Shown piece after piece: positions 1 through 64,000 of a stretch of 64,000 nt of DNA. A model generated the notes under the pieces. The model saw only the letters and a program-made list of their open reading frames with translations. It was not told the origin of the DNA and searched no databases. Numbering within the stretch: position 1 is the stretch's first letter; each line of letters begins with the position of its first letter. The position numbers and the translations under genes are program-made. The stretch spans positions 1 through 64,000 of the forward strand of contig JAOAIO010000002.1 in NCBI GenBank assembly GCA_026414665.1, in the 5' to 3' direction. This DNA comes from Azovibrio sp. Lineage in GTDB: Bacteria; Pseudomonadota; Gammaproteobacteria; Burkholderiales; Rhodocyclaceae.

Positions 1-19
1 AGATGTGTATAAGAGACAG
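1..19 (+). other. Nextera/Tn5 mosaic-end adapter residue (artefact)
   Basis: First 19 bases are AGATGTGTATAAGAGACAG, identical to the Tn5 mosaic end used in Nextera libraries, joined directly to internal 16S sequence. Confidence 0.95.
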
Positions 20-1082
<1,063 letters not shown>

Positions 1083-1191
1083 AATCCAGTTTAACTCGCA
1101 TTCACTGACAGTTAATTACTTAACTCGTGCGAATGCTCGCAGTTTAAGTCTTGCGACTTCACCCAAGCATCCACACCTATCGGTTATCCAA

Positions 1192-1205
1192 GTTTTTAAA
1201 GATCA
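1192..1205 (-). promoter_or_regulatory. rrn leader boxA-like antitermination element
   Basis: Reverse complement TGATCTTTAAAAAC resembles boxA (TGCTCTTTAACA) between the rrn promoters and 16S. Confidence 0.55.
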
Positions 1206-1261
1206 TCGAAGCCAATTTCTCGCTTCAGCTCTACAGCACCTCGCGCCGCAGAGAGCTGCGC

Positions 1262-1289
1262 ATTCTAGCGCACTTAACAGGCTTGTCAA
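1262..1289 (-). promoter_or_regulatory. rrn promoter, 16S-proximal (P2-like)
   Basis: Minus strand TTGACA-N16-TAGAAT followed by a GC-rich discriminator. Confidence 0.8.
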
Positions 1290-1410
1290 GCGCTTTTAAC
1301 ATCACCACGCTCAACATCTAAACCCACCCCACCACCAACCCGCCCAAAACAAGGCCAACCCATTGATTAACCTAGCGTTTTTAGAGCGCGTCAGCAGCGA
1401 AGAAGGCCGC

Positions 1411-1438
1411 ATTCTACAGCACACAAAAAACTTGTCAA
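1411..1438 (-). promoter_or_regulatory. rrn promoter, 16S-distal (P1-like)
   Basis: Minus strand TTGACA-N16-TAGAAT followed by GCGGCC; same architecture as the proximal one. Confidence 0.8.
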
Positions 1439-1513
1439 CCCATCTCCACAACAAACCTTCCACCACAAACCCTCTGCGCGTGCACAGCGAAGCGCCAGTG
1501 CGCGAGCGTGTGA

Positions 1514-2722
1514 TCACTGGTCTTTGATGCGCACGCGCGCGAACTTGCGCTTGCCGACTTGCACCACGACCTCGGCGCCGACAGGCACGAGCAGAGTCTT
1601 GTCGCTGACTTTGTCGCCATCCATTTTGACGCCGCCCTGGGCGATCATGCGCATGGCTTCGGATGTGCTGGCGGTAAGTCCAGCTTGTTTGAGCACCTGC
1701 AAAATGGGAAGTCCGGCGGCAGATTCTGCCCCTAGGTCGAACTCCGGCATGGTTTCAGGCATCGCCCCTTGCCGAAAGCGTGCTTCGAAATCGGCCAATG
1801 CCGCTGCTGCGGCTGCAGGACCATGAAAACGCGCGACGATTTCCTGCGCCAACGCAACTTTGATGTCCCGAGGGTTGGCTCCATCTTCGACCGCCCGCCG
1901 ATAGCCCGCGATTTCTGCCTCGCTCTTGAAAGAGAGTAGGTCGAAATAGCGCCACATGAGCGAATCGGAGATGGACATGAGCTTACCGAAGATTTCTTGC
2001 GGCGCCTCGTAGATGCCGACGTAATTGCCTAGCGACTTGGACATTTTGTTGACGCCATCCAAGCCCTCCAGAAGCGGCACGGTGAGAACGCACTGCGGCG
2101 CTTGGCCGTAATGTTTTTGCAGCTCGCGGCCGACTAGGAGGTTGAATTTCTGGTCGGTGCCACCGAGTTCGACATCCGCCTTAAGGGCTACGGAATCGTA
2201 GCCCTGGCATAGAGGATAGAGGAATTCATGGATGGCGATGGGCTGGCCATTGCCATAGCGCTTGGCGAAGTCATCGCGTTCGAGCATCCGGGCCACGGTA
2301 TGCTGGGCAGCCAGCTTGATCATGCCGGAAGCGCCTAGCGTCTCGAACCAGGTCGAATTAAAGACCACCTCGGTCCGCTCCGGATCGAGAATCTTGAACA
2401 CCTGCTCCTTGTAAGTCTTGGCATTTTCAAGCACTTGCTCGCGCGACAAGGGCGGGCGTGTGGCGTTCTTGCCGCTCGGGTCGCCGATCATGCCGGTAAA
2501 GTCGCCGATCAAGAAGATGACCTGATGCCCCAGCTCCTGGAAATGACGCAGTTTGTTGATGAGCACCGTGTGCCCCAGGTGCAGATCAGGCGCCGTGGGA
2601 TCGAACCCGGCCTTGACCCGCAAGGGACGGCCCGTCTTGAGTTTTTCCACCAGTTCTGCTTCGACCAACAACTCGTCGCACCCGCGCTTGATAAGCCGCA
2701 GGCTGCTCTCCAGATCCGACAT
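1514..2722 (-). CDS. tyrS: Tyrosyl-tRNA synthetase
   Basis: 402 aa; class I signatures HLGHTVL and KMSKS, S4 domain at C-terminus. Confidence 0.97.
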
Positions 2723-2807
2723 TTACAATTTCTCCGTCATTTTTTGAGCTCGTGGGCGCACAGGCTTTGCTAGAATCCCGGGCTTTACCGGCTAGCCCCA
2801 TCGAACC

Positions 2808-4121
2808 ATGATCAAGCGCCGCATTCTAAACCACGCACCCGCATTCCTCGAACGCCTGACGCGCCATCGCTGGGCGCTTGCCGCCTTGGGTAGCCTCTCC
2901 GCGCTGAGCATGGTCGCTGCCACCGCGGTTCCGGTCGCCAGTCCACCGCCCGAAGGCCAGCAGCGCGTCATCGAAGCGCTGCAGATCGAGGCCATGCGCC
3001 CTTTGCAAGAGGGCTCGGAAACCTTCTTCCGAGAAGAGAGCATCACCCGCGGCGACACCTTCGGCAGCCTATTGGCTCGCCTGGGCGTGCATGACGAAGC
3101 GGCGCAGCGTTTCATCCTCTCCAGTCCCGAAGCCCGCCACCTGCACCGCCAACTGGTCGCCGGCCGTAGCCTTGCGGCGCGCACCACGGCAAGCGGCGAA
3201 CTGATCCAGCTTTACGTGCCGCTCGCCGATGGCGAAACGGTGGCGATCATCGAGCGCCACGGCGAAAGGCTAAAGCTAAGCGAACACGCGCTGCAATACG
3301 AAACCCACCAGGTCATGAAATCGGGCGAGATCCGCAGCAGTCTTTTTGGCGCTACGGACGCAGCGGGCATTCCCGACAGCATCGCCATCCAAATGGCGGA
3401 AATCTTTTCGAGTGACATCGATTTTCACCGCGACCTGCGCCGCGGCGACCGCTTCAGCCTAATTTACGAGATGCAATACCACCACGGCCAGCCGGCCCGC
3501 AGCGGCCGCATCTTGGCCGCAGAGTTCGTAAACGATGGCAAGACCTACCAGGCTTTCTTATTTGAGCAAGACGGCAAGAGCGCTTACTACGGTCCCGACG
3601 GCAAGAGTCGTAAGAAGGCCTTCCTGCGCTCGCCGCTCGAATTTTCACGGGTGACTTCCGGCTTCTCGATGCGTTTTCACCCCATCCTCAACACCTGGCG
3701 GGCACACAAAGGCGTAGATTACGGCGCCCCGATCGGCACCCGCGTGCGCGCCACGGGCGATGGCAGCGTCGAATTCGTCGGCACCCGGGGCGGCTATGGC
3801 AACCTCGTCATTCTCTCGCACGCCGGCGGCTACCAGACCTACTACGCGCACCTCAATGGCTTTGCCAAGGGCTTGAAGAAGGGCAGTCGCGTCAGCCAGG
3901 GCGACACGATCGGCTATGTCGGCAAGACGGGTTGGGCCACCGGGCCGCACTTGCACTACGAGTTCCACGTCAAAGGCAGCGCCGTCAATCCGCTTTCCAT
4001 CGCCGTCCCCACCGCCTTGCCGCTCAGTCCAGCGCAACAGGCCCGCTTCCAGGCCCAGTCGCGGCAGCAACTCGCCCTGCTGGAACTGCTACAGGACACG
4101 CCCAGCGTGCGCTTCGAGTAA
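2808..4121 (+). CDS. M23-family peptidoglycan endopeptidase (LytM/OapA-like)
   Basis: 437 aa; HPILNTWRAHKGVDYGAP and GPHLHYEFH zinc motifs. Confidence 0.93.
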   Translation: MIKRRILNHAPAFLERLTRHRWALAALGSLSALSMVAATAVPVASPPPEGQQRVIEALQIEAMRPLQEGSETFFREESITRGDTFGSLLARLGVHDEAAQRFILSSPEARHLHRQLVAGRSLAARTTASGELIQLYVPLADGETVAIIERHGERLKLSEHALQYETHQVMKSGEIRSSLFGATDAAGIPDSIAIQMAEIFSSDIDFHRDLRRGDRFSLIYEMQYHHGQPARSGRILAAEFVNDGKTYQAFLFEQDGKSAYYGPDGKSRKKAFLRSPLEFSRVTSGFSMRFHPILNTWRAHKGVDYGAPIGTRVRATGDGSVEFVGTRGGYGNLVILSHAGGYQTYYAHLNGFAKGLKKGSRVSQGDTIGYVGKTGWATGPHLHYEFHVKGSAVNPLSIAVPTALPLSPAQQARFQAQSRQQLALLELLQDTPSVRFE

Positions 4122-4130
4122 TGTTGGCTC

Positions 4131-4171
4131 ACCCCTGGCGCGGCGCATCCAGCCATGCGGCACGCCAGGGT
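4131..4171. terminator. GC-rich hairpin between convergent genes (possible bidirectional terminator, no T-tract)
   Basis: ACCCCTGGCG...CGCCAGGGT inverted repeat with inner GCAT/ATGC pairing. Confidence 0.45.
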
Positions 4172-4177
4172 AGCGGT

Positions 4178-5101
4178 TTAGAACCGCTCGCCTTCGCGCA
4201 GGTAGCGCCAGCATCCGAGCGGCAGATCGCCCAGGCGCACGCGCCCCATGCGGACCCGTTTCAAGCCGACCACTTTGAGCCCTACCCGCTCGCACATGCG
4301 CCGAATCTGGCGCTTCTTGCCCTCACGCAGAACGAAACGCAGCTGATCGGCATTCAGCCATTCCACCCGTGCCGGCCGTAGCGGCTTGCCATCCAACACC
4401 AGGCCATGCCGCAGCAGCGCAAGCCCGCCCGGTGTCAACAGCCCTTCTACCCGCACCAGATATTCCTTCTCGACGTCGGAATCCTCGCCGATCAACTGCC
4501 GCGCGATGCGGCCATCCTGGGTCAACACGAGAAGCCCGGTAGAGTCGATGTCGAGCCGGCCGGCCGGCGCCAACCCCTTGAGGTGGCGCGGATCGAATTC
4601 CGGCTCGCCCGCCTGGCGCCAGTGGTTCTCCGCCCGGATCAGCGCCACGGCCGGCTCGTAGCCGGGCTCCGGCTGCCCTGACACGAAGCCTACGGGCTTA
4701 TGGAGCAAGATGGTGACTTGTCGCGCCTGGCTGCGCTTGGCTTCGGGCGCGAGGCGGATTTCGGCATCGAGCGCCGCCCGGGTGCCCAGCTCCGTGACCC
4801 GGACACCGTTGACGAACACCAGACCGCGCGTGATATAGGCATCCGCCTCCCGTCGGGAGCACAGGCCCCGCTCAGCCAAGAGCTTGGACACCCGTACCCC
4901 AACCGGCGCCGGGGCCCCGCTCGGCACTTGGGGCCTATCTAGGCGCGGCGCTGCGGGAGTCGAGCCAAACCGTGCCGGCGCCGCCTTCCGGCCGGATTGG
5001 GCCGAACGAGAACGGCGGCCATCGCCGCTTGGCCCCACGGCGCGGGCATCCCGCCCTAGCGCCTGGGTAGGCTGCCGCCGGGGTTTGCCGTTCTCGCTCA
5101 C
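4178..5101 (-). CDS. RsuA/RluB/RluF-family rRNA pseudouridine synthase
   Basis: S4 domain plus [17 protein letters not shown] catalytic motif; Arg/Pro-rich N-terminal extension. Confidence 0.88.
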
Positions 5102-5433
5102 AGGATTTCCAGCAGTTCCACCTCAAACACCAAGGTGGCGTTGGGGGGAATCACCCCACCCGCTCCCATGCGACCGTAGCCCAGCTCGGGCGGAATGGTG
5201 AGCTTGCGCAGCCCGCCCACTCGCATACCTTGCACGCCCACATCCCAACCTTGGATCACGCGCCGACCGCCGAGAGGAAAGACGAACGGCTCGTCCCGGT
5301 CGAGGCTGGAGTCAAACTTTTTACCATCGGCGAGCCAGCCCGTGTAATGCACGGCCACGTGCTGGCCCGCTCTGGCCTCTTCCCCTTCGCCCACGCGGAG
5401 GTCCTCGATGATCAATTCCTGGGTATCGGCCAT
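5098..5433 (-). CDS. FKBP-type peptidyl-prolyl cis-trans isomerase
   Basis: 111 aa FKBP fold sequence ([36 protein letters not shown]). Confidence 0.94.
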
Positions 5434-5643
5434 GGCCTGTCCTTTACGCTATTGAAAGAAGGCGCGAGTTTAACAGGCCGTTACAAAACCACTGCGGTCA
5501 GCGATTTCGGCGCGCGTCGAACCGCCTTGCCTCTGGCCAGCCGCCCTCCAGATTTCGGCATTCCGGCCGTACACCGGCATAATGACCGGCCGCCCAGCCC
5601 CCAACAACGACAAGCCGGCGGCACATCTCTGGGAGGAGAAAGC

Positions 5644-7281
5644 ATGAGCGCGACAAACAGACAAGGCGCCGGACTCGATCTACGCCTCGACGAGACAGGC
5701 ACCGCCTTGATCGCCACGCTCGTCCCGCAAGCCGACGCGGCGCCGATCGATGCCGACTGGCTGCGCGCCCGAGTCGAAGCGCTCGGCTACGGTGAGCTGC
5801 GCTATCTTGCGACCGCCGCCACCTTGCTGCTCAGCCACTACCACGCCGGTCGTCCAGTGGCCGCCCTGCGCCTCGCCGAACGCGTCGACGCCAGCCTGGC
5901 CATCCACGTCTCCCCCGACGGCATGGAGGCCACGCTGGACATTCTCCCGGCCCAAGGTGGCGCGCCGATCACCAAGAACCAGGTACTCGCCGCCCTGGCC
6001 GAGCAGGGCATCACCGAAGGCATCTGCCTGGAAGCCATCAATCAGGCCATCGCCGCCGGAGCAGCCAGCGGCCTGTGCATTGCCCGTGGCCGGGCGCCAG
6101 TGCATGGCGCCGACGGCTACTTCGAGCGCCTCGTGCCGGAAATGCGCGCGCGGGTGCCGCGCATCAAGGCATCTGGCCAAATCGATTACCGCGATCTCGG
6201 CGAAATTCAAGTCGTCCACGCCGGCGACCCGCTCATGCTGCGCCACCGCGCCAGCGCCGGCACACCCGGCGCCACTGTGCTCGGCACCCCCATCCCGGCC
6301 CGCCCCGGCAAGGAGGTCATGTACGCCCCCCAACTCACCGGCGTGGCCCCCTCGCCAGACAATCCCGATCTACTCCAAGCCACGCAAACCGGCCAGCCGG
6401 TGATCGTCAAGGATGGCGTCATCGTCGAGCCAGTGTTCACCCTACCGGCCGTCAACATGGCCAGCGGCAACATTCACTTCGACGGTAGCGTCGTCATCCG
6501 CGGCGATGTCAGCGCCGGCATGAGCGTCAAGGCCAGTGGCGACATCGAAGTCGGAGGCGTGGTCGAAAACGCACAGCTCGAAGCCGGTGGCAGCATCATC
6601 ATCAAGGGCGGCGCTTTGGGCAGCATCGACCCGAAAAACAGCAACCTATACACGCTGCGCTGTGGGCACGACTTTCAAGCCGCCTACGCCCAGAAAGTCC
6701 GCATCGAGGCGGGCCACGCCATCCTCATCGACGACATGGCCATGCAGTGCGAACTGACCGCCGGCCATCACATCAGGGTCGGCAAGGGAAAGCGCGGCCA
6801 CATCATCGGCGGCCGGGCCGAAGCCATGCTCTCGATCACGGCCCGCGTCCTGGGCGCGCCCAACCGCATCGCCACCCACTGCCATATCGGTATCTCCCCC
6901 GCCCTGCAAAAAGAAGCCCACGAGCTAGCAGCGCAGCGGGATGGCCTCGAGAGCCAGCTACTCGAAGTGAGCAAGCTGCTCGATTTTGCCCATCAACACC
7001 CCGACCGGCTGCGCCCGGAAATGCTGCAAAAAGCGCGGCAGACAGCGGCATCCCTGGCGGCGGAAATCGCCCGACTACGCGAGCAAGAGCAAGCGCTGCA
7101 AGCGCAAATCGCCCTAGCGCAAGACGCCCGGGTGGTCGCGGAAGAAATCCTGCATGAAAGCGTGGAAGTTCATGCCGGCAACCTACGCTACCGGGTCGTC
7201 GGCGAGCATGGCGCAGGACAGATCCTGATGGGAACCAACGGCCTCGAACTCGTGGCGCTCAGCGCCACCCTGCGCGCATGA
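5644..7281 (+). CDS. FapA-like (DUF342) domain protein
   Basis: FapA-type beta-helix repeats (GSVVIRGDVSAGMSVKASGDIEVGGVVENAQLEAGGSIIIKGGALG); GGGAGGAG RBS before ATG at 5644. Confidence 0.85.
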   Translation: MSATNRQGAGLDLRLDETGTALIATLVPQADAAPIDADWLRARVEALGYGELRYLATAATLLLSHYHAGRPVAALRLAERVDASLAIHVSPDGMEATLDILPAQGGAPITKNQVLAALAEQGITEGICLEAINQAIAAGAASGLCIARGRAPVHGADGYFERLVPEMRARVPRIKASGQIDYRDLGEIQVVHAGDPLMLRHRASAGTPGATVLGTPIPARPGKEVMYAPQLTGVAPSPDNPDLLQATQTGQPVIVKDGVIVEPVFTLPAVNMASGNIHFDGSVVIRGDVSAGMSVKASGDIEVGGVVENAQLEAGGSIIIKGGALGSIDPKNSNLYTLRCGHDFQAAYAQKVRIEAGHAILIDDMAMQCELTAGHHIRVGKGKRGHIIGGRAEAMLSITARVLGAPNRIATHCHIGISPALQKEAHELAAQRDGLESQLLEVSKLLDFAHQHPDRLRPEMLQKARQTAASLAAEIARLREQEQALQAQIALAQDARVVAEEILHESVEVHAGNLRYRVVGEHGAGQILMGTNGLELVALSATLRA

Positions 7282-7883
7282 AACGCGCTGCGATAACCGG
7301 CGTGCTGCTCGCCGGTGGCCAAGGCCGACGCATGGGCCTGCGTGACAAGGGGCTCTTGCTCTTGCGCGGCAAACCCCTGGCCCAGAGGGTATTGGAAAGG
7401 CTGGCCCCCCAAGTGGACACACTGCTCATCAACGCCAACCAGAACCTGGAATGCTATGCAAAGCTAGGCGCCCCATTCCAGGCACCGGTCGTGACCGACC
7501 TCATCCCCGGCTTCGCCGGGCCGCTCGCCGGACTACAGGCGGCCCTGGCACACGCAGCAACACCGCTCGTGCTGAGCGTGCCCTGTGATGCGCCTTTTCT
7601 GCCGCTTGACCTTGCCGCTCGCCTACACGCGGCCCTGAACGCCAGCGCCGCCGACCTTGCCATCGCCACGACCGGAACTCAGCCGCACCCGGTGTTCTGC
7701 CTATGCCGCAAAGCATTGTGCGCCGATCTCGCGGCCTACCTCGCCAGCGGGGGGCGTCAGGTCGCCGCTTGGCAACGCCGCCAAGCCTGCATCGAAGTGC
7801 CCTTCGACGAGCCAAGCGCCGCATTCATGAACCTAAACACGCTGGCCGATTGGCAGGCCGCCGCCCTATCCGAGCCCGACTGA
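7278..7883 (+). CDS. mobA: Molybdenum cofactor guanylyltransferase
   Basis: ITGVLLAGGQGRRMGLRDKGLL nucleotidyltransferase signature; ATGA overlap with preceding gene. Confidence 0.92.
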   Translation: MKRAAITGVLLAGGQGRRMGLRDKGLLLLRGKPLAQRVLERLAPQVDTLLINANQNLECYAKLGAPFQAPVVTDLIPGFAGPLAGLQAALAHAATPLVLSVPCDAPFLPLDLAARLHAALNASAADLAIATTGTQPHPVFCLCRKALCADLAAYLASGGRQVAAWQRRQACIEVPFDEPSAAFMNLNTLADWQAAALSEPD

Positions 7884-10577
7884 AGGCGCCCCCGCCCGCC
7901 CATCATCGCGCCACATACGCGCCATGCGCTCGAGCAACTGCTGCGGATCGATGGGCTTATGCAGCACCGGCCAGCCCGCCGCGGCAAAAGCGTCGATCTG
8001 CTCGATCGAGGTATCGCCGGTGACGATCAAGCCCCGGATCGGCGCGCCGCGCAAGCGGCGGATGGCATCGAGCAATTCGATGCCGTTCAATTCGCCAGGC
8101 ATGCGAAAATCGGTGACATAGAAGTCGGCCTTGGCAATCTGCGGATGCCGCAAGGCGCTGTCGCCGTCGGCGAAATGCAGCACCGTCATGCCGTGCCCCC
8201 CCAACCAGGACTCCAGGGCACTAGCCACGAGCCGATCATCCTCGATCAACACACAGCATCGCCCCATAAGCACGCTGCAATCGACACTGGGCGCCGCCTT
8301 GTCACCCCGCGGCAAGGCGCGTGCGGGCAAGGCGCGCGGCTGCAATGGAATGCTGATTTCGAACAACGTGCCACGCCCGTAACGCGACTTGCAGTCGAGC
8401 GCGTAACCCAGCAGGCTGGCCATGCGCCGCACGATGGAAAGCCCTAGCCCCAGCCCTTTGACCCGGTCACGCTGCGGGTTGTCGACTTGGTAGAACTCGT
8501 CATAGATGCGCGGTAGATTTTCCTCGCGGATGCCGATGCCGGTGTCCCAAACCTGGATCACCAGGCAGCCTTGGCGCATACGCGTGCCCACCAGCACCCC
8601 GCCCCACTCGGTATAACGGATGGCATTACCGACGAGATTGCGCAACAAGCCCATGAGCAGCCCCAAATCGGTCTCGAAAATCAGTGGCCGAGCCGGGAAG
8701 AACAGCTTGAAGCGCAGATCTTTTTCCAGGGCGAGCGAGGCAAACTCGCTCTCGATGCGCTGGAAGATTTCGTAGATTTCCACCGGCGCTAGCTGCGGCG
8801 TCACCACCCCGGCATCGAGCTTGGAAATGTCGAGCAAAGCGTCGAGCAGCTCGCCCAGGGCTTTGGTAGCCAGTCCCAAGTTATGCGCGATTTTTTGCTG
8901 CTCTTCGTTGAGCGGCGTGCGCCCCAGGGCCGAGACGAACAAATTGCTGGCCTGGAGCGGCTGGCGCAAGTCATGGCTGGCGGCAGCGAGAAAGCGCGAT
9001 TTAGCGACGTTGGCCGCCTCGGCCGCCTGCTTGGCGGCAATCAAATCGGCCTCGGACTGCTTGCGCCCGGAAATGTCGGTCAGCGTGCCAGACATCATCA
9101 CCGGCCGCCGCCCCTCGCGCTCGACGATGCGCCCCTGGAGCTGCAGCCACTGCCAGTCCCCGGCGTGCGAGCGCGCCCTGAATTCGACCTGCAAGAGCGG
9201 CGCCTGCCCCAAGAGATGGCGACGCATCGCGCGACGCAGCATTTCCCTATCCTCGGGATGCACATGCTGCCAGCCCGCGCGACTGCGTAGCGGCGAAGCG
9301 CCCTCGGCATAGCCGAGCAGCGTATCGAAACGCGGACTCGCGGCAAATGCCCGGGTACGGATGTTCCAATCCCAAAACCCTTGCTCGGAACCTTCGATGA
9401 TGCGCCGGTAGCGCGCATCGCCCTCACGCAGCACCTCGGCCAAGCGGCGGCGGCGCTCGACCGTGACTAAGAGCAAGAAGAGCAGCACCATGCCGGCGAT
9501 TTCCACCTGCATTTCCAGGAGCGTATGCCAGCCCAACTGCCGCGCATCGACGAGACGCACCAAGCGCCAAGGCGCTTCTTGCAGATCGACGCTGCAACTA
9601 CGCCAAGCGCCGTGGTGCCCGCATTGCCCGGAGGGCACATCAAGCACGGCCGCCGCCGTGAGACCCTCCGGCAAGATCTCATCGAGCCGCCAGAGCCGCG
9701 TCTGCGACAGGGTTGGCGACGCCACCAGAACCTGTCCGCTGCGACTGACGATCAAAGTTTGGCCGGCGACATCGCGCTCCGAACCGGGCAGGAAGCGCGC
9801 CAAGGCATCGAGCGTGAAATCGAGGGCGACGATGGCGCGAAAGCCGCCCGCCGCATCGTAGACCGGAGCTACGACCGAGGTCATCAAGCCCAGCCCAGCT
9901 TGATCCATATAGGCATCCTCCCAGCGGATGCCCCGCTCGGGATTACGCGGCGGCGCGGTACCGACAAACAGATGATGCTGCAAAAAGTCCTCGCTCCAGC
10001 GTAACGGATCGCGCACATCCTGATAGGGATAGAGCAAGGTGAATTTCTGCGCAGAGGTGTAGTAGATCCAAGCCGCCGGCGCGATGCGCTCGCGCAAATC
10101 GGCCATCAAGCCGCGCAAGGCGAGCGCTGCCGCCATTTCTTGCGCCCGAGCCGAATCGGGTTCGGGCAGCCCGCCCAGCCCAAACAAGTAGGCCGCGCCC
10201 CGCTGTGGCACCGGCTCCGATTCATAGCGCGTGAAAAATTGCGCCCCTTGCTCCACGAGCGGCGGCCAGGCCGGCACCGCCTGCGGCCGGTCAAACCCGG
10301 CCTCGGCCACGGTACGCAGCACCTGCACGCCCGTCACCGCCCCATGCGCCATCGCCTCCACGTCCGCCGCCACGGCCAACATGGCCTGGCGCACCCGCGC
10401 CAGGGCGGCATCGACTCGAACCGACCAGAGATGAACAAACCCCAGGCCAGCCGTGAGGAAAATCAAGCCGCTCACCAGCAGGTTGCCGAATCGTCGGGAT
10501 ACCGCTTCCCTCACCCTGCCACCGCTTTCATGCTTCAAAGGGCAGGCATTGTCGGGAATATTCGCATGTCCTGTCAA
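7866..10577 (-). CDS. Hybrid sensor histidine kinase (periplasmic sensor, PAS, HisKA-HATPase, receiver)
   Basis: H-box AASHDLRQPLQA, N/G boxes (NLVGNAIRYT, GLGLGLSIV), C-terminal receiver (VLIEDD, YVTDFRMPG). Confidence 0.92.
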   Translation of the reverse strand: MTGHANIPDNACPLKHESGGRVREAVSRRFGNLLVSGLIFLTAGLGFVHLWSVRVDAALARVRQAMLAVAADVEAMAHGAVTGVQVLRTVAEAGFDRPQAVPAWPPLVEQGAQFFTRYESEPVPQRGAAYLFGLGGLPEPDSARAQEMAAALALRGLMADLRERIAPAAWIYYTSAQKFTLLYPYQDVRDPLRWSEDFLQHHLFVGTAPPRNPERGIRWEDAYMDQAGLGLMTSVVAPVYDAAGGFRAIVALDFTLDALARFLPGSERDVAGQTLIVSRSGQVLVASPTLSQTRLWRLDEILPEGLTAAAVLDVPSGQCGHHGAWRSCSVDLQEAPWRLVRLVDARQLGWHTLLEMQVEIAGMVLLFLLLVTVERRRRLAEVLREGDARYRRIIEGSEQGFWDWNIRTRAFAASPRFDTLLGYAEGASPLRSRAGWQHVHPEDREMLRRAMRRHLLGQAPLLQVEFRARSHAGDWQWLQLQGRIVEREGRRPVMMSGTLTDISGRKQSEADLIAAKQAAEAANVAKSRFLAAASHDLRQPLQASNLFVSALGRTPLNEEQQKIAHNLGLATKALGELLDALLDISKLDAGVVTPQLAPVEIYEIFQRIESEFASLALEKDLRFKLFFPARPLIFETDLGLLMGLLRNLVGNAIRYTEWGGVLVGTRMRQGCLVIQVWDTGIGIREENLPRIYDEFYQVDNPQRDRVKGLGLGLSIVRRMASLLGYALDCKSRYGRGTLFEISIPLQPRALPARALPRGDKAAPSVDCSVLMGRCCVLIEDDRLVASALESWLGGHGMTVLHFADGDSALRHPQIAKADFYVTDFRMPGELNGIELLDAIRRLRGAPIRGLIVTGDTSIEQIDAFAAAGWPVLHKPIDPQQLLERMARMWRDDGRAGAPSVGLG

Positions 10578-10603
10578 ACCAGCGCGGGCACGGCCAAGAC
10601 GGC

Positions 10604-11005
10604 CTAGGCAGGCTCAGCCTCAGGCACATAGCCCACCTGGCGCATATGCCAGGCCAGCGCCGCATCCATGGTCGCCGCGTGCTGCTCGAACCAGGCCGGC
10701 AATTCCCCAGCCACCTGCCGCGCCAAGCCAGGATGCCCCCGTTCGGCCTGCGCCAAAACCCGCCGAAGAAAAGCCAAGACACGCTCGTGCTCACCCACGT
10801 GACAGTGGATCGGCGGGAAAGCGCTGGCTTGCATCCAACGGTTTTCCTGGGCGAAATGCGCCTCGGTATGCGCGATCAAGGCCTGTAGGGCGGCCACGGC
10901 CGCATCGTCGGCGGCGCCAGCCAAGGCATTGACCCGGTCGATGAACTCACGGTGGGTGGCATCCATGGCCGCATGGCCCAATTCATAACGTTCCTGCCAC
11001 TGCAT
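10604..11005 (-). CDS. Bacteriohemerythrin domain protein
   Basis: Hemerythrin motifs HAAMDATHREF, HTEAHFAQEN, HVGEHERV, HAATMDAAL. Confidence 0.88.
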   Translation of the reverse strand: MQWQERYELGHAAMDATHREFIDRVNALAGAADDAAVAALQALIAHTEAHFAQENRWMQASAFPPIHCHVGEHERVLAFLRRVLAQAERGHPGLARQVAGELPAWFEQHAATMDAALAWHMRQVGYVPEAEPA

Positions 11006-11116
11006 AGGACACTCCTTCCTCAAGCGTCACAAAACCCGCCGGAGTGTCCCATTCACACCAGCCCAACCGCTTTGATTTGCCGCAAATCCCGGCCAATCGA
11101 GAATGCCGCCAACTCT

Positions 11117-11144
11117 TTGACCCAGCGTAGAAAATCTGTATAAT
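11117..11144 (+). promoter_or_regulatory. sigma70 promoter for rplU-rpmA
   Basis: TTGACC-N16-TATAAT ~40 bp upstream of rplU ATG. Confidence 0.8.
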
Positions 11145-11181
11145 CGCGGGTCCTTTTACAGCAGTCCCTTTGGAGTCCAAC

Positions 11182-11493
11182 ATGTATGCGGTCGTAAAAA
11201 CCGGTGGCAAGCAGTATCGCGTGAGCGCCGGCCAGAAACTCAAAGTAGAACAGATACCGGCAGAAGTTGGCGCAGAAATCACCCTCGACCAAGTCCTCCT
11301 GGTAGGCGAAGGCGAGAGCGTGAAAGTCGGCGCCCCCCTGGTTGCCGGGGCAGCCGTCAAGTGCACCGTGGTGTCCCACGGCCGGCACGACAAGGTCAAG
11401 ATTTTCAAGATGCGGCGGCGCAAGCACTATCAAAAGCGCCAAGGGCATCGGCAAAACTACACCGAACTGCGCGTCGACAGCATCGCGGCCTGA
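11182..11493 (+). CDS. rplU: 50S ribosomal protein L21
   Basis: [17 protein letters not shown] start; [16 protein letters not shown]. Confidence 0.98.
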
Positions 11494-11515
11494 TCGGAAT
11501 CAAAGGAGTTAAGAC

Positions 11516-11779
11516 ATGGCACACAAAAAAGCTGGCGGCAGCTCCCGTAACGGCCGCGAATCCGAGTCCAAACGCCTGGGCGTCAAGCGCTACGGCGGTC
11601 AGTTCGTGCTGGCCGGCAATATCATCGTGCGCCAACGCGGCACCGAGTTCCATGCCGGCGAGGGCGTGGGCGTGGGCAAGGACCACACCCTGTTCGCGCT
11701 GACCAACGGCACTGTGCAGTTCGCCATCAAGGGCCCCAAGAACCGGCGCACGGTCAGCATCATCCCGGCCGCCGAGTAA
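11516..11779 (+). CDS. rpmA: 50S ribosomal protein L27
   Basis: [17 protein letters not shown]-type N-terminus; 87 aa. Confidence 0.98.
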
Positions 11780-11796
11780 GCCGCACCGGGAATGGA

Positions 11797-11824
11797 AAGC
11801 CCTATCCCCGGATAGGGCTTTTTT
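11797..11824 (+). terminator. Rho-independent terminator/attenuator between rpmA and obgE
   Basis: AAGCCCTATCC-CC-GGATAGGGCTT followed by T-run. Confidence 0.85.
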
Positions 11825-11833
11825 AGTTTGTAG

Positions 11834-14043
<2,210 letters not shown>

Positions 14044-14056
14044 AGGAGCGCCACCG

Positions 14057-15271
14057 ATGCGCCCCGTCGCCATCATCGGCTGCGGCCCCGCCGGGCTGAT
14101 GGCGGCCGAAGCCCTAGCCCGCCAAGGCTACGCCGTGCACTGTTTCGACGCCATGCCAAGCGCGGGGCGTAAGTTTCTGATGGCGGGCAAAAGCGGGCTC
14201 AACCTCACCCACGCCGAGCCCTTCGCCGATTTCATCACGCGCTACGGCAGCGCCGCCGCGCCGTTGCGCGCCGCCCTGGAAGCCCTGCCCCCAGCGGCCC
14301 TGCGCGCCTGGGCCGGCGAATTGGGCATTGCCACTTTCATCGGCAGTTCCGGGCGAGTCTTTCCCACCGGCATGAAAGCCGCGCCGCTGCTACGCGCCTG
14401 GCTGCACCGCTTGCGCCAGCACGGCGTGCGCTTTCACATGCGGCACCGCTGGACCGGCTGGCAAGACCAGGCGCTGTGCTTCGACACGCCGGATGGCCCA
14501 CTGCGGCTTACCCCGGCCGCCACGCTGCTCGCCCTGGGCGGCGCCAGCTGGCCGCAACTCGGCTCGGATGGCGCCTGGGTGCCGCACCTCGCCACACGCG
14601 GCATCGCCGTAACCCCTTTGCGTCCGGCCAATTGCGGCTTTAGCGTGCGCTGGAGCGCGTATTTCCGCGAGCGCTTCGCCGGCCTCCCGGTGAAAACCGT
14701 GTGCGCTAGCGTTCCAGGCTTGGCGCCGCGCCGAGGCGACTTCGTCATCAGCGCGACAGGCGTCGAAGGCAGCCTCATCTACGCTTTCGCCGCCCCCTTG
14801 CGCGACACCCTTGAACGCCAGGGCCAAGCCACCCTCTACCTCGATCTCGCCCCCGACAAAAACCATGCCCGCTTGCAACAGGAGCTGCGCCACCCACGTG
14901 GCCGCGCCTCGCTCGCCAACCATCTGCGCCGCCAGTGCGGGCTCATCGGCGTCAAAGCCGCCTTGCTGCATGAATGCCTGTCGCCTGCCACCTTGCAGCA
15001 GCCGGCGCAGCTGGCCGCGGCCATCAAGGCGTTGCCGCTCGCGCTCACGGCCACCGCGCCGCTTGCCGAAGCCATCAGCACCGCTGGCGGCGTCGCCCTC
15101 GCGGAACTGGATGCGGACTTCATGGTGCGCCGCGCGCCCGGCTTGTTTTGCGCCGGGGAAATGCTCGATTGGGAAGCTCCCACGGGCGGCTATCTGCTCT
15201 CCGCCTGTTTCGCCACCGGCCATCGCGCCGGCCTGGGCATGGCACGCTGGCTACGCCAGAACCCGCCCTAG
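14057..15271 (+). CDS. NAD(P)/FAD-dependent oxidoreductase, HI0933-like / TIGR03862-type flavoprotein
   Basis: IIGCGPAGLMAAEALARQG Rossmann motif; GRKFLMAGKSGLNLTH; C-terminal GLFCAGEMLDWEAPTGGYLLSACFATG. Confidence 0.88.
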   Translation: MRPVAIIGCGPAGLMAAEALARQGYAVHCFDAMPSAGRKFLMAGKSGLNLTHAEPFADFITRYGSAAAPLRAALEALPPAALRAWAGELGIATFIGSSGRVFPTGMKAAPLLRAWLHRLRQHGVRFHMRHRWTGWQDQALCFDTPDGPLRLTPAATLLALGGASWPQLGSDGAWVPHLATRGIAVTPLRPANCGFSVRWSAYFRERFAGLPVKTVCASVPGLAPRRGDFVISATGVEGSLIYAFAAPLRDTLERQGQATLYLDLAPDKNHARLQQELRHPRGRASLANHLRRQCGLIGVKAALLHECLSPATLQQPAQLAAAIKALPLALTATAPLAEAISTAGGVALAELDADFMVRRAPGLFCAGEMLDWEAPTGGYLLSACFATGHRAGLGMARWLRQNPP

Positions 15272-15300
15272 CCAAGCGCATCGGCCATCCCCGCAGGGCA

Positions 15301-15693
15301 TCACCCCCAGAGCCGCCCCGCGCCAACGCTGATAAGGCCGAGCCAGGTCATGCCCAAGGACCCGCCGAGGTGCAGCGCGATCAGCGCCAAACCCCAGCCC
15401 GCCTGGCCGGACAAGAAGCGCTCGACCGTCTCGGCGGAAAAGCTGGAAAACGTCGTGAGCCCACCCAGGAAACCGGTAATCACCAAAAGCTTCAGAGCAG
15501 GCGGCATGCTCGTATGCAAGTGGAACACGCCAACCGCGACTCCGACCAGGTAACCCCCGATCAAATTGGCGGCAAGCGTCCCGAGTGGGATACCCAAGAG
15601 CCATGGATTGAGGGCGATGCCCAAGAGCCAGCGGCACCACGCGCCGCACGCGGCGCCGAGTCCGACAGCCAGGAAATTGACGGCATTCATCAT
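15301..15693 (-). CDS. crcB: Fluoride efflux channel CrcB
   Basis: 130 aa; GAACGAWCRWLLG and TTFSSFSAE CrcB signatures. Confidence 0.93.
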   Translation of the reverse strand: MMNAVNFLAVGLGAACGAWCRWLLGIALNPWLLGIPLGTLAANLIGGYLVGVAVGVFHLHTSMPPALKLLVITGFLGGLTTFSSFSAETVERFLSGQAGWGLALIALHLGGSLGMTWLGLISVGAGRLWG

Positions 15694-15804
15694 GGACCTC
15701 CACAAAAGTCGCTGCATTTTAGCGGCCTCGCTTCGCCCTGAAACCCGCAATCGGCTTCCAGCCGCTAAAATGGCGGCCGATTGCATCGCTCGTCCAGACA
15801 CATC

Positions 15805-17580
15805 GTGAATAAACCCAACCCTACCACCGTGACCCCGGCCACCAATTTCATCAGGAACATCGTCGAAGCCGATCTCGCCGCCGGCAAATATGCCCAGCGC
15901 CGCTGGGCCGGGCAACCCGGTCTCGCCGCGGCACATGCCCAAGCCCCGCTCGATCCGGCGAAAATCCGCACCCGTTTTCCGCCCGAGCCGAATGGCTATC
16001 TGCACTTTGGCCACGCCAAATCGATCTGTCTCAACTTTGGCTTGGCCCAGCAATTCGGGGGCCGCTGTCATTTGCGCTTCGACGACACCAACCCGGAAAA
16101 GGAAGACCAGGAGTACGTCGATTCGATCATCGAAGCCGTGCGCTGGCTAGGCTTCGATTGGCAAGACGAGCAAGAAAACAACCTCTACTACGCCTCCGAT
16201 TACTTTGCCTGGATGCTGACGTGCGCCGAATATTTGATCCAGACCGGCCACGCCTACGTCGACAGCCAGAGCGCCGAGGACATGCGCCGCACGCGCGGCA
16301 CGCTGACCGAACCGGGCCAGGACAGCCCTTACCGCAACCGCAGCGTCGCCGAGAATCTGGACTTGTTCCGGCGCATGCAGGCCGGCGAATTCCCGGACGG
16401 AGCGCACGTCTTGCGCGCCAAGATCGATATGGCCTCCCCCAACATCAATCTGCGCGACCCGGCCATCTACCGCATCCGGCATGTCGCCCACCACAACACC
16501 GGCGACCGCTATTGCGTATACCCGATGTACACCTTTGCGCACCCGATCGAGGATGCGCTCGAGAACATCACCCACTCGATCTGCACGCTGGAATTCGAAG
16601 ATCAGCGCCCGTTCTACGACTGGCTCTTGGAGCGGCTCGCCGAAGGCGGCCTGCTGCAACGACCGCTGCCGCAGCAGTACGAGTTCTCCCGCCTCAATTT
16701 GAGCTATGTGGTGCTTAGCAAGCGCAAGCTCATCCAACTCGTGGAGGAACGGCATGTCAGCGGCTGGGACGATCCGCGGATGCCGACCCTAGTCGGCGCC
16801 CGCCGGCGGGGCTACACCCCGGAAGGCTTCAAGCTGCTGATGGAGCGGATCGGGGTCTCCAAGGCCGAGTCGCTCATCGACTATAGCCTGCTCGAAGACT
16901 GTATGCGGGAAACGATGAACGAGCTCGACGAACGCCGCATCGCCGTGCTCGACCCGGTCAAGCTCATCATCACCAACTACCCAGAAGGTCAGAGCGAGCT
17001 ATGCCAAGCGCCGAATCACCCCCTCAAGCCGGAGCTCGGCAAACGCGACATTCCTTTTGGCCGGGAGCTGTGGATCGAGCGCGAAGACTTCATGGAAGTG
17101 CCTAGCAAGGGCTACAACCGCCTCTTTCCCGGCAACATGGCACGGCTCAAGTATGGCTACGTCGTGAAGTGCACGGGCTGCGAGAAGGATGATGCCGGGC
17201 GCGTCACCGCCGTGCTCTGCGAATACCTGCCCGACACCAAATCCGGCACCCCGGGCGCCGACCGCGTCAAGGTCAAGGGCAACCTGCACTGGGTATCGGT
17301 AGCGCACGCCTATCCCGCTGAAGTACGGCTTTATGATCGGCTCTTCAAGGTGGCCGCGCCCGGCGCCGGCGAGCGCGACTTCCTCGCCGACCTCAACCCC
17401 GACTCCTGCCGCCGCATCACGGCCCAGCTCGAGCCGGCGCTGCGTCAGGCGCTCCCCGAACAGCGTTTCCAGTTCGAACGGCACGGCTATTTCGTCGCCG
17501 ACCGGGTCGATTCGCGCCCCGGCGCGCCGGTCTTCAACCGCAGCGTGACACTGAAAGATTCCTGGGGCAAAAACGCATAG
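15805..17580 (+). CDS. glnS: Glutaminyl-tRNA synthetase
   Basis: RFPPEPNGYLHFGHAKSICLNFG; VLSKRKLIQLV; GTG start inferred. Confidence 0.97.
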   Translation: MNKPNPTTVTPATNFIRNIVEADLAAGKYAQRRWAGQPGLAAAHAQAPLDPAKIRTRFPPEPNGYLHFGHAKSICLNFGLAQQFGGRCHLRFDDTNPEKEDQEYVDSIIEAVRWLGFDWQDEQENNLYYASDYFAWMLTCAEYLIQTGHAYVDSQSAEDMRRTRGTLTEPGQDSPYRNRSVAENLDLFRRMQAGEFPDGAHVLRAKIDMASPNINLRDPAIYRIRHVAHHNTGDRYCVYPMYTFAHPIEDALENITHSICTLEFEDQRPFYDWLLERLAEGGLLQRPLPQQYEFSRLNLSYVVLSKRKLIQLVEERHVSGWDDPRMPTLVGARRRGYTPEGFKLLMERIGVSKAESLIDYSLLEDCMRETMNELDERRIAVLDPVKLIITNYPEGQSELCQAPNHPLKPELGKRDIPFGRELWIEREDFMEVPSKGYNRLFPGNMARLKYGYVVKCTGCEKDDAGRVTAVLCEYLPDTKSGTPGADRVKVKGNLHWVSVAHAYPAEVRLYDRLFKVAAPGAGERDFLADLNPDSCRRITAQLEPALRQALPEQRFQFERHGYFVADRVDSRPGAPVFNRSVTLKDSWGKNA

Positions 17581-17671
17581 CCTAAAGCCCACAAGACCGG
17601 CGCGCCTCGCACGACATCGCCAATAGCAGGCGGAGAGGGCGCGCCGCAGCCACACGCCAGCCCAGCGAGCG

Positions 17672-17715
17672 AAGCGGTAAGGCGCGCCGCTATTTGGCGC
17701 CACGCCTTACCGCTT
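17672..17715. repeat. Perfect 13-bp-arm inverted repeat between convergent glnS and deaD
   Basis: AAGCGGTAAGGCG ... CGCCTTACCGCTT with inner CGCC/GGCG pairing. Confidence 0.75.
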
Positions 17716-17757
17716 GGCAAAACCGCAGCGCCCGCCCAGCCTTAGGCCGATCGCCCG

Positions 17758-19578
17758 TCAGGCTTGCGGCTTGTGCCTCGCCCCCTCTTTGCGCCGGCGC
17801 GCCCCCGGCGCGCGCTCGCCGCCATGCGCCTTGGCCGCGCCCTTGCGCGGCGGCCGCGCATCACCGGCCGCCGCATCCGCACGGCTGATGTTGAGCTGAC
17901 GCCGACGTACCCAGGCGGTGCGGAGGATATTCAGGGTCTCTCGGTCGAGATCGTCGGGCAAGCCGACGATGCTGTAATCGTCGAAAAGGTCGATACGCCC
18001 GATCAAGCGGCTAGGCAGATTGGCCTCGTTGGCAATCGCGCCAACGATGTCCTTGGGCGTAGCCCCTTGATTCCGGCCGACTTCGATGCGATAGGGCACC
18101 ATCACCACGGCATTGCCGCGATCGTCATCGCTCACGCCATGGGCAAAGGCGGTGCGCTCGCGGCGCAGCGGTCGCTCATCATGAGCGCCGCCACGTTCTC
18201 GGCGCGGCCGTTCGGCGCGCTCGGGCCGTTCTGCCGCGGCTGGCTTGGACTCGGGCTTCTCGGTGAATTGCAGCGGCCTATCTTTTTGCAGTAGGAAGGC
18301 GAGCGCCGCCGCCACCCGCTCCGGCGCCACCTCATGCTCGCTTGCCAATTCCCCGACCAAGTTCTCGAAAAAGTCCAGGTCTGCGGAAGTCAGCGCTTGC
18401 GCCACGCGTTCCTTGAAATTTGCCACCCGCTTGTCGGTCACGGCCTGATGGCTAGGCAAGGTCAGATGCGCGATGGGCTGGCGAGTAACCCGCTCGATGG
18501 TACGCAACATGCGCATCTCGCGCGGCGCCACGAACAAGATGGCAGTGCCGGTGCGCCCGGCACGCCCGGTGCGCCCAATCCGGTGCACATAGGCTTCGGC
18601 ATCGTAGGGGATGTCGTAGTTGATGACATGACTGATGCGCGGCACGTCGATGCCACGCGCCGCCACGTCGGTGGCGATGATGATATCGAGCGCTCCCGCC
18701 TTCAATTGCTCGATGGCGCGCTCGCGCGCCTGCTGGTTCATGTCGCCGTTCAGCGCGGCAGCGGCGTAGCCGCGGGCTTCGAGCTTCTGCGCCAGCGCTT
18801 CGGTAGCTTGCTTGGTGCGCACGAAGATGATGGCGGCGTCGAGCTCGTCTTCCACCTCCAAGATACGGGTCAGCGCATCGAGCTTGTGCAAGCCGGAAAC
18901 CTGCCAGTAGGACTGGCGGATGGCCGCCACGGTCTGGGTCGGCGCCTTGATCTTCACCTCCTCGGGATCGAGCAGATAGTCACGCGCCACACGGCGGATG
19001 GCCTCCGGCATGGTGGCCGAGAACAGCGCCGTCTGCCGCTCGGCCGGCGTGTGTTCGAGAATCCACTCGACATCGTCGATGAAGCCCATGCGCAACATTT
19101 CGTCCGCTTCGTCGAGCACCAGCGTCTTCAGACCGACGAAAGACAGGCTGCCACGCTCCAAATGGTCCATGATGCGCCCCGGAGTGCCGACGATCACATG
19201 CGCGCCACGGGCAAGCTGCTTTAACTGAATGCCATGGCTCTGGCCGCCATAGATGGGCAGCACATGAAAGCCGGGCAGGTGCCGGGCATACTTGACGAAA
19301 GCCTCGGCAACCTGGATCGCCAATTCGCGCGTCGGCGTGAGCACCAGTGCCTGAGGCTCGGCGCGCTCCAGGTCGAGGCGCTCGAGGATGGGGATGGCAA
19401 AGGCCGCGGTCTTGCCGGTACCGGTTTGGGCCATGCCCAACAGATCTCGGCCTTGCAGCAGCACCGGAATACATTCGGCCTGGATCGGCGACGGCGTCTC
19501 ATAACCGACTTCGGCCAGGCCGCGCAACAGATTTTCAGATAAGCCCAACTGGGCAAAGGATTCAACGACTTCGGACAT
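17758..19578 (-). CDS. deaD: DEAD-box ATP-dependent RNA helicase (DeaD/CsdA type)
   Basis: AQTGTGKT, DEAD, SAT, HRIGRTGRAGRTG motifs; DbpA-like RNA-binding C-terminus. Confidence 0.94.
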   Translation of the reverse strand: MSEVVESFAQLGLSENLLRGLAEVGYETPSPIQAECIPVLLQGRDLLGMAQTGTGKTAAFAIPILERLDLERAEPQALVLTPTRELAIQVAEAFVKYARHLPGFHVLPIYGGQSHGIQLKQLARGAHVIVGTPGRIMDHLERGSLSFVGLKTLVLDEADEMLRMGFIDDVEWILEHTPAERQTALFSATMPEAIRRVARDYLLDPEEVKIKAPTQTVAAIRQSYWQVSGLHKLDALTRILEVEDELDAAIIFVRTKQATEALAQKLEARGYAAAALNGDMNQQARERAIEQLKAGALDIIIATDVAARGIDVPRISHVINYDIPYDAEAYVHRIGRTGRAGRTGTAILFVAPREMRMLRTIERVTRQPIAHLTLPSHQAVTDKRVANFKERVAQALTSADLDFFENLVGELASEHEVAPERVAAALAFLLQKDRPLQFTEKPESKPAAAERPERAERPRRERGGAHDERPLRRERTAFAHGVSDDDRGNAVVMVPYRIEVGRNQGATPKDIVGAIANEANLPSRLIGRIDLFDDYSIVGLPDDLDRETLNILRTAWVRRRQLNISRADAAAGDARPPRKGAAKAHGGERAPGARRRKEGARHKPQA

Positions 19579-19810
19579 CACACACTCCCAACGGCCGCCC
19601 TTGCGGCGGCCCACTCACGAAGCAGCCCCTAGACGGCAAAACGTCTTGGCCGCGATAAACCGGTATAAGCCCCGGACAAATTTCCCGAACAGAAATCAAC
19701 CCATGCACACGCACCGGGGGCTCGCCCGGCGACTCGAAGGCCGACATTCTCCACGAAATACGATAAAAATCAAATGTAAAGCGGCAGCGCCCAAGGGAAG
19801 CGCCACCCGC

Positions 19811-21160
19811 TCAACGGTCGGCAAGCGCGGCGAGCAGGCGCGCGTGGATGCCGCCGAACCCACCGTTACTCATGATGAGCACATGATCCCCGGCACGCGC
19901 CTCGGCTAGCACTTGCGCGAGCAAACGCTCGAAATCGGCCTCCACCTGGGCTCGCTCGCCCAAAGGCGCCAGCGCCGCGGCGGCATCCCAACCCAAGTTA
20001 GCGGCATAGCAATAGACGCGGTCGGCCGCTTGCAAGCTCTCCGCCAGTCTATCTTTCAGCACACCGAGCTTCATGGTGTTCGAGCGCGGCTCGAGCACCG
20101 CCAGGATGCGCGCCGCGCCCACTTTGCGCCGCAAGCCGGCCAAAGTCGTGGCGATGGCGGTCGGATGATGCGCGAAATCGTCATACACCGTCACGCCCCC
20201 GACCTCGCCGCGCACTTCGAGGCGGCGCTTGACACTCTGAAAGCGCGACAGCGCCGCAAGCCCCTGCTCGAGCGGCACGCCGACATGCCGCGCCGCGAGC
20301 AAGGCGGCCACGGCATTGGCGCAATTGTGCGCCCCGGCAAGCGCCCAGGCAGTACGCCCGACGAGGCCTGCCGGGCCATGCAGCGCCAAGCTGCCATCGG
20401 CATCGTCGCCCACGGCGCGGTAGCCGGCGGGGTCGTTGAAACGCACCACTGGGGTCCAGCAACCCCGCGCCAGGACACGTTCCAAGCTGGCCTCGGCGGC
20501 ATTGCTGACGATCAGCCCGGAACTCGGCAAGGTGCGCAGCAAATGCTGAAATTGCGTCTCGATAGCCGCAAGATCGGCAAAGATATCCGCATGATCGAAC
20601 TCGAGATTATTGAGCACCAAGGTTCGCGGCCGGTAATGGAGGAACTTGGAGCGCTTATCGCAGAAGGCCGTATCATATTCATCGGCCTCGATGACGAAGA
20701 ACGGCGTAGCGCCAAGACGGGCCGAAACGGCGAAATTGCGGGGCACGCCGCCGATCAAAAAGCCCGGCGCCAAGCCAGCATCCTCCAATATCCAAGCCAG
20801 CATCGAAGCGGTCGTAGTCTTGCCGTGCGTGCCCGCCACGCCCAACACCCAGCGCCCCTGCAGCACATGCTCGGCGAGCCACTGGGGCCCGGACACATAA
20901 GCAAGGCCCTGGTCGAGAATGGCTTCGAGCAAGGGATTGCCGCGGGAACTGGCGTTGCCCACCACGAACACATCCGGCTTGAGCGCCAGCTGCGCCGGAT
21001 CGTAACCGCCGATGAGCTCGATGCCGGCGAGCTGCAACTGCTCGCTCATCGGCGGATACACATTCGCATCGCAGCCGGTGACCCGATGCCCCGCGGCGCG
21101 GGCGAGCTGGGCGACACCCCCCATGAAAGTGCCGCAGATGCCAAGGATGTGAATGTGCAT
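19811..21160 (-). CDS. mpl: UDP-N-acetylmuramate:L-alanyl-gamma-D-glutamyl-meso-diaminopimelate ligase
   Basis: MHIHILGICGTFMGGVAQLARAAGH N-terminus; VAGTHGKTTTASM; Mur ligase domains. Confidence 0.95.
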   Translation of the reverse strand: MHIHILGICGTFMGGVAQLARAAGHRVTGCDANVYPPMSEQLQLAGIELIGGYDPAQLALKPDVFVVGNASSRGNPLLEAILDQGLAYVSGPQWLAEHVLQGRWVLGVAGTHGKTTTASMLAWILEDAGLAPGFLIGGVPRNFAVSARLGATPFFVIEADEYDTAFCDKRSKFLHYRPRTLVLNNLEFDHADIFADLAAIETQFQHLLRTLPSSGLIVSNAAEASLERVLARGCWTPVVRFNDPAGYRAVGDDADGSLALHGPAGLVGRTAWALAGAHNCANAVAALLAARHVGVPLEQGLAALSRFQSVKRRLEVRGEVGGVTVYDDFAHHPTAIATTLAGLRRKVGAARILAVLEPRSNTMKLGVLKDRLAESLQAADRVYCYAANLGWDAAAALAPLGERAQVEADFERLLAQVLAEARAGDHVLIMSNGGFGGIHARLLAALADR

Positions 21161-21230
21161 ACGAGCTTTCTCGGGAGAACGGTTAAAAGGGCCCGCCATT
21201 CTACTTGATCCCAGCACCGCCGAGACTTGC

Positions 21231-21833
21231 ATGGCTCGCCACGAACGCCCCCGCGCGCCCCGCCCGAACGTTACCCGCACCCGCATCGCCAGCGCCGCCG
21301 CCCGACTCATGGCCGAAGACGGCGTCACCGACATCGGCCAGGCCAAAAAGAAAGCCGCTCGACAACTCGGACTTCCCGATACCAGCGCGCTCCCCGACGA
21401 CGGCGAGGTCGAAGCCGAGCTGCGGCTCTATCAGGCGCTCTACCAAAGCGACAGCCAACCGGCGAAATTGCGCGATTTACGCGAAGAAGCCCTGCGAATC
21501 ATGGAAATGCTCGCAGATTTTCATCCTTATCTGACGGGCCCCGTGCTCGCCGGCACGGCCGGCGCCTTTTCCGCCATTGACCTGATGCTGTTTGCCGATA
21601 GCGCCAAGGAAGTGGAAATCTTCCTGCTCGACCACGGCCTGGCGTTCGAGCACAGCGAGCCGCGCCACGACAAGGCAGAAGCCGCGCTGCGCCTGTTTAC
21701 GCCACAGGCCGAAGTCAACCTGACAATCTTCCCGCCGCGCATGGAACGCCACACTTTCCACCACCGCGATGGCCGCCCGCGCGCGCGGCTACGCTCCGAA
21801 GCCTTGAAACAATTGCTGGCGGATAGCCAATGA
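21231..21833 (+). CDS. Conserved hypothetical protein
   Basis: 200 aa ORF with codon structure consistent with neighbours, located between mpl and tlpA. Confidence 0.75.
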   Translation: MARHERPRAPRPNVTRTRIASAAARLMAEDGVTDIGQAKKKAARQLGLPDTSALPDDGEVEAELRLYQALYQSDSQPAKLRDLREEALRIMEMLADFHPYLTGPVLAGTAGAFSAIDLMLFADSAKEVEIFLLDHGLAFEHSEPRHDKAEAALRLFTPQAEVNLTIFPPRMERHTFHHRDGRPRARLRSEALKQLLADSQ

Positions 21834-22387
21834 AAGCCCTGAAAATCCTCGCACTCTTGCTTTTGGCCGGTGCCGGCCTGTTTGCCGGCATGGCTTTCCA
21901 GAACCGCGCATCGCCGCCGCCCACCGCCCCGGCCAAACTCGATGCCGATGCCCTGCACCGCCTTCTGGCCCTGCGCCTACCCGACACCCAGGGCCAAGAA
22001 ATCGCGCTAGCGCAATGGTCGGGCAAGGTACTCGTGGTGAATTTTTGGGCTACCTGGTGCCCGCCTTGCCAAGCCGAAATGCCCGCCTTCTCGCGCCTAC
22101 ATGAAGCCTGGCAGGCGCAGAACGTGCAATTCGTCGGCATCGCCGTCGATTCGGCGGAAAACGTGCGTAAATTTGCCGCGCATACACCTGTTTCCTACCC
22201 ACTCTTGATCGGCGGCAACGGCATCGCCGAACACATGCGCGCCCTCGGCAACCCCGCCATGGGCCTGCCCTTCACCCTGGTGCTGCGCGCCGATGGCAAG
22301 CTCCAGGCAAGCCAACTCGGCGGCCTGCGCGAAACGGAACTCGATGCCTTGCTCAAAGCCGCCAGCGCCACCGCAGGACAGCCCTAA
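21830..22387 (+). CDS. TlpA-family thiol:disulfide oxidoreductase
   Basis: [23 protein letters not shown] thioredoxin motif with N-terminal membrane anchor. Confidence 0.93.
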
Positions 22388-22437
22388 GCCCTGGCAAGGC
22401 TAGACAATTTGCAGCCAATTACGGCAAACTTGCCGCC

Positions 22438-22917
22438 ATGACGCAGCCAAAATCCGACGCCAAAACCAGCGCCGCTCCCCACCTATTGGTCTTACACGGC
22501 CCCAATCTCAACCTATTGGGTAGCCGCGAGCCCCAGCATTACGGCGCGGCCACCCTGGCGGACATCGATGCCGCGCTCAGCCGCCGAGCGAGCGCCGCCG
22601 GCCTGGTACTGGCAACCTTTCAGACCAACCACGAGGGCGCGATGGTCGAGCGCATCCATGCCGCTCGGCAAGAAGGGGTCGCGCGTATCATCATCAACCC
22701 GGCAGCCTGGACCCATACCAGTGTCGCCATCCGCGATGCTTTGGCGGCGGTCGCCATCCCCTTCATCGAAGTGCATCTCTCCAACGTGCACGCCCGGGAA
22801 CCCTTCCGGCACCACTCCTACTTCTCAGACCTGGCTCAAGGCGTCATTGCCGGCCTCGGCCAAGCGAGCTACCACCTCGCCCTCGAATTTTTCATCAATC
22901 AACTCTCCGGGGACTAA
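22438..22917 (+). CDS. aroQ: 3-dehydroquinate dehydratase, type II
   Basis: [36 protein letters not shown]. Confidence 0.97.
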
Positions 22918-22965
22918 AGCCGGGCCTTTCCGGCTACTCCCGTTCACGGATTCCAGGAGATCCTC

Positions 22966-23415
22966 ATGGACCTGCGCAAACTCAAGAAACTCATCGATCT
23001 GGTACAAGAATCCGGCATTTCCGAACTGGAAGTGACCGAAGGCGAGGAAAAGGTGCGCATCGCCAAGTTCGCCCCGGCCGGCGCCGCTCCTGTGCAGCAC
23101 TATCAGATTCCCATGGCCGCGCCCCAAAGCAACCCCGCTGCCACGAGCGTGGAGCTGGACGACGAAGACGACATGCCCGAGGGGCACGTGGTGAAGTCGC
23201 CCATGGTGGGCACTTTCTACCGCTCCCCTTCCCCCGGCGCCAATGCCTTCGTGGAAGTCGGCCAGGCCGTGAAGGAGGGCGACACCCTATGCATCATCGA
23301 GGCCATGAAGCTCCTAAATGAGATCGAGGCCGACGCCTCCGGCGTCATCAAGGCCATCCTCGTGGAGAACGGCCAGCCGGTCGAATTCGGCGAACCACTA
23401 TTCATCATCGGCTAA
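22966..23415 (+). CDS. accB: Acetyl-CoA carboxylase biotin carboxyl carrier protein
   Basis: Biotinyl motif [12 protein letters not shown]. Confidence 0.97.
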
Positions 23416-23498
23416 CGTGCCGGGATCATGCGCGCAGCACACCCAATCACCGTAGCCGCCGGTGCGCGGCGGGTGCGCTGCCGCCGCGGGAGAAACAC

Positions 23499-24857
23499 AT
23501 GTTTGACAAGATTCTGATCGCCAATCGCGGCGAAATCGCGCTGCGGGTGCAGCGCGCCTGCCGGGAACTGGGCATCAAGACCGTGGTCGTGCATTCCGAG
23601 GCAGACAAAGACGCGAAATACGTCAAGCTCGCCGATGAGTCGGTCTGCATCGGCCCGGCCGCCTCGGCCCAGAGCTACTTGAATGTGCCGGCCATCATCT
23701 CCGCCGCCGAGGTCACGGACGCCCAAGCCATCCACCCGGGTTACGGCTTTTTGTCCGAAAACGCGGACTTCGCCGAGCGGGTCGAATCCTCGGGCTTCGT
23801 CTTCATCGGTCCCCGGGCCGAAACCATCCGCCTGATGGGCGACAAGGTCTCGGCCAAGGATGCGATGAAGGCTGCCGGAGTACCCTGCGTGCCCGGCTCC
23901 GAGGGCGCCCTGCCCGACGACCCGAAGGAAATCGTCAAGATCGCCCGCGCTATCGGCTACCCGGTCATCATCAAGGCCGCCGGGGGGGGCGGTGGCCGCG
24001 GGATGCGGGTGGTGCACACCGAGGCCGCGCTCATCAATGCCGTGCAAATGACCCGTTCCGAAGCCCAGAATGCCTTCGGCAATCCCGTCGTGTACATGGA
24101 GAAATACCTGGAGAACCCCCGTCACGTGGAAATCCAGGTGCTCGCCGACCAGCACGGCAACGCCGTGTATCTGGGCGAGCGCGACTGCTCGATGCAGCGC
24201 CGCCACCAGAAAGTGATCGAGGAGGCCCCCGCCCCGCACATCCCGCCTCGGCTCATCGCCCGCATCGGCGACCGTTGCGCCGAGGCCTGCAAGAAGATTG
24301 GCTACCGCGGCGCCGGCACCTTCGAATTCCTCTACGAGAACGGCGAGTTCTACTTCATCGAGATGAATACCCGGGTCCAGGTCGAGCACCCGGTCACTGA
24401 GGCCATCACCGGCATCGACATCGTTCAGGAGCAGATCCGCGTCGCCTATGGCGAGAAGCTGCGTTTTCGGCAACGCGACATCACGTTCCGCGGCCACGCC
24501 ATCGAATGCCGCATCAACGCCGAAGATCCCTTCACGTTCGTGCCGTGTCCCGGCAAGATCACTTTCTACCACCCGCCCGGCGGCCCCGGCATCCGCGTCG
24601 ATTCGCACATCTACCACGGCTACACGGTGCCGCCGCACTACGATTCGATGGTGGCGAAAGTCATCGCCTACGGCGACACCCGCGAGCAGGCCATCCGCCG
24701 TATGCGCATCGCCTTGTCGGAAATGGGGATCGAGGGCATCAAGACCAATATTCCCTTGCACCAGGAACTGATGCAGGATGCCCGCTTCGTCGAGGGCGGC
24801 ACGAGCATCCACTATCTCGAGCAAAAGCTCGCCGATAAAGGCGAGGTCAAGAAGTAA
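23499..24857 (+). CDS. accC: Acetyl-CoA carboxylase biotin carboxylase subunit
   Basis: [29 protein letters not shown]-grasp GGGGGRGMR. Confidence 0.98.
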
Positions 24858-24860
24858 GCC

Positions 24861-25760
24861 ATGGCCTGGATCAGCGCCACTTGCTTGACTGACGCCGCCA
24901 CAGCCGAACCGCTGTGCGATGCCCTGCTGGAAGCGGGGGCGCTTTCAGCCAGCATCGAGGATGCCGATGCCGGCACCCCGGAAGAAAAGCCCCAGTTCGG
25001 CGAACCCGGCATGGAAACCCCGGCCACGGCCTGGGCGCATTCGCGCATCGTCGCCTTGTTCGCCGAGGACGCGCCGGTGGGCCAGATGATGGCGGCAGCC
25101 GCCCGGGCGCTGCAACTGCCCCAGGTGCCGGATTTCACTCTGGCGCGCGTGGCAGAGCAAAACTGGGTACAATTGACCCAGGCCCAGTTCGAGCCGATCC
25201 GCATCTCGGAGCGCCTCTGGATCGTGCCCTCCTGGCATGCAAGCCCCGACCCGGACGCCATCAACCTGGTGCTCGATCCAGGCATGGCCTTCGGCACAGG
25301 CTCACACCCCACCACCCGACTCTGTCTGGAATGGCTAGAGCGCGAGGTCAGACCCGGTTGCAGCGTGCTTGATTACGGCTGTGGCTCAGGCATTCTCGCC
25401 ATTGCCGCCGCCAAGCTGGGCGCCGCGCAGGTCGCCGGCGTCGACATCGACCCCCAGGCCGTCGGCGCCGCCCGGGACAACGCGGAACGCAACCGAGTCC
25501 AGGCTCGCTTCGAGGATTCCGCCACCCCCTTGTCGGGAGAATACGACCTGGTGGTGGCCAACATCCTCTCCAATCCCCTGCGGGTCCTGGCCCCGGCCAT
25601 CTGCGCCCACGTGCGGCCAGGCGGCCGCCTGGCGCTCTCGGGCATCCTCACGGAACAAGCCGAGGAAATCGTGCGCATCTACGCGGCCTGGATTCCGCTC
25701 CACGTTGCCGACAGCCGCGAAGGCTGGGTCTGCCTGACGGGTAGCCGCCCATGTTCCTGA
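24861..25760 (+). CDS. prmA: Ribosomal protein L11 methyltransferase
   Basis: LDPGMAFGTGSHPTTRLCLEWLE; VLDYGCGSGILAIAAAKLGA. Confidence 0.96.
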   Translation: MAWISATCLTDAATAEPLCDALLEAGALSASIEDADAGTPEEKPQFGEPGMETPATAWAHSRIVALFAEDAPVGQMMAAAARALQLPQVPDFTLARVAEQNWVQLTQAQFEPIRISERLWIVPSWHASPDPDAINLVLDPGMAFGTGSHPTTRLCLEWLEREVRPGCSVLDYGCGSGILAIAAAKLGAAQVAGVDIDPQAVGAARDNAERNRVQARFEDSATPLSGEYDLVVANILSNPLRVLAPAICAHVRPGGRLALSGILTEQAEEIVRIYAAWIPLHVADSREGWVCLTGSRPCS

Positions 25761-26719
25761 CCCGCTGCCCCGCCTGCGCCACCACCTTTCGTCTGACAGA
25801 AGCACAGCTTCAGGCCCGCTCAGGCATGGTGCGCTGCGGTAGCTGTGGCCACCCCTTCAATGCCCTGCTGCACCTGTTGGACACAGACGGTGCGCTTACG
25901 CTGGAGACCACCGAACAAACCGCGTCGCATGCCAGCGCGCCCTCCACGGCAGCGCCGGCAACCCTTTCGGTCGCGCCGGAACCTGTGCCGGAACCTGTGC
26001 CGGAACCTGTGCCGGAACCTGTGCCGGAACCTGTGCCAGAGCCGGAAGCCGCCGCCCCGGCGCCCTTGCTCACGCCGGAAGCGCTGGCGCCAGGCCGCGA
26101 CCCGATCGATGCGGCGCTCGCCGAGCAGCCGCCACTTTCCCCAGCCGAGCTCAAGCAGCAAGGTCTGGAGCATGGCTTGCTCGCCGCCCGCGACCTCACC
26201 GAAGTGCCCGGTTTCTCGCGCTGGGCGGCGGCACCGCTCGAAGGTCTCACGCCTTTGCCCGCGCCTCGCGCCCAGTGGCCCTTCGTGCTCGCCAGCCTCA
26301 TCCTCACGGTCGCGCTCCTCGGCCAGGCGGCCTACCATTTCCGCGGCGAGCTCGGCCGCCAGTCGCCAACCCTTGCCGCTGTTTTCGCCGGCCTCGGCAT
26401 CGACCTACCGCTCGCCCGCGAGGTCGAGCGCATCAGCATCGAAGCCTCCGACCTGCAAGCCGAGCGCGAACCGGGCCAGCTCATCCTGCTCGCCACCTTG
26501 AGAAACCAAGCGCCCTACGCGCAAGCCTGGCCAGCGCTCGAACTCTCCCTCACCGACACCTACGACGCGGTGCTGATCCGCAAGGTTTTCACCCCGGCCG
26601 AATATCTGCCAGCCGACGCCCCGGCCGCCTTTCCGCGTGGCGACACCGCCATCCGCCTGCATCTTGCGGCAGGCGAGCTGCGCCCGGCCGGCTACCGCCT
26701 CTATCTCTTCTACCCTTGA
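25751..26719 (+). CDS. Zinc-ribbon / DUF3426 family membrane protein
   Basis: MFLTRCPACATTFRLTEAQLQARSGMVRCGSCGHPFNA N-terminal zinc ribbon, single TM, C-terminal DUF3426-like domain. Confidence 0.85.
   Translation: MFLTRCPACATTFRLTEAQLQARSGMVRCGSCGHPFNALLHLLDTDGALTLETTEQTASHASAPSTAAPATLSVAPEPVPEPVPEPVPEPVPEPVPEPEAAAPAPLLTPEALAPGRDPIDAALAEQPPLSPAELKQQGLEHGLLAARDLTEVPGFSRWAAAPLEGLTPLPAPRAQWPFVLASLILTVALLGQAAYHFRGELGRQSPTLAAVFAGLGIDLPLAREVERISIEASDLQAEREPGQLILLATLRNQAPYAQAWPALELSLTDTYDAVLIRKVFTPAEYLPADAPAAFPRGDTAIRLHLAAGELRPAGYRLYLFYP
25979..26037 (+). repeat. In-frame 12-bp tandem repeat encoding (EPVP)n
   Basis: gaacctgtgccg repeated ~4.9 times without mismatch. Confidence 0.97.
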
Positions 26720-26737
26720 CGTTTTTTCGAATCTGCC

Positions 26738-27673
26738 ATGCACGCCCTGATCTGCGGCTCCATCGCCTACGACAACATCATGGTCTTCCCGGACCGCTTC
26801 AAGCACCACATCCTGCCTGAGCAGATCCACATCCTCAACGTCGCCTTCCTGGTGCCGGAAATGCGCCGTGAATTCGGCGGCTGCGCCGGCAACATCGCCT
26901 ACAACCTCAAGCTGCTGGGCGGCAGCCCCCTGATCATGGCCACCGTCGGCGACGACGCCGGCCCCTATCTCGAGCGGCTCGACCGTCTCGGTCTTGCGCG
27001 CACGCACATCCGTTCCGTGCCAGGCAGCTTCACCGCCCAGGCCTTCATCACCACCGACCTGGACGACAACCAGATCACCGCGTTTCACCCCGGCGCCATG
27101 AGTTTCTCGCATCTCAACAAGGTCGAGCAGGCGCGTGATGTCAGTCTCGGCATCGTCGCCCCGGATGGCCGCGAGGGCATGTTGCAGCACGCCCGGGATT
27201 TCGCCGCCGCCGGCATCCCCTTCATCTTTGACCCCGGCCAGGGTCTGCCCATGTTCAGCGGCGACGAGCTGCTCGATTTCCTCGATCTCGCCGACTACGC
27301 CTGCTTCAACGATTACGAGGCCCGCTTGGCCTGCGAGCGCACTGGGCGCAGCCTCGCGCAATTGGCGGAACGGGTGCAAGCTTTGATCGTCACCAAGGGC
27401 GCCGAAGGTTCGGAAATCCACCTGCGGGAGCAGTGCCTACATATTCCCGCGGTCACGCCCGAGGCCATCGTCGATCCAACCGGCTGCGGCGATGCCTACC
27501 GCGCCGGCCTGTTGTACGGCATCATGCAGGGCTGGGACTGGCTACGCACCGGCCGGCTCGCCGCCTTGATGGGCAGCTACAAGATCGCCTCGCGCGGCCC
27601 CCAAAATCACGCGCCCAGCCGCACCGCGATCGGCGCGCGCTATTTCCAGACATTTCACGAAACCCTTTGGTAA
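26738..27673 (+). CDS. PfkB-family carbohydrate/nucleoside kinase (adenosine-kinase-like)
   Basis: GGCAGNIAYNLKLLGG and DPTGCGDAYRAGLLYG PfkB signatures. Confidence 0.9.
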   Translation: MHALICGSIAYDNIMVFPDRFKHHILPEQIHILNVAFLVPEMRREFGGCAGNIAYNLKLLGGSPLIMATVGDDAGPYLERLDRLGLARTHIRSVPGSFTAQAFITTDLDDNQITAFHPGAMSFSHLNKVEQARDVSLGIVAPDGREGMLQHARDFAAAGIPFIFDPGQGLPMFSGDELLDFLDLADYACFNDYEARLACERTGRSLAQLAERVQALIVTKGAEGSEIHLREQCLHIPAVTPEAIVDPTGCGDAYRAGLLYGIMQGWDWLRTGRLAALMGSYKIASRGPQNHAPSRTAIGARYFQTFHETLW

Positions 27674-27684
27674 AGGAGGTTCCC

Positions 27685-28134
27685 ATGCGTCATACCCTCT
27701 GGACCCTAGGCTTGGCCGCCGTGCTCGTGCTGGGCGGCTGCGCCAACACATCGGGCGACGTGTATCGCCGTGACCAGGCAATGCGCGAGCGCACAGTACA
27801 GCATGGCGTAGTCGAGAGCGTGCGCGATGTCACCCTCGAAGGCAGCCGGAGCGGGGTCGGCACCGTGGCCGGCGGCGCCCTGGGCGGCCTGGCCGGCAGC
27901 AACATCGGCCAAGGCCGCGGCGCCGTGGCGGGCGCCATCGTCGGCGCCGTGGTAGGCGGCATCGCCGGCCATGCGCTCGAAGAGCAAGTCACCCGCGAGA
28001 CCGGCCAGGAAATCACCGTGAAGCTCGATAATGGCCGCAGCATCAGCGTCGTCCAGGGCGGCAGCGAGCGTTTCCGGCCTGGCGAACGGGTAAGGGTCTT
28101 GAGCGGCCAGGGCGAAACCCGCGTAACGCGCTAG
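27685..28134 (+). CDS. Glycine-zipper 2TM outer membrane lipoprotein (SlyB-like)
   Basis: Lipobox LVLGGCAN; GGALGGLAGSNIGQGRGAVAGAIVGAVVGG; AAAGGAGG RBS. Confidence 0.9.
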   Translation: MRHTLWTLGLAAVLVLGGCANTSGDVYRRDQAMRERTVQHGVVESVRDVTLEGSRSGVGTVAGGALGGLAGSNIGQGRGAVAGAIVGAVVGGIAGHALEEQVTRETGQEITVKLDNGRSISVVQGGSERFRPGERVRVLSGQGETRVTR

Positions 28135-28253
28135 GCTTCGCGCCCGCGCCAGCGCTAACTGGGCCGGGCGGCTTTCATTTTTGCATCACGATCCTGCCAC
28201 GGCGCTGCAACATGGGCTCCCTACAGTTCATGCCACACCTTCAGCGAAAAGGA

Positions 28254-29033
28254 ATGAGCATGGACGCCCTCGACCGCCATCTGCGGCCCGCCGCCAAGCC
28301 GGCCCGCCCCCAGCTATCCGTCGGGCTTGCCCGCGACCGCGACGAAATCCGCGAAGCCCAGCGCCTGCGTTACCAAGTGTTCGCCGGTGAGATGGGCGCC
28401 CGCCTGCCCAGCCGCACCCCGGGCATCGACGAGGATATCTTCGACCGCTGGTGCGAGCATTTGGTCGTGCGCGACGACCGCAGCGGCGAGGTGGTCGGCA
28501 CCTACCGCATCCTCTCGCCCGTCAATGCCCGCCGGGTCGGCTACTACTCGGAAGGGGAGTTCGACCTCACGCGCCTGCAGCACCTGCGCCCGCGCCTGGT
28601 GGAGATCGGCCGCTCCTGCGTCCACCCCGATTACCGCAGCGGCGCCGTCATCGCCCTGCTCTGGCAAGGCTTGGCGCAGTACATGCAGGCCCATGGCTAT
28701 GACTATCTGATGGGCTGCGCCTCGATCAGCATGGCCGATGGCGGCCATGCTGCGGCAAGCCTCTACCAGCGCCTGGCGCATGCCGACCCATCTTATCTCA
28801 GCCCCCTGGAATACCGGGTCTTTCCGCGCTGCCCCCTGCCGCTCGCAGACTTGCGCCACGATGCCCCGGCGGAACTGCCGCCGCTCATCAAGGGCTATCT
28901 GCGCGCTGGGGCGTGGATCTGCGGCGAGCCCGCCTGGGATCCCGATTTCAACACCGCCGATCTGCCCATCCTGATGCCCATGGCACGGGTGGACAGCCGT
29001 TACGCCCGGCATTTTCAGGTCGCACGCCACTGA
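28254..29033 (+). CDS. olsB: GNAT-family N-acyltransferase, ornithine-lipid OlsB-like
   Basis: RYQVFAGEMGARL, EIGRSCVHPDYRSGAVIALLW, GYDYLMGCASISM. Confidence 0.85.
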   Translation: MSMDALDRHLRPAAKPARPQLSVGLARDRDEIREAQRLRYQVFAGEMGARLPSRTPGIDEDIFDRWCEHLVVRDDRSGEVVGTYRILSPVNARRVGYYSEGEFDLTRLQHLRPRLVEIGRSCVHPDYRSGAVIALLWQGLAQYMQAHGYDYLMGCASISMADGGHAAASLYQRLAHADPSYLSPLEYRVFPRCPLPLADLRHDAPAELPPLIKGYLRAGAWICGEPAWDPDFNTADLPILMPMARVDSRYARHFQVARH

Positions 29034-29803
29034 ACACGCCTAGTTCCCCCACGCCGGCCATCCTGCGCGGGCTGCGCTTGCTACGGCTCGCGGCCCTGCT
29101 CCTGCGCGGCGCCCTGACGGTGCTGCTGATCTACCCCTGGAGCTCCGATCAACGCCGCATGGCCTTGAAGCAGCGCTGGTCGGCCGACATCCTTGAGGCG
29201 CTGTGCGTTCGCCTGGAGGCCGATCTCGCCGCCCTACCGCCGGCCAGCCTAGTGGTAGCCAACCACATTTCCTGGCTCGACATCTTCGCCATCAACGCCG
29301 CCTTCCCGGCGGCTTTCGTCGCCAAGGCCGAAGTGCGCCAGTGGCCCTTGATCGGCTGGCTCGCCGCCGTCAACGACACGATCTTCCTACGCCGCGGCAG
29401 CCGCGGCCATGCGCGGCTCATCAATAGGGAAATCGGGGAAAAACTGGCAACCGGTAAGGAAGTGGTGATTTTTCCCGAGGGCACGACCACGGACGGCACC
29501 CACGTCCTGCACTTTCATGGCGCCCTGCTGCAACCTGCCCTCGAGGCGGGCCGGCCGGTCGTGCCGCTCGCCCTCGGCTACTACAGCCCGACGGGAGAAC
29601 GTAGCCTGGCACCGCGCTACGATGGCGACATCAGCCTTGCTACGAGTCTCGCCAACCTCCTCGCCTGCCGGCAACTGGTAGCGCGCCTTACCGCCTGCCC
29701 TGCCCTGGCGCCCGACCAAGCGCATCGCAAGGAAATGGCCCAGGCCGCGCGCGCCGCGATCATGGTCCGGCTCGGCATCGCCGAGCACGTCAGCCCACCT
29801 TGA
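29030..29803 (+). CDS. 1-acyl-glycerol-3-phosphate / lyso-ornithine-lipid acyltransferase (PlsC family)
   Basis: VVANHISWLDIFAI and FPEGTTTDGT PlsC motifs; start codon uncertain. Confidence 0.87.
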   Translation: MNTPSSPTPAILRGLRLLRLAALLLRGALTVLLIYPWSSDQRRMALKQRWSADILEALCVRLEADLAALPPASLVVANHISWLDIFAINAAFPAAFVAKAEVRQWPLIGWLAAVNDTIFLRRGSRGHARLINREIGEKLATGKEVVIFPEGTTTDGTHVLHFHGALLQPALEAGRPVVPLALGYYSPTGERSLAPRYDGDISLATSLANLLACRQLVARLTACPALAPDQAHRKEMAQAARAAIMVRLGIAEHVSPP

Positions 29804-30623
29804 GAAATCGCCCCTCGCCGGCGCAGCAATCGACCTGGAACACCTGCCGATCTTCCAGGCGCACGGCGGAAAGGTGCCCCCCCCAGAGACAGCCGGAATC
29901 GAGCGTGAGCAGATTCGGCAGCAGCCGCAGCCCCAGCGCCGACCAGTGGCCGGTCACCAGGATCTGCCCAGCGCTCCTGCGCCCGGGCAGGTCGAACCAG
30001 GGCACACAGCCCTTGGGCGCGTTTTCCACCTTGCCCTTGGCCTCGAAGTTCATTTCCCCAGCCAGCGTGCAAAAGCGCATCCGGGTCATGGCGTTTACGA
30101 TCACCCGTCGCCGTTCCGCGCCTTTGAGCTTATCCGACCAGGCCGCCGGCTTGCTGCCCCAGAGGCTGGCAAGACAGGCGCGGTAGTCCGGCCCTTGCAG
30201 CTCAGCCTCGACCTCGGCGGCGAGCGCGCGCGCCTGAGCCACTGACCACTGTGGCAAGAGTCCGGCATGGACCAGACAATACGGCCCTTCGACGTAACAC
30301 AAGGGTTGCTGGCGCAGCCAGGTCAGCAACTCGTCCTTGTCGGGCGCGTCGAGAATGGGCTGCAACGTATCGTCCTTGCCGCGCTTGGCCACCTTGCCTT
30401 CCGCCACCATGAGTAGATAGAGATCATGGTTGCCGAGCACGGTCACCGCCGCCGCCCCCAGGGATTTGACGTAGCGCAGCGTTTCTAAGGAATGCGGGCC
30501 GCGGTTGACGAGATCCCCCACAAGCCACAGGCGATCCTGGGCTGGGTCGAACCGGCAGAGATCGAGGAGACGGCGTAGCGAGTCATAGCAGCCCTGGATG
30601 TCGCCGATGGCGTAGGTGCTCAT
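29790..30623 (-). CDS. apaH: Bis(5'-nucleosyl)-tetraphosphatase, symmetrical
   Basis: [47 protein letters not shown]. Confidence 0.96.
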   Translation of the reverse strand: MSTYAIGDIQGCYDSLRRLLDLCRFDPAQDRLWLVGDLVNRGPHSLETLRYVKSLGAAAVTVLGNHDLYLLMVAEGKVAKRGKDDTLQPILDAPDKDELLTWLRQQPLCYVEGPYCLVHAGLLPQWSVAQARALAAEVEAELQGPDYRACLASLWGSKPAAWSDKLKGAERRRVIVNAMTRMRFCTLAGEMNFEAKGKVENAPKGCVPWFDLPGRRSAGQILVTGHWSALGLRLLPNLLTLDSGCLWGGHLSAVRLEDRQVFQVDCCAGEGRFLKVG

Positions 30624-31171
30624 GGGAACACCTCGGCGTGTTCGAGGCCGGGAGCCTGCTGGTCCTTGGCCGAGAGCAGAGGCGCGCCCTCTAGGGGCCA
30701 GCGGATGCCCACCTGCGGGTCGTTCCAGGCCAGACAGCGCTCGTATTCGGGAGCGTAGTAATCGGTGGTTTTGTAGAGAAATTCCGCCGTATCGCTCAAG
30801 GTTAGAAAGCCGTGCGCGAAGCCCGGGGGAATCCAGAGCTGGCGCTTGTTCGCGGCCGAGAGCACGAGCCCCTGCCAACGGCCGAAGGTGGGCGAAGCGC
30901 GACGCAGGTCGACGACCACGTCGAACACCTCGCCTTGCACCACGCGCACGAGCTTCCCCTGGGCTTGCCGGACCTGGTAGTGCAGGCCGCGCAGCACGCC
31001 TTTGGCGCTTTTCGAGTGGTTGTCCTGCACGAAATCCACGTCCAGACCGGTGGCGGCGCGGAAGGCACGGCGGTTATAGCTCTCGAAGAAAAAGCCGCGC
31101 GCATCGCCAAACACCTGGGGTTCGAGCAAGATGAGGCCGGCAAGATCGAGCGCCGTAGCTTGCATCCTCAC
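30620..31171 (-). CDS. rfbC: dTDP-4-dehydrorhamnose 3,5-epimerase
   Basis: [30 protein letters not shown]. Confidence 0.97.
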
Positions 31172-32046
31172 CCCCTCCCTTCTTGCAAAAGGCGCAGCAG
31201 GTACTGGCCGTAGGCATTCTTCGCCAAAGGCTGGGCCAGCGCCTCCAGGGCGGCGGCGTCAATCCAGCCCTGGCGCCAGGCCAATTCTTCCGGCGCCGCC
31301 ACTTTCAGCCCCTGGCGGCGCTCGATGGTGGCGATGAACTGGCTGGCTTCCAGCATCGACTCGTGCGTGCCAGTATCCAGCCAGGCATAGCCGCGCCCCA
31401 TGATCTCCACCGCGAGTTCGCCACGTTCCAGGTAATGCCGGTTCACATCGGTGATTTCCAGCTCGCCGCGGGGCGATGGCTGGATGCTGCGCGCGATGTC
31501 GACGACTTGGTTATCGTAGAAATAAAGCCCGGTCACCGCGTAGTGGGATTTGGGTTGGCGCGGCTTTTCCTCGATGCTAGTTGCCCGGCCGGCGGCATCG
31601 AAGGCAACGACCCCATAGCGCTCAGGGTCATGCACATGGTAGGCAAACACGGTGGCCCCGTGCTCACGCTGATCGGCCGTGCGCAGCAGCGCGGCAAAGT
31701 CGTGGCCATAGAAGATGTTGTCGCCCAGCACCAAGGTGGAAGGCGCGTTGCCGATGAAATCGGCGCCGATGATGAAAGCCTGGGCCAAGCCATCGGGACT
31801 TGGCTGCACCGCATAGGAAAGATTAATGCCCCACTGCTGGCCATCGCCGAGCAATTGCGCAAAACGCGGGGTGTCCTGGGGCGTGGAAATGACGAGGATG
31901 TCGCGGATGCCCGCCAGCATCAGGGTGCAGAGCGGGTAATAGATCATCGGCTTGTCGAAAATCGGCAAGAGCTGCTTCGATACCGCCAGGGTGGCGGGGT
32001 AGAGCCGGGTGCCGGAACCACCGGCCAGGATGATGCCTTTACGCAT
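31168..32046 (-). CDS. rfbA: Glucose-1-phosphate thymidylyltransferase
   Basis: [39 protein letters not shown]. Confidence 0.98.
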
Positions 32047-32055
32047 GGGATCTGC

Positions 32056-32952
32056 TCACAAAATCTGGCGCAGCACGTGCGCCAGGCCGGCGCGCCAGTC
32101 GGGCAGCGCCAAGCCGAAAGTTGCCCGGAGTCGCCGGGTGTCGAGCCGGGAATTGGCGGGCCGCGGCGCCGGGGTCGGGTAATCCCGGCTGGCGATGGGC
32201 AGGAGTCCGTCCGGCGCCAGCCTCAAAGAACGCCCCGCCGCCCGCGCCGCGGCAATCACCGTGGCGGCGTATTCATGCCAGCAAGTCTCGCCGGCCGCGG
32301 CCAAATGGTAAATGCCCTGCGGGAAGTCGGCGGGGCAGCCGGCGCGCAGGTACTGGCCGAGAATCTGCGCCGTCACATCGGCAATCAGGGCGGCCGAAGT
32401 CGGGGCGCCGAACTGATCGGCCACTACCGTGAGCCGCTCGCGCTCCGCCGCGAGCCGCAGCATGGTCTTGGCGAAGTTCTGCCCCCACACCCCAAACACC
32501 CAGGAAGTGCGCAAGATCAAGTGCCGCGCGCCGCTCGCTTGTAGGGCCCGCTCGCCAGCGAGCTTGGTGCGGCCGTACACACTCAAGGGGTTGGGCGGAT
32601 CGGTTTCCACGTAAGGCCGGTTGGCGCGGCCGTCAAAGACGTAGTCGGTGGAGTAATGCACCACCAAAGCGCCCACTGCGGCGGCGGCCTCGCCCAGCCG
32701 GCCCGGCGCCTCGCCATTCACCGCCATGGCCAAATCCGGCTCGGTCTCGGCTTTATCCACCGCGGTATAGGCCGCAGGATTGACAACGATGGCTGGGCAT
32801 AGCTCGCGCACTGTGCGCGCCAGCGCCGCGCCATCGGCAAAGTCGCAATCCTGCCGGCTCAGGGTCAGCACCGGCCCAAGCGGCGCCAGCGCACGCTGCA
32901 ATTCAAAGCCAACCTGGCCGCTGACGCCGGTCAGCAGGATATTCCGGTTCAT
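32056..32952 (-). CDS. rfbD: dTDP-4-dehydrorhamnose reductase
   Basis: [38 protein letters not shown]. Confidence 0.97.
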
Positions 32953-34010
32953 GGCTGGGCGTAGTGAGTGGCTAGCCACTCCCGATAGGCGCCGCTCTGG
33001 ACGCGCGCCACCCAGTCGGGATGCTCGAGATACCATTGCACGGTCTTTCTGATGCCGGTGGCGAAGGTTTCCGCCGGACGCCAGCCCAGCTCGCGCTCGA
33101 TCTTGCGAGCATCGATGGCATAGCGCCGATCATGGCCGGGCCGATCCGCGACGAAGGCGATTTGCCGGGCATAAGACAAGCCATCGGCGCGCGGCCGCAG
33201 CTCGTCGAGCAGGGCGCAGACCGTGTGTACGATTTCTAGATTGGGCATCTCGTTCCAGCCCCCGACGTTATAGGTTTCCCCAGGCCGCCCTGCCGCCAAG
33301 ATGCGGGCGAGCGCGGCACAGTGGTCGCCGACATAAAGCCAGTCACGCACCTGCCGGCCGTCGCCGTAGATGGGCAAGGGCTTGCCGGCCAAGGCATTGA
33401 CGATCGTCAAAGGAATCAGCTTCTCAGGAAACTGGTACGGCCCGTAGTTGTTCGAGCAGTTGCTGGTCAAGACCGGTAGCCCATAGGTATGGTGCCAAGC
33501 CCGTACCAGATGATCGGACGCCGCCTTGCTGCCCGAATAGGGCCTGTTGGGCGCATAGGGATGCGTCTCTGTGAACGGCGCCGCCTCCGGCGTCAGGCTG
33601 CCATAGACTTCGTCGGTACTGACATGGTGAAAGCGAAAGGCGCTGCGTGCGCCGCCCTCCAGCCCCGACCAGTAAGCCCGCGCCGCCTCGAGCAACGTGA
33701 AAGTGCCCTCGACGTTGGTGCGCATGAACTCGGCTGGACCGTGGATGGAACGGTCCACATGGCTCTCGGCGGCAAAATGCACGATGGCGCGCGGCCGGTA
33801 TTGGCGCAAGAGCGCCTCGATCAGGGGCCGGTCGCAAATATCGCCCCGGACAAACACATGCCGGGCATCCCCCTCGAGGCTCGCCAAATTCTCCAGATTG
33901 CCGGCGTAAGTGAGCTTATCGAGATTGAGCACGGGCTCATCGCTTTGCCGCAGCCAGCCGAGCACGAAATTGGCACCGATGAAGCCGGCGCCCCCCGTCA
34001 CAAAAATCAA
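32949..34010 (-). CDS. rfbB: dTDP-glucose 4,6-dehydratase
   Basis: [45 protein letters not shown]. Confidence 0.98.
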
Positions 34011-34318
34011 GATCTCTCCCCTCCAAACGAAAGCGCCATTCTAAGCCAGCCGGACAAACATCCAAGAGGACCAGGGCAGCCATGCAGGATGGTAGGAGCT
34101 GGCCGCGGTAATCCAGAGAGCCGTGCAAGCGGTTCTCGCGGCTCCAGTGCGAACTGGCGCTTTACCGGAGCCTTATACCCCATCCCTTGGAAGACGAAAT
34201 TTCAGGGAAGCGCACCCAAGATTAAGCCGGATTGCGGCCATGCCCTAGGCGCATGGACTGGCCAGCGACCGGCAAAACCCTTATCATCAGCATTTTCTAA
34301 TAAACCAGGATGATCGTC

Positions 34319-34678
34319 ATGAGCAGCAAATCCTTCACCACCCTCACCTCCGACATCTCCAAGGCCCTCGACACCTTCCGCAAGGAAGCCCCAGAGACCA
34401 TGCAGGGTTTTTATGGCATGGCCAAGGCGGCGATGAAGGGCGGCGCGCTCTCGGAATTGGACAAGGAGCTGATCGCGCTCGCCATCGGCGTCACCGCCCG
34501 CTGCGACGGCTGCATCGGCTTTCACGTCAAGGCGCTCGTGCGCCTGGGCGTGACGCGCGAGCAGCTCATGGAAACGCTGGCCATCTGCACCTACATGGGT
34601 GGCGGCCCAGCGCTGATGTATGCCGCCGAGGCCATTCGAGCCTACGAGGAATTCACCGCCGGCAAATCGGCCAGCTAA
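34319..34678 (+). CDS. Carboxymuconolactone decarboxylase / AhpD-like protein
   Basis: CDGCIGFHVKALVRLGVTREQLMETL. Confidence 0.88.
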   Translation: MSSKSFTTLTSDISKALDTFRKEAPETMQGFYGMAKAAMKGGALSELDKELIALAIGVTARCDGCIGFHVKALVRLGVTREQLMETLAICTYMGGGPALMYAAEAIRAYEEFTAGKSAS

Positions 34679-34846
34679 CCTACCAGCGTCGGTTCGCACG
34701 CCCTCTGAGCATGAAACCAGCGCGGCCTCCCCTCGCGCCCAACGCCGCCCCCGCGAGGGAGAAGGGAAGCGCCCGAGTCGCTTATCGACTTGCACGATAA
34801 CGCAAAGCAGCTTTCCACATCCGGAAAAAGACGGAAACATCAATTC

Positions 34847-34870
34847 CAGGGCGCTTATAGAGGCGCCCTG
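34847..34870. repeat. Perfect 8-bp-stem hairpin (CAGGGCGC-ttatagag-GCGCCCTG) followed by ccttttata
   Basis: Exact inverted repeat ~53 bp upstream of the sigma-54 promoter; possible terminator of the upstream gene. Confidence 0.7.
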
Positions 34871-34923
34871 CCTTTTATACAAAACCCCTTATCTTTCATA
34901 CACCTGGAACATTGTTTCAGGGG

Positions 34924-34939
34924 TGGCACGCGGGTTGCT
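34924..34939 (+). promoter_or_regulatory. sigma-54 (-24/-12) promoter of hydrogenase operon
   Basis: TGGCACG-CGGG-TTGCT, exact match to TGGCACG-N4-TTGCW, 54 bp upstream of hyaA/hoxK ATG. Confidence 0.9.
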
Positions 34940-34992
34940 GGAGCCCGGTATCGTCCGCCCTGCTCGGGCGTCACGCCTCCGAGGATCCAACC

Positions 34993-36069
34993 ATGACCGA
35001 AACTTTCTACGATGTATTGCGCCGCCAAGGCATTACGCGGCGCAGCTTCCTGAAATTCTGCAGCCTCACCGCCACCTCCCTGGGGCTGGGTTCCGCCGCG
35101 GCGCCGCGCATCGCCCACGCTTTGGAGACCAAGCCTCGCACTCCGGTGCTGTGGCTGCACGGACTCGAATGCACCTGCTGCTCCGAGTCCTTCATCCGCT
35201 CGGCCCACCCGCTCACCAAGGATGTCGTCCTCTCCATGCTCTCGCTGGACTACGACGATACCCTGATGGCCGCCGCTGGCCACCAGGCCGAAGCCATCCT
35301 CGAAGAAGTGAAGAAGAAATATAAAGGCCAGTACATCGTCGCGGTCGAGGGCAACCCGCCCTTGAACGAAGACGGCATGTTCTGCATCCAAGGCGGACGC
35401 CCCTTCGTCGAGAAGCTCAAGGAAACCTGCGCTGACGCCAAGGCCATCATCTCCTGGGGTTCCTGCGCCTCCTACGGCTGCGTCCAGGCCGCCAAGCCCA
35501 ACCCGACCCGGGCCACCCCGGTGCACAAGGTCATCACCGGCAAGCCCATCATCAACGTACCCGGCTGCCCGCCGATTGCGGAGGTCATGACCGGGGTCGT
35601 GACCTACATGCTCACGTTCGACCGCATCCCCGAACTCGATCGCCAGGGGCGGCCGAAGATGTTCTACGGCCAGCGCATCCACGACAAGTGCTACCGGCGC
35701 GGCCACTTCGACGCCGGCCAGTTCGCGGAAGCCTGGGACGACGAGGGCGCCAGAAAGGGCTACTGCCTTTACAAGATGGGCTGTAAGGGCCCCACTACCT
35801 ACAACGCCTGCTCCTCGATGCGCTGGAACGGTGGCGTCTCCTGGCCGGTGCAATCCGGGCACGGCTGCATCGGCTGCTCGGAAGATGGCTTTTGGGACAA
35901 GGGCAGCTTCTATGACCGGGTGACGCAGATCAAGCAATTCGGTGTCGAATCGAACGCCGATCAGATCGGCGGCACCGTCGCCGCCGTCACCGGCGCCGCC
36001 ATCGCCGCCCATGCGGCCGTGACCGCACTGGCCCGGGCCCGCAACAAGAACGCAACGAACGGAGAATAA
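34993..36069 (+). CDS. hyaA: Uptake [NiFe]-hydrogenase small subunit, Tat-exported, O2-tolerant type
   Basis: Tat motif [23 protein letters not shown] and [17 protein letters not shown]. Confidence 0.97.
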
Positions 36070-36073
36070 GCCC

Positions 36074-37870
36074 ATGAGCGCCTACGAAACCCAAGGCTTC
36101 AAGCTCGACGATTCCGGCAAGCGTGTAGTGGTGGACCCGGTCTGCCGCATCGAAGGCCACCTACGCGTCGAAGTCAATCTCGACAAGGACAATGTGATTC
36201 GCAACGCCGTCTCCACCGGCACCATGTGGCGCGGCCTCGAAGTCATCTTGAAGGGCCGCGATCCGCGCGATGCCTGGGCCTTCACCGAGCGCATCTGCGG
36301 CGTGTGCACCGGCACCCACGCGCTAACATCGGTGCGCGCCGTGGAAGACGCGCTCGCCATTCAGATTCCCGAAAATGCGCACCTGATCCGCAACATCATG
36401 CAGCTGAACCTGTATGTGCACGATCACTTGGTGCATTTCTACCATCTGCACGCGCTCGACTGGGTGGATGTGGTATCCGCCCTCAAAGCGGACCCCAAGA
36501 AAACCTCGGAACTCGCCCAGAGCATTTCCTCCTGGCCGCTATCCTCGCCCGGCTACTTCCGCGACATCCAAAATCGCCTGAAAAAGTTCGTCGAAAGCGG
36601 CCAGCTCGGCCCCTTCATGAACGGCTACTGGGGCAGCCCGGCCTACAAGCTGCCGCCCGAAGCCAATCTGATGGCCGTCACCCACTACCTGGAAGCGCTC
36701 GATTTCCAGAAGGAAATCGTCAAGGTACACACCATCTTCGGCGGCAAGAACCCGCACCCGAACTGGCTGGTAGGCGGCGTGCCCTGCGCCATCAACCTGG
36801 AGGGCACCGGCGCCGTGGGCGCCGTGAACATGGAGCGCCTCAACCTGGTCAAGCACGTCATCGACCAAGCCGCCGAATTCGTAGAAAAGGTCTATCTCCC
36901 CGACCTACTCGCCATCGCCTCGTTCTACAAGGGCTGGCTCTACGGCGGCGGCCTTTCCTCCCAGGCCATGCTCTCTTACGGCGACATCCCCGACAAGGCC
37001 AACGACTACTCGGCCGGCAACCTGCTCCTCCCGCGCGGCGCCATCATCAACGGCAAGCTCGACGAGATCCACCCGGTGGACTTGAAAGACCCGGAACAGG
37101 TGCAGGAATTCGTCACCCACTCCTGGTACAAGTACCCGGACGAATCCAAGGGACTGCATCCCTTCGAGGGCATCACCGAGCCGCATTTCGTATTGGGCAA
37201 GAACACCAAAGGCAGCAAGACCCGGATCGAAGCCCTCGACGAGAGCGGCAAATACTCCTGGCTCAAGGCGCCGCGCTGGCGCGGCCACGCCATGGAAGTC
37301 GGCTGCCTGCCGCGCATGGTCATGGCCTACCTGCAACCCCAGCGCTACCCGATGGTCAAAGACACCATCGACATGGCCCTCAAGCAGCTCGACATCCCGC
37401 TCACGGCGCTCTTCTCCACCCTCGGCCGCACCGCCGCGCGTGGCATCGAGACGCTTTACTGCGCCAAGTTGCAGCAGGAGATGTTCGCTCGCCTGATGGC
37501 CAACCTCAAGGCCGGCGATCTCAACACCGCCAACATCAGCAAGTGGGAACCCTCCACCTGGCCCAAGGAGGCCAAAGGCGTCGGCTTCACCGAAGCGCCG
37601 CGCGGCGCGCTCGGCCACTGGATCAAGATCAAGGACGGCAAGATCGACAACTATCAGTGCGTCGTGCCCACCACCTGGAACGGCTCGCCGCGCGATCCCC
37701 AGGGCCAGATCGGCGCCTTCGAAGCCAGCCTGCTCGGTACCCCGCTGGCCAAGGCCGACGAGCCGCTGGAAATCTTGCGCACCCTGCATTCCTTCGACCC
37801 TTGCCTCGCCTGCTCGACGCACGTCATGAGCCCAGAGGGCCAGGAAATGTCTTCGGTCAAGGTGCGCTAA
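36074..37870 (+). CDS. hyaB: Uptake [NiFe]-hydrogenase large subunit
   Basis: [22 protein letters not shown] (L1); C-terminal [17 protein letters not shown] processing site. Confidence 0.98.
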
Positions 37871-37891
37871 CCCACTGCGAAGGAGAAAGCC

Positions 37892-38596
37892 ATGCTATCG
37901 CAACAGGACATGCTGGAGGCCGAACGGCACGGCAAGCAGGTGCGCTCCATCTACGTGTATGAGGCGCCGGTGCGCCTCTGGCACTGGGTGAATGCGCTGG
38001 CCATGGTGGTGCTCGCCGTCACGGGCTATCTGATCGGTCTACCGCCCGCCTCGGTGCCGGGCGAGGCCGCCGAGCATTTCCTGCTCGGCTACATCCGCTT
38101 CGCCCACTTCACCGCCGGCTACGTCTTTGCCATCGGTCTCTTGGCGCGGGTGTATTGGGCCCTCGTCGGCAACCACCACGCCCGGCAGATTTTCATGTTG
38201 CCCATCACGAACAAAGCCTGGTGGAGCGAAGTGCTGTTCGAGCTGCGCTGGTACTTGTTCCTGGAAAAGCACCCGAAGAAATACGTCGGCCACAACCCCA
38301 TGGCGCAGCTGATGATGTTCTTCTTTTTCACCGTGCTCGCCTTCGGCATGGTCATCACCGGCTTTGCGCTCTACTCCGAAGGCGCCGGGCTGGGCACCTG
38401 GAGCGACCGCCTATTCGGCTGGGTCCTGCCGGCTCTGGGCGGTTCCATGCAAACCCATAGCTGGCACCGGCTGGGCATGTGGATCATGATGAGCTTCGTG
38501 CTGGTGCACGTCTATGCCGCCATCCGGGAAGACATCATGAGCCGCCAGTCGCTGATTTCCACCATGGTCTCCGGCTGGCGCATGTTCAAGGACTGA
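37892..38596 (+). CDS. hyaC: Ni/Fe-hydrogenase b-type cytochrome subunit
   Basis: VYEAPVRLWHWVNALAMVVLAVTGYLIG; HSWHRLGMWIMMSFVLVHVYAAIRED. Confidence 0.96.
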   Translation: MLSQQDMLEAERHGKQVRSIYVYEAPVRLWHWVNALAMVVLAVTGYLIGLPPASVPGEAAEHFLLGYIRFAHFTAGYVFAIGLLARVYWALVGNHHARQIFMLPITNKAWWSEVLFELRWYLFLEKHPKKYVGHNPMAQLMMFFFFTVLAFGMVITGFALYSEGAGLGTWSDRLFGWVLPALGGSMQTHSWHRLGMWIMMSFVLVHVYAAIREDIMSRQSLISTMVSGWRMFKD

Positions 38597-38613
38597 CGCC
38601 GCCCGCGCCAGCC

Positions 38614-38943
38614 ATGTCTCATCTTCTGCTACAGCATCGCTTGGCCCCGGGACGCACCCCCATGCACCCGGGGCGTTTTCTTCAAACTCGCTTTCTCGAA
38701 CCTATGGGCGTTTCCCAAGAAGCCCTGGCGCGAGCGCTCGCCATTTCTCGCCGCCGGGTCAATGAGCTCGTGCGCGGCAAGCGCAGCCTCACCCCGGACA
38801 CGGCGCTGCGCCTGGCGCTACACTTTGGCCTTGCCGCCGAATTCTGGCTCGGCCTACAGACCGCCTGGGACTTGCACCAAGCCCGACGCGACCTGGCGCG
38901 CGCCATGCCGACTCGCATCCTGACTGGCAAGCGCGTAAATTGA
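38614..38943 (+). CDS. HigA-family (XRE/HTH) antitoxin-like protein, orphan
   Basis: MHPGRFLQTRFLEPMGVSQEALARALAISRRRVNELVRGKRSLTPDTALRLALHFGLAAEFWLGLQTAWDL is a HigA-type HTH. Confidence 0.9.
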   Translation: MSHLLLQHRLAPGRTPMHPGRFLQTRFLEPMGVSQEALARALAISRRRVNELVRGKRSLTPDTALRLALHFGLAAEFWLGLQTAWDLHQARRDLARAMPTRILTGKRVN

Positions 38944-38969
38944 CGGCCTCGTTCCGTACGCGCTTGACC

Positions 38970-40196
38970 ATGAGTTCGCTTCCCCAGTCTCACCCAGCCC
39001 GCCGCGATGCGGCCATCATCGCCCTGATCGGCGCCGTGCACGGCGTCTCACACTTCTTTCACCTGCTCCTACCGCCCTTGTTCCCTTGGCTGATGGCGGA
39101 ATTCGACCTCTCTTTCACCCGCATCGGCTTGGCCGTGACCGTATTCTTCGTGGTCTCCGGCATCGGCCAAGCCGCGGCAGGATTTCTCGTCGATCGCTGG
39201 GGCGCGGCACGCGTGCTGGCCGGCGGCATCGCCTGCTTCTGTCTTGCCGCCCTACTCCTCGCGGGCGCCACCGGCTTCCCGACCCTGCTATGGGTCGGCG
39301 CCCTGGCCGGTCTGGGCAACGCGGTGTTCCACCCAGCCGACTTCACCGTGCTGAACCGACAGGTCTCCGCGCCACGCCTCGGGCACGCGTTCTCGGTGCA
39401 CGGCCTATCCGGCAATCTGGGCTGGGCTCTCGCGCCGATCTTCATGACCGGCATCGCCGCCCTAGCCGGCTGGCGCGCCGCCGCCCTGGGGGCCGCCTTG
39501 CTCGCCCTGCTGGCCCTCCTGCTGCTGCTCGCCTTGCGCCATTTGCTCGCCGATCCATCTGGCGCTCAGCGCCTGAGCGCGACACGCAACGCGCACCCGC
39601 TCGCCTTCCTCGGTGTGCTGCCGGTCTGGATGTGCTTTGCCTTTTTCTTGCTCATCACCACGGCCTTCGGCGCCATCCAGAACTACGCTTCGCCCATCCT
39701 CGCGCAGCTCTACGGCCTGGCCCGCCCCCTCGCCGCCGGCAGCCTGTCGGCCTACCTGCTGGGCGGCGCCGGCGGCATCGCCCTGGGCGGCTTCCTCGCC
39801 CAGCAGGGCGAACACGACCGGATCATCGCCCTGATGCTGACGCTGGCCGCCCTGCTCGCTCTGCTGCTCGCCAGCGGCTGGCCGCCGGCCTGGAGCGTGC
39901 CCATCCTGATGGCAAGCATCGGCTTTCTCACCGGCATCGCCGGCCCCTCACGGGACTTGCTGGTCCGCCGGGCCGCCGTGAGCCGCTTCGGCGAGAGCGC
40001 CTATGGCCGCATTTACGGCTTCGTCTATTCCGGCCTCGATGCCGGCCTCGCCCTCGCGCCGCTCGTGTTCGGCATTTTGATGGATGCCGGCCGGGCCGGC
40101 GCCGTGCTGGTCGGTGTCGCCTTGCTCCAAAGTCTCGCCATCTTTACCGCCTTGGGCGTGGGCCGGCATCTGACGCCACGGCCCGCGCCAGGCTGA
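38970..40196 (+). CDS. MFS transporter (Fsr-like)
   Basis: 12-TM-like hydrophobic pattern; DRWGAARVLAGG MFS loop motif; inside hydrogenase operon. Confidence 0.9.
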   Translation: MSSLPQSHPARRDAAIIALIGAVHGVSHFFHLLLPPLFPWLMAEFDLSFTRIGLAVTVFFVVSGIGQAAAGFLVDRWGAARVLAGGIACFCLAALLLAGATGFPTLLWVGALAGLGNAVFHPADFTVLNRQVSAPRLGHAFSVHGLSGNLGWALAPIFMTGIAALAGWRAAALGAALLALLALLLLLALRHLLADPSGAQRLSATRNAHPLAFLGVLPVWMCFAFFLLITTAFGAIQNYASPILAQLYGLARPLAAGSLSAYLLGGAGGIALGGFLAQQGEHDRIIALMLTLAALLALLLASGWPPAWSVPILMASIGFLTGIAGPSRDLLVRRAAVSRFGESAYGRIYGFVYSGLDAGLALAPLVFGILMDAGRAGAVLVGVALLQSLAIFTALGVGRHLTPRPAPG

Positions 40197-40366
40197 AAGG
40201 CGCAGCACCACAAGCATCACCCAGACGGAAAGCAAATTTCCACCCCGCGCCATGCCCTCGCGCCGCACGCTCGCGCGCCTGGCGCGGCAGCGCCCAGCTT
40301 ACGCGTCATATTCCCAGCCTGGCATGGCTCTTGTATGGGTAACGGACCGCGTTACACCAATCGCCC

Positions 40367-41029
40367 ATGTCCACTCCATCCGCTTTCACCCCGACCAACA
40401 TCCTGGTGCTCGGCATCGGCAATCTGCTCTGGGCCGACGAAGGCTTTGGCGTGCGCTGCGTCGAGGCGCTGCACCGGGATTGGCAATTGCCGCCGCAAGT
40501 CACGCTGATGGATGGCGGCACCCAGGGGCTCTACCTATTGCCCTACGTGCAAGCCGCCGACTGCTTGCTGGTCTTCGATGCGGTCGATTACGGCGACCCG
40601 CCCGGCACCTTGCGTGAAATCGTCGGCGATGAGGTGCCGCGCTTCATGGGCGCCAAGAAGATGAGCCTGCACCAGACCGGCTTTCAGGAAGTGCTCGCCG
40701 CTGCCGCCTTCACTGGGCAGCTACCGCAAGCGCTGGTGCTCATCGGCGTCCAACCCGAAGAGCTGGAAGACTACGGCGGCAGCCTGCGCCCCGTGGTGAA
40801 AGCGCGGATTCCCGCCGCCTTGGAGCTGGCGCTGAAGTGGCTACGCCAGTGGGGCGCGCCGGCCCGCCGGCGCGCCCCGAATGAAGCGCCAGACGCCGCC
40901 GCGCCCTATCTCGGCGATGCGGCGCTGGCCATCGAGCATTACGAAGCCGAACGCCCCGACGCCCTCATGGCCTGGCGCATCGGCGACCCGCGTTTTCTCA
41001 ACATCCGCGATCAAGCGGAGGCGCCCTAA
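40367..41029 (+). CDS. hyaD: Hydrogenase maturation endopeptidase
   Basis: ILVLGIGNLLWADEGFGVRCVEAL; DAVDYG; HQTGFQEVLA. Confidence 0.96.
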   Translation: MSTPSAFTPTNILVLGIGNLLWADEGFGVRCVEALHRDWQLPPQVTLMDGGTQGLYLLPYVQAADCLLVFDAVDYGDPPGTLREIVGDEVPRFMGAKKMSLHQTGFQEVLAAAAFTGQLPQALVLIGVQPEELEDYGGSLRPVVKARIPAALELALKWLRQWGAPARRRAPNEAPDAAAPYLGDAALAIEHYEAERPDALMAWRIGDPRFLNIRDQAEAP

Positions 41030-41031
41030 GC

Positions 41032-41349
41032 ATGTGCCTGGGCATCCCCATGCAGGTCATCGAGGCCGGCCCCTTCCAATCGCGCTGCCGCGGCAGAAAC
41101 GGCGAAGCCTGGATCGACACGCGCCTGGTCGGCCCGCAGCCCCCGGGCGCCTGGGTGCTGACCTTTTTGGATGCCGCCCGCGAAGTCCTGGCGCCCGAAC
41201 GCGCCGCCGCCATCGACGCGGCCTTGGACGCCCTGGAGCGGCTCCAGAGCGGCGCCCCCTTATCCCCGGACGACCTCGACGCCTGCTTCGCCGACCTGGC
41301 CCAACGCGAGCCCCAGTTACCCGATTTTCTCCATAAGGATGCCGAATGA
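41032..41349 (+). CDS. hupF: HypC/HupF-family hydrogenase chaperone
   Basis: MCLGIPMQVIEAG N-terminus; operon position. Confidence 0.92.
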   Translation: MCLGIPMQVIEAGPFQSRCRGRNGEAWIDTRLVGPQPPGAWVLTFLDAAREVLAPERAAAIDAALDALERLQSGAPLSPDDLDACFADLAQREPQLPDFLHKDAE

Positions 41350-41807
41350 GCGACATCGCCGAAGCTAACCTGTCCCCTGCGCCCAGCGCGCTCGACCGAC
41401 TCGCACACAGCATCGCCCGCCTCGTTGCCCGACACGGCTTTAAGCGCGTTGCGAGCACCGCCGACCTGCCCCTCGCCGGCTTGGCCGTGCTGCTCCTGAC
41501 CGACGACCCGCAGCGCTTTCCCGAAGTGCTGGACGCGGCCGTGATCCTGCCCGAAGCCTTGCATAGCCTGGGCCTCACGCTCTCCCGCCTGGTTGCCGAC
41601 CCCGGCGTCAGCGCGGCCTTGGCACCCGCCTATGGCGCCCCCCGCCCCCCGGCCGTGGTCTGCCTGCGGGATGGCGAGTACCAAGGCTCTCTAAGCGGCA
41701 TCCGTGACTGGGCCGAATATCAAGCCGAACTCGCACGCCTCATCCAGGGCCCAGCCCAAGCCAAGCCCATTGCCATCCGCATCGTTCAGCAGGGAGCCTG
41801 CGCATGA
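41346..41807 (+). CDS. hupG: HyaE/HupG thioredoxin-like hydrogenase accessory protein
   Basis: Position and DPQRFPEVLDAAVILPEAL ... RPPAVVCLRDGEYQGSLSGIRDWAEY. Confidence 0.85.
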   Translation: MSDIAEANLSPAPSALDRLAHSIARLVARHGFKRVASTADLPLAGLAVLLLTDDPQRFPEVLDAAVILPEALHSLGLTLSRLVADPGVSAALAPAYGAPRPPAVVCLRDGEYQGSLSGIRDWAEYQAELARLIQGPAQAKPIAIRIVQQGACA

Positions 41808-42682
41808 GTCACCCCTTCTCTCCCAGCTTCGCCCGCGCCTTTCCCATCCCCGTTGTCGCCATGGGCCCCGGCAGCCAGGGCGACGAGGCGCCCAGCTACC
41901 TACCCATGCCCGAAGGCATGGACACCTTCGCTGCGCCACGCCTGCCCGACACGGCCGACCCTGACGTGCTCGCCGCGGTCAAGGCGCGGCTGGAACGCCT
42001 CGTTGCCCGCCTAGCCGCCACCGACTTTGCCGCCGCCGACACGGTAGCCGAAGATCTGCTCGCCTTGCCCACGGCCGAACGCGAGATCATCGGCGAACTC
42101 CTCGGCTTCGGCGAAGTCAGCGCCTACACCGCCGCCCCGGCGCACTGGCGCGTGCAGGAAACCGCTTTCGCCGGCCTGTGGCGCGTGCTCGGCCTCGACG
42201 ACCAAGAGCGCATCATCGCCGACCGGCTCGAAGCCGGAGCCGTGCCGGCGCTGCTTGCGGCCGCCATGCGCGCCACCAGCAGCCCGGAGCTAGCGCCGCC
42301 CGCCTACCCGACCGGGATCATGAACGCCCCGGCCCTGGTCGAAGAACTGCGCCGCCATGCCGCCGACTATCGCCCCGGCCAGGCAGCGCATGTCATCAAC
42401 CTGACCCTGCTGCCGGTGAGCGAGGCCGATCTGGACACCCTCTACGGCTGGCTCGGCCACCGCGAGGTCGCCATCTTGTCGCGCGGCTACGGTAACTGCC
42501 GCATCACCAGCACCCGGCTGACGAATGTCTGGTGGGTGCAATATTTCAACAGCATGGACACCCTCATCCTCAACACCATCGAGGTGGTAGACATGCCGGA
42601 AGTGGTGCTCGCCGCCGCCGAGGATTTCGCCGACACGCTCGCGCGGCTGCGCGAATATCTGGCCCTGTTGGAGACGGCATGA
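41804..42682 (+). CDS. hupH: HyaF/HupH hydrogenase expression protein
   Basis: Position and ILSRGYGNCRITSTRLTNVWWVQYFNSMDTLILNTIEVVDMPEVVLAAAEDFADT. Confidence 0.92.
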   Translation: MSHPFSPSFARAFPIPVVAMGPGSQGDEAPSYLPMPEGMDTFAAPRLPDTADPDVLAAVKARLERLVARLAATDFAAADTVAEDLLALPTAEREIIGELLGFGEVSAYTAAPAHWRVQETAFAGLWRVLGLDDQERIIADRLEAGAVPALLAAAMRATSSPELAPPAYPTGIMNAPALVEELRRHAADYRPGQAAHVINLTLLPVSEADLDTLYGWLGHREVAILSRGYGNCRITSTRLTNVWWVQYFNSMDTLILNTIEVVDMPEVVLAAAEDFADTLARLREYLALLETA

Positions 42683-42909
42683 GCCACTTCGGTCAAGGCT
42701 TTGAAGGCTCCTATGCCGGCAACGCCGCCCGGCTCGCCCCCAACGATCGCCTCGAATGCGGCATCTGCTGGTGGGTGTACGACCCAGCCGTCGGCGACTG
42801 GCTAGGCGGCATCGCCCCCGGCACCCCGTTTGCGAGCCTGCCGGAACACTGGGTCTGCCCCCAGTGCGAAGCACCGCGACACAAGTTCATGGTACTCCGC
42901 GAGGATTGA
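42679..42909 (+). CDS. hupI: Rubredoxin (HupI/HoxR)
   Basis: CGICWWVYDPAVGDW ... WVCPQCEAPRHKF. Confidence 0.95.
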   Translation: MSHFGQGFEGSYAGNAARLAPNDRLECGICWWVYDPAVGDWLGGIAPGTPFASLPEHWVCPQCEAPRHKFMVLRED

Positions 42910-42911
42910 GC

Positions 42912-43394
42912 ATGGCTGCCAGCGTCCCGATCTGGTCGCACAACCCCGGCATCGCCGTGGAAGCGGCTTTCCGCGACATCGCCGCGACTCGCATGGCCGA
43001 CCTGCCCATCGCCAACCCCATGCTGGCCGTGGAGGCCGTAGCCTTCCGCCGCTACGAGCAAAACGGCCACTGGCTCGGCGTGCTCATCACCCCCTGGGCC
43101 ATCAACCTGCTGTGCTTACCCGCCCCAGGCGCCCCCTGGCCGGAGGCGCCCCCCGGCGCCAAGCACACCTGGCATTTCCCCTCCGGCGCCTACGAATTCA
43201 CGGTCGCGGAAACCGCGGCGCTAGGCCACTACCACCTGTGCTCGCTGTTCTCGCCGCCGACGGAATTCGAGACGCAAGAGGCCGCGCGCCAAACCGCTTA
43301 TGCGGCGCTCGCCGCGCTGATGCTTGCCGACGCCGACGCAGCGCCGGCGCCCCAGCCGCCCAGCCGGCGCGCCTTCCTGGGGCTGCGCGGATGA
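42912..43394 (+). CDS. hupJ: [NiFe]-hydrogenase assembly chaperone HybE/HupJ (HoxT)
   Basis: NPMLAVEAVAFRRYE, LLCLPAPG, HYHLCSLFSP. Confidence 0.9.
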   Translation: MAASVPIWSHNPGIAVEAAFRDIAATRMADLPIANPMLAVEAVAFRRYEQNGHWLGVLITPWAINLLCLPAPGAPWPEAPPGAKHTWHFPSGAYEFTVAETAALGHYHLCSLFSPPTEFETQEAARQTAYAALAALMLADADAAPAPQPPSRRAFLGLRG

Positions 43395-43428
43395 AACCGG
43401 GTTTACCACGACGGCGCAAGCTTGCCGC

Positions 43429-44394
43429 ATGAACACCGGAAAACTCCACGTTAGCGCGCACTGGCGCGCCGGATGCCTCGCACGGCTCGAGACGCGGCTC
43501 GACCGGCCGCAGCTTGCGCCGCTCCTCGAAGGCCAATCCGCCGCCCAGGTCGGCCTATGCGTGCCACTGTTCTACAGTCTATGCCGCCATGCCCAAGGCT
43601 TGGCGGCCGGCGCCGCGCTCGCCGCCGCCGCGGGGCGGCCCGCGCCGCCGCCGGCGCATTCCGTCTTGTGGCAGGAAACCCTGCATGAGCATCTCTGGCG
43701 CCTGCTGCTCGACTGGCCTGCCGCCCTCGATTTGGCGGCCGCGCCAGATGCCTGCGCCGCCTGGCGCAAGCAGCGCACGGCACCTACCCCGGCGCTGCTT
43801 AGCGCCACCGCGGCGCTCTTTGACACGGTCCTGGGCGTCACGCCCAGCGGACAGGTGCGGCCTGCCGGCCTCGCGGCGCGCTGCCTCGCGGCCCTTGGCA
43901 GCGCGCCGGCGCTCGCGCCCGTCGGCCTAGACCTGCCTGATCCGGAAGCCTGGCTCGCCCGCCAAGCCGATGCAAGCCCGATGGTCGCCGCCGACCCGCT
44001 CGCCGAACTCGACGCCATTGCCACGCCCGCCAGTCCGGGGGTAGCCTATGCCCGGCAACTGGCGAACGCCCATGCCGCCTGGCAGGCGCTAGCCGCTGGA
44101 CATCCCTATCCGCTACGCCTCGCGGCTTGGCCGCACACGCGCCGTGGCCTGGCGTTCACGCACACGGCGCGCGGATGGCTCGCGCATGAGGTCGTCCTCA
44201 CGCCTGCCGCCCGCGTCAGCCGCTACCGCATCTGGGCGCCGACGGACCGGCGCTTTGCCAGCGCTGCCGGCCTCGCCCGGCAGCTCGCAGCGCTGCCGGC
44301 CTTGGACGCGGCAACGCTGCGGCGGCAACTGGAGCTGGCCATCCTCGCGCTCGACCCTTGCCTACCCTGGCAAATCGATTGGACGGAAGACTGA
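43429..44394 (+). CDS. hupK: HupK/HoxV-like hydrogenase assembly protein
   Basis: Position and HSVLWQETLHEHLWRLLLDWP, IWAPTDRRF. Confidence 0.8.
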   Translation: MNTGKLHVSAHWRAGCLARLETRLDRPQLAPLLEGQSAAQVGLCVPLFYSLCRHAQGLAAGAALAAAAGRPAPPPAHSVLWQETLHEHLWRLLLDWPAALDLAAAPDACAAWRKQRTAPTPALLSATAALFDTVLGVTPSGQVRPAGLAARCLAALGSAPALAPVGLDLPDPEAWLARQADASPMVAADPLAELDAIATPASPGVAYARQLANAHAAWQALAAGHPYPLRLAAWPHTRRGLAFTHTARGWLAHEVVLTPAARVSRYRIWAPTDRRFASAAGLARQLAALPALDAATLRRQLELAILALDPCLPWQIDWTED

Positions 44395-44396
44395 AC

Positions 44397-44738
44397 ATGC
44401 ATGAAATGGCGCTGGCCGAAGGCGTGCTGCAACTCGTAGAAGATACGGCCCGGCGCGAAGGCGCCCGGCGCGTGCAGACCGTGGTATTGGAAATCGGCGC
44501 GCTCGCCAGCGTCGAGGTCGAAGCGCTACGCTTTTGCTTTGCTGCCGTGACCCGCGATAGCCTGGCCGCAGGCGCAGCCCTGGAGATCCAGACGGTGCCC
44601 GGCGCCGGCTGGTGTCTGCCCTGCGGCAAGCGCGTGCCCATGCGCGAATTGCATGGCGCCTGTCCAAACTGCGGCAGCTACCAGGTGCAACCCACGGCCG
44701 GCACGGAAATGCGGGTCAAGGAAATCGCCATCGAATAA
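44397..44738 (+). CDS. hypA: Hydrogenase nickel incorporation protein HypA
   Basis: [28 protein letters not shown]...CPNCGSY. Confidence 0.96.
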
Positions 44739-44776
44739 GACGCCGCTCCGGGCGTCACATCTCTGAGGACAAAATC

Positions 44777-45799
44777 ATGTGCACAACCTGCGGCTGCGCT
44801 AGCGGCGAAACCCGAATCGAAGGCGAGGAGCTTGCCTCGGCCCATACGCACGAACACATTCATGCCGATGGCACGCGCCATAGCCACCCCCACGACCATC
44901 TGCATGCGCACGGCCATGGCAGCGACCACGAACATCACCACCCCGACCACGGCGCCATGCCGGCGCACGGGCACCCGCACGCTGAAGGCGGCTGGCATGA
45001 CCATGCCGACACCACGCATACGCGGCCCGGCGCCGCCACGCTGCACTATGGCGCAGGCCCGGCGCGGGCGCATGCCCCAGGCTTGAGTCAAGCGCGCATG
45101 GTGCAGATCGAGCAAGACATCCTCGCCAAGAATGCCGCCTACGCCGCCGCCAACCGCAGCCGCCTGGCCGCCGCCGCGGTGCTCGCGCTTAACCTCGTCT
45201 CCAGCCCCGGCTCCGGCAAGACCACCTTGCTCGTCCGCACCCTGGAAGCCCTCAAAGCCGAGCTGCCGCTCGCAGTGATCGAAGGCGACCAGGAAACCGC
45301 CTTCGATGCCGAGCGCATCCGCGCCACCGGCGTCCCGGCCCTGCAGATCAACACCGGCAAGGGCTGTCACCTGGATGCGCACATGGTCGGCCATGCCCTC
45401 GACAAGCTGCCGCTCCCCGAAGGGGGCGTGCTCTTCATCGAAAATGTCGGCAACCTCGTCTGCCCGGCCGCCTTCGATCTCGGCGAAGCCGCCAAGGTGG
45501 CCATCCTCTCGGTCACCGAAGGCGCCGACAAGCCGCTCAAATATCCGGACATGTTCCACGCCGCGCAGCTCATGCTGATCAACAAGGTGGATCTCCTGCC
45601 CTACGTGCAATTCGACGTGGAGGCCGCCATCGCCTACGCCCGCCGGGTCAATCCCGAACTCGAAGTGCTGACCCTATCCGCCAGCACGGGCGAGGGCTTC
45701 GCCGCCTGGCTCGCCTGGCTGCGCCAGCGCCTAGCCGACGTCAAAGCCACCCGCATCCGCCAGCTCGAAGCCGAACTGGCAAAACTGAAAGGCGCCTAA
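44777..45799 (+). CDS. hypB: Hydrogenase nickel incorporation GTPase HypB (His-rich)
   Basis: MCTTCGC start, ~22 His in a ~65-aa stretch, [11 protein letters not shown]-loop. Confidence 0.97.
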
Positions 45800-45800
45800 G

Positions 45801-48107
45801 TTGCAGGAAGCGCGGCGGCTCTCGGTCAACGGCCTGGTGCAGGGGGTGGGGTTCCGTCCCGCCGTCTGGCATCTGGCGCAAGCGCTCGAATTGACCGGCT
45901 GGGTCAGGAACGGCCCCGCCGGGGTGGACATCCATCTCGAAGGCCCGCCTGAGCGGCTCGACGAATTCATGCGCCGCCTACCTGCCGCCGCGCCGGCCTT
46001 AGCGCGCATCGAGCATCTTTGCGCCCGCCCCGCGACCCCTGCGCCGCACGACGATTTCCGCATTCTGCCCAGCGCCGCCGGCGTCAGCGCGATACGCACC
46101 GCCATCGGTCCCGATCTCGGCATCTGCCCCGACTGCCTCGCGGAACTCTTCGACCCCGCCGGGCGGCGCTACCGCTACCCGCTTTTGGCCTGCACCCGCT
46201 GCGGCCCGCGCTACAGCGTCACCCGGCGCCTGCCCTACGCCCGCGCCCACACCAGCCTGGCGCCCTTCCCCCTCTGTCCGGACTGCGCCCGGGAGTACGA
46301 CGACCCCGCCGACCGGCGCTTTCATGCCGAAGCCAGTGCCTGCCCGGCCTGCGGCCCCGGGCACCGACTCCTAGATGCGCGCGGCTACCCCCTACCCGGC
46401 GACCCGGTAGCCGGCGCCCTGGCCCTGCTGCGCGCCGGCGGCATCCTGGCGCTCAAGGGTCTGGGCGGCTTCCACCTGGCCTGCGATGCACGAAACCCCA
46501 CCGCCGTGGCCCGCTTGCGGCACAGCAAGAACCGGGAGGCCAAGCCCTTCGCCCTGCTCGCCGCCAACCTCGCTTCCCTAAGCGGCTGGGCCGACTGCGA
46601 TGCGCAAGCGGCCCGACTGCTCGAAGACCCAGCCCGGCCCATCGTGCTCTTACCGACCCACGCCGAGCCGGAAGCCCTGTTCCCCGGCGTAGCTCCGGGC
46701 CTCGCCCACCTGGGCGTGATGCTGCCCGCTACCCCGATGCAGTGGCTGCTCTTCCACGAAGCCGCCGGCCGTCCCGCCGGCAGCGGCTGGACCAGCGAAG
46801 CCCAGGAACTGCTGCTGGTGATGACCAGCGCCAACCCCGGCGGCGAGCCGCTCGTCACCGACAATGCCGAAGCGCTAGCGCGGCTCGCCGGCATCGCCGA
46901 TGCCTATTGGCTGCACGACCGGGACATCGTCGTGCGCTGCGACGATAGCCTAAGCGCCGCCAACGGCCAGCTCATCCGCCGAGCCCGCGGCTACACCCCG
47001 CAAGCCATCCCGCTCGCTGCGGATGGACCCGACGTGCTCGCCCTGGGCGCCTGGCTAAAAAACAGCATCTGCCTGACCCGCGGCCGCGCCGCCTTCCTCT
47101 CCCAACACATCGGCAGCCTCGACAATGCCGCCACCTGCGCCTTTCAGGCAGAAACCGTGACGCACCTGCTCGCCACCCTAGACGTGCAGCCCGCGGCCAT
47201 CGCTCACGATCTGCACCCGGATTTCCCATCCACCCGCCTGGCCCTAGAACTCGCCGAACAGCTGCAGGTGCCCGCCTTCGGCATCGCCCACCACCACGCC
47301 CATATCGCCGCCGTGTGCTGCGAACACGGCATCACCCGGCCCGTGCTGGGCTTGGCGCTCGACGGCCTGGGCCTCGGCCCGGACGGCGGGCTTTGGGGCG
47401 GCGAGCTGCTGCGGGTGCATGGCCACGACTGCACCCGCCTGGGGCATCTCGAACCCCTGCCCTTGCCCGGCGGCGACAAAGCCGCGCGGGAACCCTGGCG
47501 CCTGGCCGTGGCGCTCCTGCACCGGGCTGGCGCCGCCGCGCGCGTGCCCAACTGGCTCGCCACCCGCTTTCCCACGCAAGACCCGGGGCCGATCCTCGCC
47601 ATGCTCGACAAGGGACTCAACTGCCCGCTCACATCCAGCCTCGGGCGGGTGTTCGATGCCGCCGCCGCCCTCCTCGGCCTGCGGGACCAGAACCAGTACG
47701 AAGCCCAGGCCGCCATGGAGCTGGAAGCCCTAGCCTGGCGCCATGGTCCCGTCTCGCCCGACCCACGCGGCTTTCACATCGCTGCCGGCCGGCTCGACCT
47801 CGGCCCCTTGCTACTCGATCTTGCCGACGAGTCCGACCCAGGCCGCGGCGCCGCCCGCTTGCACGCCACCTTGGCCCTGGCGCTCGCCACCTGGGCCGCC
47901 CAAGCAGCAAGCGCGACCGGGCTCGATACCCTGGCCCTAGGCGGCGGCTGCCTGCAAAATACGCTGCTAAGCCGGCAGCTCCGCCTCCATTTGCACCGCC
48001 ATGGCCTCGCCGCGCTCCTGCCGCGCCAAGTCCCGGCCGGTGACGGCGGCCTAGCGCTGGGCCAGGCCTGGATCGCCCGCTGCCAGACCACATTCACCAC
48101 CCCCTGA
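45801..48107 (+). CDS. hypF: Carbamoyltransferase HypF
   Basis: Acylphosphatase domain (VNGLVQGVGFRPAVW), CPDC zinc motifs, C-terminal kinase-like domain; TTG start. Confidence 0.97.
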   Translation: MQEARRLSVNGLVQGVGFRPAVWHLAQALELTGWVRNGPAGVDIHLEGPPERLDEFMRRLPAAAPALARIEHLCARPATPAPHDDFRILPSAAGVSAIRTAIGPDLGICPDCLAELFDPAGRRYRYPLLACTRCGPRYSVTRRLPYARAHTSLAPFPLCPDCAREYDDPADRRFHAEASACPACGPGHRLLDARGYPLPGDPVAGALALLRAGGILALKGLGGFHLACDARNPTAVARLRHSKNREAKPFALLAANLASLSGWADCDAQAARLLEDPARPIVLLPTHAEPEALFPGVAPGLAHLGVMLPATPMQWLLFHEAAGRPAGSGWTSEAQELLLVMTSANPGGEPLVTDNAEALARLAGIADAYWLHDRDIVVRCDDSLSAANGQLIRRARGYTPQAIPLAADGPDVLALGAWLKNSICLTRGRAAFLSQHIGSLDNAATCAFQAETVTHLLATLDVQPAAIAHDLHPDFPSTRLALELAEQLQVPAFGIAHHHAHIAAVCCEHGITRPVLGLALDGLGLGPDGGLWGGELLRVHGHDCTRLGHLEPLPLPGGDKAAREPWRLAVALLHRAGAAARVPNWLATRFPTQDPGPILAMLDKGLNCPLTSSLGRVFDAAAALLGLRDQNQYEAQAAMELEALAWRHGPVSPDPRGFHIAAGRLDLGPLLLDLADESDPGRGAARLHATLALALATWAAQAASATGLDTLALGGGCLQNTLLSRQLRLHLHRHGLAALLPRQVPAGDGGLALGQAWIARCQTTFTTP

Positions 48108-48123
48108 AGATGGAGCCTGAGCC

Positions 48124-48375
48124 ATGTGCCTCGCCCTCCCCGCCCGTGTCGTCGAGCGACGCGGCGCCGATACCGCGCTGGTGGACCTCGCCGGCGTGCA
48201 GAAAGAAATTTCCCTCGCCCTCGTAGACGACGTAGCCGTAGGCGACTATGTGATCGTGCACGTCGGCTACGCCCTCAACCGGCTCGACCCGGAAGAGGCC
48301 GAGAAAACCCTGGCCCTGTTCGCGGAGCTAGCCACGCTCGCCCCCAACGGTAGCGACCATGAAATACATCGATGA
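48124..48375 (+). CDS. hypC: Hydrogenase assembly chaperone HypC
   Basis: MCLALPARVVERRG; 83 aa. Confidence 0.95.
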   Translation: MCLALPARVVERRGADTALVDLAGVQKEISLALVDDVAVGDYVIVHVGYALNRLDPEEAEKTLALFAELATLAPNGSDHEIHR

Positions 48376-49489
48376 ATTCCGGGACGGCGAGCTAGCCCGT
48401 CACCTCGCCCAGCGCATCGCCGCCGAGGCCGACCCGGCCCGCGCCTACCGCTTCATGGAATTCTGTGGCGGCCATACCCACGCCATTTCGCGCTACGGCT
48501 TGAAAGATCTGCTGCCGCCCAACGTGCGCATGATCCACGGTCCCGGCTGCCCGGTGTGCGTGCTGCCCATCGGGCGGGTCGATCAAGCCATTCGCATGGC
48601 GCTCGAACACGACGTCATCCTATGCACCTACGGCGACTGCCTGCGCGTGCCGGCTTCCGGCGGGCTCTCGCTCCTCAAAGCAAGAGCCCGCGGCGCCGAC
48701 GTGCGCATGGTCTACTCCACCCAGGATGCGCTCGCGCTCGCGCAAAAACACCCGGAGCGGCAGGTGGTGTTCTTCGCCATCGGCTTCGAGACCACCACGC
48801 CGCCCACGGCGGTGGCCATCGAACAGGCCCAGGCCCTGGGCCTCACCAACTTCTCGGTGCTGTGCTGTCACGTGCTCACCCCGGCAGCGATCATCGGCAT
48901 CCTCGAATCGCCCGAAGCCAAGGCGGGAGGCATAGCCCTAGACGGCATGGTGGGCCCGGCGCACGTCTCCACGGTGATCGGCAGCGCCCCCTACGAGTTC
49001 GTGCCAGAGCGCTACGGCAAGCCGGTGGTCATCGCCGGCTTCGAGCCGCTCGACGTGATGCAGGCGATTCTGATGCTGGTGCGCCAAGTCAACGAGGGCC
49101 GGGCCGAGGTAGAAAACGAATTCACCCGCGCCGTGCGCCGAGCGGGCAATGAAAAAGCCCAGGCCCTCGTGGCCAAAATCTTCACGCTGCGCCCCCAATT
49201 CGAATGGCGCGGCCTGGGCAGCCTCGCCGCCAGCGCCCTGGCGCTCCGCCCCGAGTACGCCGCCTACGACGCCGAACGGCGCTTTGCCGTGCCCTATGTC
49301 GCCGTGCCCGACCACAAGGCCTGCGAGTGTGGCGCCATTCTGCGCGGCGTCAAGGAACCGCGGGACTGCAAGGTATTCGGCACCGTCTGCACCCCGGACA
49401 ACCCGCTCGGCTCGTGCATGGTCTCTTCCGAAGGCGCCTGCGCCGCGCACTATACCTACGGCCGCCATCTGGCACAGGCGCCGGCATGA
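48359..49489 (+). CDS. hypD: Hydrogenase formation protein HypD
   Basis: EFCGGHTHAISRYG; HGPGCPVCVLP; CHVLTPAAI. Confidence 0.97.
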   Translation: MKYIDEFRDGELARHLAQRIAAEADPARAYRFMEFCGGHTHAISRYGLKDLLPPNVRMIHGPGCPVCVLPIGRVDQAIRMALEHDVILCTYGDCLRVPASGGLSLLKARARGADVRMVYSTQDALALAQKHPERQVVFFAIGFETTTPPTAVAIEQAQALGLTNFSVLCCHVLTPAAIIGILESPEAKAGGIALDGMVGPAHVSTVIGSAPYEFVPERYGKPVVIAGFEPLDVMQAILMLVRQVNEGRAEVENEFTRAVRRAGNEKAQALVAKIFTLRPQFEWRGLGSLAASALALRPEYAAYDAERRFAVPYVAVPDHKACECGAILRGVKEPRDCKVFGTVCTPDNPLGSCMVSSEGACAAHYTYGRHLAQAPA

Positions 49490-51408
49490 GCCATCCAGCC
49501 GCGGCCTGGCGCCTGTGCCGCGCCGCCCTGCTGCTACTCGCGCTGGCCACGGCGCTTCCCGCCTGGGCGACGCCCCGGCCCGGGCAGGGCGCTCCCATCT
49601 ATCCGGCCCTGGAAGTGCTGCCCGACCCGGACGGCCGCCTAAGCCTCGCCGACGTGCTTGCCGCCGCCGCAGCCGGACGCTTTCAGCCCACCAGCAATGC
49701 CTTTGCCGGCGGCTACACGCGTCAAGTGCACTGGTTTCGCTTCCAGCTGGCAGCGCCGCCCCCAGGCGCCGATGCGACGCGGCGCCTCCTGCTCGAAATA
49801 CAACCCGCCTATCTCGACGACATTCGTCTTTACCTGCCTCGCGCCGACGCGCCCGGCGCCTTCATCGAAAAAGTCAGCGGCGACCTACACCCGTTCGACG
49901 CGCGCGAGATACCGAACCGTAATTTCGTCTTCAACGTGCCCTTTCCCGATGCGCAAGCGCAAACCCTTTACTTACGCCTAGCCACCAGCAGCACCTCCTT
50001 CCTGCTCATACGGGCCTGGAATCCACCGGACTTTCTACGCGCCCAGACCCGGGAATACGCGCTGCTCGGCCTTTATTACGGCCTCATGCTGGCGCTCTTG
50101 CTCTTCAATCTCTGGCACGGCCATTGGCGCGAGGAACCGGCCTACCGCCCGTTCATGGCGCACCTCATTGGCGTCTTGCTGCTCATGCCGGCCATGAATG
50201 GCCTGGTGAGCGAATACCTGCTGCCGGATCAGCCGCACATCGCCAGCGCCTGGGTTTCTTACCTGGTCTTGATCAGCGCCGGCTTGAGCGCCCATTTCCA
50301 CCGCACGATTTTCGAGATCGATCGGCGGCAACCCTACCTCGATGCCTATTTCCGCGTCATTACCTGGCTGCCGTTGGCCGCCACTTTGAGCGTGCCGCTC
50401 GGTTACTTCACCGAAACCGTGCGCATCGTCCTGCTCCTCACCCTGTTCTCGCCCCTGTTCGGTCTCGTCCGCGCCGCCCAGCTCGTGCGTCAAGGACGCG
50501 CTGGTAGTTTCATGCTCATCGTCGCAACCTTGCTCGCCTTGCTTGGCTATGGCTACACACTAAGCGCCTTGCTCGGCTTGAGCCCCGGGCAGCCCAGTCA
50601 TCTCTACGTCATCCAGATCGGCGCGCTTGCCGCCCTCATCGCCTTCAACGCCGTGCTCATGCGCCGCCTGCGCTTACGCCATCTGCGCCACGAAGAAGCG
50701 CAGATGGCCGCGGAGCAGGCCCAATCGGCCTATGTCGCGGCACAGCTGGCGCAGCAGCGCCAAGGCGCCTTGCTCAGTATGCTCACGCACGAGCTCAAAA
50801 CTCCCTTAGGCGTGATCCGCCTCGCCCTCGACCGCCTGCATGGCGATGCCACGGTGCTACGCCACGCTCGCACCGCGGTAAGCGACATCGGCGCCGTCGT
50901 CGATCGCTGTATGCAGGTCGATCAGCTCGACAAGGACGCCATCACGCTCAACACCGGCCCTTGCGACCTCGCCGCCATCTTGGCGGAGCTCAAGGACAAG
51001 ACGCAGGAACCGCCGCGCCTGGCGCTCGACATCGCGCCCGACCTACCAATCTGCGCCAGCGACCCACTCTTATTGCGCACCATTCTCGCCAACCTACTCG
51101 ACAATGCCCTGAAATACAGCCCCGGTGGCACGCTGGTGCGCGTCAGCGCCCGGGCAGAAGGCCGTAACGGCCATCCGGGCGTGCACGTCATGGTGGAGAA
51201 TCAGCCAGGCAGCGCCGGCCATCCCGACCCGGAACGGCTCTACGAGCGCTACTACCGCAGTCCCACCGCTTATTCCCGCTCCGGCTCGGGGCTTGGCCTG
51301 TTCATCGCCCGCCAGCTCGCCGAACGCTTGGGCGTGCAACTACGCTATATTCCCGCCCCGGAGCACGAACCCGTGCGTTTCAGCTGCTGGATTCCCTGTA
51401 CCTCATGA
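49486..51408 (+). CDS. 7TM-DISM-type sensor histidine kinase
   Basis: Signal peptide, 7TMR-DISM extracellular-like region, multiple TM helices, H-box MLTHELKTPLG, GSGLGLFIARQLAE; ATGA overlap with hypD. Confidence 0.9.
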   Translation: MSHPAAAWRLCRAALLLLALATALPAWATPRPGQGAPIYPALEVLPDPDGRLSLADVLAAAAAGRFQPTSNAFAGGYTRQVHWFRFQLAAPPPGADATRRLLLEIQPAYLDDIRLYLPRADAPGAFIEKVSGDLHPFDAREIPNRNFVFNVPFPDAQAQTLYLRLATSSTSFLLIRAWNPPDFLRAQTREYALLGLYYGLMLALLLFNLWHGHWREEPAYRPFMAHLIGVLLLMPAMNGLVSEYLLPDQPHIASAWVSYLVLISAGLSAHFHRTIFEIDRRQPYLDAYFRVITWLPLAATLSVPLGYFTETVRIVLLLTLFSPLFGLVRAAQLVRQGRAGSFMLIVATLLALLGYGYTLSALLGLSPGQPSHLYVIQIGALAALIAFNAVLMRRLRLRHLRHEEAQMAAEQAQSAYVAAQLAQQRQGALLSMLTHELKTPLGVIRLALDRLHGDATVLRHARTAVSDIGAVVDRCMQVDQLDKDAITLNTGPCDLAAILAELKDKTQEPPRLALDIAPDLPICASDPLLLRTILANLLDNALKYSPGGTLVRVSARAEGRNGHPGVHVMVENQPGSAGHPDPERLYERYYRSPTAYSRSGSGLGLFIARQLAERLGVQLRYIPAPEHEPVRFSCWIPCTS

Positions 51409-52109
51409 ATCGCAAGCCCTGCCACCTGGCCGTCGTCGAGGATCACGAGGCCCTACGCGAAATGACCGTAGCGGCGCTGGCCGATCCCCCGCTTTGTCTG
51501 GTGCGCGGCTACGCCAGCGCCGAAGCCCTGCTCGCCGACATGGAACGCCACCCGCTCGACATCGCCATCCTCGACGTCAACCTCCCCGGCGCCAACGGCT
51601 TTAGCCTGGCGGAACGCCTACGTCGGCTGCGCCCCGGCGTCGGCATCATCATGCTCTCCGTGCGCGATGCGGTGGCCGACAAGCTGCGCGGCTATGACAG
51701 CGGCGCCGACCTCTATCTGCCCAAGCCTGTGTCCGGCGATGAGCTGCGCGCCGCCGTGCGCGCCCTGGCCCGGCGCCTCTTGGCCCCGGACGAAGCGGCC
51801 ACGACGGCAGCGGATAGCGCCACACCGGCCTGGTCGCTCTCTGCCGACGGCTGGAGCTTTACCGACGCCCAAGGCAAGGTGCTGCCGCTCACCGGCCAGG
51901 AACGCGCCGTGCTGCAATATGTCGCGGCCCGCCGCGGCGAGGCCGTGTCACGCGAGAGCATCGCCATCGCCCTAGGCGAGGACCCCTACGATTATGACTA
52001 TCACCGCCTCGAAGTCTTGGTGAGCCGCCTGCGGCGCAAGGCCGCAGAGCAAGGCGTGGACCTGCCGCTGCGCGCTGTGCGCGGCATCGGCTATGTGCTG
52101 CCAAGCTAA
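51405..52109 (+). CDS. OmpR/PhoB-family response regulator
   Basis: VEDHEALRE, LDVNLPGANGFSL, KPVSGDELRAAV; winged-helix C-terminus; ATGA overlap with kinase. Confidence 0.93.
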   Translation: MNRKPCHLAVVEDHEALREMTVAALADPPLCLVRGYASAEALLADMERHPLDIAILDVNLPGANGFSLAERLRRLRPGVGIIMLSVRDAVADKLRGYDSGADLYLPKPVSGDELRAAVRALARRLLAPDEAATTAADSATPAWSLSADGWSFTDAQGKVLPLTGQERAVLQYVAARRGEAVSRESIAIALGEDPYDYDYHRLEVLVSRLRRKAAEQGVDLPLRAVRGIGYVLPS

Positions 52110-52212
52110 GCCGCATCTTCTCTATTACGAAGGTGAGAGCTTTCGTGCGTGACCGCAGCCATTTCGCATATCAAAATCGCCGCCCGTCGTTGCGTACTAC
52201 GATAGGAATTTC

Positions 52213-54450
52213 GTGCGCTTTACCCTCCCCAAACGCCTGCTCTACGGCTTGCCGCTCGTCCTACACGCCGGCCTTTTGTCGGCCAGCCCGCTCGCCGATA
52301 CCCACCCCATCCGGCAGCAACAGCTCGACTTCAAGACCCTGGGCGGGCAGCAAGCGATCGAATTGCGCGGTGTGGAGGGCAACGCCACCTTGCCGGTGAA
52401 CGTCCGCCTCGACGAAGTAGTGACGAGCGCCCGACTGAAGCTGCACTACACCCTTTCCCCGGCGCTCCTGCCGCACCTTTCGCATCTCAAGGTCTATCTC
52501 AACGACGAGGCTCAGGCGGTGCTCGCGCTGCCCAAAGAGAAACTCGGCACGCGCCAAACGGCGGAGCTCACGCTCGACCCGCGCTTTTTCAGCGACTACA
52601 ACCGGCTGCGACTGCAACTCATCGGCCATTACACCGAAGACTGCGAATTTCCCTTCCACAGCAGCCTCTGGGCCCACATCGGCAGCGATTCCACGCTCGA
52701 ACTACAGCTCAAGCCCCTCGAACTCGCCAACGATCTGGCCATTTTGCCCGCCCCCTTCTTCGACGCCCGCGACAACCGGCCGCTACAGCTACCCTTCGTC
52801 TTCGCGCCGCAACCCGATTTCGACACCCTACGCGCCGCAGCCAGCCTGGCGTCCTGGTTCGGCGTGCTGGCCGCCTACCGCGGCAACCACTTCCCCGTGC
52901 ATCTGGACACGCTACCGGATAGCCACGCCGTGGTGTTCGCCACCCCGGACAAAGCCCCGGCCGGCCTTACGCTGCCAGCGATCGACACCCCCAGCATCGC
53001 CCTCATCGACCATCCCCGCCGGCGCGGCGCCAAGCTGCTGCTCATTCTCGGCCGCAACAGCGCCGAGCTCAAGCAAGCCGCGGATGCGCTCGCCCTCGGC
53101 AAGGCCGCGCTATCCGGCAGCCTCGTCCAAGTCCGGCAGCTCGATTACCCACCGCGCCGCGCCGCCTACGATGCGCCGCTCTGGCTGCCGGTGGGCCGGC
53201 CCGTGCGCTTTGGCGAGCTAGCGCGCTTTCCCTCCGATCTGGAAACCCGCGGCACGCAATTGGGCACCTTGCGCCTCAACGCCCGCCTGCCACCCGACCT
53301 GTTCACCTGGCAGAGCCGGGGCATCCCGCTCGATCTGCGCTACCGCTACACGCCGCTACGCAACAGCCCAGACGCGCACTTAAGCATCAGCATCAACGAG
53401 CAGTTCATCCAGGCCCTGCCCCTGCCTGGCAGCGGCAAGTCCGGCAGCGCCGAGCGGCTCGTGCTGCCACTGCTTGAGGACGAGGATACCCAAGCGCGCA
53501 GCGATGTGCGCATTCCCGCCTTCCAAGTCGGCAGCAACAACCAGCTCCAGTTCCGCTTCCACCTACCACAAAGCAATTCAGGCAAGTGCCAGAGCCACAC
53601 GACCGGCGAGCTCCAAGCCGCGCTCGACCCGGATTCGAGCCTCGATTTGAGCCATTTCCATCACTACGCGGCGCTGCCGAATCTGGCGCTGTTCGCCAAC
53701 AGCGGCTTTCCTTTCACCAAATACGCCGACCTCGCCGAGACCAGCGTGGTGCTGCCCGATGTCCCGCGGGCCGAGGAAATCGCGTTGATGCTCACCACCT
53801 TAGGCCGGCTCGGCGCCCACACCGGCGCTCCCGGACTGCGCCTGACGCTCTTACCCATGAGCCGGCTGCGCGAGGCTGCGCGCCAGGACCTACTCATCAT
53901 CGCCAGTGGCAGCAGCGAGCGCGCGCCGCTGCTGCAAACCTGGGGACAAGACCTACCCGCCTTGCTCGCGCAAGACGCGCGCAGCTTCGCGCCGCTCACC
54001 CAACTCCAAGAAGCGCTCTACGACTGGTTCGGCTGGCAGGATGATCCGCCGCGGCGCCTTGCCGGGCGCGCCATCCTCGCCAGCAAAGGCGCGCTCGCCA
54101 GCATCGCCGGCCTGGAGTCGCCGCTCGCCGCCGGACGCAGCGTCGTCATCCTCAATGCCACCGAACCCCAAGCCCTCGACCTAATCGGCGCCGCCTTGAA
54201 CGACAACACCCGCATCAACGCCATCCGCGGCGATCTGGTCCTCTTACGTGGCGAGCAGCTCGAAAGCTTCCGGGTACAAGACCCCTACTATGTCGGCGAG
54301 CTGCCCTGGTGGTATTGGCTGTGGTTCCACCTGCACCGCCACCCACTCTGGCTCGCGCTGGCCGGCGTCAGCCTCGGCCTCTTGTTGACCTTGATGGCCT
54401 TCGCTACCCTAAAGCGTCTCACCCAGCGTCGTCTTGGACAGCATGACTAA
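52213..54450 (+). CDS. bcsB: Cellulose synthase periplasmic regulatory subunit BcsB
   Basis: 745 aa, signal peptide, BcsB-type domains (DEVVTSARLKLHYTLSPALLPHLSHLKVYLND), C-terminal TM. Confidence 0.93.
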   Translation: MRFTLPKRLLYGLPLVLHAGLLSASPLADTHPIRQQQLDFKTLGGQQAIELRGVEGNATLPVNVRLDEVVTSARLKLHYTLSPALLPHLSHLKVYLNDEAQAVLALPKEKLGTRQTAELTLDPRFFSDYNRLRLQLIGHYTEDCEFPFHSSLWAHIGSDSTLELQLKPLELANDLAILPAPFFDARDNRPLQLPFVFAPQPDFDTLRAAASLASWFGVLAAYRGNHFPVHLDTLPDSHAVVFATPDKAPAGLTLPAIDTPSIALIDHPRRRGAKLLLILGRNSAELKQAADALALGKAALSGSLVQVRQLDYPPRRAAYDAPLWLPVGRPVRFGELARFPSDLETRGTQLGTLRLNARLPPDLFTWQSRGIPLDLRYRYTPLRNSPDAHLSISINEQFIQALPLPGSGKSGSAERLVLPLLEDEDTQARSDVRIPAFQVGSNNQLQFRFHLPQSNSGKCQSHTTGELQAALDPDSSLDLSHFHHYAALPNLALFANSGFPFTKYADLAETSVVLPDVPRAEEIALMLTTLGRLGAHTGAPGLRLTLLPMSRLREAARQDLLIIASGSSERAPLLQTWGQDLPALLAQDARSFAPLTQLQEALYDWFGWQDDPPRRLAGRAILASKGALASIAGLESPLAAGRSVVILNATEPQALDLIGAALNDNTRINAIRGDLVLLRGEQLESFRVQDPYYVGELPWWYWLWFHLHRHPLWLALAGVSLGLLLTLMAFATLKRLTQRRLGQHD

Positions 54451-55660
54451 GCCAACCTTCCTGCCGACTGGCCGCAGCCGGCGCCGCTTCCTGCATGGCT
54501 GCGCCGCGCTCGCCACATACGCCGTCCTGCTCGCCCGCTCGCCCGCGCTGGCCGCGCCGACCGGCAAGAACGGCGCCCCACCCAAGACTAGCTGCGCCTG
54601 GCCAGCCTGGGAGGCCTTCAAGCAACAATTCTTGAGCGAGGGCGGCCGAGTCATCGACCCGGGCTCGGAGCGCAAGCAGACCTTCTCCGAAGGCCAGGCC
54701 TATGCCCTCTTTTTCGCGCTGGTGGCCGGCGACCGGGCCGGCTTCGAGCGCATCCTCAAATGGACCGAGGACAACCTCGCCAACGGCGACCTCACCGCCC
54801 GCCTGCCCGCTTGGCTGTGGGGCCGGCGCGACGACGGCACCTGGGGCGTGCTCGACGACAACCCCGCCGCGGATGCGGATCTGTGGATCGCCTACGCCCT
54901 GGGCGAAGCCGGCCGCCTCTGGCAAGAGCGGCGCTACGTCGCGCTGGCCTCGCTCATCGCCGCCCGCGTGCTGCGCGAAGAAACCGCCGACATCCCGGGC
55001 CTGGGCCTCACCCTCTTACCGGGCCCGCAAGGCTTTCACCCAACCCCACAACGCTGGCGCCTCAACCCGAGCTACGTGCCACTCCAGCTCATGGCCTGGT
55101 TCCGCGCCCGCAGCGGCGCTCCGGCTTGGCAAGCCTTGGAAGCCAGCGCGCGGCGCATGATCCTCGAATCCAGTCCGCAAGGGTTCGCCCCGGACTGGGT
55201 CCTATTCGAAGCCGGCAAAGGCTTTCTCCCCGACATAGACGGCCCGGACAAGGCCGACGGCGCCTATAACGCCATTCGTGTCTATCTTTGGGCCGGCACC
55301 CTCGCCCCGGACGCTCCCGGACGCCAAGAAGTGCTCGACCGCCTTGCGCCGATGGCCGCTTACGTCGCCCGCCATGGCTACCCGCCCGAGCGCATCGACA
55401 GCCGCACCGGCATCGGTGACAAGGCCGGGCCGACGGGCTTTTCCGCCGCGCTCTTACCCTTTCTCGCCGCCATCGGCGCGCGGCAGGCGCTCGATGTGCA
55501 ACGCCAGCGCCTCGAAGCCCGGCCGCCGCGCCCCGACGCCTATTATGAGCAAGCGCTCACCCTGTTCGCGCAGGGCTGGATGCAAGGCCGCTACCGTTTT
55601 GGCCGCGATGGCAGCCTCATCTTGCCGGCCCGCGCCGGGAGTAAAGGCGCGTGCGCTTGA
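54443..55660 (+). CDS. bcsZ: Cellulase BcsZ (GH8 endoglucanase), Tat-like signal
   Basis: GH8 features (FSEGQAYALFFALVAGDRAGFERILKWT, DADLWIAYAL); RSRRRFLHG twin-arginine motif. Confidence 0.93.
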   Translation: MTKPTFLPTGRSRRRFLHGCAALATYAVLLARSPALAAPTGKNGAPPKTSCAWPAWEAFKQQFLSEGGRVIDPGSERKQTFSEGQAYALFFALVAGDRAGFERILKWTEDNLANGDLTARLPAWLWGRRDDGTWGVLDDNPAADADLWIAYALGEAGRLWQERRYVALASLIAARVLREETADIPGLGLTLLPGPQGFHPTPQRWRLNPSYVPLQLMAWFRARSGAPAWQALEASARRMILESSPQGFAPDWVLFEAGKGFLPDIDGPDKADGAYNAIRVYLWAGTLAPDAPGRQEVLDRLAPMAAYVARHGYPPERIDSRTGIGDKAGPTGFSAALLPFLAAIGARQALDVQRQRLEARPPRPDAYYEQALTLFAQGWMQGRYRFGRDGSLILPARAGSKGACA

Positions 55661-58600
55661 AGCGGCGCTACCCGGCCTTGGTCCTAGCGCTAGGGTTGGC
55701 GCTGGGACTACCCGGCCATGCCGCGCCGCGCGCCACCGACCCGGCCGATACCCTGCTCGCTGCCGCCCGCATGTGGGATGGCAAGCAGCGCGGCGACCTG
55801 GCCCGGCAAATGCTCGAAAAATACCTGCTGGCGCGGCCCGATTCGGCCGAGGCGCTGTTCATGCTGGGCGAACTGGAACTACGCTCGAATCAGCCGGAAC
55901 GCGCCCAAGCCCTGCTCGAACGGCTGCGGCAACGCCACCCACAAGCCCCTGAGACCCGCGACCTTGCGCTCCTTTTGCGTCTCTACGGGCAGGAGCGGCA
56001 AGCCCTAGCGCAAGCACGTCTATTCGCCCGCGCCGGGCAATACAACGCTGCCCTGGCGGAATTGCGCCGGCTGTTCCCGGAAGGACCGCCGCCCGGGGAA
56101 CTAGCGCTCGAATACTACCGGGTCTTAGCGCAGACGCCGAAGGGAGAAGCCGAGGCCCGGCAAGGGCTCGAGCGCCTGCGCCAACGCTATCCCGACGACG
56201 TGCGCTACGAACTCGCGCTCACCCGCCTCCTGGGCGACACCCCGGCAGGCCGCGCCCGCGCCCTGCAAACTTTCGCCCGCCTGGCGCGCCAGGGCGACGC
56301 GCCGCGCCAGGCCCTGCTGGACGCCTGGCGCAGCATCCTCTACCGACTGCCCGAGGATGGCAGCGCCATTCCTCACCTCCGCGCCTACCTCGCCTTCGCC
56401 CCAGAAGAAAGCGCGATGGCAGACCGGCTGCGCAACGCTCAGCTCGCCCATGCCGCGCAGCAACGCCTCATGGCTGACCCCGCCTACCAGGCGCGGCTAC
56501 GCGCTCTGAAAGCGCTGGATCGAGACGAGACCGACCTGGAGCAAGCCAAAGCCGATCTACACCTGGCGCTGGCGCGGCGGCCGCACGACCCGGAAGTGCT
56601 GGGCGGGCTGGGGCTCGTGCATTTGCGCCGCGGCGAGCACGACGCCGCGCAAGCCTGGTTTGCCGCCGCCGCCCGGCACGATCCGGACAGCCGCCGCTGG
56701 ACCCAGCTCGCTCGCACGGCCCGCTTCTGGGGCTTGCTACGCCAGGTCGACGGCCAACTCGCCGCCGCTCAGCTCGACGCCGCCGAAAGCAGCGCGCGCG
56801 CCGCCTTGGCGCTCGACCCCCAACACCCCGAAGCGCTTGCCAGCCTCGCCGCGGTGCAGCTCGAAGCGGGCCAGCTCGCGGCCGCCGAGCAAGGCTACCG
56901 GCACATCCTCGCCGAACATCCGACCCACGCCAGCGCCGTGCGCGGCCTCACCCGGCTTCTGGTGCGCAGCCAGCGCCAGGCCGAAGCCCGCGCGCTACTC
57001 GCCCGTCAGCGCGAGCTACTCCCCGCCGCGACGCGCGACCGCTACGCCGACCTCGAAGCCAGCCTGCTGCGCGACGAGGCCGATGCGCTCCTCGCCGCTC
57101 GCCGCACCGGGCGGGCGCTCGAAAGCCTGGAGCACGCCCTGCTGCTCGCCCCCGGCGACCCCTGGGTACGCTATGACCTGGCCCGGCTCTACAGCCGCCT
57201 TGGCTTACCCGAATTGGGACGGCGTCTCATGCAAAGCGAAGTGACGCCGACCGACGCGGCGCAAGCGCACGCCCTGGCCTATGCCGAAGCGCTCTACCTA
57301 GCCGGCGAGAACGACCCCGAAGCGGCGCTCGCCGCGCTGGCACGCATTCCGACCTCGGCCCGCAATAGCGCCATGCAAGCGCTCGAGCAGCGCGCCCGCC
57401 TCGATTACCTACTCGACCAGGCTGCCCAACACGCCGCCCAGGGCGACCACGGCGAGGCGCTGCGCCTCGTGCAGATCGCCGAACGCCAGGCCTGGCAAGA
57501 CCCGGCGCAGGTGCACCGTGTCGCCCATGCCTGGGTGAGCCTAGGCGAGACCGCCCAGGCCGAAGCGCTGATGCAGGAATTGCTGCGCCGCCAGCCGGAC
57601 GACCCGGCGCACCTGCTCGATCTGGCCAGCATCCTCGACCGCAGCCAGGCAGATGCGCAATTGGCGGAACTCCTGCCCCGACTGCAAGCGCGCGGCGACT
57701 GGAGCGCCGCCGAAGTCGAGCGCCTGCTCGCGCTCGAGACCAACCTCATCGCCCGTCAGGTCGATAAAGCGCTACAAACCGGCCGCCCGGACCTCGCCCG
57801 GGCCCGCGCCAGCGCGCCGCTCACGGCTCCGGGCGACCCCTTGCAGCTCCAGAAGGCCCGCGCCCGCTTGCTGCTCGAAGCGCGCGACTACGCCGCCGCC
57901 CTACCGCTCCTCGAACGCCTTGCTCGCACCTTTCCCGGCGATGCCGCACTCGGCCTCGATCTGGCCCGCGCCCAAGCCGAAAGCGGCGATGCCGCGGCGG
58001 CCCTTGCCACATTGGCCGCCCTGCGCAGCCGGCTCGGCCCGGAGCAGCTCGAGCTTAAGCTCGCCGTGCTGCGCCAATTGACACGTATGCAACAGCTCGA
58101 CGCCGCCCGCGCCCAAGCCGCCGAGCTGCGCCTGCAATACCCGGAACACCCGGAAGTGCTGCTCGCCTCGGGCCGAGTCGAGCTGGCCGCCCGGAATTAC
58201 CCGGCCGCGCTCGCTTACTTCCATGCCGCGCGCCAGGCCGCCGGCTACCCGGCCGGAACCGACACTGGCCGCATCGCCTTGCTCGAACCCCGTCCAGACG
58301 CGAGCGCGGCGCCGCTGCCCTTGCAACTGGCCTACGAGCTCGAGGCTCAAACGCGCCGCGATGCGGGCCCCGGCCTGCTCGATGCCGGCGCCACTGGCCT
58401 TAGCCCGCGCCTAGCGCTCACCCTCTGGCAGCCGCCGCTGGACGGCCCAGCCCGCCCGCCCATGCTACTCGCCCGGAGCAGCAGCAAGGCGGCGGCCACG
58501 CCGCTGCCCAGCATCGCTGCGGCCGAAATCCAAGACATCGAAGCGCGCCGGCAGACCCGGGTGGAAATCGGGTATGACCAATACCGCAAGCACGCCGCGC

Positions 58601-59697
58601 CCGGCACCTCGACCTTCAAAGGCGAGGAAATCCCGCTGGTAGGCTGGCTCGCCCGCGGTTACGACGGCCATCTATTCGTCCAGACCGACCGGGTCGAATT
58701 GGATGCCGAGGCGCTGCCCGCCGCTTATGACGACGCTGCCCTGTTCGGCCAGATCCAGGCGCACGCCTACCGCCCCAGCCATGCGCTGCCGCAGCGCGCC
58801 CACGGCCAGCACCTCGGCATCGGCTACCGCTCCGACACGCTCCGCTTCGATCTTGGCCTCACCGGACAAGGCTTCCCCGTACGCAACGTCGTAGGCGGTC
58901 TCGCCTACCGCTGGGAACTGGGTGGTCGCTTCAACACCAGCGCCACTTTGGAATTCTCGCGCCGCCCGATCACGAGTAGCCTTACCGCCTACGCCGGCAG
59001 CCGCGACCCCGTCACGGGCGAAATCTGGGGCGGGGTCGTCGCCACCGGCATCGGCGGCCGCATCGCTGCCGACCTAGGACCTTACTCCGGCTTTGCCAGC
59101 CTGTCCCTGGCCAAGCTCACGGGCAAGAACGTTCTCGACAACGAGCGCATGCTGCTGCGCGCTGGCCTCGACCGCGACGTGCTACGCACCCCCGACATGC
59201 GGATCAACCTCGGCCTCGTGCTGTCTTGGTGGAAATACGCGGAAAACCAGGGGTATTACACCTTCGGGCACGGCGGCTATTACAGCCCGCAAAATTACCT
59301 GGCCTTGTCCGTCCCGGTAGACTGGGCCGGCCGGCGCGGCCGCTTGTCCTGGCAGCTACGCGCCAGCTTGTCGGTCTCGAACAGCCGCGAGGACGCCGCC
59401 GACTTCTACCCGACCCGACCCGATCTGCAAGCCCGCGCCGCCACCGCGCCCTTGCCTGCCGGCTATACCGCCCCGCGTTACGCCAGCAGCCAGGGCGGCG
59501 GCGTCGGCCACTCGCTCCTGGCCGCCGCCGAATACCGGCTCACGCCCCATCTCGCTTTGGGCGGCCGCTTCAGTCTCGACCGCTCCGACTACTACAACCC
59601 GAATTCCCTGCTCGTTTATTTGCGCTACTTCCTCGACCCCCGCGTCGAGCCGGTACGCTTCCCGCCCGTGCCAGTGCAGCCTTACGCGCAGTTCTGA
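55651..59697 (+). CDS. bcsC: Cellulose export outer membrane protein BcsC (TPR plus C-terminal barrel)
   Basis: 1348 aa; many TPR repeats, C-terminal BcsC barrel domain ending in aromatic F; GTG start. Confidence 0.93.
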   Translation: MRLKRRYPALVLALGLALGLPGHAAPRATDPADTLLAAARMWDGKQRGDLARQMLEKYLLARPDSAEALFMLGELELRSNQPERAQALLERLRQRHPQAPETRDLALLLRLYGQERQALAQARLFARAGQYNAALAELRRLFPEGPPPGELALEYYRVLAQTPKGEAEARQGLERLRQRYPDDVRYELALTRLLGDTPAGRARALQTFARLARQGDAPRQALLDAWRSILYRLPEDGSAIPHLRAYLAFAPEESAMADRLRNAQLAHAAQQRLMADPAYQARLRALKALDRDETDLEQAKADLHLALARRPHDPEVLGGLGLVHLRRGEHDAAQAWFAAAARHDPDSRRWTQLARTARFWGLLRQVDGQLAAAQLDAAESSARAALALDPQHPEALASLAAVQLEAGQLAAAEQGYRHILAEHPTHASAVRGLTRLLVRSQRQAEARALLARQRELLPAATRDRYADLEASLLRDEADALLAARRTGRALESLEHALLLAPGDPWVRYDLARLYSRLGLPELGRRLMQSEVTPTDAAQAHALAYAEALYLAGENDPEAALAALARIPTSARNSAMQALEQRARLDYLLDQAAQHAAQGDHGEALRLVQIAERQAWQDPAQVHRVAHAWVSLGETAQAEALMQELLRRQPDDPAHLLDLASILDRSQADAQLAELLPRLQARGDWSAAEVERLLALETNLIARQVDKALQTGRPDLARARASAPLTAPGDPLQLQKARARLLLEARDYAAALPLLERLARTFPGDAALGLDLARAQAESGDAAAALATLAALRSRLGPEQLELKLAVLRQLTRMQQLDAARAQAAELRLQYPEHPEVLLASGRVELAARNYPAALAYFHAARQAAGYPAGTDTGRIALLEPRPDASAAPLPLQLAYELEAQTRRDAGPGLLDAGATGLSPRLALTLWQPPLDGPARPPMLLARSSSKAAATPLPSIAAAEIQDIEARRQTRVEIGYDQYRKHAAPGTSTFKGEEIPLVGWLARGYDGHLFVQTDRVELDAEALPAAYDDAALFGQIQAHAYRPSHALPQRAHGQHLGIGYRSDTLRFDLGLTGQGFPVRNVVGGLAYRWELGGRFNTSATLEFSRRPITSSLTAYAGSRDPVTGEIWGGVVATGIGGRIAADLGPYSGFASLSLAKLTGKNVLDNERMLLRAGLDRDVLRTPDMRINLGLVLSWWKYAENQGYYTFGHGGYYSPQNYLALSVPVDWAGRRGRLSWQLRASLSVSNSREDAADFYPTRPDLQARAATAPLPAGYTAPRYASSQGGGVGHSLLAAAEYRLTPHLALGGRFSLDRSDYYNPNSLLVYLRYFLDPRVEPVRFPPVPVQPYAQF

Positions 59698-59796
59698 AAG
59701 CCGATGCCGCCGCCAGTGGCCAAGCTGCCGACCTTCCTACGCGCCATGGCGTGCCCTGCCACCATCCGAGGCCGCCGCTTTGCCCAGGCGCTTACT

Positions 59797-59939
59797 GGGC
59801 ACCTCGAAAAACCGTCGCGAGCGGGTGGAGGGCAAGGCGCACGGCGCGCAGGATGCGAGACATATCAAGTCGATAGGCGAGCATCCGAGCACCGCGCAAC
59901 GCAGCCATCCGGCCGCGCAGCAGGTTTTTCGAGGCGCCC
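59797..59939. mobile_element. MITE-like miniature inverted-repeat element
   Basis: 17-bp terminal inverted repeats (GGGCACCTCGAAAAACC / GGTTTTTCGAGGCGCCC, 1 mismatch), flanking TACT direct repeats, internal GGATGC/GCATCC palindrome, no ORF of its own. Confidence 0.7.
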
Positions 59940-61459
59940 TACTCGCGGTAAGGCATCCATACCCCATCGGCCGTGCGCATCTGATAGCCATCGCCGTGCC
60001 GCAAGAGCACCACGGCTTCGTTCTCGGCAACGTGCATGGTTTCAGGCAAACGGGCGGCAAGCTGCGCGCGGTCGGTCTCGCCATTTAAGAGCTGAGCAAC
60101 CACGGCGGTGAGCGCCAAATAGCTGCTCGGCCGGTCGATGACCTGAGCCGGGCCGCGCATTCCCGGCATACCGATGAGCTTCACGGCAGCCGGCACGCGG
60201 GTGATGCGCGGACTGGGAATCTCGCGTAGCCCGGCGATTTGCAAACGGTCGCCACGCAAGGCGGCGCCATGCTCGCCGACCAGCACCAATACCACCGGCC
60301 GGCCGGAAGCTTCGAGCTCCTCGATGAACCGCGCAAGATCGTCGAGGAGCTGCAAGAGCCGCGGCTTGTAAGTCTGTAGGCTGGAGGCGGACTTATACCC
60401 GGGCAGGCGATTGCCATCGTGCAAGGAAATGGTGTTGTAGTAGAGCGCCACAGGCCCGGCTTCGGTCGCGCGGCGCGCCTGCCACCAGTAGGAGAGCACG
60501 GCGCGGTCGCTGAAGATCGGGGTATCGTCGAAGCTGCGCATGGCCACCGGCGCATCCTTTGGAATCAAAGGCTTACGCGAAAACCCTCCTTCCGTCTCCA
60601 CGAGCTTGGCGAAGTTATCAAACCGGCCATCGTGATTGAGCAAGGCCTCGGCGGTAAAGCCAGCCTGCTCGAAATTGCGGAACAACTGGCACTGCGGATT
60701 GTGCTCGCGGTAGGTGCTCTGGTGATCGAGCTGGCCGCAAGCGCTCTTCAACAGCCGCACCGCCGCTGGGCCGCTATAGCTCGCGGCGCTGTTGAACTGC
60801 CGAAACAGCAAGTCGAAACCGGCAAAGAACGGATGCTCGTGCAATTGCAAAAACGCCATGTCGTCCCAGGACAAGGAGCAAACATGCACATAGATCACAT
60901 CGAAGCCCGGCCTGCCTGCTTCCGCTGCCTTGAACGGCAAGACGCGGCGCTTTTGGGCTTGGTAGAAGGCCGCCAGCCGGGCCTCGGGATCTTGCGCCGC
61001 GCCGGCACCGCCCGCCTCCTCGGCCGCCGTCGCGGATTTGAAGACATCCGGCCGCCAATGGCTGGCAGGTATGACGCTCAGTATGCCCAAGAACACGAAG
61101 GTCGCCAGGCGCAGATAGCGGCCCAGCCAGCGCAAGCAAAGCGCCGCGGCGAGTAGCGCCACGAGCCAGGCCGGGTTGATGAAACGGCCCAATAATTCGA
61201 GCCAATACGCGAGGCTGAAATCGGCCAGCGCGCCGACCTGCGCGATGAGGCGCGAAAAAGGCGGCAACCAGGAATCGTAATAAAGCAGCGCCACACCCAC
61301 CGGCACGGCGCAGGCTTGGCGCAGCCGACGCCAGCCGGCGCGCTGCAAGGGCAAGGCGAGCGCAAGCGCGAAGAGCAAGTTCTCAAAGACGTGAAAACCG
61401 CCATAGCCGGCATAGAACAGCCCCAGCTTGACGAAAAAATACAGGCTCCAGAGCCCCAT
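59939..61459 (-). CDS. bcsG: Cellulose biosynthesis protein BcsG (phosphoethanolamine transferase)
   Basis: N-terminal TM helices plus alkaline-phosphatase-like domain (YVHVCSLSWDDM, NHDGRFDNFAKLV, YYNTISLHDGNR, VLVGEHGAALRGD). Confidence 0.92.
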   Translation of the reverse strand: MGLWSLYFFVKLGLFYAGYGGFHVFENLLFALALALPLQRAGWRRLRQACAVPVGVALLYYDSWLPPFSRLIAQVGALADFSLAYWLELLGRFINPAWLVALLAAALCLRWLGRYLRLATFVFLGILSVIPASHWRPDVFKSATAAEEAGGAGAAQDPEARLAAFYQAQKRRVLPFKAAEAGRPGFDVIYVHVCSLSWDDMAFLQLHEHPFFAGFDLLFRQFNSAASYSGPAAVRLLKSACGQLDHQSTYREHNPQCQLFRNFEQAGFTAEALLNHDGRFDNFAKLVETEGGFSRKPLIPKDAPVAMRSFDDTPIFSDRAVLSYWWQARRATEAGPVALYYNTISLHDGNRLPGYKSASSLQTYKPRLLQLLDDLARFIEELEASGRPVVLVLVGEHGAALRGDRLQIAGLREIPSPRITRVPAAVKLIGMPGMRGPAQVIDRPSSYLALTAVVAQLLNGETDRAQLAARLPETMHVAENEAVVLLRHGDGYQMRTADGVWMPYRE

Positions 61460-61674
61460 CCGCCTCAAAGCCTCGGCTGAACCCCAAAAACCACGGAGCC
61501 CACACTAGGCCACGGGTCCCGGGAGGCCGGCTTAATCGCCCAACACGCCGGCAAAAGTACGCACCGCATCGTTTCTGCTCATCCTCTGTATCTTGGCGCC
61601 GCTATGGCGAAGCGCTTAAGCCAAAAGGCTAAAGATTACAGAATTTTTGCAGTGTATGGCTGACTTGGCGCGTA

Positions 61675-64000
61675 TTAAACCCTGCTGCCCAGGCGGCGCA
61701 GCCAGCGTTCGCGGCAGCCATCGCGCACATGCGTGGCAAGCTTGCGGTAGCCTTCGAGGCCGAGCACGAAGATTTCTTTCATGCCCAACAAGGGCCGATC
61801 GGCATCCTGTTCGTCGCGCCAAGCGCTCCACAAATCGGCGCGGGCGAAGGTGCATTGGATCAAGGCCGACTCCTGCTCCAGGGTGAGCCCCTCGAAACGC
61901 ATGCCGACGCGGCCATCGCGCACCGCCACGACCCGCGCCGGGAACACCTGCTCGATCTGGCCGCGCCAGAGCGAAACCTTGAGCGCATCACCCGGCGTGA
62001 TGCCGACATCGGGCAAAAGCACCCCCAGTCCATGCAAGGAGAAATCCTCGGTCCAGCAGTGTAAGGCGCGCCCGTCCTTGAGCCGCAGCATGGCCGGCAG
62101 GCGCGCCGGCACGCGATGCGCGACGCGCACCTGGCGCTGCTCGGTGGCCACGCTCACCGCGGCGCCGAGCATGAGCAGGTTGTAAAAAGTCCACAGCAGA
62201 TTGAGCAGCACCGTGCCCTGCTCATGCGTGTTCCAGAAGAACAGCCGTCCAAGCCCGATGCCAAAACCGAGCAGATTGAGGCCGACAAGGACCAGGTACG
62301 GCTTGGAAATCACCCAGTCGAAATAGCTGTTCTCGATCAACCCCCCTTTGGCGGTGACGTTGAACTTGCCCAGACGCGGATTGATGAAGGCAATGGTGGT
62401 AGGCAAGGTGATGTACCAGGCCAGCACCGATTCATAGACTTCGGCCCAGAAAGTATGGCGAAAAGGTCCCTGGATGCGGGCATTGGCGATGTTGGAGTGA
62501 ACGATGTGCGGCAGCACGTAGAGCGCGATCATCGAGGCCATGGCATTGATGATGTGCAGCTCGAAGAACAAGAAAGCGAGCGGCGCGGTGAGGAAGACGA
62601 GGCGCGGGATGCCATAGAAGAAATGCAACATGGCGTTGCTGTAACACAGCCGCTGGAAGAAGCTAAGCCCCTTGCCCAGGAAGGGATTGTCGATGCGAAA
62701 AATCTGCGCCATGCCCCGGGCCCAGCGGATGCGCTGGCCGACATGCCCGGAGAGGCTCTCGGTGGCCAGTCCGGCCGCCTGGGTGATGTTGATGTAGGCG
62801 GTGGTATAGCCGCGCCGGTGCAGCTTCAGGGCCGTGTGGGCGTCCTCCGTCACCGTCTCAACGGCGAGGCCGCCCACTTCTTCCAGCGGACCGCGGCGCA
62901 GGATGGCGCAGGAGCCGCAAAAGAAGGTGGCATTCCAGAAGTCGTTACCGTCCTGGACGAGACCATAGAACAGCGCACCTTCATTGGGGACGCGCCGAAA
63001 GGTACCGAGATTGCGCTCGAACGGGTCGGCCGAGAAGAAATGGTGCGGCGTCTGCACCATGGCGCAGCGCGGGTCCTGCAAGAACCAGCCGATGGTCAGC
63101 TGCAAGAAGGAGCGGTTCGGAATGTGATCGCAGTCGAAGATGGCGATGAACTCGCCCCGCGTCAAAGGCAACGCGTGATTGAGGTTGCCGGCCTTGGCGT
63201 GGGCATTGTCGGGGCGGATCATATACTCGACCCCGGCCTCGGCGGCGAAGGCGCGAAACGCTTCCCTCCGCCCATCGTCGAGGATATAGACGCGTAGCTT
63301 GTCAGCCGGCCAGTCGATGCCCTTGGCGGCGAGCACGGTCGGCCGCACCACGGCGAGCGGCTCGTTGTAAGTGGGAATGTAAATATCCACCGTGGGCCAG
63401 AGGCTCACGTCCGCCGGCAAAGGCACGGGCTGGCGCCGCAAAGGCCAGGCCGTTTGGATATAGCCAAGGATGAGGATGCCCCAGGTATAGATTTCCGCGG
63501 CAAGCAGCCCCCAGCCCAAGAGCTTCTCGAGCGGCGAGCCCAAATCGAGGGTCTGAGTCGCACGCCACCAGCCATAGCGCAAGGACACAAGGATGGAGAG
63601 GCAAATCAGGAACAAGGCCGGTAAATTACCCGGCATGTGGCGCACATAGAGCGCAAGCGACAAAGTGAAAAGAAAAAACAAGAACTGCTCGAAAGCGGAG
63701 AACGGCGTGGTAATCGCCAGCCACAGGATCAAGGCGGCAAGCGCGAACACCGCGCCGCGCACGAGCGGATGCCTAAGCCAAGGCGATTCGGCCAGGCGTT
63801 CGAGCTGGCCAGTGAGCCGCACCGGATCGGGCAAGGCGCGCTGCATCCAGCCCAACATCGGACGCAACGGTCGGGCCAGGCCCCGGCCAAGCCCCGCGCC
63901 CAGGCGCGGCAAGGCGGCCAAAGCCCGGCGCAGCAGCCCAGGTGGCGCGTCCGGCACGACCGGCGGCCGCGGCAAGATGAACAAGCGGCGGATCCAAAGA
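61675..64000 (-). CDS. bcsA: Cellulose synthase catalytic subunit BcsA with C-terminal PilZ domain (5' end probably beyond window)
   Basis: GT2 motifs (FDCDHIPN, VTEDAHTALKLHRRG, GQRIRWARGMAQIFR) and PilZ motif RVAHR...DFSLHG; frame is open to the window edge. Confidence 0.95.
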   Translation of the reverse strand, partial: LWIRRLFILPRPPVVPDAPPGLLRRALAALPRLGAGLGRGLARPLRPMLGWMQRALPDPVRLTGQLERLAESPWLRHPLVRGAVFALAALILWLAITTPFSAFEQFLFFLFTLSLALYVRHMPGNLPALFLICLSILVSLRYGWWRATQTLDLGSPLEKLLGWGLLAAEIYTWGILILGYIQTAWPLRRQPVPLPADVSLWPTVDIYIPTYNEPLAVVRPTVLAAKGIDWPADKLRVYILDDGRREAFRAFAAEAGVEYMIRPDNAHAKAGNLNHALPLTRGEFIAIFDCDHIPNRSFLQLTIGWFLQDPRCAMVQTPHHFFSADPFERNLGTFRRVPNEGALFYGLVQDGNDFWNATFFCGSCAILRRGPLEEVGGLAVETVTEDAHTALKLHRRGYTTAYINITQAAGLATESLSGHVGQRIRWARGMAQIFRIDNPFLGKGLSFFQRLCYSNAMLHFFYGIPRLVFLTAPLAFLFFELHIINAMASMIALYVLPHIVHSNIANARIQGPFRHTFWAEVYESVLAWYITLPTTIAFINPRLGKFNVTAKGGLIENSYFDWVISKPYLVLVGLNLLGFGIGLGRLFFWNTHEQGTVLLNLLWTFYNLLMLGAAVSVATEQRQVRVAHRVPARLPAMLRLKDGRALHCWTEDFSLHGLGVLLPDVGITPGDALKVSLWRGQIEQVFPARVVAVRDGRVGMRFEGLTLEQESALIQCTFARADLWSAWRDEQDADRPLLGMKEIFVLGLEGYRKLATHVRDGCRERWLRRLGSRV

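Follow-up and report, generated by a model that had tools for sequence, protein, structure and literature searches.

A probable IS5-dependent MITE at the bcsG stop codon, and a hairpin core common to elements with different ends

In the window, the 64,000-nucleotide stretch of Azovibrio sp. DNA that was analysed, the convergent genes bcsC and bcsG meet around a short palindromic sequence. The locus raises the question of what this sequence is, how it came to lie there and what it does to its neighbors. The preliminary description had read it as a 143-bp element with 17-bp terminal repeats (one mismatch) and TACT flanks, placed between the two bcs arms, and all of these particulars were confirmed when the sequence was re-read, with bcsC and bcsG facing each other on opposite strands. 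The features are as follows.

55651–59697, plus strand: bcsC (context), ending 99 bp before the element; PF05420 (BCSC_C), 340 bits.
59793–59796, no strand: target-site duplication TACT, left copy; from the sequence and the class-wide duplication test.
59797–59813, plus strand: left terminal inverted repeat, GGGCACCTCGAAAAACC; from the sequence, the end-motif scan and identity to IS5-family ends in L249 and L243.
59814–59922, plus strand: conserved hairpin core of ~109 bp; common to elements with other ends, 114.8 bits against the core model, covariation.
59923–59939, minus strand: right terminal inverted repeat, GGGCGCCTCGAAAAACC on this strand; from the sequence and the end-motif scan.
59940–59943, no strand: target-site duplication TACT, right copy; completes the bcsG stop codon TAG with base 59939.
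59939–61468, minus strand: bcsG (context), its stop codon completed by the element; PF11658 (CBP_BcsG), 582 bits.

The window copy thus spans 143 bp at 59797–59939, and its right repeat, GGTTTTTCGAGGCGCCC on the forward strand, is an inverted copy of GGGCACCTCGAAAAACC with one mismatch. The interior had been described as an imperfect palindrome. The strand is predicted to fold into one long hairpin at -80.4 kcal/mol; dinucleotide-shuffled sequences gave -55.2 ± 4.4 kcal/mol (z = -5.7), and none of 200 did as well.

The insertion looks neutral for bcsG, as had been proposed from the reading frame. The G of the bcsG stop codon TAG is base 59939, the last base of the element, and when the element and one TACT are taken out in silico bcsG reads GAG TAA; the BcsG protein stays the same, since a new stop codon, TAG in place of TAA, is completed by the end of the element. 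Congeners back this reading: in two of them (G008 and G004) BcsG ends in YRE followed by a stop at the same codon, and bcsC comes next without the element. An empty TACT site at the nucleotide level was recovered neither in these congeners, where the intergenes are too diverged to align, nor by comparison with Tepidiphilus, where the flanks are too diverged.

The location between convergent genes and the strength of the hairpin had also suggested a bidirectional transcription terminator serving the two bcs arms, and this idea fared poorly. A G+C-rich stem with a T run directly behind it, as in an intrinsic terminator, is absent from both strands of the window copy, whose T5 runs are located within the arms of the hairpin. 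Nine copies in this MAG have genes called on both sides; by simple ORF calling, the window copy is the one convergent case, three are co-directional and five are divergent; a convergent terminator would not be distributed in this way. A terminator is therefore a very improbable explanation of the element, and a local effect of this kind at the bcs copy is still conceivable.

Copies elsewhere in the genome point to a mobile element. In the 2.16-Mb MAG, blastn gave 19 matches to the window copy, the core model gave 15, and the end motif occurred 22 times with up to 2 mismatches compared with 0 for a reversed control, so that the copy number is roughly 15–20. The copies are dispersed, without a common gene context. 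Several have 4-bp duplications of their own, exact in TAAC/TAAC, CGAA/CGAA and ATCG/ATCG and with one mismatch in others. When every fetched locus bearing the window-type end class was pooled, 4-bp duplications were exact in 30 of 54 non-redundant elements, against a mean of 1.03 and a maximum of 5 under permutation; the duplicated sites had no clear motif. Of the things that the preliminary description had proposed to look for, other copies were found and empty TACT sites in relatives were not.

An autonomous insertion sequence with the same ends had likewise been sought, and it was found outside this genome. An IMG/VR contig (L222) carries a 1296-bp IS with ends GGGCACCTCTAAAAACC and GGGAACCTCTAAAAACC, a CTCT duplication and an IS5-family transposase (NF033581, 273 bits). 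A search with this transposase yielded relatives of 1288–1294 bp in Marinobacterium sedimentorum and Tepidiphilus margaritifer, both of which also contain the miniature element. The left end of the Tepidiphilus IS copies has the sequence of the window copy's left repeat, and that of the Marinobacterium IS has the sequence of its right repeat. The Marinobacterium IS (L242) has the duplication TTTT, which like the CTCT of L222 is 4 bp long without a clear motif, as in the window class; matching duplications were not seen at the two full-length Tepidiphilus copies. In the MAG itself (84% complete) no autonomous IS of the window end type was detectable, and the search gave nothing beyond a weak, distant match. 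These IS5-family insertion sequences (NF033581-type transposase) share the 17-bp end of the window copy and differ from it in length (about 1.29 kb), in having a transposase and in that the hairpin core was not seen inside them.

Two observations on the Tepidiphilus margaritifer copies may be added. Transposase matches in L243, L249 and L251 are split over several pieces and frames, which might reflect a frameshift, programmed or degenerate, and L251 is a shortened, 875-bp form of the IS.

Among the features by which the MITE claim was examined, inverted repeats, dispersed copies and duplications of fixed length were found, as was, in other genomes, an autonomous IS whose ends match. Based on these data, the window copy would be an element without a gene of its own, moved by a transposase of the IS5 family that acts on the end GGGCACCTCGAAAAACC and leaves a 4-bp target duplication with no obvious motif. 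It would have landed at the bcsG stop, where the new TAG replaces TAA. It is part of a far larger set of ~143-bp elements that have a hairpin core in common and IS5-type ends of three or more classes. We put the probability of this reading, an IS5-dependent MITE in a coding-neutral position at bcsG and a member of that core-sharing set, at about 0.88. The MAG shows no IS of this kind, and we infer that a matching IS5-type transposase moved the window copy.

Many MITEs are taken to be internal-deletion derivatives of an IS, and the same origin could be imagined here: the similar cores would be subterminal DNA of a single IS whose ends diverged together with its transposase. Ends identical to those of an IS5-family element fit such a derivation, as does the A-rich inner part seen in all end classes (e.g., GAAAAACC, GAATAAATC and GAAAAACG). 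On inspection, however, the part of the IS that adjoins the 17-bp end on its inner side (CCCTCCACCCCCGGCC...) is unlike the core, nothing in common between IS and miniature element is apparent beyond the ends, and the same core lies between ends that follow other duplication rules. A simple internal deletion is thus unlikely.

Several end classes were distinguished. Ends of the form GGGCACCTC[GT]AAAAACC are accompanied by unspecific 4-bp duplications. Those with GGAAACGCTGAATAAATC have YTAR-like 4-bp duplications (16 of 43 exact, compared with 2.95 permuted). For CAGGCYGTTGAAAAAC ends, exact duplications (4 of 15) are not above the permuted 2.0, and all four are CTAA or TTAG. The GAGCTTGTG/GAACGTGTTTT class has 3-bp TNA duplications. 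YTAR and TNA duplications presumably belong to different IS5 subgroups. Two or three classes can coexist in one genome, e.g., in Thiobacillaceae SKYG94 and Tepidiphilus olei. Autonomous partners for GGAAACGCTG, CAGGCYGTTG and GAGCTTGTG ends were not found in IMG/VR.

Window-type ends (GGGCACCTCTAAAAACC, up to 2 mismatches) number more than 200 in each of two Troglogloeales genomes of 1.6–2.4 Mb (G065 and G066), with several element lengths, from about 76 to 185 bp. Candidates for an autonomous IS in these genomes, paired ends 1.6–2.5 kb apart, enclose ordinary genes rather than a transposase in the cases that were read. A 160-bp element in IMG/VR (L379, 2021–2180) has a GGAAGCGCTGAATAAATC end, TTTA/TTAG flanks and an outer interior unlike the shared core, and is possibly another miniature element on the same ends. 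In Polaromonas (L311–L329) and Gallionella (L293–L310), the outermost 7–9 bases vary from copy to copy and are complementary within each copy, and the copies are mostly without a target duplication. Insertion into pre-existing hairpins was considered as a source of these copy-specific outer arms; such an origin would be hard to reconcile with the ends and duplications that window-class elements have in common.

The middle of the element is what extends across lineages. Blast searches in relatives aligned chiefly this part, which lies there between other inverted repeats. At E ≤ 1e-5, the core model found matches in 47 of the 299 sampled genomes of the phylum. A scan with two conserved blocks returned at least 113 stretches; those listed come from Thiobacillaceae, Rhodocyclaceae, Gallionella, Sideroxydans, Polaromonas, Tepidiphilus, Halomonas and allies, Pseudomonas peli, Marinobacterium, Lysobacterales, Geobacter relatives and Troglogloeales, which we take to belong to Nitrospirota. 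The core is thus found in Beta- and Gammaproteobacteria, Geobacter relatives and Nitrospirota. Elements with well-paired arms are nearly all 139–150 bp long. The window copy is absent from plasmids; its relatives occur in 1–3 plasmid records and in none from phages, and E. coli gave no match. In the literature searched, mostly without subscription papers, no earlier description of the shared core was found.

Two further arrangements of the core were seen. A Proteobacteria MAG (L126, JAJZUW010000009.1, 1757–2388) has five core copies in tandem, spaced 137–142 bp, a head-to-tail duplication. In two genomes (L066 and L095) a copy adjoins DNA resembling the groEL 3′ end, with a tRNA close by, possibly as an old insertion at a stop codon that the two have in common.

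Aligned with one another, the cores have the signature of a conserved fold, as judged from their sequences: 96.2% of cells are paired compared with 83.2% when shuffled, there are 140 double changes compared with 42, and pairing falls to 22–40% when slid. Because the alignment was picked via the two conserved blocks, their invariance partly reflects how the sequences were chosen; this does not apply to the covarying helices outside them. Matching of the outer arms is specific to each copy: in four genomes, an arm fits its own partner better than the arms of other copies; selection on the folded strand and template-switching repair would both do this.

Covariation of this strength, and arms that match their own partners best, would also be expected of a functional structured RNA, or of a DNA hairpin selected by the host, that is merely spread by transposition and keeps its pairing by selection. 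The RNA candidate is sX9 (RF02228), a Xanthomonas sRNA in Rfam, whose 76 positions match at full length one half of each of two elements (L054 and L064) on the opposite strand, with 44.7 bits at a cut-off of 44, and more weakly five further elements. The alignment takes in part of an arm. No Rfam family matched the window copy above cut-off and the sX9 model was not reached, so the link to sX9 goes through relatives. A further 18 loci gave no match at the gathering threshold, and sX9 therefore covers only part of the element family. In Lysobacterales (the order of L069), sX9 matches at E ≤ 0.001 are present in 14 of 81 sampled genomes, with up to 31 per genome, and several of these matches are set in DNA with the arm-core-arm layout. 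Upregulation of sX9 in Xanthomonas campestris under copper stress (PMC10924375) speaks for a functional RNA. However, sX9 is listed with the 20 commonest bacterial sRNA annotations and has no stated function (PMC9029176), the copies are scattered without a common gene context, and template switching at a hairpin during replication would also keep the arms matched. We consider a host-selected RNA or DNA hairpin improbable as the primary identity of the core. The element differs from sX9 as described, an sRNA that spans only half of it, and the matches suggest that sX9 may be a part of a transposable element.

The set to which the window copy belongs resembles other bacterial MITEs in being short and multi-copy, in needing no open reading frame of its own, and in its inverted repeats, duplications and full-length IS with the same ends. 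A MITE family is normally defined and held together by its ends. Here it is the interior that is conserved, whereas ends and duplication rules vary between lineages and within genomes, and a hairpin core common to lineages between different ends is what is new. The core would have been handed on between sets of ends instead of originating several times. Tentatively, and at somewhat less than even odds, it is a portable module that persists by end change, using at least three IS5-type transposase groups in several phyla, with ends kept matched by template switching or transcript selection and with sX9 as a piece of it. The combination of a conserved middle with varying ends opens the question of how non-autonomous elements switch transposase, and makes such changes directly testable. 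If sX9 is part of a transposable element, its widespread annotations need re-reading.
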